Positions 1-64,000 of a stretch of 64,000 nt of DNA are shown piece after piece; the stretch's first letter is position 1, and each line of letters starts with the position of its first letter. The position numbers were made by a program, and so were the translations under genes. This DNA is from Flavobacteriales bacterium (GTDB lineage: Bacteria > Bacteroidota > Bacteroidia > Flavobacteriales_D > Sanyastnellaceae), in assembly GCA_022447625.1 (NCBI GenBank), contig JAKVAX010000018.1, positions 1-64,000 of the forward strand, in the 5' to 3' direction. The notes under the pieces were generated by a model. That model did not search any database. It was not told the DNA's origin and saw only the letters and a list, made by a program, of their open reading frames with translations.

Positions 1-3000
1 ACTGCGGACAGTCACCTTCGATGATTTCTTCACCAAGGTATTCGATTTCTACTTCTTCGTCACAGTTATCTTCTGCAGCCAATTCTTGAGCTACCGCTGG
101 AATGTCATCACATTCAGCGTCCATATCAGATGGGAACTCAACGAATTCAGGAGCAGTGTTGTCGTATAGAGAAAGGATCTGCTGAGCAGTAGCCTCATTT
201 CCACACTCGTCAACAGCAAGGTAGTCACGGATGATCGTACCTGCACATCCACCTGATACAAATGTATCTTCGTATGTGATTGTTACTTCACCACAGTTAT
301 CAGATGCAGTCAATAGTTCTGCATTGAGATCGTCACATGGTACTTCAACTTCTGCTGGGTACTCATCGAATACAGGAGCAGTAGTATCTACGATGTTGAT
401 CTGCTGTGTAGCTGTAGAAGAGTTTCCACAAGCGTCAACTGCAGTAAACGTACGGATCATACTGAATTCCTGTGGACAATTTCCTTGTGTAAGGAACTGA
501 TCGTCGTATGTGATTGTTACATCACCGCAGTTATCGATAGCAGTAGCTTCCGTTGCAGGAACTTCTTCGTTACACTCAACATTAATTGCTTCAGGAACCA
601 TAGTGAATTCAGGAGCAGTTGTGTCAACAACGTTGATCGACTGTACACCCATCACTTCATTACCACAATCATCGAATGCACGGAAGATGCGGTTAAGAAC
701 ATATTCGTTCTCACACTCTCCGTCAACGATTTCTTCAGTCAATTCGATAGAAACAACATCATCACAGTTATCTTCAGCGATTGGGAAAACCACTGCAGGA
801 AGTTCTTCGTCACACTCTACTGTTTCATCAGCAGGGAATTCAACGAATTCAGGTGAAGTTGTATCGACGATAGTTACAGTTTGCTGAGCCATAGACTCAT
901 TCTCACAGTAATCGATAGCAACCCAAGTACGGATGATCAAGTAAGACTGCTCACAGTCATCACCATCTTCAGCAATTTCTTCGCTGTATTCGATTGTTAC
1001 TTCATCACCACAATTGTCAACTCCAAATACATCGCCAGCGTTAAAGTAGTTACCGTCTTCTCCAAGAGCTACTTCTGAGCATTCCAGCGTCTCATCCGCT
1101 GGGATATTTACCAACTCAGGCGCAGTCGTATCAGTGATAGTAATGTATTGTTCTACAGTAGAAGTGTTTCCGCACTCGTCAGTAGCCTCGTATACACGGT
1201 ATAGTACTCCGAGGCAGCCACCTGATTGTAGAATCTCTTCTACGATCTCTACTGTAGCTTCTCCGCAGTTGTCAGATGCAGTCAAAGTGTATGTATCGAT
1301 GTCCTCACAAGGAACCGCTGTGTAGAATTCGTAATCGTTGAATTCAGGTGCAGTAGTATCTTGTACGTTCACGATCTGCTCGAATGAGCTTTCGTTACCA
1401 CACTCGTCCATCGCGTACCAGTTACGGATGATAGTGTAGTTTCCAGGACAATCTCCTTCAATAATCTCTTCGTTGAATGAGAATTCGATGTTCGCTTCTT
1501 CTGAACAGTTATCCATTGCTGTAACGTCAGCAGCAGGATCGACCATATCACACTCTACAGTGATTTCAGCTTCTGGAAGTCCAATGAGTTCTGGAGCTTC
1601 TTCGTCAACTACAGTGATCGTCCATTCACCGTCTGCACGGTTTCCACAAACGTCAAATGCAGCCCAAGCATGTACAATTTGGTAATTGTGTGGGCAATCA
1701 CCTTCGATGATTTCTTCACCTAGGTATTCAACCACAACTTCACCAACACAGTTATCTACAGCTTCTATCATCGGAAGCTCGTAGTTGACGTCGTCACAAG
1801 GAAGAGTAATATCTTCCGGTAGGTTGGTAAATTCTGGAGCAATCTGATCATCAACGATGATGAGTTGAGAATCGATGTTCACGTTACCACACTCGTCTTC
1901 TGCGCGGTAGAAGTAAGTGAACTCAGTGTTGTGCACACAATCTTGCTCGTTGTTAGGCTCACAAGAAGCATCAGCGTTCAAGTCACCATGTCCTTCAACA
2001 GCTTCTCCACCGATGAATCCATCGTATGTGAACCATCCAGAAATACCGTAATCACAGTTTTTGTTGTTCGCACCTTCACCGAGCTGGAAACCAAAGTAGT
2101 AACTATCTGGCATGTGGTAGAAGTAAAGAACGTCACCAGCATTGTCAGCTAGACCTGTCATGGTAGAGAATCCGTTTACCATTTCGAAGTAAGTCCATCC
2201 TTCGTATAGGTTTCCGTCTTGAGCGCATCCTAGGTCATCTTTGTAAGATCGTCCAAGTGCAGACCATGTATTCCAATCAGATTCGTTTTCGAACCAGAAA
2301 TCAACCATGAACTGCTCACCTGGGTTAACGTCGTTTACAACAACACCGTAGATGTGTCCGGTTCCATCAGCGAAACGATCGAACGTACCACCGTTTTCGT
2401 CGAAATGGAAGTTAGCAGAGCTTAGAAGTCCTTCGTTAGCTAGAGAAGGTAGCCAAATTGCCCAATCATCACCAGGTCCAAATGCAGTTGCCAAATCACA
2501 AGACTCGATCAACTCACCTGTGTTAGATTCAAACACTTCGACATCAACATTCTCATCAGAGCATGAATCGTAAGCAGTAAGATCCGCAGGAGCAGGAACA
2601 TCTTCTAGACAGTCAACTAAGATTTCTTCTTCGAAATCAGAAAACTCAGGAGCTGTATTATCCTCAACTGTAACTGTGAGGGTCATTGACGATTCGTTTC
2701 CGCATTCGTCAGTGGCAATGACTGTTTTTGAGCACACAGCAATCACCGGACACTCAAGTCCGTCAGTCTGAAGTGAAGCGTCAACAAAGACATCGAACGG
2801 ACTACAGTCTTCTATGGTAGGGAAAGGAACATTAGCATCGAGGTAATCCAATATTTCTTCTACTGTCTGTCCTTCGAAACATTCAATGGTAAAATCACTT
2901 GGGAAGTCAGAAATTACCGGCGCCTGTGTATCCACCACAGAAATTGACTGAGATGTTGTATTTGCATTACCACATTCGTCTACCGCTGTGAATGTGCGGA

Positions 3001-4140
3001 CGATTACATAGTCCTGTGAACATTCTCCTTCAATGATTTCATCTTCGAAGCTTACGTTAACGGTACCACAATTATCAGATGCTTCAGCGTTGATTGCAGG
3101 AATTTCTTCGTCACACTCATACGTCGCATCTTCAGGAACAAAAGTAAATTCAGGAGCAGTCGTATCTACAATTGTTAGTGTCTGCGTAGCAATAGCGCTG
3201 TTGCCACATTCGTCTGTAGCAATGTATGTGCGAACCAATGAGTAAGATTGATCACATTCACCATTGATGACTTCGACAGATAATTCGATACTTACCTCAC
3301 CGCAATTGTCTGAAGCAGATGATTCAGGTGCAGGAATTTCTTCGTCACACTCAAGAGTCATATCCGATCCAACTAGGTCGAATTCAGGTGCGCTATTATC
3401 ACTCACGCTGATTTGCTGTGAATGCGTAGATTCATTTCCACAATCGTCAATCGCAATCCATGAGCGAATGATAGTATATGATTGAGGACAATCACCTTCG
3501 ATGATTTCTTCACCAAGGTATGAGATCGATACATCTGCGTCGCAATTATCTTCTGCTGCTAAAGCATTTGATACTGCTGGAACATCATCACAAGAAGCAT
3601 CTAGATCACTCGGTACTTCCGTGAAAACAGGAGATTGAGTGTCAAATACTGAAATGGTCTGTGTTGCTGAAGAATTGTTGCCGCATTCGTCAGTGGCAGT
3701 GTATGTGCGAACAATGGTGTACTCATTATCACAGCTACCGTCGAATGATTCTGATGATACTTCGATGGTAACATCACCACAGTTATCTGATGCAACTGCG
3801 TCAAGTGTAGGAATATCTTCTTCACATTGGTAACTCGCATCAGCTGGAACGAAAGTGAACTCAGGAGCCGTGGTATCTAAGATAGTCAGGGTCTGGGTGC
3901 ACATCTCTGTATTATTTCCATCAGTAGCAATCCAAGTGCGCGCGATAACTGTATTACAAGTTGCGTCGTCAATCACCTGATCGATGTGAGATACATCAAC
4001 CGTGCCGTCAAAACAAGGATCAATATCTACAGTTGGCATGCCTTGGAAAAGAGGATCAATATCGTCACCACATTCAACAATGGCATCGGCAGGACAAGTA
4101 ATAGTGAGGTTAGGTTCACAACAAGACTCAACATTAACTG
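1..4140 (-). repeat. Array of about 14 HYR-like protein repeats
   Basis: In DNA the repeats start at the codons for DTTAPEF-like text near 142, 370, 612, 850, 1110, 1343, 1592, 1832, 2646, 2924, 3152, 3388, 3628 and 3862. The period is about 230-260 bases, except for the step from 1832 to 2646, which carries an insertion. Each unit has two conserved cysteine pairs (CEE/CDD near the start, DNCG in the middle, and GxC...DECGN at the end). The units differ at the nucleotide level, so this is an old protein repeat rather than a recent DNA tandem repeat. Confidence 0.85.
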
Positions 4141-5326
4141 TAATTGTCACAGTCGTCTCTTCCACCGGCGTTCCATCATCGGTCGCTGTGAAATCATAAG
4201 TGTAAACACCAGGAGAAAGCCCGCTCAGTGTAATAGATACTTCAGCTGGGTTACCTGCATTGTTCGAATTAAGTGTGTAATCGAAATTTGAATCGACTAC
4301 AACGGCTACTGTCTGATCACCTTCTGGTCCGATAAAGCTCAGATTGAGTTCATAAACTTCATCGTTACAAATAGTTATCTCATTGTTCGCAGGAACGTTC
4401 TGTGCGATTGGAGGGAAGTTTGTGTTGCTCGAAACGTTGAATTGCAAACACTGATCTTCGAGCCAGTTAACACCATCAACGTCTCCATCTGGTCCGTCAT
4501 AATCATCAGTATCGGTTCCGAATCGACCAATTTGAATGAAGTCAGTACCGTTACCAGAATTCACACCAACAGTTGCAGGTATACCACCAAATCCAAGCGA
4601 ACCTTGAGAAGCATCTCCTGTTGTCCAGTCCATGACCTCATAGTTGAAGGCAACATTATTTCCACTGTCAAGAATTGGGTCCGAACCTTCGGTGATGATC
4701 ACCTGGAATGTATTTCTAAAAGGTTCGTTGGCTGCATTGTTAGCGCTGTAAACACCAACCTCAACCCAATTGACGTAAAAAGCTGTGCTTGTTACGTAGT
4801 ACCAAACCTCTCCTCGACCATTGCGAGTATCAACATCTCCCCAGAATGGTGCAACCATCGGGGTAGTAATAGGAAAGCCACTAGACGAAAATGTGCTCAG
4901 TGGATTATCAAAGGTCAAATTACCGTTGTTGTTGAGGTAGACCTCGTTGTATGATGAACCATACAGGTCAAATGTGAATGGAAGCGAGATGGGTCCGAAA
5001 GATCCGTCATCATTTCCAGGAAAGTTTGTCCAGGTCGCAGGATCGTGTGGAATGTAGCATTCCCCGTCACGCGCACTGGCGTCGTCTATGTACCTCTGAA
5101 CATCAGGGTACTCTCCGTCATAATCATAAGTAAGTACTTCAGGCTCGATGAGTCCTTGATCTTTGGCATTTTCATACTCTTCAGAATCAATGACAACTTG
5201 TGCCTGAGCATGTGTGGCTGAGAGAGACACAACAATAATGGCGAGAAAAATGGCAAGAATGAGTGAAGCCAAGTTTTTCACGCTACATCGTGTTGCAATT
5301 GTTGCAACATCAGTAGAATGTTTCAT
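1..5326 (-). CDS. Giant secreted NIDO/HYR-repeat surface protein (C-terminus outside window)
   Basis: The frame is open from an ATG at 5326 to base 1, at least 1775 residues, and the 3' end is missing. The N-terminus has a basic stretch and a hydrophobic core ending near AQAQ, which fits a signal peptide. Roughly residues 95-295 look like a nidogen-type (NIDO) domain, with LPFTFDLYG, YLNNNGNLTF and APFWGDVD. Residues 300-400 form an Ig-like/cadherin-like segment. After that come about 14 copies of an approximately 80-residue HYR-like repeat with DTTAPEF, C(E/D)E(E/D)IPA, ASDNCG and ATDECGN signatures. Such proteins in Bacteroidota are normally exported by the type IX system and anchored by a C-terminal domain, which cannot be seen here. 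The role is probably adhesion or cell-surface structure (inference). A good promoter lies at 5443-5472. Confidence 0.9.
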   Translation of the reverse strand, partial: MKHSTDVATIATRCSVKNLASLILAIFLAIIVVSLSATHAQAQVVIDSEEYENAKDQGLIEPEVLTYDYDGEYPDVQRYIDDASARDGECYIPHDPATWTNFPGNDDGSFGPISLPFTFDLYGSSYNEVYLNNNGNLTFDNPLSTFSSSGFPITTPMVAPFWGDVDTRNGRGEVWYYVTSTAFYVNWVEVGVYSANNAANEPFRNTFQVIITEGSDPILDSGNNVAFNYEVMDWTTGDASQGSLGFGGIPATVGVNSGNGTDFIQIGRFGTDTDDYDGPDGDVDGVNWLEDQCLQFNVSSNTNFPPIAQNVPANNEITICNDEVYELNLSFIGPEGDQTVAVVVDSNFDYTLNSNNAGNPAEVSITLSGLSPGVYTYDFTATDDGTPVEETTVTITVNVESCCEPNLTITCPADAIVECGDDIDPLFQGMPTVDIDPCFDGTVDVSHIDQVIDDATCNTVIARTWIATDGNNTEMCTQTLTILDTTAPEFTFVPADASYQCEEDIPTLDAVASDNCGDVTIEVSSESFDGSCDNEYTIVRTYTATDECGNNSSATQTISVFDTQSPVFTEVPSDLDASCDDVPAVSNALAAEDNCDADVSISYLGEEIIEGDCPQSYTIIRSWIAIDDCGNESTHSQQISVSDNSAPEFDLVGSDMTLECDEEIPAPESSASDNCGEVSIELSVEVINGECDQSYSLVRTYIATDECGNSAIATQTLTIVDTTAPEFTFVPEDATYECDEEIPAINAEASDNCGTVNVSFEDEIIEGECSQDYVIVRTFTAVDECGNANTTSQSISVVDTQAPVISDFPSDFTIECFEGQTVEEILDYLDANVPFPTIEDCSPFDVFVDASLQTDGLECPVIAVCSKTVIATDECGNESSMTLTVTVEDNTAPEFSDFEEEILVDCLEDVPAPADLTAYDSCSDENVDVEVFESNTGELIESCDLATAFGPGDDWAIWLPSLANEGLLSSANFHFDENGGTFDRFADGTGHIYGVVVNDVNPGEQFMVDFWFENESDWNTWSALGRSYKDDLGCAQDGNLYEGWTYFEMVNGFSTMTGLADNAGDVLYFYHMPDSYYFGFQLGEGANNKNCDYGISGWFTYDGFIGGEAVEGHGDLNADASCEPNNEQDCVHNTEFTYFYRAEDECGNVNIDSQLIIVDDQIAPEFTNLPEDITLPCDDVNYELPMIEAVDNCVGEVVVEYLGEEIIEGDCPHNYQIVHAWAAFDVCGNRADGEWTITVVDEEAPELIGLPEAEITVECDMVDPAADVTAMDNCSEEANIEFSFNEEIIEGDCPGNYTIIRNWYAMDECGNESSFEQIVNVQDTTAPEFNDYEFYTAVPCEDIDTYTLTASDNCGEATVEIVEEILQSGGCLGVLYRVYEATDECGNTSTVEQYITITDTTAPELVNIPADETLECSEVALGEDGNYFNAGDVFGVDNCGDEVTIEYSEEIAEDGDDCEQSYLIIRTWVAIDYCENESMAQQTVTIVDTTSPEFVEFPADETVECDEELPAVVFPIAEDNCDDVVSIELTEEIVDGECENEYVLNRIFRAFDDCGNEVMGVQSINVVDTTAPEFTMVPEAINVECNEEVPATEATAIDNCGDVTITYDDQFLTQGNCPQEFSMIRTFTAVDACGNSSTATQQINIVDTTAPVFDEYPAEVEVPCDDLNAELLTASDNCGEVTITYEDTFVSGGCAGTIIRDYLAVDECGNEATAQQILSLYDNTAPEFVEFPSDMDAECDDIPAVAQELAAEDNCDEEVEIEYLGEEIIEGDCPQ
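1945..2500 (-). other. Non-repeat domain of about 185 residues inserted inside one HYR unit
   Basis: Around residues 942-1127 the HYR repeat is interrupted between its SC and its AEDECGN end by an unrelated segment. The segment is rich in W, Y, F and G, with words such as GDDWAIWLPSL, FADGTGHIYG, WSALGRSYKDDLG and YYFGFQLGEGANN. It reads like a beta-sandwich carbohydrate- or ligand-binding module. I do not recognise a named family, and the domain call rests on composition and clean repeat borders only. Confidence 0.6.
5291..5309. repeat. 8-bp perfect inverted repeat near the start of the giant gene
   Basis: TGTTGCAA-TTG-TTGCAACA lies 17-35 bases inside the coding region, over the codons for VATIAT. 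It could form a short hairpin close to the start codon or be an operator. It may also be a chance product of the coding sequence. Confidence 0.4.
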
Positions 5327-5442
5327 GGTAAAAACGTTAGTTAAACAATCAGTTATTAAGCAAACAGTAAGCTGATTGTAAGCCTCAAATAGGGAGTCAA
5401 ATGATAGTGCCGAAGCAGAATACTTCAGCGTTGTTTTCAATG

Positions 5443-5472
5443 CAAATATAGGGCTTTTTCGATAAACGCAAA
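5443..5472 (-). promoter_or_regulatory. Bacteroidota promoter of the giant surface-protein gene
   Basis: Read on the minus strand, TTTG at 5472-5469 is followed after 18 bases by TATATTTG at 5450-5443. This fits the TTTG / TAnnTTTG consensus of the Bacteroidota primary sigma factor. Transcription would begin near 5438 and leave a leader of about 110 bases before the ATG. Confidence 0.65.
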
Positions 5473-5547
5473 GAATTCTTCGATTAAAAAGTTGGATTCG
5501 TCGATATAAATCCGTCCTACGTCTAAATTATTGACTTTCTTGTAACC

Positions 5548-6243
5548 ATGGAAAAGTACCAGGTGATTACCCCACTTGTACCTGTTCGCTCGGAGCCTAG
5601 AGACCCTGCAGAACAGGTTACCCAGTTCCTTTATGGTGAACAAGTTGAAGTGCTTGAAGAACATGCGCAATGGAGACGTTGTCGTTCAATGCAAGATGGG
5701 TACGAAGGCTGGCTGGATTCTAAAATGATTGGGGAAATCCAATTAGGTGAATATCTGGTGAAGAGTCCTATGAAGGCGGTTTCATTACCTTCTGGTGTCA
5801 AAGTTGTTCCCGCTGGAAGCCGAATCGCGGAAGAATTGGGGGAGACCAAGCTTGAAAGTATCTCACAAGTTGCTAAGATGTTTCTAGGTGCTCCTTATTT
5901 ATGGGGAGGGAAATCGATCATGGGTATCGATTGCTCAGGACTTACACAAGTAGCCTCACAGCTGGTTGGTATTCAACTGCCACGAGATGCTCGAGATCAA
6001 GCGCAAGTAGGAGAGGAGATTCCGTTCGCTGATCTTGCTGAAGAAAACGATCTCGCCTTCTTTGACAATGAAGATGGGAATATTATCCACGTGGGGGTGA
6101 TCTTAGAGAATGACGTCCAACGCTTCATTATTCACGCAGCGGGCGAAGTGCGCATTGATCGATTTGATCACCAAGGGATTTTCCGTGAAGATCAACAACG
6201 TTATACACACAAGCTTAGAATCATTCGCCGTGTTAACGGATGA
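5548..6243 (+). CDS. NlpC/P60 (C40) cell-wall peptidase with SH3 domain
   Basis: The protein has 231 residues. The N-terminal half holds a bacterial SH3 segment (VPVRSEP, then YEGWLDSKMIG), as in YkfC-like gamma-D-glutamyl-diamino acid endopeptidases. The catalytic domain begins near residue 105. It shows the nucleophile in GIDCSGLTQ, the general-base histidine in NIIHVGVI and a third polar position in IIHAAGEVR. No signal peptide is visible, so it may act in the cytoplasm on recycled muropeptides or be exported another way. It is divergent from the giant gene and overlaps the 3' end of the haem/copper protein by 11 bases, tail to tail. Confidence 0.9.
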   Translation: MEKYQVITPLVPVRSEPRDPAEQVTQFLYGEQVEVLEEHAQWRRCRSMQDGYEGWLDSKMIGEIQLGEYLVKSPMKAVSLPSGVKVVPAGSRIAEELGETKLESISQVAKMFLGAPYLWGGKSIMGIDCSGLTQVASQLVGIQLPRDARDQAQVGEEIPFADLAEENDLAFFDNEDGNIIHVGVILENDVQRFIIHAAGEVRIDRFDHQGIFREDQQRYTHKLRIIRRVNG

Positions 6244-7789
6244 TGATCGGCCGACTCTGACGGAAATCATCAAACCACAACACGTAGTAATAAGTACCTG
6301 CAGTTAAACCACTCACATTAATGGTTGATTGGTGTCTACCTGGGGCATAATTAGCGTTGCTGAGGATGGTTTCAATCACTTTACCTTCACTGGAAATCAA
6401 GTCGACATTTACCTTTTGAGATTCCTCAAGGCTGAAACCAAAAGTGAATTCACTGTTAGTTGGATTCGGGTAACTCGGGAATAGCTGCGTTCCTGGATAT
6501 ACGAAAAGATCTGTCGCATCCGGACCAGATAGACTGATGTCTTCATCACCCTCTTGATATGGGATGACCGTGAAGTAGACCAAGTACATTTCGTCTTCTG
6601 TGTCTTCTCCCCACCACGACCATTCAGGTGGATCGTTTGGGTTGTAAGGATTGTTTGAGGTATTATCGTACTCTCCAATGGCGTGAACTACGTAGTCTCC
6701 AGGGATGTAAACTAGATTCTCATAGGCATAGAATCCTTGCCAGTTAAACTCCCATTCCGGAATGTTAATCAGAGGAATCGTATCGGTTTCATCTGGACTA
6801 ACGGCATATACTTCCCAGCTTTTTCCTAATAAGTGGCTGTGCGGCGCAATACCAATTAGAGATACATCAGTAGGCATTTCGATGGTACCGTGGAAGGATG
6901 AAATCTCATTTGGAGGAATCACAAACGACTCATCTAAGTCTTGTGGTGTCATAGGGAAGGTCATGGCATAACGTTCAATAGGTTCTTCAGAGAAGAAGAT
7001 GTTGATCGAAGTCTGGTCGTATTCGTCGACTGAAGTTGGGCCATAGTGCATCTGCAGCAAGAGCTTACTGTTGGCAAAAAGCCTCGACCCGATGGTAGGA
7101 GGGTAGTCAATAGGATTCGATCCAGGTACCCAAGCATTTAAGAATGGTTGAAGTGGTTCGAAACCAAACCCTCCGAAGTTTTCATAACCGTAATCCGGAT
7201 CTTCTGCGTCGAGCTCGTAGGCGTAATCTGTAGTGTCTTGTCCGATGATTGCGTGGTGACAAATCAGGTTATTGTCTTGACGCACCTCAATGGCACGTAC
7301 ATCTTGATCTTCTTCCAAACCAGTTTCCAAAACAAATACCTGGTATTGGTCAGTCATATCTCCTTCATGTAAGTAAGCTTCCTCCATTGTCAAGATGAGG
7401 TCTGGAGTACCGATTTGGCTTCCTTCTGCAAAGACCGGTGCATCTGGGGCGTTGTCAAGATTTCCAGTCGGCATGCCTTCATCTACCCAAGTTGCGAAAA
7501 GTGCGATCTGTTCATCAGTGAGCACGTTCTCATCACGGAAATTCCCATAACCGGGCTCCGGTGACCAAGGTGGCATATATTTAATTGAAGTCACGTATTC
7601 GATGATCGATGCGTACCCCGCCACCTCGTCATAGGTCGTGAATGGCATTGGACCAATCTCTCCTGGTCTATGGCACTTCGTACAATGATCAAAAACCATA
7701 GGAGCGATGTCATCTGCCCACGTTACGGTTTGAGCATTCATCTGTGTGGCCAGACCAATCATGGTCAAAAGGAAAGCAATTCTTTTCAT
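6233..7789 (-). CDS. Secreted c-type haem and copper-monooxygenase-like protein with T9SS sorting domain
   Basis: The protein has 518 residues. A signal peptide ends near MNAQ. A cytochrome c motif CTKCH lies near residue 36, followed by a distal methionine region (YMPPWSPEP). The middle matches the copper type II ascorbate-dependent monooxygenase fold seen in many marine Bacteroidota, with CHHAIIG, LQMHYGP and APHSHLLG histidine clusters as likely copper ligands. The last 80 residues are a type A T9SS sorting domain (YPNPTNSEF, then GLTAGTYYYVL). The substrate is unknown. It overlaps the upstream redoxin gene by 4 bases, so the two are probably co-translated. Confidence 0.8.
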   Translation of the reverse strand: MKRIAFLLTMIGLATQMNAQTVTWADDIAPMVFDHCTKCHRPGEIGPMPFTTYDEVAGYASIIEYVTSIKYMPPWSPEPGYGNFRDENVLTDEQIALFATWVDEGMPTGNLDNAPDAPVFAEGSQIGTPDLILTMEEAYLHEGDMTDQYQVFVLETGLEEDQDVRAIEVRQDNNLICHHAIIGQDTTDYAYELDAEDPDYGYENFGGFGFEPLQPFLNAWVPGSNPIDYPPTIGSRLFANSKLLLQMHYGPTSVDEYDQTSINIFFSEEPIERYAMTFPMTPQDLDESFVIPPNEISSFHGTIEMPTDVSLIGIAPHSHLLGKSWEVYAVSPDETDTIPLINIPEWEFNWQGFYAYENLVYIPGDYVVHAIGEYDNTSNNPYNPNDPPEWSWWGEDTEDEMYLVYFTVIPYQEGDEDISLSGPDATDLFVYPGTQLFPSYPNPTNSEFTFGFSLEESQKVNVDLISSEGKVIETILSNANYAPGRHQSTINVSGLTAGTYYYVLWFDDFRQSRPIIIR

Positions 7790-8301
7790 CGGTATTCGAT
7801 TATACAGCCAACCGACTGTGTTTTGGAGATTTCTATTGTTCGGTGTTCGTTCAGTGCCTCAATGGCATCGCGTAACTCACTGGTAGTCGTCTTAGTTCTT
7901 CGCTGACCAATGCGTACGTAAGTGTTGTCTATGCGTCCTTCGTAAAGAACGTTTCCATCGCTGTCTAAAACAAAAACTTCAGGAGTAACGGAAGCATTGA
8001 GTTTCCGCGCTAGCGATTGGTCACCCTTCTTTAACGCAAAAGGAATTTCATAGTACTCCTTGAACCATGCGACGTCTTCTCGTTTCGTGTGGTCATTTGG
8101 GAATACACCTACGAAATTGAACCCAGCACCGCTAAATTCATTGTGGAGCGTTCGCATTTGTAATGCGTAATCTTGACAAATAGGACACTTAGGTGCGAGG
8201 AAAAAGACCACTTCATAACGCGATGAATCCAATTGAAAACTGGAGCAAAGTAAAATGAATAGCCCACATGCCACTATGTAAAGTAAGTATCGCATCCTCA
8301 T
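7786..8301 (-). CDS. TlpA/AhpC-like redoxin, exported
   Basis: The protein has 171 residues with an N-terminal hydrophobic segment (YLLYIVACGLFILLCSS). The thioredoxin fold is marked by the active site APKCPICQ near residue 36, a cis-proline region (VTPEVFV) and the strand GNVLYEGRID. It is probably a periplasmic thiol oxidoreductase or peroxiredoxin-like partner that keeps haem or copper cysteines of the next gene reduced (inference from the 4-base overlap). It carries one copy of the 13-base repeat motif at 8003-8015 (codons for LARK). Confidence 0.8.
   Translation of the reverse strand: MRMRYLLYIVACGLFILLCSSFQLDSSRYEVVFFLAPKCPICQDYALQMRTLHNEFSGAGFNFVGVFPNDHTKREDVAWFKEYYEIPFALKKGDQSLARKLNASVTPEVFVLDSDGNVLYEGRIDNTYVRIGQRRTKTTTSELRDAIEALNEHRTIEISKTQSVGCIIEYR
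8003..8015 (+). repeat. 13-base iterated motif, copy 1
   Basis: Exact TTCCGCGCTAGCG inside the redoxin gene. On the coding strand it spells codons for LARK. Confidence 0.85.
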
Positions 8302-8344
8302 TTACAGTAATTTAAGCTTCCTAGAGCATTATCACAATTCATAG

Positions 8345-8400
8345 ACTTGTTGATTCTAAACAAGTTTAGTCTGTCGCTGAAAAAAATGTAGTTTCAGCGA
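8345..8400. promoter_or_regulatory. Two perfect inverted repeats ahead of the symporter gene
   Basis: ACTTGTT (8345-8351) pairs with AACAAGT (8359-8365) across 7 bases. TCGCTGAAA (8374-8382) pairs with TTTCAGCGA (8392-8400) across 9 bases. The second ends 13 bases before the preferred ATG at 8414. They may be operators or leader hairpins controlling the transporter, and no regulator gene lies next to them. Confidence 0.5.
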
Positions 8401-8413
8401 GCAATTGGCGATT

Positions 8414-10150
8414 ATGCAGTTATCCATCTCAGACTGGTCGATCATTATCGGCTTCTTTCTTATTTCATTAATCATCGGTGTGCTATCGATGCGACGCGCA
8501 GGAAGCAGCGCTGCAGAGTTCTTTCTTTCAGGTAGAAACATGCCCTGGTGGCTGCTCGGAGTTTCGATGGTGGCCACTACCTTTTCAGCTGACACACCCA
8601 ACCTGGTTGCAGATCTTGTCAGACAAAATGGAGTAAGTGGTAACTGGGCATGGTGGGCGTTTTTGCTCACGGGTATGCTGACGGTATTTGTCTACGCCCG
8701 CTTATGGCGACGCAGCGGTGTTATGACTGACATCGAGTTCTACGAGCTTCGTTACAGTGGTAAGGAAGCATCTTTCTTACGTGGCTTTAGAGCGATTTAC
8801 TTAGGTGTGTTCTTTAATGTTGTGATCATGGCCACCGTATGTTTAGCGGCCGTGAAAATAGGGAGTGTTCTGCTTGGTCTAGCGCCTTGGAAAACGCTTC
8901 TGTTAGCTTCTGTGGTGACTGTCATCTATAGCGCGCTTGGAGGAATACGTAGCGTGATTTTGACTGATTTCGTGCAGTTCATTTTGGCAATGATAGGTTC
9001 TGTTGGAGCAGCAATTGTCATTGTCAACCTGCCTGAAGTGGGCGGGTTAGACGCCATGTTATCCCATGAAAACGTCAAGCCTTCCTTGGATTTGATTCCT
9101 TCTTGGGATGATAAAGAGACCTTCATCATGGTCTTTTTGATTCCTATTGCAGTACAATGGTGGAGTGTTTGGTACCCAGGAGCGGAACCAGGAGGAGGTG
9201 GATATGTGGCTCAGCGTATGCTTTCTGCAAAAGACGAAGACCATGCTTTAGGGGCCACCTTCTTATTCAATATTGCTCACTATGCACTTCGTCCGTGGCC
9301 ATGGATTTTGATTGCCTTAGCTTCGATGATTGTATTTCCTCAGTTGAGCGACATCCAAGCAGCCTTTCCGAATGTTGATAGCGATGTGATCGGTGATGAC
9401 CTAGCGTACTCAGCAATGTTGACATATCTACCTCATGGATTGTTAGGACTGGTTGTTGCCTCACTGATTGCAGCATTCATGAGTACTATTTCTACTCACC
9501 TCAACTGGGGAGCAAGCTACATTGTGAATGATTTCTATCTCCGATTCGTTGACCCTGAAGCGTCTGATAAGAAGCAGGTGAATGTTGGACGGATTTCCAC
9601 GGTAGTACTGATGGTATTTGCGGCATTATTGTCTTATAAAATTGGAACAGCGAGTGCTGGGTTCAATGTATTGTTACAGATTGGAGCGGGTACGGGATTG
9701 ATCTTCATCCTTCGTTGGTTCTGGTGGCGAATCAACGCCTACACTGAGCTGACGGGTATGATCGCGTCATTCGTTTACGCGATTGCCATGCTTTTCTTTG
9801 ATCACAACTTAGCCAGTTACGAAGTGCTTGTTATTGGCGTGGTGTTCACCACTATTTGTTGGTTAGTAGCCACCTTCGTGACTAGACCAACCTCAAAGGA
9901 AACCCTCGAGAAATTTTACAACACCGTTAAGCCTTCAGGCAATGGATGGCGCAAGAAATTAGGTGACGATATCGCTCCAGCTCAAGGTAAGTTACCCCGC
10001 CAAATTTTGAGTATGGTCATTGGAACCTTCTTGGTTTATGCCGTGCTTTTTGGATTCGGAAAGCTACTTTACGGTGAGAAGATGTTGGCCGTTGTCCTTC
10101 TGGCTTTTTCAGCTATTGCTGGAATGGTGTTGGTACGTTTGAACCGGTAA
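8414..10150 (+). CDS. Sodium:solute symporter (SSS family)
   Basis: The protein has 578 residues from the ATG at 8414. A TTG three codons upstream is possible but less likely. It is highly hydrophobic, with about 13-14 membrane segments. Family marks are the first helix start (DWSIIIGFFLISLIIGVLSMRR), FFLSGRNMPWWLLG and TFSADTPNLV in TM2, and GGIRSVILTDFVQF, the usual SSS signature region. The substrate cannot be read from sequence and could be a sugar, amino acid or nucleoside. Its stop abuts that of the convergent hydroxyacyl-CoA dehydrogenase. Two inverted repeats precede it. Confidence 0.9.
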   Translation: MQLSISDWSIIIGFFLISLIIGVLSMRRAGSSAAEFFLSGRNMPWWLLGVSMVATTFSADTPNLVADLVRQNGVSGNWAWWAFLLTGMLTVFVYARLWRRSGVMTDIEFYELRYSGKEASFLRGFRAIYLGVFFNVVIMATVCLAAVKIGSVLLGLAPWKTLLLASVVTVIYSALGGIRSVILTDFVQFILAMIGSVGAAIVIVNLPEVGGLDAMLSHENVKPSLDLIPSWDDKETFIMVFLIPIAVQWWSVWYPGAEPGGGGYVAQRMLSAKDEDHALGATFLFNIAHYALRPWPWILIALASMIVFPQLSDIQAAFPNVDSDVIGDDLAYSAMLTYLPHGLLGLVVASLIAAFMSTISTHLNWGASYIVNDFYLRFVDPEASDKKQVNVGRISTVVLMVFAALLSYKIGTASAGFNVLLQIGAGTGLIFILRWFWWRINAYTELTGMIASFVYAIAMLFFDHNLASYEVLVIGVVFTTICWLVATFVTRPTSKETLEKFYNTVKPSGNGWRKKLGDDIAPAQGKLPRQILSMVIGTFLVYAVLFGFGKLLYGEKMLAVVLLAFSAIAGMVLVRLNR

Positions 10151-11311
10151 TCAAGAAAGGAATTTCTTCCCTTCTCGAGCCATCTTGCGAAGAATTGGAG
10201 AGCAACGGTAACGATCTTCGTGGTATTCGTGGTATAGGCCGTCGAGTGTCTCAACACAATGGTTGATACCTTTTTCGTCAGCCCAAGCAAGCAAACCTTT
10301 AGGGTAGTTAACTCCTTTTGTCATCGCCAAGTCGATGTCTTCTTTGGACGCGATATTCAAATGCAGGGCATCAGCTGCTTCATTGATGAGCATTACCAAG
10401 ATGCGCCAAAGGATCATTTCACCGAGCTCTTTGTCTTTCGTTGGTTCTGGTTGTACAGCGCCTTCAGCGTATTCGTAGTAACCACGTCCAGATTTTCTAC
10501 CATACCAACCTGCTTCGAAATGACGCTTTTGAGTGAATGAAGGTTTGTATCGCGGGTCATAGTAGAAGGCTGCGAAAACGCTCTCAGTAACCGCGTAGTT
10601 CACATCGTTCCCGATGAAGTCCATCAATTGGAATGGCCCCATTCGGAATCCTCCCATATCGCGCATGGCCCAGTCAATGGTAGCGAAATCAGCAAAGCCT
10701 TCTTCATAGATTCGAAGCGCTTCTCCGTAGAACGGACGAGCAACGCGATTCACAATGAATCCAGGTGTGTCTTTGGCAATTACCGTGACTTTCTTCCATG
10801 AATCGATGAGCGCTTTTGAAGACGCCAGTACTTCTGGATCCGTCTGAACCGCAGGAATAATTTCAACCAAAGGCATCAATGGTGCAGGGTTGAAGAAGTG
10901 AATTCCGAGTACGCGATGAGAGAGCTTAACCGATGCGGCGATGGCTGCAATGGAAAGAGAAGAGGTATTACTAGCCAAGACACAATCCTCGGCAACAACG
11001 CCTTCAAGTGTCTCGAAAACCTGCTTCTTAATATCGAGTCGTTCGATGATTGCTTCGATGATTAATCCGCAAGGAGCGAAGTCGTTGAGCTCAGTTGTGT
11101 ATTTGATTCTACCCTGAATTGCTTCCGCGCTAGCGTTATCAAGCTTACCTTTTTCAACCAAACGAGCCATAATCTTAGCAAGTTTGATTTTGCTTTTATC
11201 TAAAACGTCAGTGCTTGTGTCTGAAAGCACAACTTGATGTCCGTTCTGCGCCGCTACTTGGGCAATTCCAGAACCCATGGCTCCGGCACCTACAACTCCA
11301 ATGGTCTTCAT
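10151..11311 (-). CDS. 3-hydroxyacyl-CoA dehydrogenase (3-hydroxybutyryl-CoA type)
   Basis: The protein has 386 residues. The N-terminus is a Rossmann fold with GAGAMGSGIAQ for NAD binding. The catalytic Ser/His region appears as LASNTSSLSI, and HFFNPAPLMPLVEI is the family signature. Two 3HCDH C-terminal domains follow (residues about 185-280 and 300-380), making it longer than the simple 280-residue enzymes and like PaaH-type proteins. It oxidises 3-hydroxyacyl-CoA in beta-oxidation or aromatic-acid breakdown. It carries one copy of the 13-base motif (11123-11135). Confidence 0.92.
   Translation of the reverse strand: MKTIGVVGAGAMGSGIAQVAAQNGHQVVLSDTSTDVLDKSKIKLAKIMARLVEKGKLDNASAEAIQGRIKYTTELNDFAPCGLIIEAIIERLDIKKQVFETLEGVVAEDCVLASNTSSLSIAAIAASVKLSHRVLGIHFFNPAPLMPLVEIIPAVQTDPEVLASSKALIDSWKKVTVIAKDTPGFIVNRVARPFYGEALRIYEEGFADFATIDWAMRDMGGFRMGPFQLMDFIGNDVNYAVTESVFAAFYYDPRYKPSFTQKRHFEAGWYGRKSGRGYYEYAEGAVQPEPTKDKELGEMILWRILVMLINEAADALHLNIASKEDIDLAMTKGVNYPKGLLAWADEKGINHCVETLDGLYHEYHEDRYRCSPILRKMAREGKKFLS
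11123..11135 (+). repeat. 13-base iterated motif, copy 2
   Basis: Exact TTCCGCGCTAGCG. On the coding strand it gives codons for ASAE, a different reading frame from copy 1. Confidence 0.85.
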
Positions 11312-11419
11312 AGAAAAACTTTGCCGCGAAGTTGGCCCTTTTTTTGGTAGATGAAAAGTGAGATTTAATCGTGAAGAAACTGTGACCGCTCCCCGCTATC
11401 TTCGCTGAAAAGAAATATT

Positions 11420-12124
11420 ATGAAACAGCTACTCTTCATATTCGCTCTTTTGCTAGGTATGACTGCTCAAGCAGATCCTGGTGATGAAATGACCGTGATC
11501 TGGAACCGTGTGCTTAAGCGCCATGTAACCGCTGACGGTAGAGTTGATTACCCAGGTATCAAAGCCGATAAGGAGTTTAGTCAAGTTGTTTCGCTGTTTC
11601 AAAAGCAGACTCCTGACGGTACATGGACCAAGAGCGAGTCACTAGCCTACTGGATGAATGCGTACAACGTATTCGCTATAAAATTGGTAGTAGATCACTA
11701 TCCGGTGAAGTCGATCAATGACATTGACAACCCATGGAAACAGAAATCCATCAAGATCGCTGGCAAGAGCTACAGTCTAGATCAGATTGAAAACGAGATC
11801 ATTCGTCCTACGTTTAAGGATGCCCGTATTCACTTCGGTATCAATTGCGCCAGTGAATCTTGTCCGCCGATTTCTCGAACTGCTTTCACGGGAACAAACG
11901 TGAATAGCGAACTCGACAGACTGGCTCGCGCATTTATGAAAGACACCAAGAGAAACAAGTTTCAAGAGAGCTCAGCTCAAGTATCTAAGATCTTTGACTG
12001 GTTTAGCGTTGATTTTGAGAAGGAGGGAGGCGTCATTGCTTTCATGAAGAAACATGGAGCGAACATAGAAAATGGTGCTAACTTGAGCTACTTAGACTAC
12101 GATTGGAGTCTCAATTCAAAATGA
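11420..12124 (+). CDS. DUF547 domain protein, exported
   Basis: The protein has 234 residues. A signal peptide ends at GMTAQA. The DUF547 core is recognised by YWMNAYNVFAIKLV, HYPVKSIND and FGINCASESCPPI. The family is widespread in marine Bacteroidota but its reaction is unknown; the conserved Cys pair and Asn/Asp residues suggest an enzyme. It is first in a run of four same-strand genes separated by 7, -8 and 2 bases, so it is probably co-transcribed with the rhodanese and glycosyltransferase genes. Confidence 0.85.
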   Translation: MKQLLFIFALLLGMTAQADPGDEMTVIWNRVLKRHVTADGRVDYPGIKADKEFSQVVSLFQKQTPDGTWTKSESLAYWMNAYNVFAIKLVVDHYPVKSINDIDNPWKQKSIKIAGKSYSLDQIENEIIRPTFKDARIHFGINCASESCPPISRTAFTGTNVNSELDRLARAFMKDTKRNKFQESSAQVSKIFDWFSVDFEKEGGVIAFMKKHGANIENGANLSYLDYDWSLNSK

Positions 12125-12131
12125 ATCCTTC

Positions 12132-12626
12132 ATGACGCGAACGATTTCCATTCTGTTTGCTTTCATCACGCTGAGCATGAGTAGCTGCGCCCAAGACGAG
12201 AATTTCGATGGCATGTTCCAACGCATGACCTCGGGAACTGTAGATGTCATTACCCCTGATTCGCTGCCAACAGACGGCATGGTTTATCTTTTAGATGCCC
12301 GAGAATTGGAAGAGTTCGAGATTTCTCACATACCTGGTGCGCAACACATTGGATATGATGATTTTTCCATGGATAATGTGAAACACATTCCGAGAGACGC
12401 CACGGTGATCGTTTATTGTAGCGTCGGCTACCGAAGTGAAAAGATTGGAGAGAATCTCCAAGAGGCAGGCTATGGCGATATTTACAATCTCTATGGAGGG
12501 ATTTTTCACTGGGTGAACACTGGTAACGAAGTGGAAAACGACGAAGGCGAGAAGACCGAAAAAGTACATACGTACAATAAGAAATGGTCAAAATGGCTTG
12601 AGCGTGGAGAGAAAGTCTATGAGTAA
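12132..12626 (+). CDS. Rhodanese-like sulfurtransferase, exported
   Basis: The protein has 164 residues with a lipoprotein-like or cleavable leader (LFAFITLSMSSCAQ; the Cys could be a lipobox). The single rhodanese domain has the strand YLLDARELEEFEISHIPGA and the catalytic loop VYCSVGYRS with the active cysteine. Likely work is sulfur transfer or thiol chemistry in the periplasm. Its 3' end overlaps the next start by 8 bases. Confidence 0.85.
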   Translation: MTRTISILFAFITLSMSSCAQDENFDGMFQRMTSGTVDVITPDSLPTDGMVYLLDARELEEFEISHIPGAQHIGYDDFSMDNVKHIPRDATVIVYCSVGYRSEKIGENLQEAGYGDIYNLYGGIFHWVNTGNEVENDEGEKTEKVHTYNKKWSKWLERGEKVYE

Positions 12627-13233
12627 ATACTCCATGGCTTTCTTAGCCAAGCGGCCTGAACTGGGCAAGGTCAAGACACGTTTGGCTTCGACAATTGGCC
12701 ATCACAATGCCCTAGAAGTTTACGAGTTCTTATTGGCTAGAACGATTCGCACGCTGGCTGCATGCGACGCTCAAGTATTCACCTTCTTGACAGGTGAAGG
12801 ACTGATTCGTCTTCCGCATGGATTTTTGAAGGCAGAGCAAATCAACGGTGATCTCGGTGAACGCATGTTGGCCGCCTTCATGGAAATGTACGGGGGCAAA
12901 AAGCGACACAAAATGTTGTTGGTAGGTGCAGATATTCCTGGGTTATCTCAAGAAATAATTCAACGTGCCATTGACGTGCTAGATGATCATGACGTGGTGC
13001 TTGGTCCGAGTGAAGACGGTGGCTACTATCTGATCGGTATGACTGAACCACTTGCTCCGCTTTTCATTGGTAAAAAGTGGAGTCATGAAGATGTTTTATC
13101 TGATGCTATCGCTAGCGCGGAATCACTGGGTCGTTCGGTGGCAACGATTGATACATTAAATGATATTGATACATTCGAAGACTTGAAGAGCTCCTTCGTT
13201 TGGAATGAGGTTCAAGCTTTCATCTCACACTAA
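12619..13233 (+). CDS. TIGR04282/DUF2064-family glycosyltransferase-like protein
   Basis: The protein has 204 residues from the ATG at 12619, chosen because it starts right at the family's first motif and has GGAGAG upstream. A start at 12598 would add seven residues inside the preceding gene. It has a GT-A-like fold with FLAKRPELGKVKTRLA, VGADIPGL (metal-binding region) and GPSEDGGYYLIG, all typical of this family of small nucleotidyl- or glycosyltransferases. The substrate is unknown. It contains one 13-base motif (13110-13122). Confidence 0.85.
   Translation: MSKYSMAFLAKRPELGKVKTRLASTIGHHNALEVYEFLLARTIRTLAACDAQVFTFLTGEGLIRLPHGFLKAEQINGDLGERMLAAFMEMYGGKKRHKMLLVGADIPGLSQEIIQRAIDVLDDHDVVLGPSEDGGYYLIGMTEPLAPLFIGKKWSHEDVLSDAIASAESLGRSVATIDTLNDIDTFEDLKSSFVWNEVQAFISH
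13110..13122 (-). repeat. 13-base iterated motif, copy 3
   Basis: Exact copy, plus strand reads CGCTAGCGCGGAA. It encodes ASAE in the glycosyltransferase gene. Confidence 0.85.
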
Positions 13234-13235
13234 TT

Positions 13236-14048
13236 ATGAAGAATCTTAAAGAGACCGTTGCATTTCTTCGTTCACGCGGAATCGATGATGCAGAAGTAGG
13301 TATAGTGCTTGGCACTGGGTTGGGAAACTTGGTAACCAAGATCAAAGTGATCAAAGAGTTGAGCTACAATGTAATTCCGCACTTCCCGATTGCAACCGTA
13401 GAGTTTCACTTCGGAAAACTCATTTATGGCGAACTTGGTGGCAAGAAAGTGCTGGCACTTCAGGGTAGATACCATTACTACGAAGGATACACGATGGAAC
13501 AAGTAGTATTCCCTGTTCGTGTGATGAAGATGCTTGGAGTGAAATACATCTTATTATCAAATGCAGCTGGAGCAATCAACCCCGATATGAAGAAGGGGAG
13601 TTTGATGCTATTAGATGATCATATCAATCTTCAACCAGACAACCCACTCCGTGGACCAAACTATGATGATCTAGGCCCTCGCTTCCCAGATATGAGTGCT
13701 CCATATGATCCCAGCCTCAATGCGAAGATCAAAGAGATCGCGAAGACCAAGGAGATTGACTTAAATGAAGGCGTTTATGTTTCTGTAATGGGACCTAATC
13801 TGGAGACGAGAGCAGAGTACCGTTTCTTGAGAATCATTGGTGCAGACGCAGTAGGAATGTCTACCGTTCCTGAGGTCATTGCATGTAACCACATGGGGGT
13901 GCCTTGTGCCGCCATTAGCGTACTTACAGATGAGTGTGATCCAGACAATCTGAAGCCCGTAGATATTCAAGACATCATTGAGACCGCCGGTAAGGCAGAG
14001 TTATTCTTGACAGCACTTCTTGAGGAATTGGTAGCGAGTTACGGTTGA
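13236..14048 (+). CDS. punA: Purine nucleoside phosphorylase
   Basis: The protein has 270 residues, full length for the trimeric PNP family. Marks are GIVLGTGLGNL (phosphate binding), LQGRYHYYEGY, LLSNAAGAIN, GPNLETRAEYR and AVGMSTVPEVI (base and ribose binding). It splits inosine and guanosine with phosphate to give purine base and ribose-1-phosphate for salvage. It follows the glycosyltransferase by 2 bases. Its 3' end overlaps a small convergent lipoprotein gene by 10 bases. Confidence 0.95.
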   Translation: MKNLKETVAFLRSRGIDDAEVGIVLGTGLGNLVTKIKVIKELSYNVIPHFPIATVEFHFGKLIYGELGGKKVLALQGRYHYYEGYTMEQVVFPVRVMKMLGVKYILLSNAAGAINPDMKKGSLMLLDDHINLQPDNPLRGPNYDDLGPRFPDMSAPYDPSLNAKIKEIAKTKEIDLNEGVYVSVMGPNLETRAEYRFLRIIGADAVGMSTVPEVIACNHMGVPCAAISVLTDECDPDNLKPVDIQDIIETAGKAELFLTALLEELVASYG

Positions 14049-14179
14049 ATAACCGTGTGATCAATCTTCGTCAATTCGATAGATTGGTAAGCAGCGCATT
14101 TCTTTTGAGACTTGCATGAAGTCGCAAGACAAGCAACCACTAGAAGAAGGGCGAGAGAAAAATTTGTTAGGTTTTTCAT
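14039..14179 (-). CDS. Small lipoprotein, 46 residues
   Basis: From the ATG at 14179 the protein reads as a lysine start, a hydrophobic stretch (FSLALLLVVACLATSC) with a lipobox LATSC, then about 25 mature residues rich in K. A second ATG two codons upstream (14185) is an alternative. No family is recognised. Small lipoproteins of this kind are common in Flavobacteriales and are often missed. The overlap with punA is tail to tail. Confidence 0.6.
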   Translation of the reverse strand: MKNLTNFSLALLLVVACLATSCKSQKKCAAYQSIELTKIDHTVIQP

Positions 14180-14305
14180 GAGCATAAAAGTACACCTTTG
14201 GCTTGAATGTTCAACTGCACCTTGCACTTTTCACAAAGTTTTGCCCTGCACAGGTAAAACGCTTGTCGCGGGCAAATTGCATTTTCGTAGCCTTGAAAGA
14301 AAAAC

Positions 14306-14458
14306 ATGAAGCGAAAATGTCTTCAATGTCAAACGGAACTTCAAGGAAGAGCAGATCAGAAGTTTTGCAACGGATGGTGCCGGTCATCATGGCACAATAA
14401 TCAACGACGAATGGCTCGTGTAGAAGAGTTATCTCCTCCGACGCTTCGATCGGCCTGA
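14306..14458 (+). CDS. 50-residue zinc-ribbon-like protein
   Basis: The ATG at 14306 gives a short basic protein with two CxxC/CxxxC knuckles, CLQC near residue 5 and CNGWC near residue 21, followed by RSSWHNNQR. This matches the pattern of the small DUF2116-like zinc-ribbon proteins of Bacteroidota (CxxC-GRxDxKFC-xxxC-YHN). Zinc binding is inferred from the four cysteines. Its last 30 bases overlap the 3' end of the DEAD-box helicase gene on the other strand. Confidence 0.65.
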   Translation: MKRKCLQCQTELQGRADQKFCNGWCRSSWHNNQRRMARVEELSPPTLRSA

Positions 14459-15724
14459 GTTGAACTTATTATTCCCTGGTTTGGGCTTGCGTTTCTTATC
14501 GTGGAAGGCTCCCTTGTAGTTTGGATCTTCCTTGCGCTTTTGATGATCGATTTCGCGCGCTTGTTCTTGCTTCTCCTGTTTTGTCGTCTCCAGTACTTCT
14601 AGATCTTCAGGAAGCTCGACTGAAGGAACTTGCATACGAATGATCCCTTCGATTTTTTTCAAGTGATAAGTCTCAGCAGGATCAACAAAGGTGATGGCTT
14701 TTCCAGCTCTAAATGCTCGACCAGTTCTACCAATGCGGTGCACGTAATCAAGGTAATCTCTTGGAACCGAAAAGTTGATCACGTTACTCACCTCTGTAAT
14801 GTCAATTCCACGAGCTGAAACATCGGTACTCACCAAAATACGTACGTCACCCGTTCGGAAATCGTCCATGGCGTTCAGACGAGAGTTCTGCCCTTTGTTT
14901 GAGTGAATTACACGAACTTCCCCAAGGTCGAGACGATCGAGGTAGCGGGAGATGTTTTCCGCATAGTCTTTGGTGCGGCTGAAGATGATTACTCGCTTGT
15001 ACTCCTCGAAATCTTCAAGGAGCTGAGTAAGCAGATTAAGCTTCGTTCGGAAGTTCGGAACTCGATAGAAAACTTGCTCTACGGTTTCAACTGGTGTTGA
15101 TTCGGGAGTTACCTCCACACGCTGTGGCCAAAGAAGAAATTCTTCGCTCAGCTTTTCAACTCGAGGAGGGAAGGTAGCAGAGAAGAGTAGGTTCTGTCGC
15201 TTTCGCGGAATGACCTCAAGAATTTGACGGAGCTGCGGCATGAAGCCCATATCCATCATTCGGTCAGCTTCGTCCAACACCATGTACTTCAGCTTCTTCA
15301 CCACGATCGATCCCTTCAAGTAGATCTCCATAAATCTTCCTGGAGTTGCGACGATGATGTCACAGCCGGCTTCAACCTCTGCCATTTGGGCTTTAGGACC
15401 AATACCTCCGTACAAACTAACTACACGTAGATCAGTGTAGTTGGCCATGCGACGTGTATGGTCACTCACCTGAATAACAAGCTCCTTCGTAGGAACCAAA
15501 ATCAAGCAGCGAGGATCATTGTCTTGAGCATAGCGAAGATGACCAAGAACAGGCAATACATACGCAGCAGTCTTACCTGTTCCGGTTTGAGCAATACCAA
15601 TGAGGTCTTGCCCACTGCGCACTCTTGGAATGGCTTTTTCCTGGATTTCAGTAGGGGCGGTGATCCCCATATCATCCAGTGCATTCAAGAATTGCCTTTT
15701 TATTCCAAGTTCTTCGAAGTTCAC
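14429..15724 (-). CDS. DEAD-box RNA helicase, RhlE-like
   Basis: The protein has about 431 residues from a GTG at 15724, giving the usual family start NFEELGI. An ATG at 15766 would add 14 residues that look unlike the family and would overlap the divergent gene's start. Helicase motifs: Q-motif (TEIQEKAIP), I AQTGTGKT, II VLDEADRMMD, III SAT, V DVSARGID, VI HRIGRTGR. The C-terminal 60 residues are very basic, as in RhlE/CsdA-type proteins that help ribosome assembly and mRNA turnover. Confidence 0.9.
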   Translation of the reverse strand: MNFEELGIKRQFLNALDDMGITAPTEIQEKAIPRVRSGQDLIGIAQTGTGKTAAYVLPVLGHLRYAQDNDPRCLILVPTKELVIQVSDHTRRMANYTDLRVVSLYGGIGPKAQMAEVEAGCDIIVATPGRFMEIYLKGSIVVKKLKYMVLDEADRMMDMGFMPQLRQILEVIPRKRQNLLFSATFPPRVEKLSEEFLLWPQRVEVTPESTPVETVEQVFYRVPNFRTKLNLLTQLLEDFEEYKRVIIFSRTKDYAENISRYLDRLDLGEVRVIHSNKGQNSRLNAMDDFRTGDVRILVSTDVSARGIDITEVSNVINFSVPRDYLDYVHRIGRTGRAFRAGKAITFVDPAETYHLKKIEGIIRMQVPSVELPEDLEVLETTKQEKQEQAREIDHQKRKEDPNYKGAFHDKKRKPKPGNNKFNSGRSKRRRR

Positions 15725-15728
15725 GACG

Positions 15729-15736
15729 CAAAGGTA
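15729..15736 (-). promoter_or_regulatory. Candidate -7 box of the DEAD-box gene
   Basis: The minus strand reads TACCTTTG, a perfect TAnnTTTG, only 5 bases before the GTG. If used, the mRNA would be nearly leaderless. No clear TTG is seen about 19 bases upstream. Confidence 0.4.
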
Positions 15737-15764
15737 CTCTTTTGAATGTCGTAATTTCGCCTTC

Positions 15765-16976
15765 ATGGAAGCAAGCACCGGAAGCGCAATTGACGTGAAT
15801 GAATTTGATAGCATTCGTCCGTATAGAACTGGCGAATTGCCTGAAGTAATCGAACGCGTTCTAGATCAGCCATCGTTTTTTAAGATAATGAAATACATCT
15901 ACCCTGATCTAGACGAGGCGGATATCAAGGAAATGATGGCTGATATCAAGACGCCAGAGCAATTCCAAGAAGAGATTAGCGGTCCGGCTTTCAAGGTGAT
16001 TACACAAACGACGACTAACGGCCTGTCTATTTCAAACCTTGATCATATTGAACATGGCAAGGCTTACTTGTACTTGAGCAATCACCGAGACATCATTCTC
16101 GATAGTGCTTTATTGAATGTGAGTCTTCTCGAGAAAGGGTATAGCACAACCGAAATCGCCATAGGCGACAACCTTCTTCGACATCAGCTGATTCACGATC
16201 TCGTGCGCTTGAACAAGAGCTTCATAGTCAACCGTAGCGTGAATCCGAAAGAGATGTTGGCTTCAAGCAAGCGTTTAGGCAACTACATCCACAAGACCGT
16301 CCGTGAAGATGAAACCTCGATTTGGATCGCGCATAAAGAAGGTCGTTCCAAAGATGGAGATGATCGCACCGCATCTGGGCTATTGAAAATGTTAGTTAGC
16401 GGAACGGATGAATCTATTGATGAGGCATTGAGCGCCCTGAACATTGTGCCTATGGTGGTGAGCTATGAATATGATCCATGTGACATTTTCAAAGCTAATG
16501 AATTGATGGCTGTTCGCGAACATGGCAGTTATAACAAGCGTGAAGGTGAAGATTATATGAGTGCCTTGGCAGGTATCACGGGCCACAAGGGAAGAGTGAA
16601 CATTGCTATTGGAAGAAAGCTAGAACGATCATTAGAACGTCTTCCAGCTGACGCACCGAAGAATGAACTCTATAAATTGCTTTCTCAGGAAATTGACCGC
16701 AGAATGCACCTGATGTATAAGCTGTGGCCAACCAACTACATTGCCTATGATATTCTCCATGGGACAAGAGAGCACAATCGCCATTATACCAAGCTTCACC
16801 GTATCGCCTTTCGCAATTACATACGCGGACGTATCGTGAAGTTGTTATTGATGCGAAAGGGAGGAGGAATATTGAAACGCGAAGGCTTTATTCGGCAAGC
16901 TAGAGAAGTCATGCTTCAGATGTATGCGAACCCAGTGGTTAACCAACGTGACGCTTCAGAAGAGCCTGTTTATTAA
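15765..16976 (+). CDS. Glycerolipid acyltransferase (PlsB/PlsC-like)
   Basis: The protein has 403 residues from the ATG at 15765. Earlier in-frame starts run antisense to the helicase gene and are unlikely. The acyltransferase block I NHRDIILD (HxxxxD type) lies near residue 106, block II is IGDNLLRHQLIHDLVR with VNRS, and block III is AHKEGRSKDGDD. It fits the glycerol-3-phosphate or 1-acylglycerol-3-phosphate acyltransferases of phospholipid synthesis. No membrane helix is obvious, so it is likely membrane-associated. The stop overlaps the convergent methyltransferase stop by 4 bases. Confidence 0.8.
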   Translation: MEASTGSAIDVNEFDSIRPYRTGELPEVIERVLDQPSFFKIMKYIYPDLDEADIKEMMADIKTPEQFQEEISGPAFKVITQTTTNGLSISNLDHIEHGKAYLYLSNHRDIILDSALLNVSLLEKGYSTTEIAIGDNLLRHQLIHDLVRLNKSFIVNRSVNPKEMLASSKRLGNYIHKTVREDETSIWIAHKEGRSKDGDDRTASGLLKMLVSGTDESIDEALSALNIVPMVVSYEYDPCDIFKANELMAVREHGSYNKREGEDYMSALAGITGHKGRVNIAIGRKLERSLERLPADAPKNELYKLLSQEIDRRMHLMYKLWPTNYIAYDILHGTREHNRHYTKLHRIAFRNYIRGRIVKLLLMRKGGGILKREGFIRQAREVMLQMYANPVVNQRDASEEPVY

Positions 16977-17686
16977 GCTAGGCTAAATTGTTGTGAAAGC
17001 AGTATAGAAGCGCTCACGGCTGCATTTAATGACTCCGCCTTCCCTTTGCCAGGAATCGTTACTGCTTTTTCGCAGTGATGGCGTACACCATGACTTTCTG
17101 ACCCTATAATGTAGAGTCCGTTCAACGAAGTCTCTCGGTAGAGGTTATCACCGTTCAAATCGAGCGCAACTAAGCGTTCTTGTGGAAGATCTTCAATATT
17201 CAAATAATGGCATTCAATGCGGAATACAGAACCCATTGAAGCCTGGACCACCTTTGGGTTGAGACAATCGACGCAATCTTTGCTGAGAGCAATTCTTGTG
17301 TGCCCGAACCAATCTGCTGTGCGAATGATGGTTCCTAAGTTGCCAGGGTCTCGTATTCCATCTAAGATCAATAAAAATTCCGCGTTAGCGAGATCAGAAG
17401 GGAATTGAGCTGACTGATACCAATGTGGAAATCGAATGACGGCCATCAAGCCTGGAGGCGTCGAAAGAGAAGAGAGAACATTCATGTCAGCTTCTTCAAT
17501 CAGCTCAACACGACTAGCCTGCGGCGGGGCAACTGAAGCTACGTGCAAGACACATTCAATCTCAAGATTTGCCTTCAATGCTTCTTGAACAGACTTCATG
17601 CCTTCAACTAAAAAAGAACCGTGTTCTACCCGTCCTTTCTTGCTTTTTAGGCTTTTGAACAGCTTAAATTGGTTTTTAGATAGCAT
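16973..17686 (-). CDS. TrmH/SpoU-family RNA 2'-O-methyltransferase
   Basis: The protein has 237 residues from the ATG at 17686, which starts at the family's N-terminal KLFKSLKSKKGR. An upstream start would run 50 residues into the TamL leader. The SPOUT domain is marked by ILDGIRDPGNLGTIIRTADWFG (motif 1), ASMGSVFRIE (motif 2) and IGSESHG...VTIPGKGKAESLNAAVSASILL (motif 3). It is close to RlmB/TrmH-like rRNA methylases. A near-consensus minus-strand TACTTTG lies about 17702-17708. It carries a one-mismatch copy of the 13-base motif (17378-17390). Confidence 0.88.
   Translation of the reverse strand: MLSKNQFKLFKSLKSKKGRVEHGSFLVEGMKSVQEALKANLEIECVLHVASVAPPQASRVELIEEADMNVLSSLSTPPGLMAVIRFPHWYQSAQFPSDLANAEFLLILDGIRDPGNLGTIIRTADWFGHTRIALSKDCVDCLNPKVVQASMGSVFRIECHYLNIEDLPQERLVALDLNGDNLYRETSLNGLYIIGSESHGVRHHCEKAVTIPGKGKAESLNAAVSASILLSQQFSLA
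17378..17390 (+). repeat. 13-base iterated motif, variant copy
   Basis: TTCCGCGTTAGCG, one base different from the consensus. On the coding strand it encodes ANAE. Confidence 0.6.
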
Positions 17687-17729
17687 GCTTTTTGATTGCT
17701 GACAAAGTAAAAACGAAATTTCGGAACGA

Positions 17730-20246
17730 ATGAGAGCGAAGTTCGGACATTTGATCCTATCCATCATCGTGGTCTTGATGGCATTCTCTTCTTGTAACCC
17801 AACGCGAAGGTTGCAAGAGGGGCAATCGCTGCTCATGAAACAAAAATTGAAGCTGGATAATCCACCGGCAAATTTCTCTCTGGACGAAGATGACCTTGAA
17901 GGCGTTTTGAAACAACGTCCAAACCGGAAGATCCTATTGCTCCGTTTTCACCTGGGGGTATATAACATGGTAAACCCTGAGAAACAAAAAAAGGTCAATC
18001 AGCGGAAGAAGGAGCACATTGAAAAGAAGATTGACCGAAAGTCAGCCAAGGGAAAAGAGTTAACGCCAAAGGATCTACGTGAAATGCGCGCAGATACAAC
18101 AGGGTGGAGAGATTGGTTGACCACAACAGTAGGTGAGGCCCCTGTCGTTTTTGATAGCACCAAAGCAGAAAACAGTGTTGATCAGTTGCGTATTCTGTTA
18201 GCGAAGAACGGTTACTTCAACAATGACGTTTTCTACGAAGTAAAGTATCGAAGGAAAGGGAAGAGGGTGAAGCCGTTGGTGTATACCATCACGCCAAAGG
18301 AGCCATACGTTATTGATAGCCTCGCCTTTAATGTGAAAGATCGAGGTATAGCGCGGCGTATTGATTTTATTGAATCAACCTCCTCTATATCCGTAGGTGA
18401 GCGATTCTCAGTTGAAGCCATGGATGAGGAGCGTGATCGCATTGCTGATTACCTAAATAATCGTGGTTACTATTCATTCACTAAAGACTATATCACCTTC
18501 CAAGCAGATAGCACACGTGGAGATGACAAGGTGGCGGTGGAGATGATTATCCGTAGACCACGAGCGCCAATTGCAGGTACAGACTCTTTAATAGCGGTAG
18601 ATCACAAGCGCTATTTCATTGGCGACATCTTCATTCATACGGATTACAGCCTGACGAATTCAGATTATGCCCCAACAGATACACTTGATTTCGGTGAAAT
18701 CAAACTGCTGTATGTTGATGAACTAAACCTCAAGCCAGAGCTCATCGCTTACCTCATGGAATTCAAGAAGGGTGACCTCTACCAAAAAGACCGCCTGGAT
18801 AAAACTTACCGGAAATTTGTGCAGATGCCCATCTTCCGATCTGCATCCATTGTGCTGTCTGATGATGATAAGAGTGAATTCAACGTGTTGAACCGTAACA
18901 TTTACCTCACTCAAATGAAGCGCAAATTCATCTCATCGGAGGCTGGTGTGACGCATCGTGACGGACTTTTTGGTCTATCCGGATCATTGAATTTCTCGAA
19001 TCGAAATATGTTCCGTGGTGGTGAAACAGGCCAGTTCAGGATTTCTGGAGCCATCGAAGCCCAGCAGCCATTGACCTTAACAGAAGGAGAGGAGATCAGC
19101 GGTGAAGACGTCGCAGACAACATCCGTTTCAACACTTTTGAGATCGGACCGGAAGTTTCGTTCAACTTCAACCGCTTCTTCCCGTTGAGCATGAATAGCT
19201 TCAGGAGGTCCAATGCCCCGCGAACCACCATCAGTGCTGGTTTCAACTACCAGGATCGTCCAGATTATGAGAGACAACTCTACCAGTTTCGATACGGTAC
19301 CACCTTTATTGAGAACCAGTCAAATGGTTCAAGAATTTTCTGGGATATCTGGGAGCTGAGCACGATTAAGATTACTAAGAGTGAAGCATTCCAACAGTTG
19401 CTTGATAATTTGAATGACGACTTCTTGTCAACGAGTTACCAGAACCACTTGATCTCCCTAGGGCGAATCGCTTGGCAGATGAACACACAACGTTCGCATA
19501 ACCAACGGAGGTACATGTTCAATCAAGTAACCTTCGAAACCGCTGGTAATCTGCCGCGACTTGGATTTCAATTGGCTGGAGCGACACAAGATGAGATGGG
19601 AAGCTATGAGATTGGAGGGATACGTTTCGCTCAATACTTCAAAATTGAGAACGACTTCCGTTTATATCAGCGCATCGATGAAAAGAACAGCACAGCGCTT
19701 CGTATTCACGGAGGAATAGGTATTCCAGGAGCGAACTTGAGTGTACTTCCTTTTGAGAAGAGCTACTATGGAGGAGGTTCGAATGGTATCCGCGCTTGGG
19801 AACCTCGAACGCTGGGGCCAGGTAGCTATCGTGACACTACGGCACTGACTACCTTTAATAATATCGCAGAGGTTATTCTGGAAACGAGCTTGGAATATCG
19901 TTTCGAGATGACGCAAACACTCGAGGGCGCCCTATTCTTGGACATTGGTAACATCTGGTTGCTAGAGGAAGATGAAAATCGTCCGGGTAGCGGTATTAGT
20001 GCGAATACCTTCTTTGATGAATTGGCATGGGGTGGAGGATTGGGACTCCGTTTTGACTTTGACTTCTTCTTGTTACGATTAGACCTGGGGGCCCAGTTGA
20101 AGGATCCAGCGAAAATCAGAGGCGAGCGTTGGTTCTGGGAACCGAAGGATGAATACGCTGATTTCTACCAGACGATTCGTCCAGGACAAGAGTACAATTT
20201 CTTCCCAGAGCTTAACTTTAACTTAGGAATTGGCTATCCGTTCTAA
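17730..20246 (+). CDS. tamL: TamL-like Omp85 outer-membrane lipoprotein
   Basis: The protein has 838 residues. The lipoprotein signal ends at AFSSC, followed by NPTRRLQEGQSLL, the usual start of Bacteroidota TamL/BamA-like lipoproteins. POTRA-like repeats run through residues about 140-390 (for example RIADYLNNRGYYSF). The C-terminal half is a 16-strand Omp85 barrel with YYGGGSNGIRAWEPRTLGPGSY (the RGF/Y lid-like loop) and a final aromatic FNLGIGYPF. It acts in outer-membrane protein insertion with a TamB partner, which is not in this window. The DNA start is divergent from the methyltransferase. Confidence 0.88.
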   Translation: MRAKFGHLILSIIVVLMAFSSCNPTRRLQEGQSLLMKQKLKLDNPPANFSLDEDDLEGVLKQRPNRKILLLRFHLGVYNMVNPEKQKKVNQRKKEHIEKKIDRKSAKGKELTPKDLREMRADTTGWRDWLTTTVGEAPVVFDSTKAENSVDQLRILLAKNGYFNNDVFYEVKYRRKGKRVKPLVYTITPKEPYVIDSLAFNVKDRGIARRIDFIESTSSISVGERFSVEAMDEERDRIADYLNNRGYYSFTKDYITFQADSTRGDDKVAVEMIIRRPRAPIAGTDSLIAVDHKRYFIGDIFIHTDYSLTNSDYAPTDTLDFGEIKLLYVDELNLKPELIAYLMEFKKGDLYQKDRLDKTYRKFVQMPIFRSASIVLSDDDKSEFNVLNRNIYLTQMKRKFISSEAGVTHRDGLFGLSGSLNFSNRNMFRGGETGQFRISGAIEAQQPLTLTEGEEISGEDVADNIRFNTFEIGPEVSFNFNRFFPLSMNSFRRSNAPRTTISAGFNYQDRPDYERQLYQFRYGTTFIENQSNGSRIFWDIWELSTIKITKSEAFQQLLDNLNDDFLSTSYQNHLISLGRIAWQMNTQRSHNQRRYMFNQVTFETAGNLPRLGFQLAGATQDEMGSYEIGGIRFAQYFKIENDFRLYQRIDEKNSTALRIHGGIGIPGANLSVLPFEKSYYGGGSNGIRAWEPRTLGPGSYRDTTALTTFNNIAEVILETSLEYRFEMTQTLEGALFLDIGNIWLLEEDENRPGSGISANTFFDELAWGGGLGLRFDFDFFLLRLDLGAQLKDPAKIRGERWFWEPKDEYADFYQTIRPGQEYNFFPELNFNLGIGYPF

Positions 20247-20288
20247 ACAAGGTGTGAAATTTCGGTGTTAGAGCGAACATTGCTTTGC

Positions 20289-20296
20289 TATATTTG
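20289..20296 (+). promoter_or_regulatory. accD promoter -7 box
   Basis: TATATTTG, a perfect TAnnTTTG, 20 bases before the accD ATG. The upstream -33 element is weak (TTA near 20268). Confidence 0.5.
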
Positions 20297-20316
20297 CAGC
20301 TTCCAAATCATACTAA

Positions 20317-21159
20317 ATGGGTTGGTTTAAGAGAATCAAAGAAGGTATTACCACACCTTCGCAAGAGAAAAGAGAGATCCCTGAAGGGAACTGGTACAAG
20401 TGTCCGGAGTGCAATCATGTACTGACCTCTCTGGAGCATGCACAGAATTACTGGGTATGTCCGTCATGTCAGCATCACGAACGAATTGGAGCCGGAGAAT
20501 ACTTCGCGCTACTATTCGATGAGGGCAAATTCAGAGAATTGGCTGTGAACCTAACAAGTGGTGATCCACTCGAATTTGTAGATACTAAGAAGTACACTGA
20601 CCGTGTCAATAGTTCCATGGAAAAAACGGGTCTGCGTGACGCCATCCGTTGTGCCTCTGGTACGATTCACGGAGAGAAGGTGGTGATCGCTGCGATGGAT
20701 TTCCGTTTCATTGGAGGTTCGATGGGATCTGTGGTAGGAGAGAAGATCGCTCGTGCGATCGACTACGCGATTAAGAACAAATGTCCGTTTATCTGTATCT
20801 CAAAGTCAGGTGGAGCACGAATGATGGAGGCAGGTTTCTCACTAATGCAAATGGCGAAGACATCTGCAAAGCTGACTCAGCTATCTAATGCTGGGTTGCC
20901 ATACATCAGCTTCTTGACGGATCCAACGACAGGTGGGGTGACGGCAAGTTTCGCGATGCTAGGAGATTTGAATATCGCTGAGCCAAAGGCGTTGATTGGC
21001 TTCGCTGGCCCGCGTGTTGTAAAGGAAACGATTGGAAAAGATCTTCCTGAAGGCTTCCAGCGTTCAGAGTTTGTTCTTGAGCATGGATTCCTCGATTTGA
21101 TCGTGGAGCGCAAAGACTTGAAAGACAAGCTAGCACTCATCTTTAAAATGTTGTCATAA
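20317..21159 (+). CDS. accD: Acetyl-CoA carboxylase carboxyltransferase beta subunit
   Basis: The protein has 280 residues. An N-terminal four-cysteine zinc ribbon (CPECN and CPSCQ, residues about 28-50) is followed by the crotonase-fold carboxyltransferase domain with [48 protein letters not shown] and [12 protein letters not shown]. With AccA it moves the carboxyl group from biotin to acetyl-CoA, giving malonyl-CoA for fatty-acid synthesis. It has its own promoter and sits upstream of rpsO. Confidence 0.97.
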
Positions 21160-21185
21160 GGAATCACTTTTCAAAAAGAAAAGAT

Positions 21186-21193
21186 TATCTTTG
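21186..21193 (+). promoter_or_regulatory. rpsO promoter -7 box
   Basis: TATCTTTG (TAnnTTTG) 51 bases before the rpsO start. The region upstream is T-rich, with no exact TTG at the expected spacing. Confidence 0.5.
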
Positions 21194-21243
21194 CACTTCC
21201 GTTTAAAAGCGGTTACATAAGAATTATCTAATACGATATTGGA

Positions 21244-21513
21244 ATGTACCTAAGTCAAGAAAAGAAAAGAGAAATCTTTAAGAAGCACGGAAAATCAGAG
21301 AATGATACCGGCTCAGCAGAGGGGCAGATTGCGTTGTTCACATACCGCATCGCACACCTAACAGGTCACCTCAAGCAAAACAAAAAAGACTACAACACGC
21401 AGCGATCGCTCATCAACCTAGTAGGAAAGCGTCGTAAGCTACTTAATTACCTAAAGGATAACGACATCGAGCGTTACCGTGCAATTATTAAGGAGCTAGG
21501 TCTGCGTAAGTAA
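21244..21513 (+). CDS. rpsO: 30S ribosomal protein S15
   Basis: The protein has 89 residues, the usual length. Family marks are TGSAEGQIALFTYRI, LTGHLKQNKKDYNTQRSL and LVGKRRKLLNYLKDND. It binds the central domain of 16S rRNA early in 30S assembly. As in many bacteria it stands directly upstream of pnp, here with a 90-base gap containing a strong hairpin. Confidence 0.97.
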   Translation: MYLSQEKKREIFKKHGKSENDTGSAEGQIALFTYRIAHLTGHLKQNKKDYNTQRSLINLVGKRRKLLNYLKDNDIERYRAIIKELGLRK

Positions 21514-21546
21514 TTGAAGAAGATTAAGACGATATAGAATTATTGT

Positions 21547-21580
21547 GAAGGGGGGCAAAGGAAATCCATTGCTCCTCTTC
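21547..21580 (+). promoter_or_regulatory. 15-bp hairpin in the rpsO-pnp gap
   Basis: The left arm 21547-21561 pairs with the right arm 21566-21580 over 15 positions, with two G-U pairs and one A-A mismatch, closed by the loop AAAT. It lies 24 bases before the pnp ATG and is not followed by a T-run, so it is not an ordinary terminator. In enterobacteria a hairpin at the same place is cut by RNase III and used for pnp autocontrol. A like role here is inference. Confidence 0.6.
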
Positions 21581-21603
21581 GCATGTTTACACGTACACCT
21601 TAG

Positions 21604-23898
21604 ATGAATTACACGTTACACACAAAAACCATTGATCTTGGTGATGGAAAAGCTATCACCTTCGAGACTGGGAAGCTAGCAAAGCAGGCCCACGGTTCAG
21701 TGGTTGTACGCCAAGGAGACACGATGCTCCTAGCAACTGCGGTTTCAAATCACCAAGCAGCCGATGGAGTAGATTTCCTTCCGCTGACGGTTGATTACCG
21801 TGAAAAGTATGCCGCTGCTGGAAGGTTCCCAGGCGGTTTCTTCAAAAGAGAAGCTCGTCCTTCAGATGACGAAGTTCTTGTAATGCGTCTCGTTGACCGA
21901 GCGCTACGCCCTACCTTCCCTGACGATTACCACGCTGGAACACAGGTGATGATCCAGGTAATGAGCTCAGAAGAAGACATCATGCCTGACTGCCTTGCAG
22001 GACTGGCGGCCTCTGCAGCAATCTCGATTTCTGATATTCCGTTCAACGGACCAATCTCAGAAGTACGTGTTGCTCGTATCGATGGTAAAATGGTGATCAA
22101 CCCTCTACGTTCAGAACTTGAAAACGCTGACATCGATTTGATGGTAGCTGGTTCTGATGACAGCATTGTCATGGTAGAAGGAGAGATGCTTGAAGTAAGC
22201 GAAGAAGAGATGGTAGAAGCTATTGAAGCGGCACACGCTGCAATCAAGGTTCACTGCCAGGCTCAGAAAGAGCTTGCTGAAGCAGTTGGTAAAGCTTACC
22301 CTAAGCGTGAATATTCGCACGAAGTCCACGATGATGCACTTCGCACACGAGTTCACGGTGACCTTTACCAGAAATTCTACGACGCTGCGAAACAAGGTTC
22401 TTCAAAAGAAGAGCGCGCTGAAGCTTTCGGAGCAATTAAAGAAGAATACATCGCAACATTCTCTGAAGAAGAGCTTGAAGAAGTGAAGGGAATGTTGAGC
22501 GGATACATTAAAGCTGCTCAGAAAGATGCCATTCGTCGTCTAGTACTAGACGAAGGACGTCGTCTTGACGGTCGTGCAACGAACGAGGTTCGTCCTATTT
22601 GGTCAGAAGTTGACTACCTACCAGCTCCTCACGGATCTGCATTGTTTACACGTGGTGAGACGCAGTCATTGACGACGTTGACACTGGGTACTAAACTCGA
22701 CGAACAGACGATCGACGGAGCGCTTCAGCAGCGTAGCGACAAGTTCTTGCTTCACTACAACTTCCCTCCATTCTCTACAGGGGAGGAGCGTCCGTTGCGT
22801 GGAACAAGCCGTCGTGAAGTAGGACACGGTAACCTTGCACTTCGTGCATTGAAGCCAATCCTGCCTGAAACAGAACAATGTCCTTATACAATCCGTCTTG
22901 TTTCTGAGATCCTTGAATCAAACGGTTCGTCTTCAATGGCAACTGTTTGTGCTGGAACATTGGCGTTGATGGATGGTGGTGTGCCTATCAAGGCTCCAGT
23001 ATCTGGAATCGCAATGGGGTTGATTACTGATAAGGATTCAGATAAGTACGCTGTCTTGAGCGATATCCTAGGAGATGAAGATCACCTTGGAGATATGGAC
23101 TTCAAAGTAACAGGTACAGCGAAGGGTATTACTGCATGTCAGATGGATATCAAGATCGCAGGACTTTCAATGAAAGTGTTGACTGAGGCCTTGATTCAAG
23201 CGAAAGAAGGACGTGCTCACATCCTGGGTGAGATGTTGAAGACGATAAGAGAGCCACGTGAGGATTACAAGCCACACGCTCCACGAATCGAAGCCTTCGA
23301 AATCCCTACGGATATGATCGGTGCTGTAATCGGCCCTGGTGGTAAGATCATTCAAGAGATTCAAGCTGAGACAGAAACAACGATTTCTATCGACGAAAGA
23401 GATGGAAAAGGCATTGTGGAAGTATCTGCGAGCAACCTTGATGCGATTACTGCAGCCATCACTCGAATTAAGACAATCGTATTCCCTCCAACCATCGAAA
23501 TCGGTGAAGTATACGAAGGTGTAGTGAAGTCAATCATGCCATACGGTGCGTTCGTAGAGATCGTACCTGGTCAAGACGGACTACTCCACGTTTCTGAATT
23601 GGAGTGGCACCGTGTCCAGAATGTGGAAGATGTCATCAAGCAAGGTGACGTTGTGAAGTTCAAAGTAACTGGACGCGACCCGAAGACAAACAAGGTGAAG
23701 CTTTCTCGTAAAGTCTTGCTTCCAAAGCCAGAAGGCTACGTAGAGCGTGAAGACCGAGGAGATCGTGGAGACCGCCGTGGACGCGGAGGACGTGACCGTG
23801 GAGATCGTCGTGACCGTGGAGATCGTCGTGATCGCGGAGATCGCGGAGATCGTCGTGACAATAATCGTCGCGAAGAGTCTGAAGGTTCTGAAGAATAA
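21604..23898 (+). CDS. pnp: Polyribonucleotide nucleotidyltransferase (PNPase)
   Basis: The protein has 764 residues. Two RNase PH-like domains are linked by a helical domain (first PH about 1-220; second about 320-550 with [18 protein letters not shown] and the active-site region [15 protein letters not shown]). A KH domain follows (about 555-615, [12 protein letters not shown]), then an S1 domain (about 625-695, [18 protein letters not shown]). The tail of about 50 residues is an RGD/RRD low-complexity repeat, likely RNA-binding and disordered. It degrades RNA from the 3' end with phosphate. The upstream hairpin may mediate autoregulation. Confidence 0.97.
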
Positions 23899-23907
23899 AT
23901 TTGGGGC

Positions 23908-23938
23908 TTGAAGGAGTGCCAACTTGGCATTCCTTCAA
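23908..23938 (+). terminator. Terminator after pnp
   Basis: A 14-bp stem (arms 23908-23921 and 23925-23938, one G-U pair) with a 3-base loop ACT, followed by TTCTT. The T-run is short, so termination may be partial. Confidence 0.65.
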
Positions 23939-24032
23939 TTCTTGCATCATTTTTGATGTTTTAACGGAAGCCATTACGGCATTTTGCGTTACATAAAGGG
24001 GCTGTTTGAGATAGCCCCATCAAGGAAAGGCA

Positions 24033-24902
24033 ATGAGACAGTTAAAAATAACCAAGCAGGTTACGAACAGAGAGACGGCCTCTCTAGATAAGTATTTGCA
24101 GGAAATCGGAAGGGTAGACCTTATCACTGCTGAGGAAGAAGTGGAGCTAGCGCGCCGCATCAAGCAGGGAGATCAGCTCGCCCTTGAAAAGCTTACAAAA
24201 GCAAACTTGAGGTTCGTAGTATCTGTTTCAAAGCAATATCAGAATCAGGGGCTTTCGCTTCCTGACCTGATCAATGAAGGTAACCTTGGCCTTATTAAGG
24301 CCGCTCAACGTTTTGATGAAACCCGAGGTTTCAAATTCATTTCGTATGCAGTTTGGTGGATCCGTCAGTCGATTCTGCAAGCACTAGCTGAGCAGTCTCG
24401 TATTGTACGTCTTCCACTGAACAAGATCGGTTCGATCAACAAAATCAATAAAGCGTTCGCGAAACTCGAACAAGAGTACGAACGTCCGCCAACCGCAGCT
24501 GAGCTAGCGGAAGTTCTTGAAATGACACTTGACGAAGTGAAGCAGTCATTGAAGAATGCCGGACGCCACGTATCGATGGATGCGCCATTGAAAGACGGAG
24601 ATGATTCTTCAAGTACGATGTATGACGTTCTTCAAACAGGAGATACGCCATCACCGGATACAGACTTGATGAATGAGTCACTTCGTAAGGAGATCGAACG
24701 CTCATTACGTACACTAACCACTCGTGAGGCAGATGTAATCCGCCTCTACTTTGGTTTGAATGGTGAACACCCGATGACTCTTGAAGAGATCGGAGAGCGT
24801 TTTGACCTGACACGTGAACGCGTACGTCAGATCAAAGAGAAAGCGATCAGACGATTAAAGCATACATCGAGAAGTAAGATCCTTAAGTCTTACCTCGGAT
24901 AA
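24033..24902 (+). CDS. rpoD: RNA polymerase primary sigma factor RpoD/SigA
   Basis: The protein has 289 residues, the short form without the 1.1 region that is standard in Bacteroidota. Region 1.2 is [25 protein letters not shown]. Region 2 carries [32 protein letters not shown]. Region 4 carries [28 protein letters not shown]. It directs transcription from the TTG/TAnnTTTG promoters seen across the window. A small hairpin (GGGGCT at 23998 with AGCCCC at 24013) lies in its leader. A strong terminator follows. Confidence 0.97.
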
Positions 24903-24907
24903 GATTT

Positions 24908-24935
24908 AAAAAGTCCCGCGGCTGCGGGACTTTTT
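24908..24935. terminator. Bidirectional terminator between rpoD and the glycosylase gene
   Basis: A 12-bp perfect stem AAAAAGTCCCGC / GCGGGACTTTTT with loop GGCT. A-run and T-run flanks serve both converging genes. Confidence 0.92.
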
Positions 24936-24938
24936 CTT

Positions 24939-25541
24939 TTATGAGTTGTTCTGATAGCGCCAGATGTATCTACAGGCTATACTTCGATAAGGTCGCCAAG
25001 GCTCAGCTACTAGTTCAAGCTTCTTCTTGACTCCACGTTCTTTGGGGGCCAGTCCATACAGGTTGCACATACCCATTTTGATTCCCAGATCATCGAGAGG
25101 AAGGATGTCGAGTCTACGCAAATCAAACATCAAGAACATCTGAACCGTCAATACACCAAGTCCTTTTATGGAGGTGAGTTCTTTGATGATTTCTTCATCT
25201 GAACCACTCCATAGACTTGGGTCATTCTTTGCCGGATCAGAGAAGTAGCGAGCCAGATCGCGCATGTAACTCGTTTTCTGGTGGCTTAGGCCAATACCTC
25301 TCAGTTCGTCGTCTGTTACTTTGTCCAGGGATTCCGGCGTTAGCCGAAGTTCTAACAGTTCACTGAAGCGCTTGTAAATCGTATCAGCAGCCTTTACCGA
25401 AAGCTGTTGCCCGACAATGGCTTTGCTCAATGATTCAAAAGGACCACTGTAAATCGGCCATGACAATTCATCGTCATGAATGATGCTGGCAAGCTTGCTA
25501 TCTGCAGATTTGAGATGGTTTTTGATCGATGAGATTTCCAT
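24939..25541 (-). CDS. DNA-3-methyladenine glycosylase II (AlkA-like)
   Basis: The protein has 200 residues. It belongs to the HhH-GPD superfamily: FESLSKAIVGQQLSVKAADTI in the first half, the helix-hairpin-helix LTSIKGLGVLTVQMFL, then the aspartate region ILPLDDLGI where the catalytic Asp is expected, and AEPWRPYRSIACRYIW. It removes alkylated bases to start base-excision repair. No iron-sulfur cysteines are present, as usual for AlkA. It converges on rpoD. Confidence 0.88.
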   Translation of the reverse strand: MEISSIKNHLKSADSKLASIIHDDELSWPIYSGPFESLSKAIVGQQLSVKAADTIYKRFSELLELRLTPESLDKVTDDELRGIGLSHQKTSYMRDLARYFSDPAKNDPSLWSGSDEEIIKELTSIKGLGVLTVQMFLMFDLRRLDILPLDDLGIKMGMCNLYGLAPKERGVKKKLELVAEPWRPYRSIACRYIWRYQNNS

Positions 25542-25630
25542 GACGGAAAGAAATTAGAAATGCATTTTGTACGCTAAGAAAGACAATTCAGCGTTCGAAT
25601 GTAGAATCTTCGCATCTTTGCCAGCAACTT

Positions 25631-27121
25631 ATGAGAACCGGAACACTTGTCGTTTTCTTTCTGACTGTGATCGCTACCGCTTTTTGGTCATGCCGAAAAG
25701 ATAATTTCACTACCGATCCCAATGCCACGTTGAGCTTTTCGCAAGACACTGTCTTGTTTGATACGGTATTCACTACCATAGGCTCCATCACGGAGTTGGT
25801 GCGGATTTACAACACAAATGATAACCCAGTCCAAATTTCCAATATCGAGTTGGAAGGAGGGACGTCATCACCATACAGAATCAATGTAGATGGTATTGCT
25901 GCTGATGAATTCACTAATGTGGAAATCGCTTCGGGTGATAGCTTGTGGATGTTCGTAGAGGTCACCATTGACCCGAACGCTCTTAATCTACCATTCATTG
26001 TTGAAGACCGTGTGCGATTTGAACTCAATGGGAACGAACAATTTGTAGAGTTAGTGGCCTGGGGGCAGAACGCGTACTACCACGGCTCGTTAGATCAAAT
26101 TACAGTGCTCCCGTGCAATGAAGTATGGAATGCAGATCTGCCGCACATCGTTTATGGAATTGTAGCGGTTGATGAAGGCTGTAGCCTCACGATTAATGAA
26201 GGAACGCAAGTCCATTGTCACGACGGTTCCGGAATCTTTGTAAATAAGGGAACCTTGGATGTAAATGGTCAATTTGGAAATGAAGTCTGTTTCCAAGGAG
26301 ACCGTTTAGAGCAAGGGTATCAAGAACTTCCAGGCCAATGGGGAATCGAGCTGGAATTCGAGTTCGAAACAGACCTGGGAATTGAGCAGGCGACGGTAGC
26401 CCGAGGGGGGATATGGTTGTTTGAGACCGTAGATTGTGAGATCGACTGGGCCATTATCAAGAATGGTAACATCGGAGTTCAAGTAGACACCGTAGGAAGT
26501 GCGACAGCAGATGCATTGGTTATGCGTAATACCAAGATCCAGAACATGGGTGTTATTGGTATTCTTGCACAAGGAGCGCACATTTCAGGGGTAAATAACC
26601 TGGTAGCCAATTGCGGACAAAACTGCGCTGCTTTCACCATTGGTGGACGTTACCAGTTTGCCTATTCAACATTCGCCAATTACTGGACAGATGGAACGCG
26701 TCAAACGCCTGCTTTCGTCCTTAACAACTACTACGTAGACATCAATCAGAACATTCAGACCCGAACCATATCCGATACCTGGTTCCATAACTGCATCATG
26801 TACGGTAACAACGCTGCCTTATCTGATTTCAGCGAGTTTATCGTCGACATGCAGGATGATGAAATGCAGGACTATCGGTTTGAGTTCTGTGGTGTTGACT
26901 CTGAGTCAAGCGTAGCAGACAGCGATCGCTATAATGAAATGGTCAATGGAAATACGCCTCCGTTCACGAATGTGTTGAATTTCGATTTCACCTTACTTAA
27001 TCAAGGGGGGAGTGTATGGGCAGGCGGACTGCCAGACGAACCTACATTGACCGAGAGTTTCGATTTGGGTAACAACTTCCGATTTGGTAATGGAACGAAA
27101 GGCTGCTACGAACAGCAATAA
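25631..27121 (+). CDS. Lipoprotein with predicted parallel beta-helix
   Basis: The protein has 496 residues. The lipoprotein signal ends at AFWSC. Residues about 30-160 resemble an Ig-like or cohesin-like sandwich. From about 165 onward short repeating strands (GIVAVDEGCSLTINEGTQVH, GTLDVNGQFGN, GGIWLFETVDCEIDWA, MRNTKIQNMGVIGIL) have the look of a right-handed parallel beta-helix, a common scaffold of Bacteroidota surface lipoproteins. No catalytic motif is seen. The function is unknown. Confidence 0.75.
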   Translation: MRTGTLVVFFLTVIATAFWSCRKDNFTTDPNATLSFSQDTVLFDTVFTTIGSITELVRIYNTNDNPVQISNIELEGGTSSPYRINVDGIAADEFTNVEIASGDSLWMFVEVTIDPNALNLPFIVEDRVRFELNGNEQFVELVAWGQNAYYHGSLDQITVLPCNEVWNADLPHIVYGIVAVDEGCSLTINEGTQVHCHDGSGIFVNKGTLDVNGQFGNEVCFQGDRLEQGYQELPGQWGIELEFEFETDLGIEQATVARGGIWLFETVDCEIDWAIIKNGNIGVQVDTVGSATADALVMRNTKIQNMGVIGILAQGAHISGVNNLVANCGQNCAAFTIGGRYQFAYSTFANYWTDGTRQTPAFVLNNYYVDINQNIQTRTISDTWFHNCIMYGNNAALSDFSEFIVDMQDDEMQDYRFEFCGVDSESSVADSDRYNEMVNGNTPPFTNVLNFDFTLLNQGGSVWAGGLPDEPTLTESFDLGNNFRFGNGTKGCYEQQ

Positions 27122-27249
27122 GCCTGTTAAGATCAAGGTGTTAACAAGGTCTTGAATTCCCACACGTGGAGACTTTCATTTTTTCGGTACTTTTCAGGTA
27201 ACCTTCGGTGAGCCGTGAACGTATCGGAAACCGGGAAAACATCCACTCT

Positions 27250-28152
27250 ATGAAACGTATAACCTATCGATTGCTCGCTGGGACCGGAATTGGACTTCTG
27301 TTGCTGACAGCCTGTGCTGATGAAAAGACACAGGATTCAGAACAAGAACAACAAGAGGTGTCAGTTGATGAGGCGAACGACAACGCCGTCACATCCTCGC
27401 TGCTCAAGCTAGACAGTGAGATCTTCTCATTGCCTTCGCCTGTGCAAACTGCGATGCTGCTGAAAAAAAACGAGATTCCTTATTCTGAGGAGCTTCTCAA
27501 TTCAACCGCAAACATTGAAAAGTATTTGAATCAGTTCCAGAAGGCCCTGAATATGGGAGTGTATGGCGCTGATCTGGCGTACTTATCTAATTTCAATAAT
27601 GCGCAGCTAAAGCTCGATTACTTCAAGGTAGTTGAAGACTTAGCTACTGACTTGAATGTACGCAACGCGATTGACCAGCAGCTGATCGATCGATTTGCAA
27701 GCAATATTGACAATCAAGACTCATTATACAACTTGAACGCAGCGCTGTTCCAAACGGCTGATCGTTACTTGAAAGACAATAAAGACGACGAACTTGCCGC
27801 GCTAATCTTAGCAGGAGGATGGGTGGAGGCCCTTCATTTGTCACTAGATCCAGCAGCGAATATCCAAGAGCTTCGTGTTCGTATTGGAGAACAAGGGAAT
27901 GCAGCGCGCAGCTTGGTAAGTCTACTTGGAAAGAGTGAAGACGCTCAAACCTTGGAATTGGCATCTAAGCTAGCCGCTTTGGCGTCTGAGTTCAAGGCAT
28001 TGGATCGCGATTACGAATACGTTAAGCCGATTACTGATGCTACTGAGCGCGTGACTTACCTGAACAGCAAGTCTAATATTCAAATGACAGATGAACAGCT
28101 CGAGGCGATTAAGACTCAAGTTGGAGAAATCAGAGCATTCATTATTCAATAA
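27250..28152 (+). CDS. Lipoprotein of unknown function, helix-rich
   Basis: The protein has 300 residues from the ATG at 27250, chosen because it begins the signal peptide (MKRITYR, hydrophobic core, LLTAC lipobox). An upstream GTG would add 14 residues of unlike character. After the Cys comes an E/Q/D-rich linker, then an alpha-helical domain to the end with no recognised motif. The gene is followed within 9 bases by a small secreted-protein gene and shortly by the ABC transporter, so the three may form one unit. Confidence 0.7.
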   Translation: MKRITYRLLAGTGIGLLLLTACADEKTQDSEQEQQEVSVDEANDNAVTSSLLKLDSEIFSLPSPVQTAMLLKKNEIPYSEELLNSTANIEKYLNQFQKALNMGVYGADLAYLSNFNNAQLKLDYFKVVEDLATDLNVRNAIDQQLIDRFASNIDNQDSLYNLNAALFQTADRYLKDNKDDELAALILAGGWVEALHLSLDPAANIQELRVRIGEQGNAARSLVSLLGKSEDAQTLELASKLAALASEFKALDRDYEYVKPITDATERVTYLNSKSNIQMTDEQLEAIKTQVGEIRAFIIQ

Positions 28153-28161
28153 TCAGTGATC

Positions 28162-28575
28162 ATGAAAAAGTTACTATTCATCCTTGCTTTCGCCCTATTG
28201 GCAGCGAATGTAGCGAATGCACAGTGCGAGACGATCGCTGATGATTGTGCAAACTACCTTGAAAATGCGTACATCTCAGACGGGCAGATCTATCGTGCAC
28301 TATTGTACAACGATCAGGTAGCTGAATTTGAAACAACCTTCTTCGGAGGAAATACTTACCGCATTGCAGCATGTAGTGGAGAACAAGAGGGGAACCTCAT
28401 TTTCCGCATCTACGATGAGCAGAAGAATCTTCTGTTTACCAACGCTGACTACAGCAATGTGCCTTACTGGGATTTTGTAGTGGAGAATACCATGCACTGC
28501 ACCATCGAATCACAGCTAGACTTAAACCGTCAAGACAGCGGATGTGCTGTGCTTTTGATCGGCTTTAAGCAGTAA
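28162..28575 (+). CDS. Small secreted protein, unknown function
   Basis: The protein has 137 residues from the ATG at 28162 (a GTG two codons earlier is less likely). A clear signal peptide ends at NVANA. The mature part of about 115 residues has five or six cysteines and reads like one beta-sandwich domain (YRIAACSGEQEGNLIFRIYDEQKNLLFTN). I do not recognise a family. It lies between a lipoprotein and the ABC transporter on the same strand. Confidence 0.65.
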   Translation: MKKLLFILAFALLAANVANAQCETIADDCANYLENAYISDGQIYRALLYNDQVAEFETTFFGGNTYRIAACSGEQEGNLIFRIYDEQKNLLFTNADYSNVPYWDFVVENTMHCTIESQLDLNRQDSGCAVLLIGFKQ

Positions 28576-28609
28576 GCAAGAATAATTTTAATCACAGGAG
28601 TACAACTAG

Positions 28610-31600
28610 ATGAGTGCAGGGATTCTCCGTGCCTTAATGCAGCTTTTTGCCATAATCGCCCGTGAAAGCGGTAGCGATAAAACGCAAAAAAGCGGACGAG
28701 ATATCGTCGCCATATTCCTTCGACAGCAGCTGAACAAGGAGTTGGTGAACCGCTATCTTGATATGTATGACAGCTTCATTGAAGAACTGAACACTCGTAA
28801 ATCTGGTAAGAAAGAACGCAGCCAGAAACGATTGGCAGTAAGCTCAGTGAAGGTGCTTCGTATCTGTACTCGTATTAATGAAGAATTAGCACAGAAGGAG
28901 AAGTATTTCGTACTGATCCGTTTGATGGAATTCATTGTAGCGTTTGAGGACACTACAGAACAAGAGTGGGAATTCATTCATACCGTTGCTGATACCTTCA
29001 ACATTGACAAAGAGGTATATGGTGGAATTCGAGAGCTGATTAGCCTGGAAGAAGGCGAAACCAAAGACCTCGAAAACTTCCTTTATATCGTACCTAAGGT
29101 CGAAGTGGAAATGGAACATGCCCGTTCCATTCAGTCATCGGCTCTGAACGGAATGTTGATCTTTTTCCGGCTGGAAAAAGAGAATATGTTCTTCCTTCGT
29201 TATTTCGGTGCAGACGACCTCCTGTTGAACGGTCAGGTCTTGAGTGCAGGGAATAGCCACGTTTTCAACCAAGGAGCCTCGGTCAGAGGTTCTAAGATTT
29301 CTCCGATCTACTATAGCGACGTCATCCATCGTTTCATGGATACATCGGATAGTTCGAAGATTGTTTTCCGTGTTGAGAACGTTTCATACTACTTCAAGCG
29401 AGGGAATAAACAAGCCCTGCATCAACTGAACATCATTGAAGAGAACGGATCCCTCATCGGAATTATGGGAGGGTCTGGGTCTGGTAAATCGACCCTGCTC
29501 AATGTGATGAATGGAAATTACACGCCAACCTACGGCCAAGTAACCATTAACGGGATTGACATTCATCATTCCGGAGATCAGTTGGAAGGAGTCATTGGTT
29601 ATGTAGCCCAAGATGATCTCCTGATTGAGGAGCTCTCGGTGTTCCAGAACCTCTTTTACAATGCAAAACTCTGTTTCGCTGATAAAACCGACGATGAGAT
29701 TTCAGCTTTGGTGGATCAGACCCTGCAGCAACTCGGACTTTACGAAGCACGAGAATTAAGAGTAGGTTCTCCGCTGGATAAGACGATTTCTGGAGGACAG
29801 CGTAAACGATTGAATATTGCACTGGAGCTTATTCGTGAGCCAAGTGTCTTATTCGTTGATGAGCCAACAAGTGGTCTTTCTTCCCGCGATAGCGAGAATA
29901 TCATGGACCTCTTGAAAGAGTTGACCTTGAGAGGTAAGCTCATCTTTGTAGTAATCCACCAACCTTCGTCTGACATCTTCAAGATGTTCGACAAGCTGTT
30001 CTTGCTAGATCAGGGTGGATACCCCATCTATTATGGTAACCCAGTTGAGAGTATTATTTACTTCAAACGCCTGGTGAACCATGTCAACTTGAACGAAAGT
30101 GAATGTCCGGTTTGTGGTAACGTCAACCCGGAACAGCTTTTTAATATCATTGAATCGAAGGTCGTTGATGAATACGGTAATCTAACCGAGCATCGAAAGA
30201 TCACACCTCGAGAGTGGAACAACTTCTTCAATGTGATCATCGGGAATCACTTGCGGACGAAGAAGGAATCATTTGAAGCTCCGGATACCACCTTCAGAAT
30301 TCCGGGCTTGATCAGACAGCTAGGTGTATTCCTAAAGCGTGACGTCTTGAGTAAGTTGAGTAACAAGCAGTACATGCTGATCAACATGCTTGAAGCTCCG
30401 ATGCTCGCTTTGTTGTTGAGTTTCTTTTTGAAGTTCTATCAAAGCGATCGTTCAGAAGAGGCGAGCTACCTATTCCGCGAGAGCGAAAACATACCGCAAT
30501 TCCTATTCATTAGTGTCATAGTGGCGCTATTCTTAGGTCTCACGGTAAGTGCCGAAGAAATAATTCGAGATCAGAAAATACTAAAGCGCGAGAAGTTCTT
30601 GAACCTCAGTCGAGGCAGCTACTTAATGGCTAAAATCGGTGTGATGTTCGTGATCTCAGCTATTCAAACCTTAATGTTCATTTTGGTCGGGAACACGGTA
30701 CTTGAGATCAAAGGGATGTACCTCGCATTCTGGGCTATTCTTTTCAGTACGAGTTGTTTCGCCAACATTCTCGGATTGAATGTATCAGCAAGTTTCAACA
30801 GCGCAAAGGTGATCTACATCATCATTCCAATCTTGATTATCCCTCAACTACTCTTCAGTGGAGTGATTGTGAAGTTTGATAAGCTATACCCAGCATTTGC
30901 GTCGCAATCTGGAGTGCCGTGGATTGGAAACATTATGGCATCGCGTTGGGCTTATGAGGCGATGACCGTGTATCAGTACAAGAACAACGCCTATGACGAT
31001 CAGTTCTACGCTTTTGATACCAAGATTAAGACCTATGGCTGGAAGCGCGATTTCTGGGTAAAGGAAATGCGTTCAATCGTTTCTGATGTGAGAAAGCAGT
31101 TGCAGGGGGAGAAGGACGCTACCAATCTAGACGTGAACTTAAGAATCCTTTACAACGAGTTCTCCAAAGAGATTGTAGATGTCAAAGGCTTTGAGTTCAA
31201 CTACTTCGCTGCACTAGAGAGTGGAAAGCCCTCAGCAGCAGACCTTGATAGTATGCTTGTGGAGATCGACCGATTGAATGAGTATTATCGTGCAAACTGT
31301 CGTTTGAATACCCGTTCGAAAGATAAGCTGAATAACAACTTGACCTCAACCACAGAGAAGAGGGACGCGATGTTTGTGATGATGAATGATCATCACAACG
31401 ATCAGCTAGAAGAGTTTGTGACCAATGCGAACGATGTGAAACGTTTGGTTACCTACAATGAGGAGATCGTTCAAAAGACAGACCCTATCTATCTGGTTCC
31501 ACATCATAAAGGATTCTTTGGTGCTCATTTTTATGCGCCGTCGAAGAGCTTGTTCGGAACTCAAATCACGACCTTTAGCGGAAACTTGATTGTGATCTGG

Positions 31601-31720
31601 GGAATGACCTTCATCCTGGCTGTTATGCTCTGGTTTGACGGACTGCGATTCTTCGTGGAGTCTTTAGAACATTCCTTTGGCGTGCTAGGCCAAAAGATCG
31701 CGGGGCTGCGATCGAAATAA
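28610..31720 (+). CDS. ABCG-like ABC transporter with N-terminal TerB-like domain
   Basis: The protein has 1036 residues. Residues 1-140 are helical and resemble the TerB fold (RLMEFIVAFEDTTEQEWEFIHTVADTFNI). The ATPase lies about 255-470: Walker A GGSGSGKSTLL near 287, signature ISGGQRKRLN near 392, Walker B VLFVDEPTSGL near 412 and the H-loop VVIHQPSSD. An ABC2-type membrane domain follows (about 590-770, six helices). A long soluble insert (about 800-960) precedes a final helix. The ATPase-then-membrane order matches the eukaryotic WHITE/ABCG half-transporters. The substrate is unknown. Confidence 0.85.
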   Translation: MSAGILRALMQLFAIIARESGSDKTQKSGRDIVAIFLRQQLNKELVNRYLDMYDSFIEELNTRKSGKKERSQKRLAVSSVKVLRICTRINEELAQKEKYFVLIRLMEFIVAFEDTTEQEWEFIHTVADTFNIDKEVYGGIRELISLEEGETKDLENFLYIVPKVEVEMEHARSIQSSALNGMLIFFRLEKENMFFLRYFGADDLLLNGQVLSAGNSHVFNQGASVRGSKISPIYYSDVIHRFMDTSDSSKIVFRVENVSYYFKRGNKQALHQLNIIEENGSLIGIMGGSGSGKSTLLNVMNGNYTPTYGQVTINGIDIHHSGDQLEGVIGYVAQDDLLIEELSVFQNLFYNAKLCFADKTDDEISALVDQTLQQLGLYEARELRVGSPLDKTISGGQRKRLNIALELIREPSVLFVDEPTSGLSSRDSENIMDLLKELTLRGKLIFVVIHQPSSDIFKMFDKLFLLDQGGYPIYYGNPVESIIYFKRLVNHVNLNESECPVCGNVNPEQLFNIIESKVVDEYGNLTEHRKITPREWNNFFNVIIGNHLRTKKESFEAPDTTFRIPGLIRQLGVFLKRDVLSKLSNKQYMLINMLEAPMLALLLSFFLKFYQSDRSEEASYLFRESENIPQFLFISVIVALFLGLTVSAEEIIRDQKILKREKFLNLSRGSYLMAKIGVMFVISAIQTLMFILVGNTVLEIKGMYLAFWAILFSTSCFANILGLNVSASFNSAKVIYIIIPILIIPQLLFSGVIVKFDKLYPAFASQSGVPWIGNIMASRWAYEAMTVYQYKNNAYDDQFYAFDTKIKTYGWKRDFWVKEMRSIVSDVRKQLQGEKDATNLDVNLRILYNEFSKEIVDVKGFEFNYFAALESGKPSAADLDSMLVEIDRLNEYYRANCRLNTRSKDKLNNNLTSTTEKRDAMFVMMNDHHNDQLEEFVTNANDVKRLVTYNEEIVQKTDPIYLVPHHKGFFGAHFYAPSKSLFGTQITTFSGNLIVIWGMTFILAVMLWFDGLRFFVESLEHSFGVLGQKIAGLRSK

Positions 31721-31730
31721 TTGGGCAACA

Positions 31731-31752
31731 AAAAACCACCTATTCAGGTGGT
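31731..31752 (-). terminator. Terminator after siaC
   Basis: The stem ACCACCT/AGGTGGT (31735-31752, loop ATTC) reads on the minus strand into a T-run. On the plus strand it may also stop the ABC transporter transcript, but less strongly. Confidence 0.75.
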
Positions 31753-31785
31753 CTTCTGCGAATTTTTACATGGTCACAAGGTCTG

Positions 31786-32160
31786 TTAGATCTCTTCTAC
31801 TTCGATCATCTTGAAAGGAATATTAATGATTGCGTCGTAATCTTCACCGGCTTCGAGCATATCTTCATCATCCTCTTCATAGTACCAGTTGATAACGATC
31901 TCGTTGTTGATCGCTTCTAGTTTCTTAAACAGGTCAAGAATACACTTAGAGCTACTTGTGTTAAAGTACTCCAATTGGATATTGACAGTAGACTTGTCCT
32001 GAGGAGTCTTCGCATAATGCTCGATCCAGTCCATCAAAGGTTTGTAGAACTCAATTGAGTTTTCTGGAATAGATCTTCCTTTGATCTCGAGTGTGCCATC
32101 TACGGCTTTGAAGTCAACCGATGGTGTTTTCGGTGTGCCTTCGATCTTAATATCTTCCAT
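31786..32160 (-). CDS. siaC: SiaC-family regulatory phosphoprotein (DUF1987)
   Basis: The protein has 124 residues, the usual length. It holds the family core GTLEIKGRSIPENSIEFYKPLMDWI and YFNTSSSKCILDLFKKL. The Thr in NTSS is residue 68, the same number as the Thr phosphorylated by SiaB in Pseudomonas aeruginosa. In that organism unphosphorylated SiaC activates the diguanylate cyclase SiaD. The gene follows siaB by 1 base, so they are co-translated. No SiaA or SiaD is in the window. Confidence 0.88.
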   Translation of the reverse strand: MEDIKIEGTPKTPSVDFKAVDGTLEIKGRSIPENSIEFYKPLMDWIEHYAKTPQDKSTVNIQLEYFNTSSSKCILDLFKKLEAINNEIVINWYYEEDDEDMLEAGEDYDAIINIPFKMIEVEEI

Positions 32161-32161
32161 C

Positions 32162-32707
32162 TCAGGATACTTTTACGTTGAAAGTAAAGAATAAACGCTC
32201 ATCATCAATCGGAGAGAACTGATACTCCATCTGCCTTCCCGATTTACGCGCAATATCGAGAAAACCGAGGCCTGCTCCACCTACATTACTGAACTTTCCA
32301 TTAACAAGCTGTTCTTTGTATTCTTCTCGAATCAGCTCTTTCGGCAATGCTTCAAGTCGTTCGAGTCTACTTTTCAGCATCTCAGCGGCGTTCTTATGAA
32401 TGCTATTTCCGGTAGCGATACTGATTCCGTCATCGGAAGCCATCATAATGATTACCCCAGAAGGTTCTTCTTCGAGTATGTCTTCATTTCCGTGGACGAA
32501 CAGATTCTGAAGGCATTCTACCAGAATGTTGAAGGCTTTTTTACGTGTTGGCTTTTCACACCCGAGATGATGTAATCGCTTTTCAGCAATCTCTAGCAGT
32601 GAATCGAGCAGAGTTCCTGATACTTCTCCTCGGAAAGCAAGCATTACGCTATCGTCGTTGAAGCGACTGAACTCTTCGAATATTTCTCCTGATTTCTTCA
32701 CGTTCAT
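32162..32707 (-). CDS. siaB: SiaB-family protein kinase (DUF6272)
   Basis: The protein has 181 residues. It has a GHKL-type ATPase fold: N-box-like NILVECLQNLFVHGNED and glycine-rich loop NVGGAGLGFLDIARKSG. It resembles anti-sigma-type kinases and the SiaB kinase that phosphorylates SiaC. Here the pair may control aggregation or another c-di-GMP-independent process, since the usual partners are absent nearby. A minus-strand TAACTTTG box at 32765-32772 is the likely promoter. Confidence 0.85.
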   Translation of the reverse strand: MNVKKSGEIFEEFSRFNDDSVMLAFRGEVSGTLLDSLLEIAEKRLHHLGCEKPTRKKAFNILVECLQNLFVHGNEDILEEEPSGVIIMMASDDGISIATGNSIHKNAAEMLKSRLERLEALPKELIREEYKEQLVNGKFSNVGGAGLGFLDIARKSGRQMEYQFSPIDDERLFFTFNVKVS

Positions 32708-32764
32708 AGGGTTTATGAAGAACGCATCGGATCAACAGTTGTAGTATCAATTAGTCTGGTGCTA

Positions 32765-32772
32765 CAAAGTTA
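32765..32772 (-). promoter_or_regulatory. siaB promoter -7 box
   Basis: The minus strand reads TAACTTTG (TAnnTTTG) 58 bases before the siaB ATG. The -33 element is weak. Confidence 0.45.
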
Positions 32773-32824
32773 TTGGCAATTCATAATTTCGCCAGTCAGA
32801 ACACGTAAGACCTTTCCCGACCTC

Positions 32825-33583
32825 ATGTCAGAAGAACACCTACAAGATTGGTTTTTTGAGTGGTTTAACTCTCCATACTATCACCTCCTTTACGGGAACC
32901 GTAGTGACGAAGAGGCGGCTTCTTTTGTGCAGCAATTGATGCGACATATCCACCAAGAGTATTTTGAAGCGCAGACTGTAGCTGAGCTAAGCGTTCTCGA
33001 TTTGGCTTGTGGTAAGGGGCGTCATGCTCGTGCTATGCATGAGCTCGGCATGAATGTTATGGGCGTAGATCTTGCGGAAGACAGTATCAAAGAGGCCAAG
33101 GAGATATCCTCACCTTCGATTGCCTTTGAGGTTGCTGATATGCGTTCTTTTTCGCTAGCGCGGAATTTTAATATCGTGACCAATCTGTTTACAAGCTTCG
33201 GATACTTCGATGATGAATCGGAGAATCAACAAGTGATTGCCCAAGTAAAGAAGCATTTGTTGGGGAATGGCATCTTCGTGATTGACTTTTTGAACCTTGA
33301 CTGGGTAAGGGCAACCTTAGTTGAACAAGAAGCAAAAGAAGCAGGAGGGGTGAGTTTCCATATTCGAAGAAGAATCGAAGGTGGTCATATTCTGAAGGAC
33401 ATCGAGTTCTCTGACAAAGGAAGCGATTATCACTACCAAGAGCGTGTTCAGGCGATTGACACGGAACAAATGCGGTGCTTACTAGAAGGCGAGGGATTTG
33501 AGATTCAGGCTGTTTATGGTTCATATGCTTTAGAAGAACATAGCGCAGATTCGAATCGTTTGATTATGATTGCACGGAAATGA
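32825..33583 (+). CDS. Class I SAM-dependent methyltransferase
   Basis: The protein has 252 residues from the ATG at 32825, where the family-like start SEEHLQDWFFEWFNSPYYHLLYGNR begins. SAM motif I is LDLACGKGRHARAM, the acidic loop end is GVDLAEDSI and motif IV is FDIVTNLFTSFGYF-like (NIVTNLFTSFGYF). The substrate is unknown. The stop overlaps the next start as ATGA. It carries a 13-base motif copy (33153-33165, LARN). Confidence 0.85.
   Translation: MSEEHLQDWFFEWFNSPYYHLLYGNRSDEEAASFVQQLMRHIHQEYFEAQTVAELSVLDLACGKGRHARAMHELGMNVMGVDLAEDSIKEAKEISSPSIAFEVADMRSFSLARNFNIVTNLFTSFGYFDDESENQQVIAQVKKHLLGNGIFVIDFLNLDWVRATLVEQEAKEAGGVSFHIRRRIEGGHILKDIEFSDKGSDYHYQERVQAIDTEQMRCLLEGEGFEIQAVYGSYALEEHSADSNRLIMIARK
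33153..33165 (-). repeat. 13-base iterated motif, copy 4
   Basis: Exact copy, plus strand CGCTAGCGCGGAA, encoding LARN in the methyltransferase gene. Confidence 0.85.
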
Positions 33584-34344
33584 CGGAGTTCGTTAAATAC
33601 ATATTGCTAATGCTAGCGGTGGTTTTTGTTGGAGGCTTGGTCATTCAGCTTACCGGAAAGAAACTGCTCAAGCATTTGAACTTAATGCTGTCGTTTGGCG
33701 GCGCCTACCTAATAGGGTTGATCTTCTTGCATCTGGTACCCGAGGTCTTTGGAGCAACCTTCGATGATACCTTCACCGTTCGCACGGCAGGGTGGTTCGT
33801 CTTGGGAGGCTTTATGCTTCAGGTGTTCTTAGAGTACCTCAGTCAGGGGGTAGAACACGGACATTATCATGAACATGCCGTTTCCAAGGGCTTTCCACTC
33901 ATGATTTTTATTAGTCTTTGTTTGCATGCACTCATTGAGGCTATGCCGCTGGCTGGAGGACTGCACGACCATGATCATGGACATGTGCACATGCATCTGG
34001 ATGGAGACTCACTGCTGATTGGCTTGTTAATCCATAAACTCCCCGTTGCGTTCGTCTTGGCAGGGATGTTATTGAGTTCTGGAATCTCGGCTGCCAAGCG
34101 ATGGATTTACCTCGCGGTGTTCGCCTTGATGCCAGTAGTGGGTATGTATCTCAGCGACTTACTCATTCACGCAAATGCATTTGATGCCAACGTGGTGATG
34201 GTGAGCTTGAGTGCGATGTTGATCGGAATCCTATTTCATATTTCGACCACAATTCTCTTTGAAACCTCGAACGGACACCGCTTCAATATCCAGAAGCTAA
34301 CTGTCGTAATTCTAGGCATGTTGATCGCAGCAATGACCTTATAG
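33580..34344 (+). CDS. ZIP-family metal transporter
   Basis: The protein has 254 residues and eight predicted membrane segments. TM4 carries HALIEAMPLAGG and TM5 IHKLPVAFVLAG, the places where ZIP proteins have their HN..E and H..PE metal ligands. Between them is a His-rich cytoplasmic loop (HDHDHGHVHMH). It likely imports Zn or another divalent metal. The start overlaps the methyltransferase stop (ATGA), so translation is coupled. Confidence 0.88.
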   Translation: MTEFVKYILLMLAVVFVGGLVIQLTGKKLLKHLNLMLSFGGAYLIGLIFLHLVPEVFGATFDDTFTVRTAGWFVLGGFMLQVFLEYLSQGVEHGHYHEHAVSKGFPLMIFISLCLHALIEAMPLAGGLHDHDHGHVHMHLDGDSLLIGLLIHKLPVAFVLAGMLLSSGISAAKRWIYLAVFALMPVVGMYLSDLLIHANAFDANVVMVSLSAMLIGILFHISTTILFETSNGHRFNIQKLTVVILGMLIAAMTL

Positions 34345-34418
34345 GTCGAAAAAATCTTCCACACATTCGGGAAATTCTCCACTGAATTGTAGTATTTTTA
34401 AACAAACGATTCGGAGCT

Positions 34419-34718
34419 GTGGAAGTCTTAAGACAAGAAGGCGCAAGCTGTATGGATGGATTTATTGCACGAGCAGGACAACTCACGTTGACTAAAAAGG
34501 AGCTGTGTTTTGAATTCAAGGGGGGAGATGAAGTCGGAAAGCCAATCTGTATATCACTTGATGATATCGATAAGGTCGATTATTTTAAGTCGCTCTCCAT
34601 TATTCCCAACGGTTTGACCTTATTCTTGAGAAGCGGTGAACTAACACATTTTGTGGTAGATGATCGTAAGAGCTGGCAAGAAGCTCTTCTAAAAGCTACT
34701 CGTCTCAGAACGAAATAA
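34419..34718 (+). CDS. Small GRAM/PH-like protein
   Basis: The protein has 99 residues from a GTG at 34419; no ATG, GTG or TTG start precedes it in frame before a stop. An ATG at 34452 is an alternative. The pattern GQLTLTKKELCFE... ISLDDIDKVDY...NGLTLFLRSGELTHFVVDDRKSWQEALLKA is that of a GRAM/PH fold. It may bind lipid or a protein partner. The function is unknown. Confidence 0.6.
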   Translation: MEVLRQEGASCMDGFIARAGQLTLTKKELCFEFKGGDEVGKPICISLDDIDKVDYFKSLSIIPNGLTLFLRSGELTHFVVDDRKSWQEALLKATRLRTK

Positions 34719-34827
34719 AATCCCGGGATGGGAATGGAGTTCCGTTATTGAACCGGATTGAGAAAATATCACTTTTGTAAGTCGCTGTATTACAGCTTTT
34801 TATAATTTGGCTTGATATTGGTTAATA

Positions 34828-35134
34828 GTGCAGTACCAAATTGCTTATTTCATAACTATGAAGACTTTTAGTACAAAACTGGTGAACGAGAAAGTCGAGT
34901 TCATCTTCATCAAGAAGAAAACCTCGAAAAGAATTCTCGTATTCGCTCACTACCTGAATTGATAATGTAACCTCTGATAGCTGTTTCCGTAAGATTTGGT
35001 TATAACGATTACTGACCAAACTTTATAAAAAAGTGAAACGCTGCAGAATTAGGATCAACGTTCGAAAGTTCGAGTCGATCCAACTATATCGAAAGAAATT
35101 CGGATTTGAAGTATTTAATCATTGCCTAAACTAA
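34828..35134 (+). pseudogene. Decayed GNAT acetyltransferase
   Basis: No intact gene fills this 416-base gap. Pieces of a GNAT-like protein can be read in changing frames. From 34828/34858 an N-part reads LVNEKVEFIFIKKK. From about 34910 a second frame reads IDNVTSDSCFRKIWL, resembling the acetyl-CoA loop region. Near 35006-35134 comes RIRINVRKFESIQLYRKKFGFEVF, which matches the GNAT C-terminus (N-x-x-A-x-x-LY-x-K-x-GFE). At least two internal stops and one frameshift break it. Bases 34719-34827 show nothing else. Confidence 0.5.
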
Positions 35135-35989
35135 TTAGCCAAATACATTGGCTGATTGGTTCATGGCTAGCTCAAATAGATCTCTATCCACCCTGGTAGG
35201 GATTTTTTTTGTGCCAAACCATTCCACCATGCTTTCCGTTGGCATGTTCCCTGTGAGCTCGTCTTTGGCCATCGGACAGCCACCAAAGCCCTTGATAGCC
35301 CCGTCGAATCTCCGACAACCTGCGTCATAAGTAGCTTCAACTTTCTCTTCCCACGTTGTAGGAGTCGTATGTAAATGCGCACCAAACTCTACTCCAGGCA
35401 GTTCCTTAATGACAGATTGGAACATCGGGGTGATATTCTCTGGTGCAGAAACACCGATGGTATCACTGAGCGCAATTATGTCGATCTCTAAATCTTTGTG
35501 CAAACGCTCACTCCATTGAATAGCGATGTCTGGATGCCAGTGCTCACCGTACGGATTCCCGAAAGCCATTGAAATGTAGATCACGGCTTTTTTACTGTGC
35601 TTCATACATAGCGCTTGAATCTCCTCAACACGTGACAATGATTCTTCGATTGAAGAATTTGTATTCCGTTGCTGAAAGGTCTCGGAGATGGAGAAGGGGA
35701 AGCCTAGGCAGTCGATTTCCTCAAACTCACATGCATCTACAGCCCCGCGTTTGTTGGCAACGATGGCTAGAAGCTTTGATTCAGAGTTACTCAAATCCAA
35801 TGCTGCGAGTACTTCTGCTGTGTCTCTCAACTGCGGAATCGCTTTAGGTGAGACGAAGCTTCCAAAGTCAATGGTGTGAAAGCCCACCTTAAGCAGACTA
35901 TTAATATATGCTGCCTTGGTCTCGGTAGGAACGAAGTCTTTCATTCCTTGCATGGCGTCACGAGGGCATTCTATGAGCTTGATTTCCAT
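35135..35989 (-). CDS. mvaB: Hydroxymethylglutaryl-CoA lyase
   Basis: The protein has 284 residues, a TIM-barrel of the HMGL-like family. IECPRDAMQG holds the catalytic Arg/Asp, HLHTTP holds the metal histidines, and IKGFGGCPMAKDELTGN is the signature around the active cysteine. It splits HMG-CoA to acetoacetate and acetyl-CoA in leucine breakdown. A minus-strand TATCTTTG box at 36058-36065 may drive it. Confidence 0.9.
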   Translation of the reverse strand: MEIKLIECPRDAMQGMKDFVPTETKAAYINSLLKVGFHTIDFGSFVSPKAIPQLRDTAEVLAALDLSNSESKLLAIVANKRGAVDACEFEEIDCLGFPFSISETFQQRNTNSSIEESLSRVEEIQALCMKHSKKAVIYISMAFGNPYGEHWHPDIAIQWSERLHKDLEIDIIALSDTIGVSAPENITPMFQSVIKELPGVEFGAHLHTTPTTWEEKVEATYDAGCRRFDGAIKGFGGCPMAKDELTGNMPTESMVEWFGTKKIPTRVDRDLFELAMNQSANVFG

Positions 35990-36057
35990 TGGGTTACGAA
36001 TGTAGGATTTGTCTTACACCGTGTGAAGAGAGGCCTCCTACACTCCGTTCGACAAAG

Positions 36058-36071
36058 CAAAGATAGTTTTG
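36058..36071. promoter_or_regulatory. Overlapping divergent -7 boxes
   Basis: The minus strand has TATCTTTG (36065-36058) facing HMG-CoA lyase. The plus strand has TAGTTTTG (36064-36071) facing the receiver gene. They share two bases, so RNA polymerase could serve only one direction at a time. Confidence 0.45.
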
Positions 36072-36092
36072 GTGTAGAGATTTAGAACAATT

Positions 36093-36470
36093 ATGAAAAC
36101 TATCCTTGTCATCGATTCCGATCCGGTTACAGCAAACCTCACTGAGAAGTTTCTGAAAAACTACGGTTACGAAGTGGAAGTGACTTCCGAAGGAAAAGAC
36201 GCGCTTGACCGTCTGAATCGACCAAGGTTTGACCTGGTGTTGTCAGATACACAACTTCAAGGCCTCGCAGGATTTGATATCCTCAAGATCATGAAGAAGT
36301 GTTTTATCAATACACCATTTGTCTTCCTAACTGCTGACGACGATGAAGTCACACGAATGGAGGCAGAAGCGCTAGGAGCAGCGAGGCTCATTAGCAAGCG
36401 GAGAGAATACATCAATCTACCGCACATTTTGGATCAGCTATTCTTTTCATCAAGGGAGATGGTCGCATAG
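36093..36470 (+). CDS. Stand-alone response-regulator receiver domain
   Basis: The protein has 125 residues with a single CheY-like domain and no output domain. The acidic pair is DSD near residue 8, the phosphoacceptor Asp is in VLSDTQLQG near residue 51, the Thr is in FLTADDDE and the Lys is in LISKRRE. It probably receives a phosphate from a kinase elsewhere. No histidine kinase is adjacent. Confidence 0.88.
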   Translation: MKTILVIDSDPVTANLTEKFLKNYGYEVEVTSEGKDALDRLNRPRFDLVLSDTQLQGLAGFDILKIMKKCFINTPFVFLTADDDEVTRMEAEALGAARLISKRREYINLPHILDQLFFSSREMVA

Positions 36471-36544
36471 CGGAACCTTTTGCCCATTAGGGCGTACAAG
36501 TACTCGCGGGGTTTAGGGAAACGAGAGGGAGAAGTCTAACCCTA

Positions 36545-36811
36545 ATGAGTACAAAAATGACACTCGATCAGTTTACAAAGATGCCGGTCGACGAGCAGAC
36601 GAATTATTTATGGGACAATGGTATTTGTCTTGGACAACGTATGTTCCAGAACCAATACATCGTTTGCATCTTCAGCATTGATAATTTCTTTGTCGAAGCC
36701 AGGTATTCCAAGAACAATAATGGAGTAGACGCCATTTTGCCATTGCGTGATGTTTTGGAATGGGAGGCCTATGTTGATAGAAACCTTCGCCAATTGATCT
36801 ATTTGAGCTAA
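36545..36811 (+). CDS. Small conserved Bacteroidota protein, 88 residues
   Basis: The pattern DEQTNYLWDNGICLGQR, then YSIDNFFVEARYSKNNN-like text (IFSIDNFFVEARYSKNNNGV) and DVLEWEAYVDRNL, resembles a small unnamed family common in Bacteroidota (LW..G..L..R......Y.L..FfVEv.Y....N). The function is unknown. The last 140 bases lie opposite the end of comEC, so one of the two reading frames must be secondary in constraint there. Confidence 0.7.
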   Translation: MSTKMTLDQFTKMPVDEQTNYLWDNGICLGQRMFQNQYIVCIFSIDNFFVEARYSKNNNGVDAILPLRDVLEWEAYVDRNLRQLIYLS

Positions 36812-38636
36812 GCCGCAATAACAATGGACCATTATAGAGCGACCATCTTGTTTGCTCGTAAGTGATCGTATCCCCGCTGATTATCAGTGATGATGCGATC
36901 TTTTTGTTTCCAATATCCACGAGTAGACCATTCACAGAACAAACACCATCTTCTCGATGGAAAAAGCATCCATTCGATTCCACGAGGGTATCTTTTCGAA
37001 GATCAATCCAATTGGCCTCATTGCATTCACGCCAATCACGGGTTGCCCAAGTTTCTGTGCCCCATTTAGTTTGTACATAATATGAACTTCCGTTAATGGT
37101 GAGTGCCATATCGCCCATGGCGGCCCCACCGAAGAATAGAATTTGTGGCCTCGGATCTTGTCGCACTAGGTACAAAAAGAGAACACTTGCCAATAATGCG
37201 CCTTTGATGATCCATCGTCTTTTCACAGTGAATATGAGAATAGCAAAGAACGTGGCGAGCGCAATCTCCAATCCCGAAGATTGAATGCTACTAACCACTG
37301 CTCCCGGTAGTTCAGCGATAAATGCGGAGACTTCGATCATACATGCACTCAACCAATACATTAGTTGATCTATCCAACCTGAAGGAAGACCAAGTGCCTT
37401 TATCGATAAAGACAGCAACAGAATGTACATAGTGACTGTCGCTAGCGGTACCAAGATGAAATTCGCTATCAAGAAGTAGACAGGAAACATTCGGAAGTAG
37501 AATATAGATAGGCCACTGGTACTCAATTGTGCAGCTACGCTAGTTCCCAACGCGCTTGCGACGATGCGAGGTAAACGACAACGGAGAAAGAACGACCTGA
37601 AATATGTTTGCCAGAGTACGATTCCTGCCACGGCAGCGAAGCTCAACTGAAATCCAAGCTTAAATATTATTGAGGGCTGCGCGGCAATCATCAAGAGTCC
37701 GACAGTTGCTAAGGTGTTTAGGCTGTTCCCTTTTTTCCTCAGCCCTAATGCAGCGCACAAGATCACGACCATTCCTGTTGCTCTTAGTGCTGAAGGAGAG
37801 GTGCCGGTGAACCAACAGAAGGCAGATGTAGTGATCAAGGTGATCGCAATCCATATGATTCGAACGCTTTTTTTCCTTGCACGTTTCAGAAAATATAGCG
37901 GCAAGGCGGCAATGAGTCCGATATGCAGTCCGCTGACGGCCAGCAAATGCATCGTTCCTGATTTTGAAAAGTTCTCTTTGATAGATGCAGAGAGTAACTG
38001 CTTATCGCCAGTGACCATTGCATAGAGCAATGCTCCTTCTTCATGACCATCTTGGATGAGTTCATCTTGAAACCAAGCTTGCAACCACGCTCGCAGACGT
38101 ATCGGTGCCCGGTAGACAATGTTGAATGAGTCAACTTTCAATTGAGAAATGACATCTTTTGAGAGATGGAACGTCTTGGGATCAAAGGCGTGGGGGTAGG
38201 CTGGGCCAGGGAAGGGCGAAATCATGCCTCTAACCCAAAGCGAATCGCCCGAAGTCAATGCCTCGTCACTATTTCCATAATTAATGAGTTGAAATCTGAT
38301 CGGTTCATTGTTCCAAACACATCGGGCTTGGGCGCGCCAAGAGGACGTTGACTGCTTGAAAGATTCAATCACGAGGCACGTTTCTATTTCCTCCTCGGGT
38401 AGAATTTCATACTGTTTGACAGAAGAGGAAGCGCCACCAAGGGAAAGAAAGAGAACGCAGGCTGTGCTACTTCGCAGTGCTTGTTTTCTAGACGTTGACC
38501 TTCCGACACGATGCAGTATCAGGAAAGACGCGATAAAAAGAACAACCAACATCCACCAGAAGCCACGTTCAAGAAAATTACTGAGAAGAATTCCCAATAC
38601 GAAAGAACAAGCCGGAAGGAGCATTGGCGCCTGCAT
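36672..38636 (-). CDS. comEC: ComEC/Rec2 competence DNA channel
   Basis: The protein has 654 residues. An N-terminal DUF4131-like region (about 30-170) is followed by the polytopic Competence domain (GTMHLLAVSGLHIGL near residue 232 is the family signature; FTGTSPSALRATGMV; AQPSIIFKLGFQLSF). There is no metallo-beta-lactamase domain, only about 130 residues after the last helix. The last 45 or so residues are antisense to the small gene at 36545 and may not be conserved. ComEC moves single-stranded DNA across the inner membrane during natural transformation. Confidence 0.9.
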   Translation of the reverse strand: MQAPMLLPACSFVLGILLSNFLERGFWWMLVVLFIASFLILHRVGRSTSRKQALRSSTACVLFLSLGGASSSVKQYEILPEEEIETCLVIESFKQSTSSWRAQARCVWNNEPIRFQLINYGNSDEALTSGDSLWVRGMISPFPGPAYPHAFDPKTFHLSKDVISQLKVDSFNIVYRAPIRLRAWLQAWFQDELIQDGHEEGALLYAMVTGDKQLLSASIKENFSKSGTMHLLAVSGLHIGLIAALPLYFLKRARKKSVRIIWIAITLITTSAFCWFTGTSPSALRATGMVVILCAALGLRKKGNSLNTLATVGLLMIAAQPSIIFKLGFQLSFAAVAGIVLWQTYFRSFFLRCRLPRIVASALGTSVAAQLSTSGLSIFYFRMFPVYFLIANFILVPLATVTMYILLLSLSIKALGLPSGWIDQLMYWLSACMIEVSAFIAELPGAVVSSIQSSGLEIALATFFAILIFTVKRRWIIKGALLASVLFLYLVRQDPRPQILFFGGAAMGDMALTINGSSYYVQTKWGTETWATRDWRECNEANWIDLRKDTLVESNGCFFHREDGVCSVNGLLVDIGNKKIASSLIISGDTITYEQTRWSLYNGPLLLRLSSNRSIGEGFYQHRPPIPKHHAMAKWRLLHYCSWNTWLRQRNYQC

Positions 38637-38713
38637 TCTCGATCTGATTTTCAGGCAAGATATGTGCTCGAACCTTCGGTTTTACGAGCGTTTTACGCTC
38701 GTCGGTCTAAACT

Positions 38714-39748
38714 TTATGAGTGTGGGAAATCAGCCCGATCGAGCTCAGTGAAGTGGGCTTTCTTCTTGAAATAGTAGTCGACGATGATGCTGCTTTCGTA
38801 CCACCCAACGCGGTTCGGTTCAGTGATACGTGAACGGATGTCTTTTCGCTTTTTGCGCATTCCACTGAGATGAGCGTAGAAAGAACCATGGGCTTTCAAC
38901 ACAGCCCAAGTGTAGCTGAGTTTTCCTTCCGTAAGGAACCGCATGCCTGCTACACCGTCAAGTATCAATCGCTTCATGATGAGCATGAACAAGGAGCCGT
39001 AGTGGTAATTCTTAACGAGGATGAAGAGGTTGTTCCTGAAATTCAAGAAGGTCTTGAATGGATTTAGCTTGTCTAAGGTTCCACCTCCAACATGATAAAC
39101 AACGCTCTTACCACAAGCTCCAACCTTGTAACCTCGATTCTTCAGACGCCAGCACAAATCAATTTCCTCCATATGGGCGAAGAAGTCTTCATCAAGTCCA
39201 CCAACAAGGTGGTATTTTTCAGCTCGGATGAATAAGCTTGCTCCGCTAGCCCAAAAGACCTCTTTGTTGGCGTCGTATTGACCTTCGTCTTTTTCAAATC
39301 CATCAAAGATGCGACCTGCGCAGAATACGAAGCCATATTTATCGATAAATCCACCGGTGGCTCCAGCGTGCTCAAACCATTCCTTTTTGTTGTAATCGAG
39401 GATTTTGGGTTGACACGCTGTTAGGTTTGAACTCTCCATGTATTCTACTACTGGAGGAATCCAATTAGCAGTCACCTCGACATCGCTATTCAACAGAATA
39501 TAGAGGTCAGCTTCGATATGCTTCAGGCCTTCGTTGTATCCTTGAGCAAAACCGTAGTTCTTCTTGTTCTCGTGAACTTTAACTTCTGGGAAATGCGTGC
39601 GAAGTAATTCGAGTGAATCGTCTGTAGACCCGTTGTCTATGATCCAGACCTCAGCATGATCGCGGCTGTGTTTCACCACCGAAGGGAGGAACTTCTCTAG
39701 ATAATGCCTTCCGTTCCAATTAAGTATTACTACCGCTATTTTCTGCAC
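38714..39748 (-). CDS. Family 2 glycosyltransferase
   Basis: The protein has 344 residues from a GTG at 39748, four bases after the GWxTD stop and directly at the family start VQKIAVVILNWNG. An in-frame ATG at 39790 would lie inside the preceding gene. It has a GT-A fold: VVILNWNG, WIIDNGSTDDS, YILLNSDVEV (DxD-like) and EIDLCWRLKNRGYKV (rhamnosyl-type GT2 signature). It probably adds a sugar to a surface polysaccharide or lipid. Confidence 0.88.
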   Translation of the reverse strand: MQKIAVVILNWNGRHYLEKFLPSVVKHSRDHAEVWIIDNGSTDDSLELLRTHFPEVKVHENKKNYGFAQGYNEGLKHIEADLYILLNSDVEVTANWIPPVVEYMESSNLTACQPKILDYNKKEWFEHAGATGGFIDKYGFVFCAGRIFDGFEKDEGQYDANKEVFWASGASLFIRAEKYHLVGGLDEDFFAHMEEIDLCWRLKNRGYKVGACGKSVVYHVGGGTLDKLNPFKTFLNFRNNLFILVKNYHYGSLFMLIMKRLILDGVAGMRFLTEGKLSYTWAVLKAHGSFYAHLSGMRKKRKDIRSRITEPNRVGWYESSIIVDYYFKKKAHFTELDRADFPHS

Positions 39749-39752
39749 TCGT

Positions 39753-41213
39753 CTATCTCGGGTTGAAGAACAGATCCTCCAGCTCATCAAACGAGTATGT
39801 GTCTCGCTGATTGGTTGAGTTGAGCTGCGTATCCGTCGGGCGAAGATCGTTATTTTTTGTTCTCATGACAGAACGCCAATCTTCATTCTTCGTTTCCCCA
39901 AGCATATCAGAATGTAAAAGGGCGAAATCATAATTAGACACGGCACGTGAGTAGAATAAGAATCGCTTGTCGTTGAATCGACCAATCTTGTAGTAGTGCC
40001 ATATTTCATAAGGGAAGACTTCAGTTTCGTTATGACGCACAACGATGGTATTAGGTTTACCGTATTGCAGCCACACACGTCCGCGGTCAGTGCGGTATCC
40101 TGGCATTACCGGTGTGGTATACTCGGCATTAACATACCAAACTTGACGAACGTACTTTTTCCATTCACCCATTGGGTCATGTGGAGCATAGCTCATCCAG
40201 AAGTTCTCAAAATAAGCGCGTTGTACGTCAGTTGTACCTGTTTTCACAAGGTTGGTGATGGTGCTGCGTTCAATGTTCCCGGCAATAGGGTAGATGCAGT
40301 CAACATACATACGCATGCTGTCAGGGTTATTGAAGGCCATTCCCGGCTCCGTCATATAATCACTCTCAACATCTGTAAAGCTAGAAATAGGTTGCCCTGC
40401 TTTGAAGAAACCAATCGCCTGTGAAGCCACCTCTTCATTATCTCTGGTGCGCACTTCAATCACCAAACGGTAATCTCCTTCTGGAAGTCCTTCAAGGTCA
40501 ATTCGTTCAAGAAGAGGAGTAACAGTAGCTACATCTTTGCGTAAGTACTTTCGCGTGCTTTCTACTACTTGACCTTCATTCCACAACGCATAAGTGATCA
40601 GGTACTTGTCGTCGTTGGTGAAGTACTTGTCTGAGTTGTAGGTCTCAGCGTAGAATACCAATTGCTTCGCTGAAGGAGGGAAGAAGTCTGAAACTAACGG
40701 CAGGATATCGAACCCTGATTTAGTCAATTCGCTCGTTGTTGCCGCCTTTGCGTAAGCTTCAACAAAAGTGATGCTTGAAATCTGAGGGATGTCAGTTCGG
40801 AAAAATAAGTTCACAGATTTCTTCATTGTGATCGGCAGCGCACTTGGATTGTTCACATCGGTGAGCTCTACGTCGATGGTATATGATCCTGGATCAAGCA
40901 AGAAGCGTTGCAAGTCGATGAAGTCTGCATAGCTTCCTGTCGCCTGTGCGGAAGAGGATACCACTGTTTTACGAAAATCAACCACTTCATCATTCTTTGA
41001 GATGATGATCGTCGATTCAATGGTCGCCTTTGCGGAAGTGCTATCGATTGCTGCCCAAGTTAGGGTGGCTCCATCGAAAGAAATATGGGTCTCTAGTAAG
41101 AGCCCTCCTCCTGGAACAAAGAACTGTTTGTTGTCAAATGTGGCTCGAATCGCAGCATTGGATTGCATGCAAATGGCCATCAGGAAAAAAAAGAATACAG
41201 GTTTCAAAGACAT
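39753..41213 (-). CDS. GWxTD domain protein, exported
   Basis: The protein has 486 residues with a signal peptide ending at MQSNA. Residues about 20-300 are beta-rich Ig-like domains. The C-terminal 130 residues hold the GWxTD domain found in Bacteroidota (RGRVWLQYGKPN, YEIWHYYKIG, FLFYSR). The family's function is not established. It is directly upstream of the glycosyltransferase. Confidence 0.85.
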   Translation of the reverse strand: MSLKPVFFFFLMAICMQSNAAIRATFDNKQFFVPGGGLLLETHISFDGATLTWAAIDSTSAKATIESTIIISKNDEVVDFRKTVVSSSAQATGSYADFIDLQRFLLDPGSYTIDVELTDVNNPSALPITMKKSVNLFFRTDIPQISSITFVEAYAKAATTSELTKSGFDILPLVSDFFPPSAKQLVFYAETYNSDKYFTNDDKYLITYALWNEGQVVESTRKYLRKDVATVTPLLERIDLEGLPEGDYRLVIEVRTRDNEEVASQAIGFFKAGQPISSFTDVESDYMTEPGMAFNNPDSMRMYVDCIYPIAGNIERSTITNLVKTGTTDVQRAYFENFWMSYAPHDPMGEWKKYVRQVWYVNAEYTTPVMPGYRTDRGRVWLQYGKPNTIVVRHNETEVFPYEIWHYYKIGRFNDKRFLFYSRAVSNYDFALLHSDMLGETKNEDWRSVMRTKNNDLRPTDTQLNSTNQRDTYSFDELEDLFFNPR

Positions 41214-41329
41214 ACTATAATCTGTGAATCATAAAATTACCAAATCATACAGGCTACACAACGCAAATGTTGCTCCAAAATCACACTTCAACTTTGGATG
41301 CTAGTACAAAAAAGTAGTACTTTTACCGC

Positions 41330-41417
41330 GGAGAGTTGGCAGAGTGGTCGAATGCGGCGGTCTTGAAAACCGTTGTGCCGAGAGGTACCGGGGGTTCGAA
41401 TCCCTCACTCTCCGCCA
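41330..41417 (+). tRNA. tRNA-Ser (anticodon UGA)
   Basis: The acceptor GGAGAGT (41330-41336) pairs with ACTCTCC (41407-41413), then G and an encoded CCA. The anticodon stem GCGGT/ACCGT encloses the loop CTTGAAA, giving anticodon TGA at 41364-41366. A long variable arm (GTGCCGAGAGGTACC region) is typical of serine tRNAs, and the T loop is GGTTCGAATCC. A TACTTTTA box at 41318-41325 and TTTG at 41293 may form its promoter. Confidence 0.97.
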
Positions 41418-41424
41418 CTAGCTG

Positions 41425-41457
41425 AAAAGCCTTCCCATGATCGGGAAGGCTTTTTTT
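41425..41457 (+). terminator. Terminator after tRNA-Ser
   Basis: A perfect stem of about 11 bp (AAAGCCTTCCC / GGGAAGGCTTT) with loop ATGATC and seven T residues. Confidence 0.93.
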
Positions 41458-41570
41458 GTGTCGTTTTAAGTCGGAATCTACCTTCGCATTTCATTGACTT
41501 ACAACGTCGTTATCAAGCTAGGCAACAAAGCCTTCATGTTTTTGTAATAGGGAGTGATAAGCAAATTTGC

Positions 41571-43949
41571 ATGAGCTACATCATTAGAATCGTACTTTTC
41601 CTTGGCACACTCCTGTGCTGCATCAGCACTGTTATGGGGCAATCTGATGCCAAAGTCATCACCGGAAAAGTGATTGATGCGGAATCCAGAGATGGGATTC
41701 CTTATGCTACCGTCGTCTTTCAATTGGCCGATGATTCAGTCATTGGAGGCACCAGTACCGATGAAAGTGGCTTATTCCGCGCTAGCGTCAATACGGAAGA
41801 AATCAAGATTCAGGTCTCATTCATTGGATACGAAACACAGGTTATTGAGAATCGCAGTCTCAACGCCTTAGAGAATAATCTCGGTGAAGTAGAACTCATC
41901 CGTTCCGCGTTAGCGCTAGAAGAAGCAGAAGTAGCAGCTGAGAAATCAACAGTAGAATTCAAGCTCGATAAACGCGTATTTAACGTAGGAAAAGACATCA
42001 GTAGCGCAGGAGCGGGCGCATTAGAGGTGCTTGATCAAGTGCCCTCTGTCAACGTTGATATTGAAGGGAATATCACTCTGCGTGGAAATGGCGGTGTGCA
42101 AATTCTGATTGATGGTAAGCCGTCTGTGCTTTCAGATGACGGCGCCAATGCTTTGGGTACGATTACTTCAGATATGATTGAGAAGGTAGAAGTAATTACT
42201 AATCCTTCTGCGAAGTATGAGGCCGGTGGGACTTCTGGAATTCTGAATATCGTTCTGAAGAAGGAAGAAAAGACCGGAATCAACGGATCGATCTCAGTTA
42301 ATACAGGTATTCCAGACAATCATAGCATTGGGGCTAGTTTGAATTACCGCACCAAGAAAATCAATCTGTTTACTCAATGGGGTGGTGGGTATCGTTCACT
42401 TCCAAGGTTTAACGAGAGCACGAATATCAATAGGCTCGACAGTACAATCATTGAGAGTGACGGGGTGGCATACCGAAACGAGCAGTTTGTAAATATTCTT
42501 CTTGGAAGTGACTTCTACTTGAATGACTACAATACGATTACGATTTCTGGAAACTACGCGCTTGAGTTAGAAGATCAACCTTCTGAGACGGATTTCAATT
42601 TCTACAGCATTGTGGAAGAGGCGATTCCTGCTTGGGAACGCACAGAAGTGACAAGTGCGGTGAATCCGAAATGGCGTTATGACGTGCAGTACGAGAAGCA
42701 GTTTAAAGACGATAAAGAACACAAACTCCAATTCAGTGCACTCGGTAATTTCTTCGGAAAAGACCTTGAGTCCGAATTCACGAATACCGCGTTGTCTGAT
42801 GCAGTTGAGGATGAATTCCAGCAAACGACATCGAATTTCTTTCAGTCTGATTACACCTTCAAGCTTGATTATACTGATCCTGTATCTGAGCTGGTTACGC
42901 TTGAAACGGGCTTTCAATACCAAATCAATGATGTAGGAAATGAATTCAAAGTTTCTGATCTCGTAGATGGAGTATGGGGGGGAGATAGCGGATTGACGAA
43001 CACTTTTGAATGGAATCAGAACGTGTTAGGGGTTTACGGAACGGCCGCCTATGAAAAGTCGAATTGGGGTGTGAAGCTCGGACTTCGCGTAGAGAATACT
43101 GACCTCAATACCTTCCTGGTTGATACCGAAGAGGCAAACGTTCAGAACTACACTAATCTCTTTCCAACGGCCCATGCATCGTGGAAAGCGACGGAGCGAT
43201 TCTCATTGCAAGCAGGATACTCTCGAAGAATTTTCCGTCCGCGTCTTTGGGATTTGAACCCTTTCTTTAACATTAGAAATGCCTTCAATATACGTCAAGG
43301 AAACCCTGATCTACAGCCTGAGTTTGCTGATTCCTATGAGCTAACGGCTATCATACTTCTTCCGAAAGTATCGTTGAACGGAAGTGTATACCATCTTTAC
43401 ACCACCGAGGTAATTGAGCGCGTTTCGTTCTTCGAAAACAATGTCAATGTGACGATGCCTTTGAATATAGGAACGAAGAATAAAACAGGGCTTGAACTGA
43501 ACGGAAAATATGAGCCGATGAAGTGGCTCACCTTGACCGGAGATTTCAATTATGGTTTCTTCCAGCGTCGTGGTGAGTTCCAAGACCAACGCTTTGATTT
43601 CAATGGAGATCAATGGGAAGGTGAGTTGACCGCGAAAATGAAGCTGCAAAAGACAGTTGATTTTGAAGTGTCTGGAGAGTACAACTCAAGTGTAATCACC
43701 GTGCAAGGAAGGCAATCAGCTTCATGGAACCTAGATCTTGGCCTGCGTAAGAAGCTATGGAAGGGGAAAGGTGTTATCAACGCCAGCGTGCGAGATCTTT
43801 TCGCGACACGGATTCGCGAGACGGTTATTGATCGCGACGACTTCTATCTCTACAGCTTTTCACAGCGTGGAACGTTCTTTACCTTAGGTTTTAGCTACAG
43901 CTTCGGTAAGGGAGAGGCCATGACATATTCCGGACGGGTGCGTCGATAA
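41571..43949 (+). CDS. TonB-receptor-like outer-membrane beta-barrel protein
   Basis: The protein has 792 residues from the ATG at 41571. Longer in-frame starts lie inside the tRNA and are rejected. A signal peptide ends at VMGQ. Residues about 25-110 are a CarboxypepD_reg-like domain (VITGKVIDAESRDGIPYATV). A plug domain (about 125-225: LEVLDQVPSVNVDIEGNITLRG, LIDGKPSVLS) precedes the barrel of the OMP_b-brl_3 type with a late GLELNGKY/LRKKLW region. The ligand is unknown. It carries an exact 13-base motif (41775) and a one-mismatch copy (41903). Confidence 0.85.
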   Translation: MSYIIRIVLFLGTLLCCISTVMGQSDAKVITGKVIDAESRDGIPYATVVFQLADDSVIGGTSTDESGLFRASVNTEEIKIQVSFIGYETQVIENRSLNALENNLGEVELIRSALALEEAEVAAEKSTVEFKLDKRVFNVGKDISSAGAGALEVLDQVPSVNVDIEGNITLRGNGGVQILIDGKPSVLSDDGANALGTITSDMIEKVEVITNPSAKYEAGGTSGILNIVLKKEEKTGINGSISVNTGIPDNHSIGASLNYRTKKINLFTQWGGGYRSLPRFNESTNINRLDSTIIESDGVAYRNEQFVNILLGSDFYLNDYNTITISGNYALELEDQPSETDFNFYSIVEEAIPAWERTEVTSAVNPKWRYDVQYEKQFKDDKEHKLQFSALGNFFGKDLESEFTNTALSDAVEDEFQQTTSNFFQSDYTFKLDYTDPVSELVTLETGFQYQINDVGNEFKVSDLVDGVWGGDSGLTNTFEWNQNVLGVYGTAAYEKSNWGVKLGLRVENTDLNTFLVDTEEANVQNYTNLFPTAHASWKATERFSLQAGYSRRIFRPRLWDLNPFFNIRNAFNIRQGNPDLQPEFADSYELTAIILLPKVSLNGSVYHLYTTEVIERVSFFENNVNVTMPLNIGTKNKTGLELNGKYEPMKWLTLTGDFNYGFFQRRGEFQDQRFDFNGDQWEGELTAKMKLQKTVDFEVSGEYNSSVITVQGRQSASWNLDLGLRKKLWKGKGVINASVRDLFATRIRETVIDRDDFYLYSFSQRGTFFTLGFSYSFGKGEAMTYSGRVRR
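41775..41787 (+). repeat. 13-base iterated motif, copy 5
   Basis: Exact TTCCGCGCTAGCG, encoding FRAS in the barrel gene. Confidence 0.85.
41903..41915 (+). repeat. 13-base iterated motif, variant copy
   Basis: TTCCGCGTTAGCG, one change, the same change as at 17378. It encodes part of RSALAL. Confidence 0.6.
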
Positions 43950-43987
43950 TTCGTCTTTTTTAAAAGTAGTCGTCTATCAAAGAAAAC

Positions 43988-44509
43988 ATGACGGAAGCGC
44001 TCTGGGAAGAATTCAAACAGCCGATTCAGGCATTTATCCGAACCAAGGTTCAGCAGAACGAGGTCGAAGATCTCCTTCAAGATGTTTTCATGAAGATTCA
44101 TCAGAAAGTGCACACGGTGCGTGAACACGATCGCATAGAGTCATGGGGGTTTCAAATCACACGAAATGCGATCATTGATCACTACCGCACGAAACGTCAG
44201 AATACCTCACTCACAGTCGACATACCAGAACGGATAGAAGAAGGAACATCTGTTGATTTTTCTCCGTGCATTCAACCGCTGCTAAAGCAGCTTTCGACGG
44301 AAGATCAGGAGCTCATTTATCGGGTGAATTTAGAAGGTGGGTCTCAAAAGGCAATCGCCCGAGAGCTTGGGATTGGATACAGCGCGATGAAATCACGTGT
44401 TCAACGTGCTCGTCAACGGTTAAAGGATGTGTTTATCGAGTGCTGTGCTGTTGAATCAGATGTGTATGGTCAAATCGTCAGCGCAAAATCACGTGATTGT
44501 TCGTGCTAA
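43988..44509 (+). CDS. sigZ: SigZ-like ECF RNA polymerase sigma factor
   Basis: The protein has 173 residues. Region 2 is EVEDLLQDVFMKIHQKV with WGFQITRNAIIDHYR. Region 4 is GGSQKAIARELGIGYSAMKSRVQRARQRLK. The C-terminus (VFIECCAVESDVYGQIV...DCSC) has the cysteine pairs typical of SigZ proteins, which suggests metal or redox sensing. It starts 38 bases after the barrel gene and the two may be co-regulated. Confidence 0.85.
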   Translation: MTEALWEEFKQPIQAFIRTKVQQNEVEDLLQDVFMKIHQKVHTVREHDRIESWGFQITRNAIIDHYRTKRQNTSLTVDIPERIEEGTSVDFSPCIQPLLKQLSTEDQELIYRVNLEGGSQKAIARELGIGYSAMKSRVQRARQRLKDVFIECCAVESDVYGQIVSAKSRDCSC

Positions 44510-44578
44510 TGTATCTTTTTGATTCGTCCTTGCTTCCTAGGGTGAATCTTAAAACAAAGCTTCATGAAATCAAATGAT

Positions 44579-44809
44579 CTATGTTGTGGAAACGATAGCG
44601 GCTTCTCGCGTCTGCTCAATGAATTCGAGTTGCTGATGCGCTAAGGTTGTGTCTCGCTGAAGATCTGCTTTCAACTGAGCGATGATTCGTGCTTGTTCGT
44701 CGCTCAACTCAGAACGGATCCAAATGTTCCGATTACAGTGAACTCGATTAATGACCAGGCAAACAGCGAATTCTGCGTTGATAATATTGACAATGAAGAA
44801 GAATATACG
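44579..44809 (-). other. Open frame without a start codon, 76 codons
   Basis: The minus strand is open from a stop at 44812-44810 to a TAG at 44581-44579. It reads a hydrophobic start (RIFFFIVNIINAEFAVCLVI) followed by a helical, charged part (ELSDEQARIIAQLKADLQRD). The pattern resembles a short membrane-anchored periplasmic protein of the Spy/CpxP or heavy-metal-sensor kind. No ATG, GTG or TTG lies before the hydrophobic part, so the gene may have lost its start or may never have been a gene. Confidence 0.25.
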
Positions 44810-44961
44810 TCAATGGCTACATGACAGTGCTTACTGGATACAATAGGGGCTGAAAAGTAGGAGAGACTTTACACATTCGTTTGTCGCTTAGAGATGGTTC
44901 ATACACTGTGTTAGATTCGATTGTAGCGCTGCAAGCAGGTTCTTTCTAGGCATACTCAACA

Positions 44962-45135
44962 ATGGAGAATTTGGGCGATCCAAACAATCTTGATTGCGAC
45001 AAACATATTGACGTGAAGGGGCTACTCCAATTACTAGATAATCAAGGTTTTGAAGGCTTCGATTGTATAGGAGATACCAACGGAGATGCAATCGTGGGTG
45101 TGATGGATATTCTCGAGTTCCTTGGTCTATTCTGA
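44962..45135 (+). pseudogene. Fragment with two dockerin-like repeats
   Basis: From 44962 a 57-codon frame reads two dockerin-type units: D-x-D-K-x-IDV-LLQLL, then GDTNGDAIVGVMDILEFLGLF. In Bacteroidota these occur near the C-termini of large secreted proteins. The frame continues upstream to about 44881 (DGSYTVLDSIVALQAGSF) but is broken by a TAG at 44947, so this is probably the remnant of a larger gene. The rest of 44510-45235 shows no intact gene. Confidence 0.45.
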
Positions 45136-45235
45136 TTCTTTCCTACTGAAGTACACATTTTCAATCCAACGTCTGACCGATTTCACTGAAACTCTTGGGC
45201 CGATTTCCTCGTTAGAGAAGTCAAACCGAGACATC

Positions 45236-45937
45236 ATGAAACGACTAATCAGCTTAGCGGCGCTTATCGGGTGCGTCTCTATCAGTTCTCTGGGGCAGCA
45301 GTACGTAATCAAAGAAGAAGGGGATACCTTAAGCGGTGAGTCCTTGGTTTTTGTTGATCCAATCATGAAGGCTCCGTATTTCTTATTAGATAGTGTTCAG
45401 ATCAATTGGGATGATATTGCGCTAGCGCGGAATCAGCACGGTGTCTTTGTCAACGTTTCAGATATCTCTTCTGGAAAAGCCTCATTTGCTATGCGCATTC
45501 GCAAAGGTGAGCTTTCAATTTTCGAGAAGGTGGACATGAGTGTTTACGGGGAAGATGAGCTTCCAACTGAAATGCGCACTGGTCAAGAGCGCCGTCATTT
45601 AGCCAGAGGAAATATGGATTATCTCATGGATGAAGGAGAGCTATTCGCTCCAACCTATCAGAACCTTAGTCAAACGCTTCAGTCATCAGAACGAGCAATG
45701 GGACATCTCCAGGAAATGCGAAAGCATCAGTGGATAAAAAGAGGCCTTCTCTGCGGAGGTGCAGGTTTAGTCACGGCAAGTATCATCACTATGGACGGAG
45801 GTTTTGCTATCAGTCCGCAACTCATACTCGGTTTGATTTCAACCGGGAGTAGCTTCTTTGTCAACGCTGCCATCGATGATTATCGATGGATGGCTGTGGA
45901 ATCGTACAATATTGAGGCGAGCTTAGCTCAGAACTAA
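45236..45937 (+). CDS. Exported protein of unknown function
   Basis: The protein has 233 residues from the ATG at 45236, the first with a signal peptide (KRLISLAALIGCVSISSLGQ). A longer in-frame start at 45122 lacks one. A beta-rich N-half is followed by a helical linker and a hydrophobic segment near residues 175-220 (RGLLCGGAGLVTASIITMDGG; LILGLISTGSSFFVNAA). No known family is recognised. It carries a 13-base motif copy (45420-45432). Confidence 0.65.
   Translation: MKRLISLAALIGCVSISSLGQQYVIKEEGDTLSGESLVFVDPIMKAPYFLLDSVQINWDDIALARNQHGVFVNVSDISSGKASFAMRIRKGELSIFEKVDMSVYGEDELPTEMRTGQERRHLARGNMDYLMDEGELFAPTYQNLSQTLQSSERAMGHLQEMRKHQWIKRGLLCGGAGLVTASIITMDGGFAISPQLILGLISTGSSFFVNAAIDDYRWMAVESYNIEASLAQN
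45420..45432 (-). repeat. 13-base iterated motif, copy 6
   Basis: Exact copy, plus strand CGCTAGCGCGGAA, encoding ALARN. Confidence 0.85.
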
Positions 45938-45938
45938 A

Positions 45939-46700
45939 TTAGCGTGATTTGAATGCATTGATCGCATTTCGCGTGAAATCAGAGAGGACTAAGGTCCCTG
46001 ACATTGCTGCGCGCTCCATGAGTAATTCGTCCCAATGATCGGTTCCTTGCCAGAAGATCTCCTTTAACATGCGCATGGCTTCAGGGTTGCTGTTGGCTAA
46101 TTTATTCGCTAGCGCGGAAACGCCTTCGTCTAAGGCTTCAGCATCGTCAAAGATCTCAGCGTATAACCCTTTCTGTGCAGCCCATTCTGCCGAGCGCCAT
46201 TCGGTAGCATTGATTGCCAATTGGCTCATCGAAGAAGTACCAATTTTACGTTCTACAGCGGGTCCAACCACGAACGGACCGATTCCCACTGCTAATTCGC
46301 TCAGCTTCACAGCAGCAAATTTTGTAGCTAGACAGTAGTCAGCTGCGCTGGCCATTCCTACACCGCCACCAACGGCTTTCCCTTGCACACGGCCGATAAT
46401 GAGTTTCGGACATTTACGGGCGGCATTGATTACGTTCGCGAATCCAGAGAAAAAGGCTTTTCCCGTGGCCTCGTCGTCAATAGCAATGAGTTCATCAAAG
46501 CTCGCTCCAGCGCAGAAAGCGCGGTCTCCGGCTGACTTGAGAATGATCACCTTGGTGTCATCGTTTTTACCAGCTTCAGTGATTGATTCAGCTAGTGCTG
46601 CCAAGAGGTGACCTGGAAGTGAATTACTTGCTGGATGATAGAATTCGATCGTTGCAATCGATTCGTTGATCTCTGTTTTAACGTAGCCTTCTTGTGCCAT
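45939..46700 (-). CDS. Enoyl-CoA hydratase/isomerase
   Basis: The protein has 253 residues of the crotonase fold: SAGDRAFCAGASFDELIA for the first oxyanion loop, VQGKAVGGGVGMASAADYCLA for the second and the acid region KLSELAVGIGPFVVGPAV. It hydrates trans-2-enoyl-CoA or isomerises it in beta-oxidation or ring-degradation pathways. The start lies only 10 bases from the T-run of the citrate synthase terminator. It carries a 13-base motif copy (46107-46119). Confidence 0.88.
   Translation of the reverse strand: MAQEGYVKTEINESIATIEFYHPASNSLPGHLLAALAESITEAGKNDDTKVIILKSAGDRAFCAGASFDELIAIDDEATGKAFFSGFANVINAARKCPKLIIGRVQGKAVGGGVGMASAADYCLATKFAAVKLSELAVGIGPFVVGPAVERKIGTSSMSQLAINATEWRSAEWAAQKGLYAEIFDDAEALDEGVSALANKLANSNPEAMRMLKEIFWQGTDHWDELLMERAAMSGTLVLSDFTRNAINAFKSR
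46107..46119 (-). repeat. 13-base iterated motif, copy 7
   Basis: Exact copy, plus strand CGCTAGCGCGGAA. The gene's coding strand reads codons for SALA. It lies only 0.7 kb from copy 6. Confidence 0.85.
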
Positions 46701-46710
46701 GATAGGGAAT

Positions 46711-46739
46711 AAAAAAAGCCCTTCCGAAATCGGAAGGGC
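46711..46739 (-). terminator. Terminator after gltA
   Basis: On the minus strand a 9-bp stem GCCCTTCCG/CGGAAGGGC with loop ATTT runs into seven T residues. It ends 10 bases before the enoyl-CoA hydratase start. Confidence 0.9.
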
Positions 46740-46756
46740 ATATAAAGAGGTGGTTA

Positions 46757-48043
46757 TTATCTATTTTCTACAGGAACGTAGTCACGTGCGTTCGCCCCAG
46801 TGTAGATCTGACGTGGACGTCCAATTGGGTCTCCGTTTTCGATCATTTCTTTCCACTGTGCGATCCATCCTGGTAGACGCCCAATAGCGAACATCACAGT
46901 GAACATCTCAGTAGGGATACCAAGCGCACGGTAGATGATACCGCTGTAGAAGTCTACGTTAGGGTAAAGACCACGTGCTACAAAGTATTCGTCTTTCAAC
47001 GCTACTTCTTCTAGTTCTTTTGCAATGTCAAGAACAGGATCATTTACTCCAAGTGCAGCGAGTACATCGTCAGCAGCTTTTTTAATGATCTTAGCTCGCG
47101 GATCGAAGTTTTTGTAAACTCGGTGTCCGAAGCCCATCAAGCGGAAGCTGTCAGTCTTATCCTTCGCTTTGTCTACCCATGTTTGCAGACCGCTACCATC
47201 TTCACGAATGGTCTCAAGCATTTCGATGACTGCCTGGTTAGCACCACCGTGAAGTGGTCCCCAAAGTGCAGCGATACCAGCTGAGATAGAAGAGTAGAGG
47301 TTTGCTTGAGAAGAACCTACGATACGTACTGTTGAAGCTGAACAGTTTTGCTCGTGATCTGCGTGCAGGATCAATAGCTTGTTCAGAGCATCGTTGATGA
47401 TTGGATCAACAGTGTAGTCATTTGACGGCAGACCGAACATCATGTTCAAGAAGTTCTCAGTGTATGAGAGCTTGTTGTCTGGGTAAGTCAAAGGGTGACC
47501 AAGGTTGTTTTTGTATGCTTGAGCAGCTAGGGTTGGTAGCTTTGCGATCAAGCGGTGAATCGTCAATTCAATGTCTTTGAACGGACGATTTGGGTTCTGT
47601 GATTCTGGGTAGAACGTAGACAAACTTGAGATCATCGACGAAAGAATTCCCATCGGGTGTGCATCCGTAGGGAACGCTTCGAAGAAGCGACGCATATCTT
47701 CGTGTACCAATGTGTGGTGAGTGATGCTGTCAGTGAAGTAGCTCAACTGATCAGAATTTGGAAGTTCACCATACATGAGGAGGTAAGCTACTTCAAGGAA
47801 GCTTGCCTTTTCTGCCAACTGTTCGATCGGATAACCGCGGTAACGGAGAATTCCTTTTTCACCGTCGAGGAAAGTAATTGCGCTCTTGGTAGATCCAGTG
47901 TTCTTAAATCCGGAATCAAGGGTGATGTACCCCGTCATTCCACGTAGTTTGGAAATATCAATTGCTTTCTCTCCTTCAGATCCTTCAATAACGGGGAGTT
48001 CATATTCCTGTCCATTGAGGATAATCCGCGCCGTTTCGCTCAT
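46757..48043 (-). CDS. gltA: Citrate synthase
   Basis: The protein has 428 residues from the ATG at 48043, the usual start SETARIILNG. Signature regions are GFGHRVYKNFDPRAKI, LWGPLHGGANQAVIEML and VDFYSGIIYRALGIP. The active-site His residues are in HGG and GHRVY, and the Asp is in VDFYSG. It condenses oxaloacetate and acetyl-CoA at the entry to the TCA cycle. It is the hexameric bacterial type, judging by length and N-terminal extension. Confidence 0.96.
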   Translation of the reverse strand: MSETARIILNGQEYELPVIEGSEGEKAIDISKLRGMTGYITLDSGFKNTGSTKSAITFLDGEKGILRYRGYPIEQLAEKASFLEVAYLLMYGELPNSDQLSYFTDSITHHTLVHEDMRRFFEAFPTDAHPMGILSSMISSLSTFYPESQNPNRPFKDIELTIHRLIAKLPTLAAQAYKNNLGHPLTYPDNKLSYTENFLNMMFGLPSNDYTVDPIINDALNKLLILHADHEQNCSASTVRIVGSSQANLYSSISAGIAALWGPLHGGANQAVIEMLETIREDGSGLQTWVDKAKDKTDSFRLMGFGHRVYKNFDPRAKIIKKAADDVLAALGVNDPVLDIAKELEEVALKDEYFVARGLYPNVDFYSGIIYRALGIPTEMFTVMFAIGRLPGWIAQWKEMIENGDPIGRPRQIYTGANARDYVPVENR

Positions 48044-48122
48044 TATTTGTTGGTTTTTTGGGATGTCTAAATGGGTGTGCAATATAGGAAGAATTAAAGT
48101 GCGAATATCACATGATTCTCAT

Positions 48123-48150
48123 CAAAAAAAATGAGGCGATGAACGCCTCA
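48123..48150 (-). terminator. Terminator after the thioredoxin gene
   Basis: The minus strand has TGAGGCG/CGCCTCA (48132-48150, loop TTCAT) followed by eight T residues. Confidence 0.88.
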
Positions 48151-48166
48151 AATCTCGTATAACAGT

Positions 48167-48709
48167 CTATTGGAAAGTTGGTTTAAAGTTATCTCGATAA
48201 TCTTCCCAAGCCTGTTGTGTATTTTCTGATTTATGACCGTCGTCTGCAAAGAATCGTAGGTATATTTCAATCTGCTGCGGACTCTGCATTCCTCGTACTC
48301 CAGTGATCATCTTTTGATCCTCATCAAGAAAGACGACAGTGGGGTAGGCGCTCACGCGCATCGCGCGAGTTAATTGGTGTACACCATTACGGCCGGCTTT
48401 GTTCGGAACGTAATCTGGGTTCGTGTACTCTTGACCTTGGAATGTCACTGGATCTGGTGATTCAGCGTCAAACTTCACAGCGTAGTAGTTGGCATTGACA
48501 TACTGAACTACGTCTGTGTTAGAGAAGGTGTTCTTTTCCATCATTTTACAAGGCCCACACCATTTGGTGTAAACGTCAATCATGATCTTACGTGGTTCTT
48601 TCTTCTGGGCTGCCAGCGCTTCTTCGATGGTCATCCAGTGAATTTCAGATTGCTGCGCCACAGTGGTAAACATCAGCAATGTTAGAATAGAGGTCAATAA
48701 TACTCTCAT
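48167..48709 (-). CDS. Exported thioredoxin-fold protein
   Basis: The protein has 180 residues. The signal peptide ends at TTVAQ. The active site is YTKWCGPCKMM near residue 50, with cis-proline AYPTVVFLD near 120. It is the DUF255/thioredoxin_7 kind of thiol-disulfide oxidoreductase, probably periplasmic. It stands alone between terminators. Confidence 0.88.
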   Translation of the reverse strand: MRVLLTSILTLLMFTTVAQQSEIHWMTIEEALAAQKKEPRKIMIDVYTKWCGPCKMMEKNTFSNTDVVQYVNANYYAVKFDAESPDPVTFQGQEYTNPDYVPNKAGRNGVHQLTRAMRVSAYPTVVFLDEDQKMITGVRGMQSPQQIEIYLRFFADDGHKSENTQQAWEDYRDNFKPTFQ

Positions 48710-48769
48710 GGTGTAGATCGTTGATAAACAAGGTGTACGGAGAATTCCCAGTAACGATTCAAATATCCG

Positions 48770-48794
48770 AAAAAAAAGCGCCCCGAAGGGCGCT
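48770..48794 (-). terminator. Terminator after the peptide transporter
   Basis: The minus strand has AGCGCCC/GGGCGCT with loop TTCG, then seven or eight T residues. Confidence 0.93.
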
Positions 48795-48821
48795 ATATGG
48801 TTTAAAGATGTTAATCTCAGC

Positions 48822-50285
48822 TTATTCTACACCGTGCATAAGCTTCGTCAAAGGCTTGCTTAGAACGGCGATTAGAATCGCAAATCCGACAAGGACGAAA
48901 CCAATGGTAGAGAACGTGTCAACGTACTTCTCAAGACCTTCAGCCAATGAAAGTGATTCTCCACCTTCTTCACCTCCAGTCAAGGTTGCAATCGCACCAG
49001 CCAAGTAGTTAGCCATCGCAAACGATAGGAACCACCCACCCATTGCTGTACCCGCAATGTGTTTAGGCGCTAGCTTAGTTACCATTGACAGACCAATAGG
49101 AGAGAGGAAGAGCTCTCCCGTTGTATGCAACATGTAAAGGAACACCAATGTCAATAGGGGCACTTGGAAATCGCTCTCGAATTGAAGACCTACAAGGGTA
49201 ATCAAGAACCCGAGACCGAGCTGAAGAATACCGAGAGAGAACTTCATTGGAATCGATGGGTTACGGCCTTTTTGAGAAAGTTTCACCCACATCACCGAGA
49301 AGATCGATCCAAAGAGGATAATAAAGGCAGGGTTGAAGAACTGCGTCATGGAGGCTGGCATCGTCCAGCCAAGTATTTCACGGCTAACATTACGGTCAGC
49401 GAAGAGCGTCAACGAAGTTCCTGCTTGTTCAAAACAAGCCCAGAATACCACGTTGATAATCATCATAATCACCAAGGCAATCATACGATCACGCCATACG
49501 GGTCCTTCTTTGGCACCCGCTGTAATCAGCTGAATGGCCACTCCTATGAAGATCAAAATCAGGAGTATCCATAAATACTCTGCCAATGAGATCAAGTAGA
49601 AACATACAGGAACGATTAACAACGACACAATGGTAATCAAACCAGCCACATTCAATGGACCAGCGACTTTCTTAAGTCCTGCCTCGCGAATGTCAAGTCC
49701 TTCTGCAGCTTCGTAGTTCTTGCGTCCGAAGAAGAAGATGGCAAACCCAAGCAACATACCGAACCCAGCGAGGGCGAACCCTTTCTCGAATCCATAAGTC
49801 TCACCTACATAAGCCACAACGGTGGTGGCAAGGAGGGCTCCAATGTTAATTCCAATGTAGAAAATCGTAAACCCGGAATCTCGTCGAGGATCTCCGTCTT
49901 GATAAAGCTTACCTACAATGGTGGATATGTTCGCTTTAAAGTATCCATTACCCACAATGATGGCCCCCATACCAATAAGAAGGAAGTCTTCGCTCCCTCC
50001 AAGGATTAAGAACTCACCAATAGACATCAAGACAGCACCCAATAGGATCGCATATCGATATCCAAGGAATTTATCAGCCATACGTCCTCCGAGAACGGGA
50101 GCTGCGTATACCAGCGCGGTGTAGGCACCGTAAATGATGCTGGCTTCCGCATCACCTTTCATTAGTGATTTAACCAAGTATAAGGTGAGGAGAACACGCA
50201 TTCCGTAGTAACAGAATCGTTCCCACATTTCAGAGAAGAATAGGGTCATCAGTCCCTTAGGATGCCCTGTAGGTGCAGTACTCAT
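48822..50285 (-). CDS. POT-family proton:oligopeptide symporter
   Basis: The protein has 487 residues and about 12-14 membrane helices. Family marks are ERFCYYGMR (the ExxERFxYY motif near residue 17), GNGYFKANISTIVGKLY and FYIGINIGALLAT. It takes up di- and tripeptides with protons. The C-terminus is short and charged. It lies next to the DPP4-like peptidase gene, which is transcribed in the same direction, fitting joint use of peptides. Confidence 0.93.
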   Translation of the reverse strand: MSTAPTGHPKGLMTLFFSEMWERFCYYGMRVLLTLYLVKSLMKGDAEASIIYGAYTALVYAAPVLGGRMADKFLGYRYAILLGAVLMSIGEFLILGGSEDFLLIGMGAIIVGNGYFKANISTIVGKLYQDGDPRRDSGFTIFYIGINIGALLATTVVAYVGETYGFEKGFALAGFGMLLGFAIFFFGRKNYEAAEGLDIREAGLKKVAGPLNVAGLITIVSLLIVPVCFYLISLAEYLWILLILIFIGVAIQLITAGAKEGPVWRDRMIALVIMMIINVVFWACFEQAGTSLTLFADRNVSREILGWTMPASMTQFFNPAFIILFGSIFSVMWVKLSQKGRNPSIPMKFSLGILQLGLGFLITLVGLQFESDFQVPLLTLVFLYMLHTTGELFLSPIGLSMVTKLAPKHIAGTAMGGWFLSFAMANYLAGAIATLTGGEEGGESLSLAEGLEKYVDTFSTIGFVLVGFAILIAVLSKPLTKLMHGVE

Positions 50286-50360
50286 ATGTTTGGATTAAGG
50301 GTTAGTGTTTTTCGTCCAGCGTAAATCTAGCAAATTTCGCCAGCGCTAACTATCAGTGTT

Positions 50361-52565
50361 TTAGAGGTTCTCGAGAGTGTAGTCAAGCATCATTGTGAAG
50401 AGGTGCAAGCGTGTATTCCCTCCATAAATCCCGTGATTCTTGTTCGGATAAATGAAGAGATCAAACTGCTTATTGGCTTTCACCATCGCATCAATCATCT
50501 CCATTGTATTCTGGTAGTGCACATTATCATCCGCGCTTCCGTGGATGAGGAAGTACTTGCCTTCTAGCTTATCAACATGGTTGATAGGAGAGTTGTCATC
50601 ATATCCAGAAGCATTCTCTTGCGGTGTGCGCATGAAACGCTCTGTGTAAATCGTGTCGTAGTAACGCCAGTTAGTTACCGGAGCAACCGCAATACCCATC
50701 GTGTACACTTCAGCTCCCTTTGTCATACACAAAGAGGTCATGTAACCACCGTAGCTCCATCCCTGGATTCCGATACGTTCAGCGTCAACGTACTCTTGAT
50801 CACCCATGTACTTTGCGAAGTCGATGAAGTCTTCTGTTTCATACTTTCCAAGTTGCATGTACGTTGAGTGCTTGAAGTCACGTCCGCGGTACATTGTTCC
50901 TCGAGGGTCAACACTTACTACGATGTAACCGTTTTGAGCGAGCAACTGGTGGTAGAGGTAATTTGAACCTCCCCAAGAATCAGATACGGTGTTGTGTCCT
51001 GGTCCTCCGTAGATAGCTACGTACACTGGGTACTTCTTCGCAGGATCAAAATCAGCAGGTTTGATCATCCAACAATTCAAGGCGTCACCATTGCGGTTGT
51101 CGAAAGTGAAGAATTCCTTTTGACCTAGGTCGTACTTCTTAAGCGTCTTCTTCAAACGTGAGTTATCCTTCAAGACACGTAGTTCTTTCCCTTTGCTGTC
51201 GTGAAGCGAGATGTAGTAAGGGGTGTTCGCGTCTGTGTGGTAGTTGATGTAGTACTTACATCCTTCACTAAATACGGCGCTGTTCGAACCTTTACGCGTA
51301 CTCAGTTGCTTCTTCTTTCCGCGCTTGATACTCACAGAATAAACATGCTGCTCAATGGCAGAAACCTCAGAAGAAGAATAGAACACTTGTCCTTTGTCTT
51401 GATCAAGTCCGAGGAATTCAATCACATCCCATTCTCCTTTTGTGAGCTGCTTGACAACGTTTCCGCTCATATCGAAACAGTAGATGTGGTTGTAACCATC
51501 GCGCTCTGAATTCCACAGGAAGGTCTTTCCGTCTTCCAAGAAAATGAGATTGTCGTTGATCTCAATGTAAGTGTCAGCCTTCTCTTCGAATACCACTTTT
51601 GTAGGAATAGTGAATGGATCGTCTGGAGAGATGTTGGTCATCAAGAACTCTAGGTGGTTCTGGTGACGATTCATACGCATCACGCAAAGACGATTGTTGT
51701 TCAAGGTCCACTTGATACGTGGAATGTAGATGTCTTGCTCGGTGCCAATGTCTACTGGTTTTGACATTTCCTCTTCAAGGTCGTAAACCAAAATATTGAC
51801 GAGGCTATTCTTTTCGTCGGCCTTCGGGTACTTGAAGGTGTATTGATCAGGGTAAAGCTCCCCGTACATAGCCATTTGGAACTGCTTAACGCGGTCTTCA
51901 TTGAACTTGTAATATGCCAAGCGGTCTCCGTTTGGCGACCAGTACATTCCCTTGTCAAATCCGAATTCCTCTTCGTATACCCAGTCTGTAGCACCGTTGA
52001 TGATCACGTTCTCTTTTCCGTCAGCCGTAACTTGAACTTCTGTACGGAACTGGATGTCTGTAATGAAGATGTTGTTGTCACGAATGAAAGCTACTTTGTC
52101 AGCAGCAGGAGAGAAAGTAGCCAGGCGCTGTTTTCCCTTTTTGGCGTCAGCCAGTGGAAAGGCTCTTTTCTTCTCGATGTTATACACGTAGTAGTTTGCT
52201 CTTGTACTGTATCGGTAGATCGACTCTGTATCGGTGGAGATCAACATCATCTTTTCATCGGCACTGAATTCGTAATCGTCAATTCCTGTGCTCGCATCAT
52301 TGAAGATGTCTTTTGACGTTGCAAGTGTTGCCACTTTCTTCCCCGTTTCAAATGAGTACTTCACAATCTCAGATCCGTTTTCCTGAGAGTATTCAAGACT
52401 TGTGTAGTGCACTCCGTCAGACATTGAGCGGAGGCCTCCTACGTACTCTGGTCTGAACTCTCCTGAGTACCAGATGAGTTCATTTGAAAGTTCTTGTTTC
52501 TGCGCTAGCGCGGAATAGGGCAGCGCTAAGAGCATGATGAAGCTAATTGCGAAAAGGTGTTTCAT
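50361..52565 (-). CDS. S9 prolyl dipeptidyl peptidase (DPP4-like), exported
   Basis: The protein has 734 residues. The signal peptide ends at PYSALAQ. The N-terminal beta-propeller (about 40-490, with EEFGFDKGMYWSPNGDRLAY) includes the DPP4 Glu pair region WVYEEEFGF. The alpha/beta-hydrolase has the serine in GWSYGGY (about residue 607), the Asp in GSADDNVH and the His in NKNHGIYG. It cuts X-Pro dipeptides from peptides outside or in the periplasm. A 13-base motif copy lies in the signal peptide (52503-52515). Confidence 0.93.
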   Translation of the reverse strand: MKHLFAISFIMLLALPYSALAQKQELSNELIWYSGEFRPEYVGGLRSMSDGVHYTSLEYSQENGSEIVKYSFETGKKVATLATSKDIFNDASTGIDDYEFSADEKMMLISTDTESIYRYSTRANYYVYNIEKKRAFPLADAKKGKQRLATFSPAADKVAFIRDNNIFITDIQFRTEVQVTADGKENVIINGATDWVYEEEFGFDKGMYWSPNGDRLAYYKFNEDRVKQFQMAMYGELYPDQYTFKYPKADEKNSLVNILVYDLEEEMSKPVDIGTEQDIYIPRIKWTLNNNRLCVMRMNRHQNHLEFLMTNISPDDPFTIPTKVVFEEKADTYIEINDNLIFLEDGKTFLWNSERDGYNHIYCFDMSGNVVKQLTKGEWDVIEFLGLDQDKGQVFYSSSEVSAIEQHVYSVSIKRGKKKQLSTRKGSNSAVFSEGCKYYINYHTDANTPYYISLHDSKGKELRVLKDNSRLKKTLKKYDLGQKEFFTFDNRNGDALNCWMIKPADFDPAKKYPVYVAIYGGPGHNTVSDSWGGSNYLYHQLLAQNGYIVVSVDPRGTMYRGRDFKHSTYMQLGKYETEDFIDFAKYMGDQEYVDAERIGIQGWSYGGYMTSLCMTKGAEVYTMGIAVAPVTNWRYYDTIYTERFMRTPQENASGYDDNSPINHVDKLEGKYFLIHGSADDNVHYQNTMEMIDAMVKANKQFDLFIYPNKNHGIYGGNTRLHLFTMMLDYTLENL
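52503..52515 (-). repeat. 13-base iterated motif, copy 8
   Basis: Exact copy, plus strand CGCTAGCGCGGAA. On the coding strand it covers codons for SALA at the signal peptidase site of the DPP4-like protein. Confidence 0.85.
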
Positions 52566-52579
52566 TTCAAGCGAGGGTT

Positions 52580-52587
52580 TATCTTTG
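52580..52587 (+). promoter_or_regulatory. -7 box for the GlcD-like gene
   Basis: TATCTTTG (TAnnTTTG) 54 bases before the start at 52642. Confidence 0.5.
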
Positions 52588-52641
52588 GCTCAAGGCGCCC
52601 GAATATAGGCATTACAGACGTTTTCCGAATTTAAGCACAAG

Positions 52642-54069
52642 ATGTACACCAAAATTTCTGAAACACACCTGCGGTCTATTTCATCCATTGTCGGTGAAGA
52701 ACACTGCCATAGTTCATTAGATCAACGAAAAGCCTACGGTCGAGATGAAACTGAAGACTTGAGTTTTCCCCCCGAAGCAGTTGTTACTCCTGCGAATACT
52801 GAAGAAGTCAGCAAGGTGATGGCTTACTGCTTTGAACAAGGGATTCCCGTGACTCCAATTGGTGGTCAGACAGGGCTCAGCGGTGGTGCTCTGAGTGTGT
52901 ACGGTGGGGTAGGGCTATCCTTAAAGCGCCTCAATCAAATAATAGAGATTGATACGAAGAACCTACAGGTAATTACCCAGCCAGCAGTCATCGTAGAAGA
53001 ACTTCAAAATGCTTGCGCAGAACATGGACTATTATATGCACCTGACCCTGCAAGCCGCGGAACATGTTGGATAGGAGGGAACCTAGCCGAGAATTCAGGT
53101 GGACCACGGGCAGTTAAGTACGGCGTCACCAAAGACTGGGTGTTGAATCTGGAAGTCGTCCTTCCTAATGGAGAGGTGATGGAGACGGGGGCGAATACAT
53201 TAAAGAACAGCACTGGCTATAACCTGACTCAGCTCATGGTGGGCTCCGAAGGGACCCTCGGGGTTATTACACGTGCTACCTTAAAGCTGATTCCAAAGCC
53301 AAAGCGTAACATTCTACTCTTGGTACCCTTCGCCTCATCCGTGGATGCCTGTTCAGCTGTTTCTGACATATTCAGAGCAGGAATCACACCTTCTGCTCTT
53401 GAGTTTATGGAACGCGCAGCCATCGAATTGGCCATGGAGTTTACCGGGTCACATGAACTGGAATTGGCTGATGATACAGAAGCTCATCTATTAATCGAAG
53501 TAGATGGCAATCATGAGCAAATCCTGATGTCTGATTGTGAAACCATCATGACTGTAGTGGAAGAGCACGGCGCTGGCGAGGTTCTTTTTGCTGAAGACCA
53601 AGCGCAGAAGGATAAACTATGGTTCCTTAGAAGGAGAGTAGGTGAGGCTGTGAAAGCTAAGAGTATCTACAAGGAAGAAGACACTGTGGTACCAAGGTAT
53701 GCACTCCCTGAATTATTGCACGGAATCAAAAAGATTGGCCTAACTATTGGATTCCAAAGTGTGTGCTACGGGCATGCGGGTGATGGAAACCTTCATGTGA
53801 ATATTCTGAAGGGGGATATGAGTAACGAGCTGTGGGACAAAGAACTACCTGCGGCCATTCGCTCGATCTTTGAATTGGTAGTTTCGCTCGGCGGCACGTT
53901 GAGTGGGGAACATGGAATTGGCTTGGTGCAAAAGGATTACATGGATATTGCATTCAAACCAAATGTTCTAGATCTTATGTGGGAGACGAAGAAAGTGTTC
54001 GATCCGAAGCTAATAATGAATCCTGGGAAGGTGTTCCCATCATACTATTGGAAAGGCAATATTATGTAG
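52642..54069 (+). CDS. FAD-binding oxidase, GlcD/D-lactate dehydrogenase-like
   Basis: The protein has 475 residues. A PCMH-type FAD domain (PIGGQTGLSGGAL near residue 72; APDPASRGTCWIGGNLAENSGGPRAVKYG) is followed by an FAD-oxidase C-terminal domain (CYGHAGDGNLHVNI, GEHGIGLVQKDYM). It oxidises a 2-hydroxy acid such as glycolate or D-lactate. No iron-sulfur partner (GlcF) is adjacent, which suggests a single-subunit form. Confidence 0.9.
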   Translation: MYTKISETHLRSISSIVGEEHCHSSLDQRKAYGRDETEDLSFPPEAVVTPANTEEVSKVMAYCFEQGIPVTPIGGQTGLSGGALSVYGGVGLSLKRLNQIIEIDTKNLQVITQPAVIVEELQNACAEHGLLYAPDPASRGTCWIGGNLAENSGGPRAVKYGVTKDWVLNLEVVLPNGEVMETGANTLKNSTGYNLTQLMVGSEGTLGVITRATLKLIPKPKRNILLLVPFASSVDACSAVSDIFRAGITPSALEFMERAAIELAMEFTGSHELELADDTEAHLLIEVDGNHEQILMSDCETIMTVVEEHGAGEVLFAEDQAQKDKLWFLRRRVGEAVKAKSIYKEEDTVVPRYALPELLHGIKKIGLTIGFQSVCYGHAGDGNLHVNILKGDMSNELWDKELPAAIRSIFELVVSLGGTLSGEHGIGLVQKDYMDIAFKPNVLDLMWETKKVFDPKLIMNPGKVFPSYYWKGNIM

Positions 54070-54084
54070 ATGTTAAATCTACTC

Positions 54085-54114
54085 TTGTATCATACGATTT
54101 TCATCCTATATTTG
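54085..54114 (+). promoter_or_regulatory. Strong promoter of the candidate small RNA
   Basis: TTG at 54085-54087, 19 bases, then TATATTTG at 54107-54114. It has perfect spacing and both elements, the best promoter in the window. Confidence 0.75.
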
Positions 54115-54118
54115 AAGA

Positions 54119-54249
54119 GCTCAGTAAGAGAGAGGCTGAGCAAAGTTAGTTGAGATAGGTTGGCCTTTCGAGGTAAACCGCATGAGTAATTTATAGTTTT
54201 TAGTTTTTCAGTTTAAGCCATTGAGTCCCGCAAAAGTGTGGGACTTTTT
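54119..54249 (+). ncRNA. Candidate small RNA or structured leader, about 130 nt
   Basis: It begins at the predicted start site with a hairpin (GCTCAG 54119-54124 with CTGAGC 54136-54141). A second hairpin at 54158-54179 has CCT/AGG around a TTCG tetraloop, framed by GGTT/AACC. An A/T-rich stretch and a terminator with a five-T run (54224-54249) follow. No start codon with a useful frame is present. The next gene, fabI, has its own promoter-like box after the terminator, so this is more likely a separate RNA than a fabI leader. I cannot name the family. Confidence 0.6.
54224..54249 (+). terminator. Terminator of the candidate small RNA
   Basis: The stem AGTCCCGCA/TGTGGGACT (one G-U pair) with loop AAAG runs into TTTTT. 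Confidence 0.85.
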
Positions 54250-54274
54250 GGTTTATTATAATCTCGTAGCTTTA
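54248..54274 (+). promoter_or_regulatory. Possible fabI promoter
   Basis: TTG at 54248-54250 and TAGCTTTA at 54267-54274 (one base from TAnnTTTG), 16 bases apart and 22 bases before the fabI ATG. The spacing is short, so it is weak or only partly like the consensus. Confidence 0.4.
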
Positions 54275-54296
54275 CCGCCCAATTAAACACCCCATT

Positions 54297-55118
54297 ATGT
54301 CACATCAATTACTGAAAGGCAAAAAAGGAATCATCTTCGGTGCATTGAACGATATGTCAATTGCATGGAAGACTGCTGAAACAGCTTACGCTCAAGGAGC
54401 AGAGTTTGTATTGACCAACGCACCGATCGCTATGCGCATGGGTGAAATCAATAAGTTGGCTGAGAAGTGCGGAAACGCGCTGGTGGTCCCTGCAGATGCT
54501 ACAAGCTCGGAAGACCTAGAAAACTTGTTTCAGCAAACGATGGATCATTTCGGAGGGAAGATCGATTTCGTTCTTCACTCAATCGGGATGTCTCCGAACG
54601 TTCGTAAGAAGAAGCACTACACAGACCTAAAATATGAATGGTACCACCAAACGCTTGACGTGAGCGCGATGTCATTACACCGCACGCTCTCTGCAGCGAT
54701 GAAGATGGATGCCATCAATGATTGGGGATCTGTAGTAGCGCTAACATACATTGCTGCACAACGTATTTTCCCTGATTACAATGACATGGCAGACGCAAAG
54801 TCATTGCTGGAATCAATCACACGTAGCTTTGGATATCACTACGGAGAACGCAAGAAAGTACGTGTGAACACGATTTCTCAGTCTCCTACAGTAACCACAG
54901 CAGGAAGCGGAGTGAAAGGATTTGATGAGTTCATCAGTTTCTCTGAGTCAATGAGCCCACTGGGGAATGCAGATGCCCAAGCATGTGCTGATTACACCGT
55001 AATGATGTTCTCTGACTTCACACGCTACGTAACAATGCAGAACCTATTTCACGATGGAGGGTTCAGCAACACAGGGGTTACACAGCAAGTAATTGAGAAA
55101 TTCGCTAGCGAAGAATAA
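54297..55118 (+). CDS. fabI: Enoyl-[acyl-carrier-protein] reductase (NADH)
   Basis: The protein has 273 residues of the FabI type within the short-chain dehydrogenase family. GALNDMSIAWKTAE binds the cofactor, LHSIGMSPN is the NAD-contact region, and the catalytic Tyr/Lys pair is in DYNDMADAKSLLE. It reduces enoyl-ACP in the last step of each fatty-acid elongation cycle. Near its 3' end (55103-55115) is a two-mismatch relative of the 13-base motif. Confidence 0.95.
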   Translation: MSHQLLKGKKGIIFGALNDMSIAWKTAETAYAQGAEFVLTNAPIAMRMGEINKLAEKCGNALVVPADATSSEDLENLFQQTMDHFGGKIDFVLHSIGMSPNVRKKKHYTDLKYEWYHQTLDVSAMSLHRTLSAAMKMDAINDWGSVVALTYIAAQRIFPDYNDMADAKSLLESITRSFGYHYGERKKVRVNTISQSPTVTTAGSGVKGFDEFISFSESMSPLGNADAQACADYTVMMFSDFTRYVTMQNLFHDGGFSNTGVTQQVIEKFASEE

Positions 55119-55119
55119 G

Positions 55120-55998
55120 CTAGTCGACAAAAGACCTTTGAAAGGCCGCACTTAGCAGTTCCACTGCTTTGTTGCGGTCTTTTTCGTTGAGCCCAGCAGG
55201 TGGACCGTACGGCGTAGTATTCACGTCAATGATATAGATCTTACCATCGCCCTGATCTCGAATGACATCAAGCTCACAGAATTCTGCGCCCATCGCCTCT
55301 GTGAACTGGCCAATGTGCGCTATTTCGCTTGCTGAGAATACCTCTCTTAGATCATGAAGACTTGAATGCGTCACTTCATTCGTGAATCGCTGATCCCAAG
55401 ACTTAAACTTGTGGTAAGCCAACACAGCCTTAAATCCAATAACAGGCACGCGAATATCAACGGCTTGACCATCTTCGGTTTTGTTGCTGAGTACTTTTTG
55501 GTAGATGTATCCTTCCTCAGTGCTTGATATCGGACACTCTATATACTTGCCGTCGTGTTTTGCGTTGTCGTCACTTTTCATGACCCCAGTTCCACTAAAA
55601 CTCAATGGATCAATAAAGGTTCCGTAGCCCAGAAGGTCCTGATGAACACTTTCGACTGCGTCCTTAGAGATGTCTTTGCAGTGTTCGTTGACCCGTTTTG
55701 GATGTTTCATCCAACCATCGATTTGCCATTCTTTCTTCGTTTGATCATGGAAGAAGAGAAGAATATCCGCACTCGACATGGCCTTGTTGGTCAGTCTGAA
55801 GTGAAGGTGGTCTGCAATCTTGTGAATCGTAGTCCGTTTGCTGGGGAAATCAGGCCAGGTAACAATAACCGGTAGTTCACCCTTGTGGAATTTGCGGTGC
55901 TTTCGATCTTTCGACCATGAGCGAAAGTCTTTCGAAATTCGCTCGAAGAGCGGCATGTTCGAACGATAGTTGTTTCGAAGCCCCTTCTTCATTTTCAT
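55120..55998 (-). CDS. ATP-grasp-like protein, unknown substrate
   Basis: The protein has 292 residues from the ATG at 55998, which overlaps the nth stop as ATGA. A GTG at 56007 would add three residues. The first 60 residues are basic. The C-terminal half ends with CELDVIRDQGDGKIYIIDVNTTPYGPP, which has the acidic and Asn metal-binding arrangement of ATP-grasp enzymes, and lysines earlier (EGYIYQKVL) fit nucleotide binding. It may add an amino acid or peptide to an unknown substrate. No close family is recognised. Confidence 0.6.
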   Translation of the reverse strand: MKMKKGLRNNYRSNMPLFERISKDFRSWSKDRKHRKFHKGELPVIVTWPDFPSKRTTIHKIADHLHFRLTNKAMSSADILLFFHDQTKKEWQIDGWMKHPKRVNEHCKDISKDAVESVHQDLLGYGTFIDPLSFSGTGVMKSDDNAKHDGKYIECPISSTEEGYIYQKVLSNKTEDGQAVDIRVPVIGFKAVLAYHKFKSWDQRFTNEVTHSSLHDLREVFSASEIAHIGQFTEAMGAEFCELDVIRDQGDGKIYIIDVNTTPYGPPAGLNEKDRNKAVELLSAAFQRSFVD

Positions 55999-56642
55999 TT
56001 CGTCCACTTTTTGATCTCTGACTTGCGTCCGATAGTAGAAGTGATGAAGTCTTTTTCAAGCTTCAGACCGCGTGCAGGAGAGAACTCTCTTCCGTAGAAA
56101 ATGATCTGAAGGTGGAGTGAGTTCCACTTTTCCTCTGGGAACAGGCGCTTAGCGTCTTTCTCTGTCTGATCAACGTTCTTACCAGTAGTTAGTCCCCAGC
56201 GGTACATCAAACGGTGAATATGCGTATCAACAGGAAATGCAGGAACACCGAAGGCTTGAGACATGACTACACTGGCCGTTTTGTGACCTACCCCAGGAAG
56301 CTCCTCGAGTTCTTCAAAAGTTTGAGGTACTTCTCCGTTGTGCTTGTTCATGATGATTTCACTCAGACCATAGATAGCCTTTGATTTTGCCGGAGACAAG
56401 CCACAGGGTTTGATGATCTCTCTGATTTCTTCTACCGTCAAGTCGAGCATGTCTTTGGGGTTATCAGCTCGTTCGAAGAGATTAGGAGTAATTAAGTTGA
56501 CACGTTCATCAGTGCACTGCGCACTCAATAGAACCGCCACCAATAAGGTGTACGGGTCTTTATGGTCAAGTGGAATGGGAGTTTCCGGATATAGCTTTTC
56601 CAGGCTTTCAATTACAAAAGTGGCTTTCTCTTTCTTCGTCAT
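55995..56642 (-). CDS. nth: Endonuclease III without the iron-sulfur loop
   Basis: The protein has 215 residues. The HhH-GPD core is complete: LLSAQCTDERVNLITP, the hairpin LEELPGVGHKTASVV with the catalytic Lys, and FPVDTHIHRL with the catalytic Asp. In the usual enzyme the C-terminus holds C-x6-C-x2-C-x5-C for a [4Fe-4S] cluster. Here YGREFSPARGLKLEKDFITS has none of the four cysteines. It still should be a pyrimidine-damage glycosylase/lyase, but of the cluster-free kind. It is co-translated with the genes on both sides. Confidence 0.88.
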   Translation of the reverse strand: MTKKEKATFVIESLEKLYPETPIPLDHKDPYTLLVAVLLSAQCTDERVNLITPNLFERADNPKDMLDLTVEEIREIIKPCGLSPAKSKAIYGLSEIIMNKHNGEVPQTFEELEELPGVGHKTASVVMSQAFGVPAFPVDTHIHRLMYRWGLTTGKNVDQTEKDAKRLFPEEKWNSLHLQIIFYGREFSPARGLKLEKDFITSTIGRKSEIKKWTK

Positions 56643-57136
56643 CAGTTCTGAATAACAGACTTAGGTTCAGCAGTGGTGAGGTGCATACGTTTTGTCCAAC
56701 CATTGTACTCGAGTGTGATCTCGTTGTTTTGGTCTTCAAAATGCTCGAATAGTATGCGGTTTTCAATGCTCAATACATTGATGGGCTGAACATTAGAAAT
56801 CTCGAGGTAAATCCATGTGATATCATAGTCAACCTCCATTCCCCAGTACTTCCAGTAAAGCTCTTGGTCGTTCGATTTCACATGGAAACGATCGCGAATG
56901 TACTTCTCAATGCGGTAGTCGGCGTCTTCAATCTCCTTATCAGAGCCCAAGCGAATGGGGTCTTCGTCTCCACCAATCGCCTTTTCTAAGTCATCAGTAA
57001 AGATGCGCATTTCAATCTCGAACGCATTGGTGTTCGGATTGTGACGCATCGATGTATAGCTATGATAAAACTTGTGTTCCGCGCTAGCGAAAGAAAGAAT
57101 AGCAACGACAGAAAGAAGGATGAATACTGTTCTCAT
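56642..57136 (-). CDS. DUF6702-like exported protein
   Basis: The protein has 164 residues from the ATG at 57136, where the signal peptide begins. An in-frame start at 57232 would add 32 non-hydrophobic residues. The signal peptide ends near FASA. The mature part matches the small Bacteroidota DUF6702 proteins (HKFYHSYTSMRHNPNTNAFEIEMRIFTDDLEKA), beta-rich with no known role. Its stop overlaps the nth start by 1 base. A 13-base motif copy covers its signal peptidase site. Confidence 0.8.
   Translation of the reverse strand: MRTVFILLSVVAILSFASAEHKFYHSYTSMRHNPNTNAFEIEMRIFTDDLEKAIGGDEDPIRLGSDKEIEDADYRIEKYIRDRFHVKSNDQELYWKYWGMEVDYDITWIYLEISNVQPINVLSIENRILFEHFEDQNNEITLEYNGWTKRMHLTTAEPKSVIQN
57077..57089 (+). 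repeat. 13-base iterated motif, copy 9
   Basis: Exact TTCCGCGCTAGCG. On the coding strand it reads ASAE at the signal peptidase site of the DUF6702 protein. Confidence 0.85.
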
Positions 57137-57216
57137 ATGGAAGCAATGGGGTTGCTTGTTCAAATTTACAATAGTCTTGCCAGAAAAAGCTCTGGCCCTC
57201 TGGCTATCTTTGAGCC

Positions 57217-58251
57217 ATGATTTCCAGTACAACTGATCCTTACTTAAAAGCAGTTCCGCTGATTCAAAACGCTCAGCGCATTGTAGTTACTGCACATAAA
57301 TCGCCTGATGGAGATGCCGTTGGTTCTTCGATTGGGCTGGCTAAATACCTGATTAAGAAGGGGAAAGATGTTTCTGTGGTGCTTCCGGATGGATTTGCCG
57401 ACTTTCTCAATTGGATGCCAGGGACGGAGGATATCAAGTACTATGACAAGGATACAGCGGAAGTAGAATCTCTCTTAAGTGAAGCAGATTTGATCTTCTG
57501 CCTTGATTACAATGATATTTCGCGCGTTGGAAAGATGAGAGGGGCGATGGAGGCGTTGATTGGTCAGAAGGCATTCATTTTGATTGACCATCACCAGCAT
57601 CCTCAAGACTTCCCAGATGTATTGATTTCAGATACATCTTCTTGTTCGACCGCACAGTTGATCTTCCGCTTCATAGATCGAATGGGAGATCGCGTTTACC
57701 TCGACAAAGAAATTGGCGCTTGCTTGTATTGCGGAATCATGACCGATTCAGGAAGTTTCAGATTCCCGTCGGTCGATGAAGAAACTCATCAGATTGCAGC
57801 TGAAATCATCAAGCTTGGGGTAGATCACGCCCAGATTCATCGCAATGTTTATGATACGAATCTCCTTGACCGATTGCGTTTGGTAGGCTATGCACTGAGT
57901 GAGAAACTGGTGGTTTTGCCTGAATATCGCACGGCATACATTAGCCTATCGGCCGAAGAGTTGACCAGATTCAATTACAGACCAGGGGATACCGAAGGAC
58001 TTGTGAATCAGGCATTGTCAATCAAAGGTGTAAACTTTGCAGCCTTCATTCGCGAAGGGAATAACGAAGTGAAATTGTCGTTACGTTCACAAGGAAGCTT
58101 CAAGGTAAATGAAGTGGCTGCTGCATATTTCAATGGCGGCGGACACAACAATGCCGCTGGAGGAGCTATCGCAAAGCCTTTGGAAGCTGTTGTTCAGCAG
58201 TTCAATGAGATTCTTCCTCAGTATAAAAAAGAGCTTAACTACGACCTATGA
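57217..58251 (+). CDS. nrnA: NrnA-type oligoribonuclease/PAP phosphatase (DHH family)
   Basis: The protein has 344 residues. DHH domain: VVTAHKSPDGDAVGSS (metal site), FCLDYNDISR, LIDHHQHPQDF (DHH motif) and CLYCGIMTDSGSFRF. DHHA1 C-terminus: GGGHNNAAGGAI. It removes nanoRNAs and dephosphorylates 3'-phosphoadenosine-5'-phosphate. It is divergent from the DUF6702 gene and starts a run with two FKBP genes (4-base overlaps each). Confidence 0.93.
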   Translation: MISSTTDPYLKAVPLIQNAQRIVVTAHKSPDGDAVGSSIGLAKYLIKKGKDVSVVLPDGFADFLNWMPGTEDIKYYDKDTAEVESLLSEADLIFCLDYNDISRVGKMRGAMEALIGQKAFILIDHHQHPQDFPDVLISDTSSCSTAQLIFRFIDRMGDRVYLDKEIGACLYCGIMTDSGSFRFPSVDEETHQIAAEIIKLGVDHAQIHRNVYDTNLLDRLRLVGYALSEKLVVLPEYRTAYISLSAEELTRFNYRPGDTEGLVNQALSIKGVNFAAFIREGNNEVKLSLRSQGSFKVNEVAAAYFNGGGHNNAAGGAIAKPLEAVVQQFNEILPQYKKELNYDL

Positions 58252-58763
58252 GACTCCTAGTTTTTGGAATCATTTCTGTCATTCTTTCGGTCCAATCTTG
58301 TGGAGATGATCGACCTACACCACCGCCGGTGAACGAGGCTGAGTTGCGTGAGCAACTCATTGATTATAACCGCAACAAGATGTTGGTTGAGGATTCATTG
58401 ATTACCTCTTACTTGTCAGAACATGCACTGTCATATGAGAAAACGCCAACTGGACTTCGCTATGCAGTGAATTCAAGTGAGGTAGGAGATAGTCTCAGCA
58501 AAGGAGATGTTGTTCGCGTAGCCATGGAGATTTGGTTGCTAGATAGCACCCTTTGCTACGCCCGAAACGAAGATGATCCTTTCAGTTTCATTCTCGGTGA
58601 GAGTGATGCGCCTCCAGGACTACATGAAATGGCTGGTTTGCTTAAGAAAGGAGATTCTGCGGAAAGCATTTGGCCTGCTCGTCTTGGTTACGGGCTTACA
58701 GGTGATCAAGGACGTATCCCTCAGGATGCGATTTTGTTGGTTGATCTTACCATGCTTCCATGA
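58248..58763 (+). CDS. FKBP-like lipoprotein (short)
   Basis: The protein has 171 residues. The lipobox is SVQSC. The C-terminal domain is of the FKBP type (GDVVRVAMEIWLLDS, FSFILGESDAPPGLHEMAGLLKKGD, QDAILLVDLTML) but lacks several usual aromatic residues, so isomerase activity is uncertain. It is likely a periplasmic chaperone-like lipoprotein. It is coupled to nrnA and the next FKBP gene. Confidence 0.8.
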   Translation: MRLLVFGIISVILSVQSCGDDRPTPPPVNEAELREQLIDYNRNKMLVEDSLITSYLSEHALSYEKTPTGLRYAVNSSEVGDSLSKGDVVRVAMEIWLLDSTLCYARNEDDPFSFILGESDAPPGLHEMAGLLKKGDSAESIWPARLGYGLTGDQGRIPQDAILLVDLTMLP

Positions 58764-59629
58764 AAGTTCTTGCGTGTCTCTTGATTGTTTTTCTGGCAGC
58801 TTGCCAATCTTCACCTGATGGATTCGAAGAACGCAAAGAGAACGTGTATCGTGAGCTTCGCGCCTTTGGAGAAGGCGGACGAAAGGTTGGAGATGCACAC
58901 ACAGCCTCGTTGAATGTGTACATGGCGCAACGATTCTCCAGTCATTATGACTACATGTTGGGCTATGATGTGCGTCCGTCGGAGGCATTTCCTTCTGATC
59001 ATTGGTTTCTGAATCATGAACTCGCTAGCGCGGAATCGGGAGACAGTATCCGTTGGTATTTGACTTACATGGAGATTAAGGGGACGTTCATTGATGAGTA
59101 TACCATTGATTCGATCATGGTAGCCGATACAGCAAGAATTGAATTGATCATCGCTGTTCAAAGCGTATACACCAAAGAGGAATACTTCAATAGTCCGCGA
59201 TACTTGTCACAAGTTCAAGCCACAAAAGACCAACAATTGATCATGGCTCAACTGGAGGAGCTCAACATCAAAGACAGTGTGACGTGGTTTGGTTCAGGAT
59301 GGCAAAGAGTGTTGAAAGAAGGAGAGGGAGATCGACCAAATGCGGGTGATCATTTGACCTTGGGCTTTACCGGAAGTTTCCTAGACGGAACGGTCTTCGA
59401 TGTGGCTGATGATAGCCTAACGTATATCTATTTTGACTACGGCAAGCCAGACCAAGTGATTGAAGGCATCGAGCGATCTGTTGGCTATATGCGTAAGGGA
59501 GAAACACGTGAAGTGTGGCTTCCTTCTGCTTATGCATTCGGGACTAAAGGATCAGAGGAAATTGTGCCACCGAATACACCAGTGCGCTTCGAATTGCACT
59601 TGATCGATCTTCTTAGGGATTCTGTTTAA
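58760..59629 (+). CDS. FKBP-type peptidyl-prolyl isomerase lipoprotein (GldI-like)
   Basis: The protein has 289 residues. The lipobox is FLAAC. The FKBP domain occupies about residues 185-285: GDHLTLGFTGSFLDGTVFD, GYMRKGETREVWLPSAYAFGTKGSEEIVPPNTPVRFELHLIDL. It may help fold envelope proteins and is similar in type to the gliding-associated GldI lipoproteins of flavobacteria. A 13-base motif copy lies at 59023-59035. Confidence 0.82.
   Translation: MKVLACLLIVFLAACQSSPDGFEERKENVYRELRAFGEGGRKVGDAHTASLNVYMAQRFSSHYDYMLGYDVRPSEAFPSDHWFLNHELASAESGDSIRWYLTYMEIKGTFIDEYTIDSIMVADTARIELIIAVQSVYTKEEYFNSPRYLSQVQATKDQQLIMAQLEELNIKDSVTWFGSGWQRVLKEGEGDRPNAGDHLTLGFTGSFLDGTVFDVADDSLTYIYFDYGKPDQVIEGIERSVGYMRKGETREVWLPSAYAFGTKGSEEIVPPNTPVRFELHLIDLLRDSV
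59023..59035 (-). repeat. 13-base iterated motif, copy 10
   Basis: Exact copy, plus strand CGCTAGCGCGGAA, encoding ASAE in the FKBP gene. Confidence 0.85.
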
Positions 59630-59761
59630 AACATTGTTATTCAGCGTATTGAGTTTGAAGGCATGAAGTCTTCATTTATGTTTGTTTCTGGTTCTTGTAT
59701 TTGAGAAACTTTCATTTTTTCACAACATTTTTGGCTTTAGTTCCGTAGTAATCAAGAGACT

Positions 59762-61183
59762 ATGAAGGAAGCCGCCCTCTTCATATTGACAATTTTCCTT
59801 TTCACGTCATCGGTGTTCGCACAAGAGAGCATCGGGATCGGGATTAGCAACTATTCCCCAACCAATAGTCTTTTGTTGAATCCGTCATCCATTGTTGATT
59901 CAAAAGCCTTTATTGATATCCACTTGGTTGGGTTTAGTGTCTTTGCGAGAAATGACTTTGTTCATTTCGATGGCAATCAAGTTTCACTGACCAATCCAAA
60001 CAGTTTTAATGGTGCCGAAGTGTTGTACAATGAAAAGCGTGCGCCATTTCGTGCCTATTCTGATGTTTTGGTTCAAGGACCTACCGTTACGGCTACTATT
60101 GGGAAGCACTCATTTGGTTTGTACACTGGGGTAAGAAGTGTGACCGATGTTCGCGGACTTGGTCAGAAAACAGCTGATTACATCATCAATGGTTTTCAAT
60201 ACGGACCTTATATAGGCACCGACACCCGCATCACGAACATGCGCGCTACCACTTTAGCTTGGGCCGAGGCCGGACTTTCCTACGGACGGATTATTCGACA
60301 AACAGGAAATGATCTGTTGACAGTAGGGGTACACGTGAAACGTCTGTTCGGAATTGGTGCTGCTGCAGCACGTTTGAAGGAGTGGCATTTTACACTAGAA
60401 GATTCAACCACCATGCAAACCCATAGTATTTCTGGATCCTACGGTTTTAACGAGCCTGGATGGAATTCAGGGAAGGGTTGGGGGGGCGACATCGGCTTGA
60501 CCTACAAGAAGACAAAGTCAGGGGTTTCTAACTACATACCACATCTCCGCGCAGGAGGTTGTGAAACATGCGATTACCAGTATAAGGTATCAGTAGCTTT
60601 ATTGGATATAGGTCGTCTGAAGTTTGACCCGGAATTCTATGCTTCTGATTTTAATGAAGACAGCGAATACACCTTGGAGAATTTCGACAGTGCAGATCCT
60701 GAAGGGTTGGATGGTGTCAGCACTTTCTTGAATGACAATTTCGAACTCCAAGAAGACAATCAAAAGGCAAACTTTCGAGTAGCGCTACCTGCAGCCTTAA
60801 GCGCTCAGTTTGACTACAACCTTGGTTACAACCTTTACGCCAATGCGAGTCTTGTTGTGGGCGTTCCTTTCAAGAGAAACTTTGGGATCCAACGAGCTGC
60901 GTCACTTTCACTAACTCCTCGCTATGAGATTAAGCGTTTTGAAGCGGCCTTACCGATCACCTTACATGAGATTGCAGACCCCATGGTTGGCTTTATGGTT
61001 CGCTTGAACAGCATTATCATCGGTACGGATAACTTAGGTCCGTACCTCTTCAATTCAGACGTCTACGGAGCAGATATCTACTTCCACTTGAAGTATACGA
61101 TTTTCCGTGCTCGAGGATGTAAGGGAAAAACGCACAAGCGTGGCCAGCGAGGAGGGAAGATCGTACCTTGTGCTAGTTGGTAG
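59762..61183 (+). CDS. DUF5723 outer-membrane barrel-like protein
   Basis: The protein has 473 residues. The signal peptide ends at SSVFAQ. The protein has many alternating strands and few charged stretches (HSFGLYTGVRSVTDVRGLG, GLSYGRIIRQTGNDLLTVGVHVKRL), typical of the DUF5723/PorP-like outer-membrane family. The C-terminus ends in a basic tail (RARGCKGKTHKRGQRGG), which is unusual for a barrel. It converges on the phosphatase with an 11-base overlap. Confidence 0.8.
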   Translation: MKEAALFILTIFLFTSSVFAQESIGIGISNYSPTNSLLLNPSSIVDSKAFIDIHLVGFSVFARNDFVHFDGNQVSLTNPNSFNGAEVLYNEKRAPFRAYSDVLVQGPTVTATIGKHSFGLYTGVRSVTDVRGLGQKTADYIINGFQYGPYIGTDTRITNMRATTLAWAEAGLSYGRIIRQTGNDLLTVGVHVKRLFGIGAAAARLKEWHFTLEDSTTMQTHSISGSYGFNEPGWNSGKGWGGDIGLTYKKTKSGVSNYIPHLRAGGCETCDYQYKVSVALLDIGRLKFDPEFYASDFNEDSEYTLENFDSADPEGLDGVSTFLNDNFELQEDNQKANFRVALPAALSAQFDYNLGYNLYANASLVVGVPFKRNFGIQRAASLSLTPRYEIKRFEAALPITLHEIADPMVGFMVRLNSIIIGTDNLGPYLFNSDVYGADIYFHLKYTIFRARGCKGKTHKRGQRGGKIVPCASW

Positions 61184-61640
61184 ATAAATCGTTGACAATG
61201 GCTACGATGGCCTCATCGATCATCAAGTAGACATTTCTGAATCCATCATCACCACCGTAATAAGGATCTGGTACATTCGCTGGAAGTCCTGAGTTGCTGT
61301 AGGCTAAAATCATTTTGACTTTGTCTTTCTGATCGGTTGTAGCCGCCATATCGATTAAGTTGTCGTAGTTAGATCTATCCATGGCTAGGATGAGATCAAA
61401 GTCTTCGAAGTCGGATTGACGCACGGGTCTTGAGCGTTGATCGGTGATGTCAAGGTCAAATGCTCTCATGATTTCAATTGACCTCCGATCAGGTAGTTCC
61501 CCTTCATGCCATCCGCTGGTTCCCGCGGAATCAACAAATATATCTAATCCAGCTTCTTCAGCGCGGTATTTCATAACGCCTTCGGCAATCGGGGATCGGC
61601 AGATATTACCGAGACAAACCATGAGGATGCGGTGTGACAT
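61173..61640 (-). CDS. Low-molecular-weight protein tyrosine phosphatase
   Basis: The protein has 155 residues. The P-loop MVCLGNICRSPIAE at residues 8-21 carries C and R. The general-acid Asp is in VPDPYYGGDDGF. It removes phosphate from tyrosine, often in control of exopolysaccharide kinases. It stands alone, with no kinase next to it. Confidence 0.93.
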   Translation of the reverse strand: MSHRILMVCLGNICRSPIAEGVMKYRAEEAGLDIFVDSAGTSGWHEGELPDRRSIEIMRAFDLDITDQRSRPVRQSDFEDFDLILAMDRSNYDNLIDMAATTDQKDKVKMILAYSNSGLPANVPDPYYGGDDGFRNVYLMIDEAIVAIVNDLSTN

Positions 61641-61723
61641 TTTCTTCTTTTCTTATGATTAGCTGTCTTATGGACTACACTCTGTAAGGAAGCCATCTTA
61701 CAAAACAGCGAAGGCTCCAAACG

Positions 61724-61731
61724 TACCTTTG
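61724..61731 (+). promoter_or_regulatory. -7 box of the small lipoprotein gene
   Basis: TACCTTTG (TAnnTTTG) 15 bases before the ATG. The -33 element is not clear. Confidence 0.45.
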
Positions 61732-61746
61732 ATTAAAATTAGTCAG

Positions 61747-61932
61747 ATGAACGTAAAGAAATTGGTCTCTATATTCTTCATCGCCATCTTGGTAGCGCTT
61801 TCAGGTGGTGCTACAGGTTGCAAGGTGCAGAAGAATGACTTCCACAAAAAGAAGTGGAAGATTAAGAAGGGGCACCCACCCGTCCAACGATATTACAATA
61901 AGTGGTCTCCATTTAATCCACATAGGAAATAA
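61747..61932 (+). CDS. Small basic lipoprotein
   Basis: The protein has 61 residues from the ATG at 61747. An ATG six codons earlier (61729) would lengthen the positively charged start. The lipobox is GATGC. The mature part of about 32 residues is strongly basic (FHKKKWKIKKGHPPVQRYY). No family is recognised. Its own terminator follows. Confidence 0.65.
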   Translation: MNVKKLVSIFFIAILVALSGGATGCKVQKNDFHKKKWKIKKGHPPVQRYYNKWSPFNPHRK

Positions 61933-61935
61933 ACG

Positions 61936-61962
61936 AAAACCCGGACGTTTGGTCCGGGTTTT
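61936..61962. terminator. Bidirectional terminator between the lipoprotein and dnaA
   Basis: A perfect stem AAAACCCGGAC/GTCCGGGTTTT with loop GTTTG and T-runs on both strands. Confidence 0.93.
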
Positions 61963-61965
61963 TAT

Positions 61966-63396
61966 TTATTGGATGCTTAGTTTCTTCTCTAGGTCTTCCA
62001 AGTACTTACGGAAATGTTTGTCCGTTTCTTGGAGGTTGTTGACTGTTCTGCAAGCGTGAAGTACGGTGGCGTGGTCTTTTCCTCCACAGTGCAAGCCGAT
62101 GTTGGCTAGCGAAGACTTGGTCATCTTCTTTGCGAAGTACATAGCGATCTGACGTGCCTGTACGATTTCACGTTTACGCGTTTTAGACTTGAGCAATTCG
62201 ATCGGAAGATCGAAGTAGTCACATACAACTTTCTGGATGTAGTCGATGCTCACTTCACGTGCTGTATTCTTCACGAACTTATCGATCATTTGCTTCGCAA
62301 GGTCAAGCGTAATGGCTTTCTTGTTTAGTGAAGCTTGAGCGATGAGGGAGATAAGGGCTCCTTCTAGCTCACGAATGTTCGTAGTGATGCTGTATGCAAG
62401 GTATTCTACTACTTCCTTAGGAAGTTCGATTCCATCTGCGTACATCTTCTTCTCAAGAATAGCGATACGCGTTTCTAGGGAAGGTGTTTGAAGGTCAGCA
62501 CTCAATCCCCATTTGAAACGAGAGAGTAGGCGCTGTTCCATTCCTTGCATCTCAACAGGTGGCTTGTCGCTAGTGAGAACGATTTGCTTTCCTGTTTGAT
62601 GTAGATGGTTGAAAATGTGGAAGAAGACATCTTGCGTCTTTTCCTTTCCGCTGAAGAACTGAACGTCATCAATGATCAGCACGTCAATCATTTGATAGAA
62701 ATGGCTGAAGTCATTTACGCTATTATTCTTTACAGCGTCAATGAACTGATGAGTGAATTTTTCAGAGGAAACGTAAAGGACAGTCTTCTCAGGGTACTGA
62801 TTCTTAATTTCAATACCGATCGCATGGGCCAGGTGCGTCTTGCCAAGTCCAACTCCTCCATAAATAAGAAGTGGGTTGAATGACGTACCTCCTGGTTTGT
62901 TTGCTACCGCGAATCCAGCTGATCTTGCTAGTCGATTGCAATCGCCTTCGATGAAATTGTCAAAAGAGTAGTTTGGATTCAGGTTAGAGTCGATGTTGAG
63001 CTTGCGTAAACCCGGAATAATAAACGGGTTCTTAATCGGCGTATCGCTCATATCAAGCGGCATCGACACCGAAGGATTCTTGATCGCTTTCTTGTTCGTT
63101 GTCGGTACTTTGACAGTGTACGGATTAGCGTTATCATAGTTGTTTTCCATGATAATGCTGTACTCTAGCCGACCTTCCGGACCAAGCTCCTTGCGGATAA
63201 TCTTTTTTAAGAGTGGCACATAGTGTTCTTCTAACCATTCGTAGAAAAACTGTGATGGGACCTGAATTGTCAAAACACTCTTTTCCAGCTTCACCGGTTT
63301 GATAGGCTCAAACCAGGTCTTAAATGCCTGCATGCTGACATTGTCTTTGATGATGTCAATACAATTCTGCCAAACCTGATTGTGATCCGTAGCCAT
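61966..63396 (-). CDS. dnaA: Chromosomal replication initiator DnaA
   Basis: The protein has 476 residues. Domain I lies at about 1-90. The AAA+ domain has Walker A GGVGLGKTHL (near residue 181), Walker B VLIIDDVQFF and sensor VLTSDKPP. The DNA-binding domain IV has CGGKDHATVLHACRTV, the DnaA-box-recognition signature. It unwinds the chromosome origin. No DnaA boxes (TTATCCACA-like) are visible in the adjacent 400 bases, so the origin is probably elsewhere. Confidence 0.97.
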   Translation of the reverse strand: MATDHNQVWQNCIDIIKDNVSMQAFKTWFEPIKPVKLEKSVLTIQVPSQFFYEWLEEHYVPLLKKIIRKELGPEGRLEYSIIMENNYDNANPYTVKVPTTNKKAIKNPSVSMPLDMSDTPIKNPFIIPGLRKLNIDSNLNPNYSFDNFIEGDCNRLARSAGFAVANKPGGTSFNPLLIYGGVGLGKTHLAHAIGIEIKNQYPEKTVLYVSSEKFTHQFIDAVKNNSVNDFSHFYQMIDVLIIDDVQFFSGKEKTQDVFFHIFNHLHQTGKQIVLTSDKPPVEMQGMEQRLLSRFKWGLSADLQTPSLETRIAILEKKMYADGIELPKEVVEYLAYSITTNIRELEGALISLIAQASLNKKAITLDLAKQMIDKFVKNTAREVSIDYIQKVVCDYFDLPIELLKSKTRKREIVQARQIAMYFAKKMTKSSLANIGLHCGGKDHATVLHACRTVNNLQETDKHFRKYLEDLEKKLSIQ

Positions 63397-63783
63397 GGAA
63401 ATACCAGAAATTAAAAGTGTTAACTAATTATTAACGCAACTTGTTAAGGTTGCTAAGAGGAGGTGCTTACCCCTTTAGAGCGAACAAATATTTGGAGAAA
63501 AAAATGAAAAAAAAAGCGCCACCCCTATTGACTTTCTAGTTTTTTCTCTGAGACTGAAATTTGCGTCAATTCTGCATTCCGCGCGTTTTTTCGTGAATTT
63601 ACCCCTTGTGTGTTCCGTGCGGATTGCATAGCTTCCGCGTCATCATCCTAGGGGCATGCTAGTGTTTTGCAGACACTTAAGAGTTTTGACTTGAAGTTTG
63701 GTTTCAAGATGGCGTCAGATAATCCAAGCTTAACACCATATTAACCCTAGAAACACGGTTTAGGATTTCAAGATTTAAATTTC
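63397..63783. other. Gene-free stretch upstream of dnaA
   Basis: This 387-base stretch holds no protein gene. It has a palindrome CAAATATTTG (63485-63494), close on either strand to a -7 box but one base off. A short inverted repeat GTTAA-TTAAC lies near 63419-63435, and there are A-rich runs. No DnaA-box cluster, terminator or tRNA is seen. It probably carries the dnaA promoter and leader. Confidence 0.6.
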
Positions 63784-64000
63784 ATGTACACCCACTCTAC
63801 ATATGTTCGCGTAAGGTACAGTGAAACAGACCAAATGGGCTACGTCTACTATGGCAATTATGCCGCCTGGTTCGAAGTAGGTCGAGTAGAGTCGTTGCGT
63901 TCACTCGGTCTAAGTTACCGTGCCATGGAAGACCAAGGCGTGATGTTACCTGTGCTTACGTATGACGTAAAATACATAAAACCAGCTAAATATGACGATG
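63784..64000 (+). CDS. Acyl-CoA thioesterase, YbgC/FadM-like (3' end outside window)
   Basis: The first 72 codons are visible. The hot-dog fold start VRVRYSETDQMGYVYYGNYAAWFEVGR carries the Asp in ETDQMG expected in the 4-hydroxybenzoyl-CoA thioesterase family. YRAMEDQGVMLPV and VKYIKPAKYDD follow as in YbgC-like enzymes. It hydrolyses acyl-CoA. The start ATG is the first in frame after a long AT-rich stretch. Confidence 0.88.
   Translation, partial: MYTHSTYVRVRYSETDQMGYVYYGNYAAWFEVGRVESLRSLGLSYRAMEDQGVMLPVLTYDVKYIKPAKYDD

Follow-up and report, generated by a model that had tools for sequence, protein, structure and literature searches.

In endonuclease III (Nth) enzymes, a C-terminal loop encloses a [4Fe-4S] cluster and brings basic side chains to the DNA backbone. 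Yeast Ntg1 is an Nth homologue that lacks the cluster, and it exists beside the clustered Ntg2. Nth is described as an iron-sulfur enzyme in reviews (PMC8307549, PMC9266487), and where two others list iron-sulfur proteins, Ntg2 is named and Ntg1 is left out (PMC8514734, PMC9624242). What the cluster does in Nth is described as still disputed in PMC9268735. In the account given there, a Cys199Ser variant of Deinococcus radiodurans EndoIII2 was about as active as the wild type but unstable, its authors suggested a scaffold role for the cluster, and cluster-less MutY obtained by refolding was inactive. Clusterless MutY is also known from nature: PDB entry 8uuc is titled as a bacterial clusterless MutYX, and Trasvina-Arenas 2016 (FEBS J) is cited on the subject in PMC11078426.

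Here we describe an nth gene of a Flavobacteriales bacterium whose product lacks every cluster ligand, together with its distribution, its relatives and the selection acting on it. The gene lies in a 64,000-nucleotide stretch of DNA, called the window below.

Gene identity and predicted fold

Open reading frame and profile searches place an intact reading frame on the minus strand at 55995-56642, the location given by the first-pass annotation; it begins with ATG and encodes a 215-residue endonuclease III homologue with no iron-sulfur ligands. The protein scores 218.7 bits against TIGR01083, the NCBIfam endonuclease III equivalog (cut-off 211.7), and fails the E. coli-type model NF007978 (141.4 against a cut-off of 405). 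Among Pfam domains, PF00730 (HhH-GPD, 83.6 bits, cut-off 26.2) assigns it to the HhH-GPD superfamily, and PF00633 (HHH) is matched at 32 bits (cut-off 24). A MutY identity was considered and rejected: TIGR01084 gave 37.1 bits where 286.5 are required, and NUDIX is absent among the Pfam hits. The catalytic residues had been described as intact, and they are: Lys121 in the helix-hairpin-helix (GVGHKT; codon 56280..56282, minus strand) and Asp139 (VDTHI; codon 56226..56228, minus strand), the residues expected of an Nth, are invariant across an alignment of 60 rows.

The closest solved proteins are the endonuclease III structures 1p59 and 1orn, the latter from B. stearothermophilus. An AlphaFold2 model, for which the input was 60 sequences (the window protein and survey loci), has a mean pLDDT of 94.2, and about 93 over residues 181-200; it contains helices at 199-204 and 207-214 and superposes on 1orn over 212 of 215 residues (Z 27.5, rmsd 1.7). 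An overall Nth fold is thereby predicted, and the confidence of the model makes that fold plausible, which does not imply stability.

It is conceivable that the enzyme, while catalytically competent, has shifted its substrate, for example to abasic sites or another lesion, with the cluster being dispensable for the new job. The subfamily to which the protein belongs shares no more than about 40% identity with canonical Bacteroidia Nth and has GVGHKT for GVGRKT in the hairpin. However, the protein passes the Nth equivalog model, the His-containing hairpin is common to the aligned cluster-type members and so does not track the loss, and standard substrates would otherwise be left uncovered, as no other Nth or H2TH protein was found (see below). 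We regard a change of substrate as unlikely.

A 295-residue open reading frame at 55120-56007, also on the minus strand, shares 13 bases with the end of nth. It has no Pfam hit, and its NCBIfam match to an ATP-grasp-type ligase is weak (21.6 against 350 bits).

The C-terminal loop

The loop of the window protein, YGREFSPARGLKLEKDFITSTIGRKSEIKKWTK, contains no cysteine. The ligand positions, taken from the alignment, are 188, 193, 198 and 201, and they are occupied by S188, L193, D198 and T201; the codons for residues 188-201 (SPARGLKLEKDFIT), which replace the metal site, lie at 56040..56081 on the minus strand. The sole cysteines of the protein, C43 and C80, are both outside the loop, and the [4Fe-4S] motif C-x6-C-x2-C-x5-C is not present. 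PF10576 (Pfam EndIII_4Fe-2S) was not reported for the protein at a maximum E of 10; a canonical Bacteroidota Nth, used as positive control, was reported at 28.9 bits (cut-off 20.5), and the MutY of the same genome was weakly reported at 15.9 bits, below the cut-off. Because both the C-x6-C-x2-C-x5-C motif and PF10576 are missing, we class the protein, on its sequence, as a clusterless Nth-type HhH-GPD enzyme and not as an iron-sulfur endonuclease III.

The reading frame, the loop alignment and the PF10576 result thus bear out the first-pass annotation's claim that the four cluster cysteines are missing. That all four are gone holds in the sense that none stands at a ligand site; as an amendment, relative to the nearest cluster-type relatives the residues replaced are three Cys and one His. 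The cluster-type members of the subfamily show about 60-78% identity with the window protein, share its LHLQII-(F/Y)-GRE...AR context and have Cys, Cys or His, Cys and Cys at 188, 193, 198 and 201. Read against the canonical motif, they would have lost the last Cys and acquired instead a ligand candidate between the canonical first and second Cys. PF10576 does not report this C-x4-(C/H)-x4-C-x2-C loop in three examples (L081, L089 and L116). An AlphaFold2 model of one of them, the Cys-His-Cys-Cys (CHCC) member L081, has a mean pLDDT of 92.5 and matches endonuclease III 2abk with a Z of 25.8. The remodelled site is possibly that of a His-ligated [4Fe-4S] cluster or of zinc.

The clusterless loops have a character of their own. 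Among 177 of them, A190 and R191 are retained without exception; position 1 is Ser in 163 and still Cys in 11, position 2 most often holds W, L, P or A, Asp stands at the third ligand position in 136, and Thr at the fourth in 98. Loop length is conserved in most copies, those of the Weeksellaceae type being one or two residues shorter. In family f7 (10 genomes) the substitutions are visible in an otherwise recognisable loop (...GFDPQKSPIDLTIGRKSLFK versus ...GHDPMECPICSKYGRKSLFK). D198, which in the model stands immediately ahead of the 199-204 helix, may cap that helix.

Acidic residues can bind metals, and the Asp at loop position 10 in 136 of the 177 clusterless loops raises the question of whether metal is still held by other residues (C43, C80, His, Asp198 and neighbours). 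Against this, only two Cys are left and neither is within the loop, positions 2 and 4 usually carry residues that do not bind metal (W, L, P or T, for example), and the shorter loop of the Weeksellaceae type lacks the pattern. We consider residual metal binding very unlikely.

Distribution of loop types

Loops were counted once per genome wherever possible and recounted over all surveys. In the window's own family, 96 of 114 genomes gave a match at E up to 1e-10, and every readable loop (94 of 94) was clusterless: 88 lacked all four ligand Cys and six had one. One genome of this family (G061) carries two clusterless copies, L024 and L211, on different contigs. A C-terminal sequencing or assembly error was mentioned as a possibility in the first-pass annotation, and nothing else favours one; the identical loop in a separate genome at 98% identity (L005), the same loop in another at 81%, and the clusterless state of all 94 readable family members leave that explanation with a negligible probability.

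The survey of the order gave a match in 59 of 60 genomes at E up to 1e-15, with 55 clusterless loops and four of the form C-x4-H-x4-C-x2-C. Within the order, CHCC loops belong to families f102 (one genome) and f103 (three genomes), so the loss is not order-wide. In the class survey, for which genomes were drawn evenly, matches were found in 288 of 296 genomes and were clearly bimodal. The window's subfamily was represented there by 93 genomes (57-98% identity, and the window itself), and all 93 loops were read: 35 were clusterless and 58 had C-x4-H-x4-C-x2-C. This motif, seen in L081:4001-4633 and the 58 class-survey genomes, replaces the canonical cluster motif across the Nth subfamily. The distant Bacteroidia copies, at about 40% identity and below, had the canonical four-Cys motif in 15 of the 16 read; one distant copy (L196) terminates after the second Cys.

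The first-pass annotation had treated the gene as a single odd case, which it is not: all surveys together yielded 32 families with subfamily loops read, and the clusterless loop is the ordinary form in 14 of these, the other 18 being CHCC and none mixed. Further afield, in Bdellovibrionota (the phylum of an Oligoflexia record), the subfamily was present in 43 of 144 genomes, and 20 of these 43 matches were read, all with C-x4-C-x4-C-x2-C. A set of 80 named loci comprised 56 clusterless, 12 CHCC and 10 CCCC loops, one with two Cys and one cut off; clusterless loci in this set include Flavobacterium, Nonlabens, Capnocytophaga, Chryseobacterium, Kaistella, Epilithonimonas and Fluviicola. NCBI titles map imperfectly to loop type, as a locus titled Flavobacteriales (L078) is of the CHCC type.

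An unclassified metagenome-assembled genome (L102) has an Nth with only the first and third Cys (C, F, C and T at the four positions). It possibly represents an intermediate or a separate loss.

Origin of the clusterless loop

Quick trees were built on 184 core columns. When the search was free, the clusterless rows were scattered, requiring nine changes among 171 rows, seven among 91 and 12 among 108, and well-supported branches were few. When the clusterless rows were held as one clade, the approximately unbiased (AU) test gave p 0.904 for 44 clusterless of 91 rows and p 0.97 for 59 clusterless of 108 rows, the held tree being higher by 69.45 and 114.26 log units, respectively; that held trees outscore free ones points to inadequate free searches and to weak trees. 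These AU tests were run without a decoy group, and the trees are without a reliable root; near-identical rows were thinned, and long or odd ones (L115, L189, L102, L197, L198 and L155) were excluded from the 91- and 108-row trees.

A single origin of the clusterless loop is a possibility with which the AU tests are compatible. The CHCC families of the window's own order, f102 and f103, either branched before the loss or reflect several losses or gene exchange. From the loops themselves, it seems that the site was first remodelled, with a ligand arising between the old first and second Cys, and then erased by substitution.

Selective constraint

Compared with its nearest genome (L005, 98% identical), nth shows 50 synonymous and 4 non-synonymous differences, and over the last 28 codons the counts are 6 and 0. 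For residues 185-201, pN/pS was 0.065 against 0.067 in the core, calculated over 52 close clusterless pairs that share branches and are not independent; for the whole tail from residue 185 it was 0.151 against 0.063 in the core (74 pairs). The Asp motif was found in all 313 distinct proteins of the subfamily and the Lys motif in all but two (311); of these two, one is a fragment of 78 residues, and the other does have the Lys, within the sequence PATGHKTA. By this pattern of substitution, the clusterless Nth is under selection and maintained, and its loop at 185-201 evolves as slowly as the core and is not free to drift.

The complete loss of cluster ligands, and the poor tolerance of canonical enzymes for ligand mutations (as told in PMC9268735), could suggest a decaying or inactive remnant. 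That interpretation is contradicted by the substitution pattern, with strong purifying selection in both core and loop, by the intact frame, and by the matches in 59 of 60 order-survey genomes at E up to 1e-15; we hold it to be extremely unlikely.

Other glycosylases in the genome and its relatives

An HhH-GPD search of the window assembly (G000; 3.9 Mb, 76 contigs, 99.8% complete) returned three genes: the clusterless Nth, a MutY and a 200-residue HhH glycosylase. A second, clustered Nth, whose presence the first-pass annotation had left as a question, was not found by this search, and a distant four-Cys paralogue occurs in some relatives. A search for H2TH, the Fpg/Nei domain, gave no match in the 99.8% complete assembly; the same search, as a control, was positive in 9 of 14 well-known genomes. 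Within the scope of the HhH-GPD and H2TH searches, no candidate for an oxidised-pyrimidine glycosylase other than the clusterless Nth emerged in this genome. The 200-residue protein is encoded in the window at 24939-25541 on the minus strand and is probably of the DNA-3-methyladenine type; its gene lies immediately downstream of a putative sigma-70-type factor gene, which is on the opposite strand.

The MutY gene of this genome, on contig C67, encodes CKPQKPLCNTCPWENDC, the full cluster motif with four Cys kept. MutY scored above its model cut-off in 40 of 40 genomes of the window's order, and the 30 of these loci that were read all have four Cys, with the spacing C-x6-C-x2-C-x5-C in 28 and x5 for x6 in L342 and L344. 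A loss of the cluster shared with MutY is thereby ruled out in the 30 loci read.

A second Nth-like gene with four Cys, at 26-35% identity, was found in 11 of 13 tested relatives, a set chosen to contain genomes with two matches and genomes for comparison; the five genomes of genus g81 (family f53) that were tested all have it. The distant second protein carries the motifs SAQDSD...GRKSANVI...DLHV (L213-L221 and L223, from families f53, f17 and others). In the window's own family, none of the 96 genomes with a match showed a four-Cys second Nth-like gene at E up to 1e-10.

Discussion

We think it probable, from sequence and model together, that the product of the window gene is active on oxidised pyrimidines as a bifunctional glycosylase/AP lyase and works with no metal cluster. 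Its Lys121 and Asp139 would act as they do in other Nth enzymes, and the C-terminal DNA-contacting loop, with A190-R191 retained, would be held by protein contacts that have replaced the cluster as scaffold. The proposed contacts involve a small residue, usually Ser, where the first Cys stood; at the second position, a residue that tends to be bulky or non-polar; an Asp that possibly caps the next short helix; and, at the fourth position, usually Thr. The route to such a loop would have led through relatives with C-x4-(C or H)-x4-C-x2-C and not from the canonical C-x6-C-x2-C-x5-C directly.

The first-pass annotation held that the enzyme would work without its cluster. The absence of ligands is read from the gene, and activity is well supported, if indirectly, because the catalytic residues are kept, purifying selection is evident, and neither a second Nth nor an H2TH protein was found. 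A metal-free scaffold of protein contacts would agree with the behaviour of the EndoIII2 Cys199Ser variant (as given in PMC9268735); since refolded cluster-less MutY was inactive, the activity of the window protein is not to be taken for granted. Without a cluster the enzyme could not take part in redox signalling through a cluster of its own, and the cluster Cys are retained in the MutY of that cell.

For the wider lineage, a large one including Flavobacteriaceae, Weeksellaceae and numerous relatives, we see an even chance that a clusterless Nth repairs oxidised pyrimidines and arose stepwise via the C-x4-(C/H)-x4-C-x2-C subfamily. If this is true, Nth does not need a redox-active cluster to search for damage in living cells, and its metal site is open to exchange and to later loss. 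One subfamily, at 60-80% identity, offers Nth enzymes with four Cys, with three Cys plus a His, and with no ligand at all, so the disputed role of the cluster, as redox damage sensor or as scaffold, becomes testable with natural variants, whose direct comparison separates catalysis and stability from redox chemistry. A caution for annotation also follows, as TIGR01083 calls the window protein endonuclease III despite the missing cluster.

In the open-licence literature searched, we found neither a clusterless Nth from Bacteroidota nor the C-x4-(C/H)-x4-C-x2-C Nth loop reported. Canonical Nth (E. coli 2abk; 1orn/1p59) resembles the window protein in its HhH-GPD fold, its catalytic Lys and Asp and its length, with about 38-39% identity in the structural alignment, and differs in having the C-x6-C-x2-C-x5-C motif. 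The CHCC and CCCC members of the subfamily, unlike the window protein, keep four candidate metal ligands. MutYX is, like the window protein, a natural case of [4Fe-4S] cluster loss in an HhH-GPD glycosylase, but it is an adenine glycosylase and not an Nth. Its structure 8uuc aligns with the window model over 188 residues (Z 18.2), and the alignment stops at model residue 194, a range suggesting that nothing in MutYX corresponds to the loop retained here. Ntg1, in turn, is eukaryotic and has a clustered paralogue alongside, whereas none was found in the window genome. Loss of the cluster in HhH-GPD enzymes is therefore precedented, in MutY and in Ntg1, and the Nth variant described here appears, within the literature searched, to be new.
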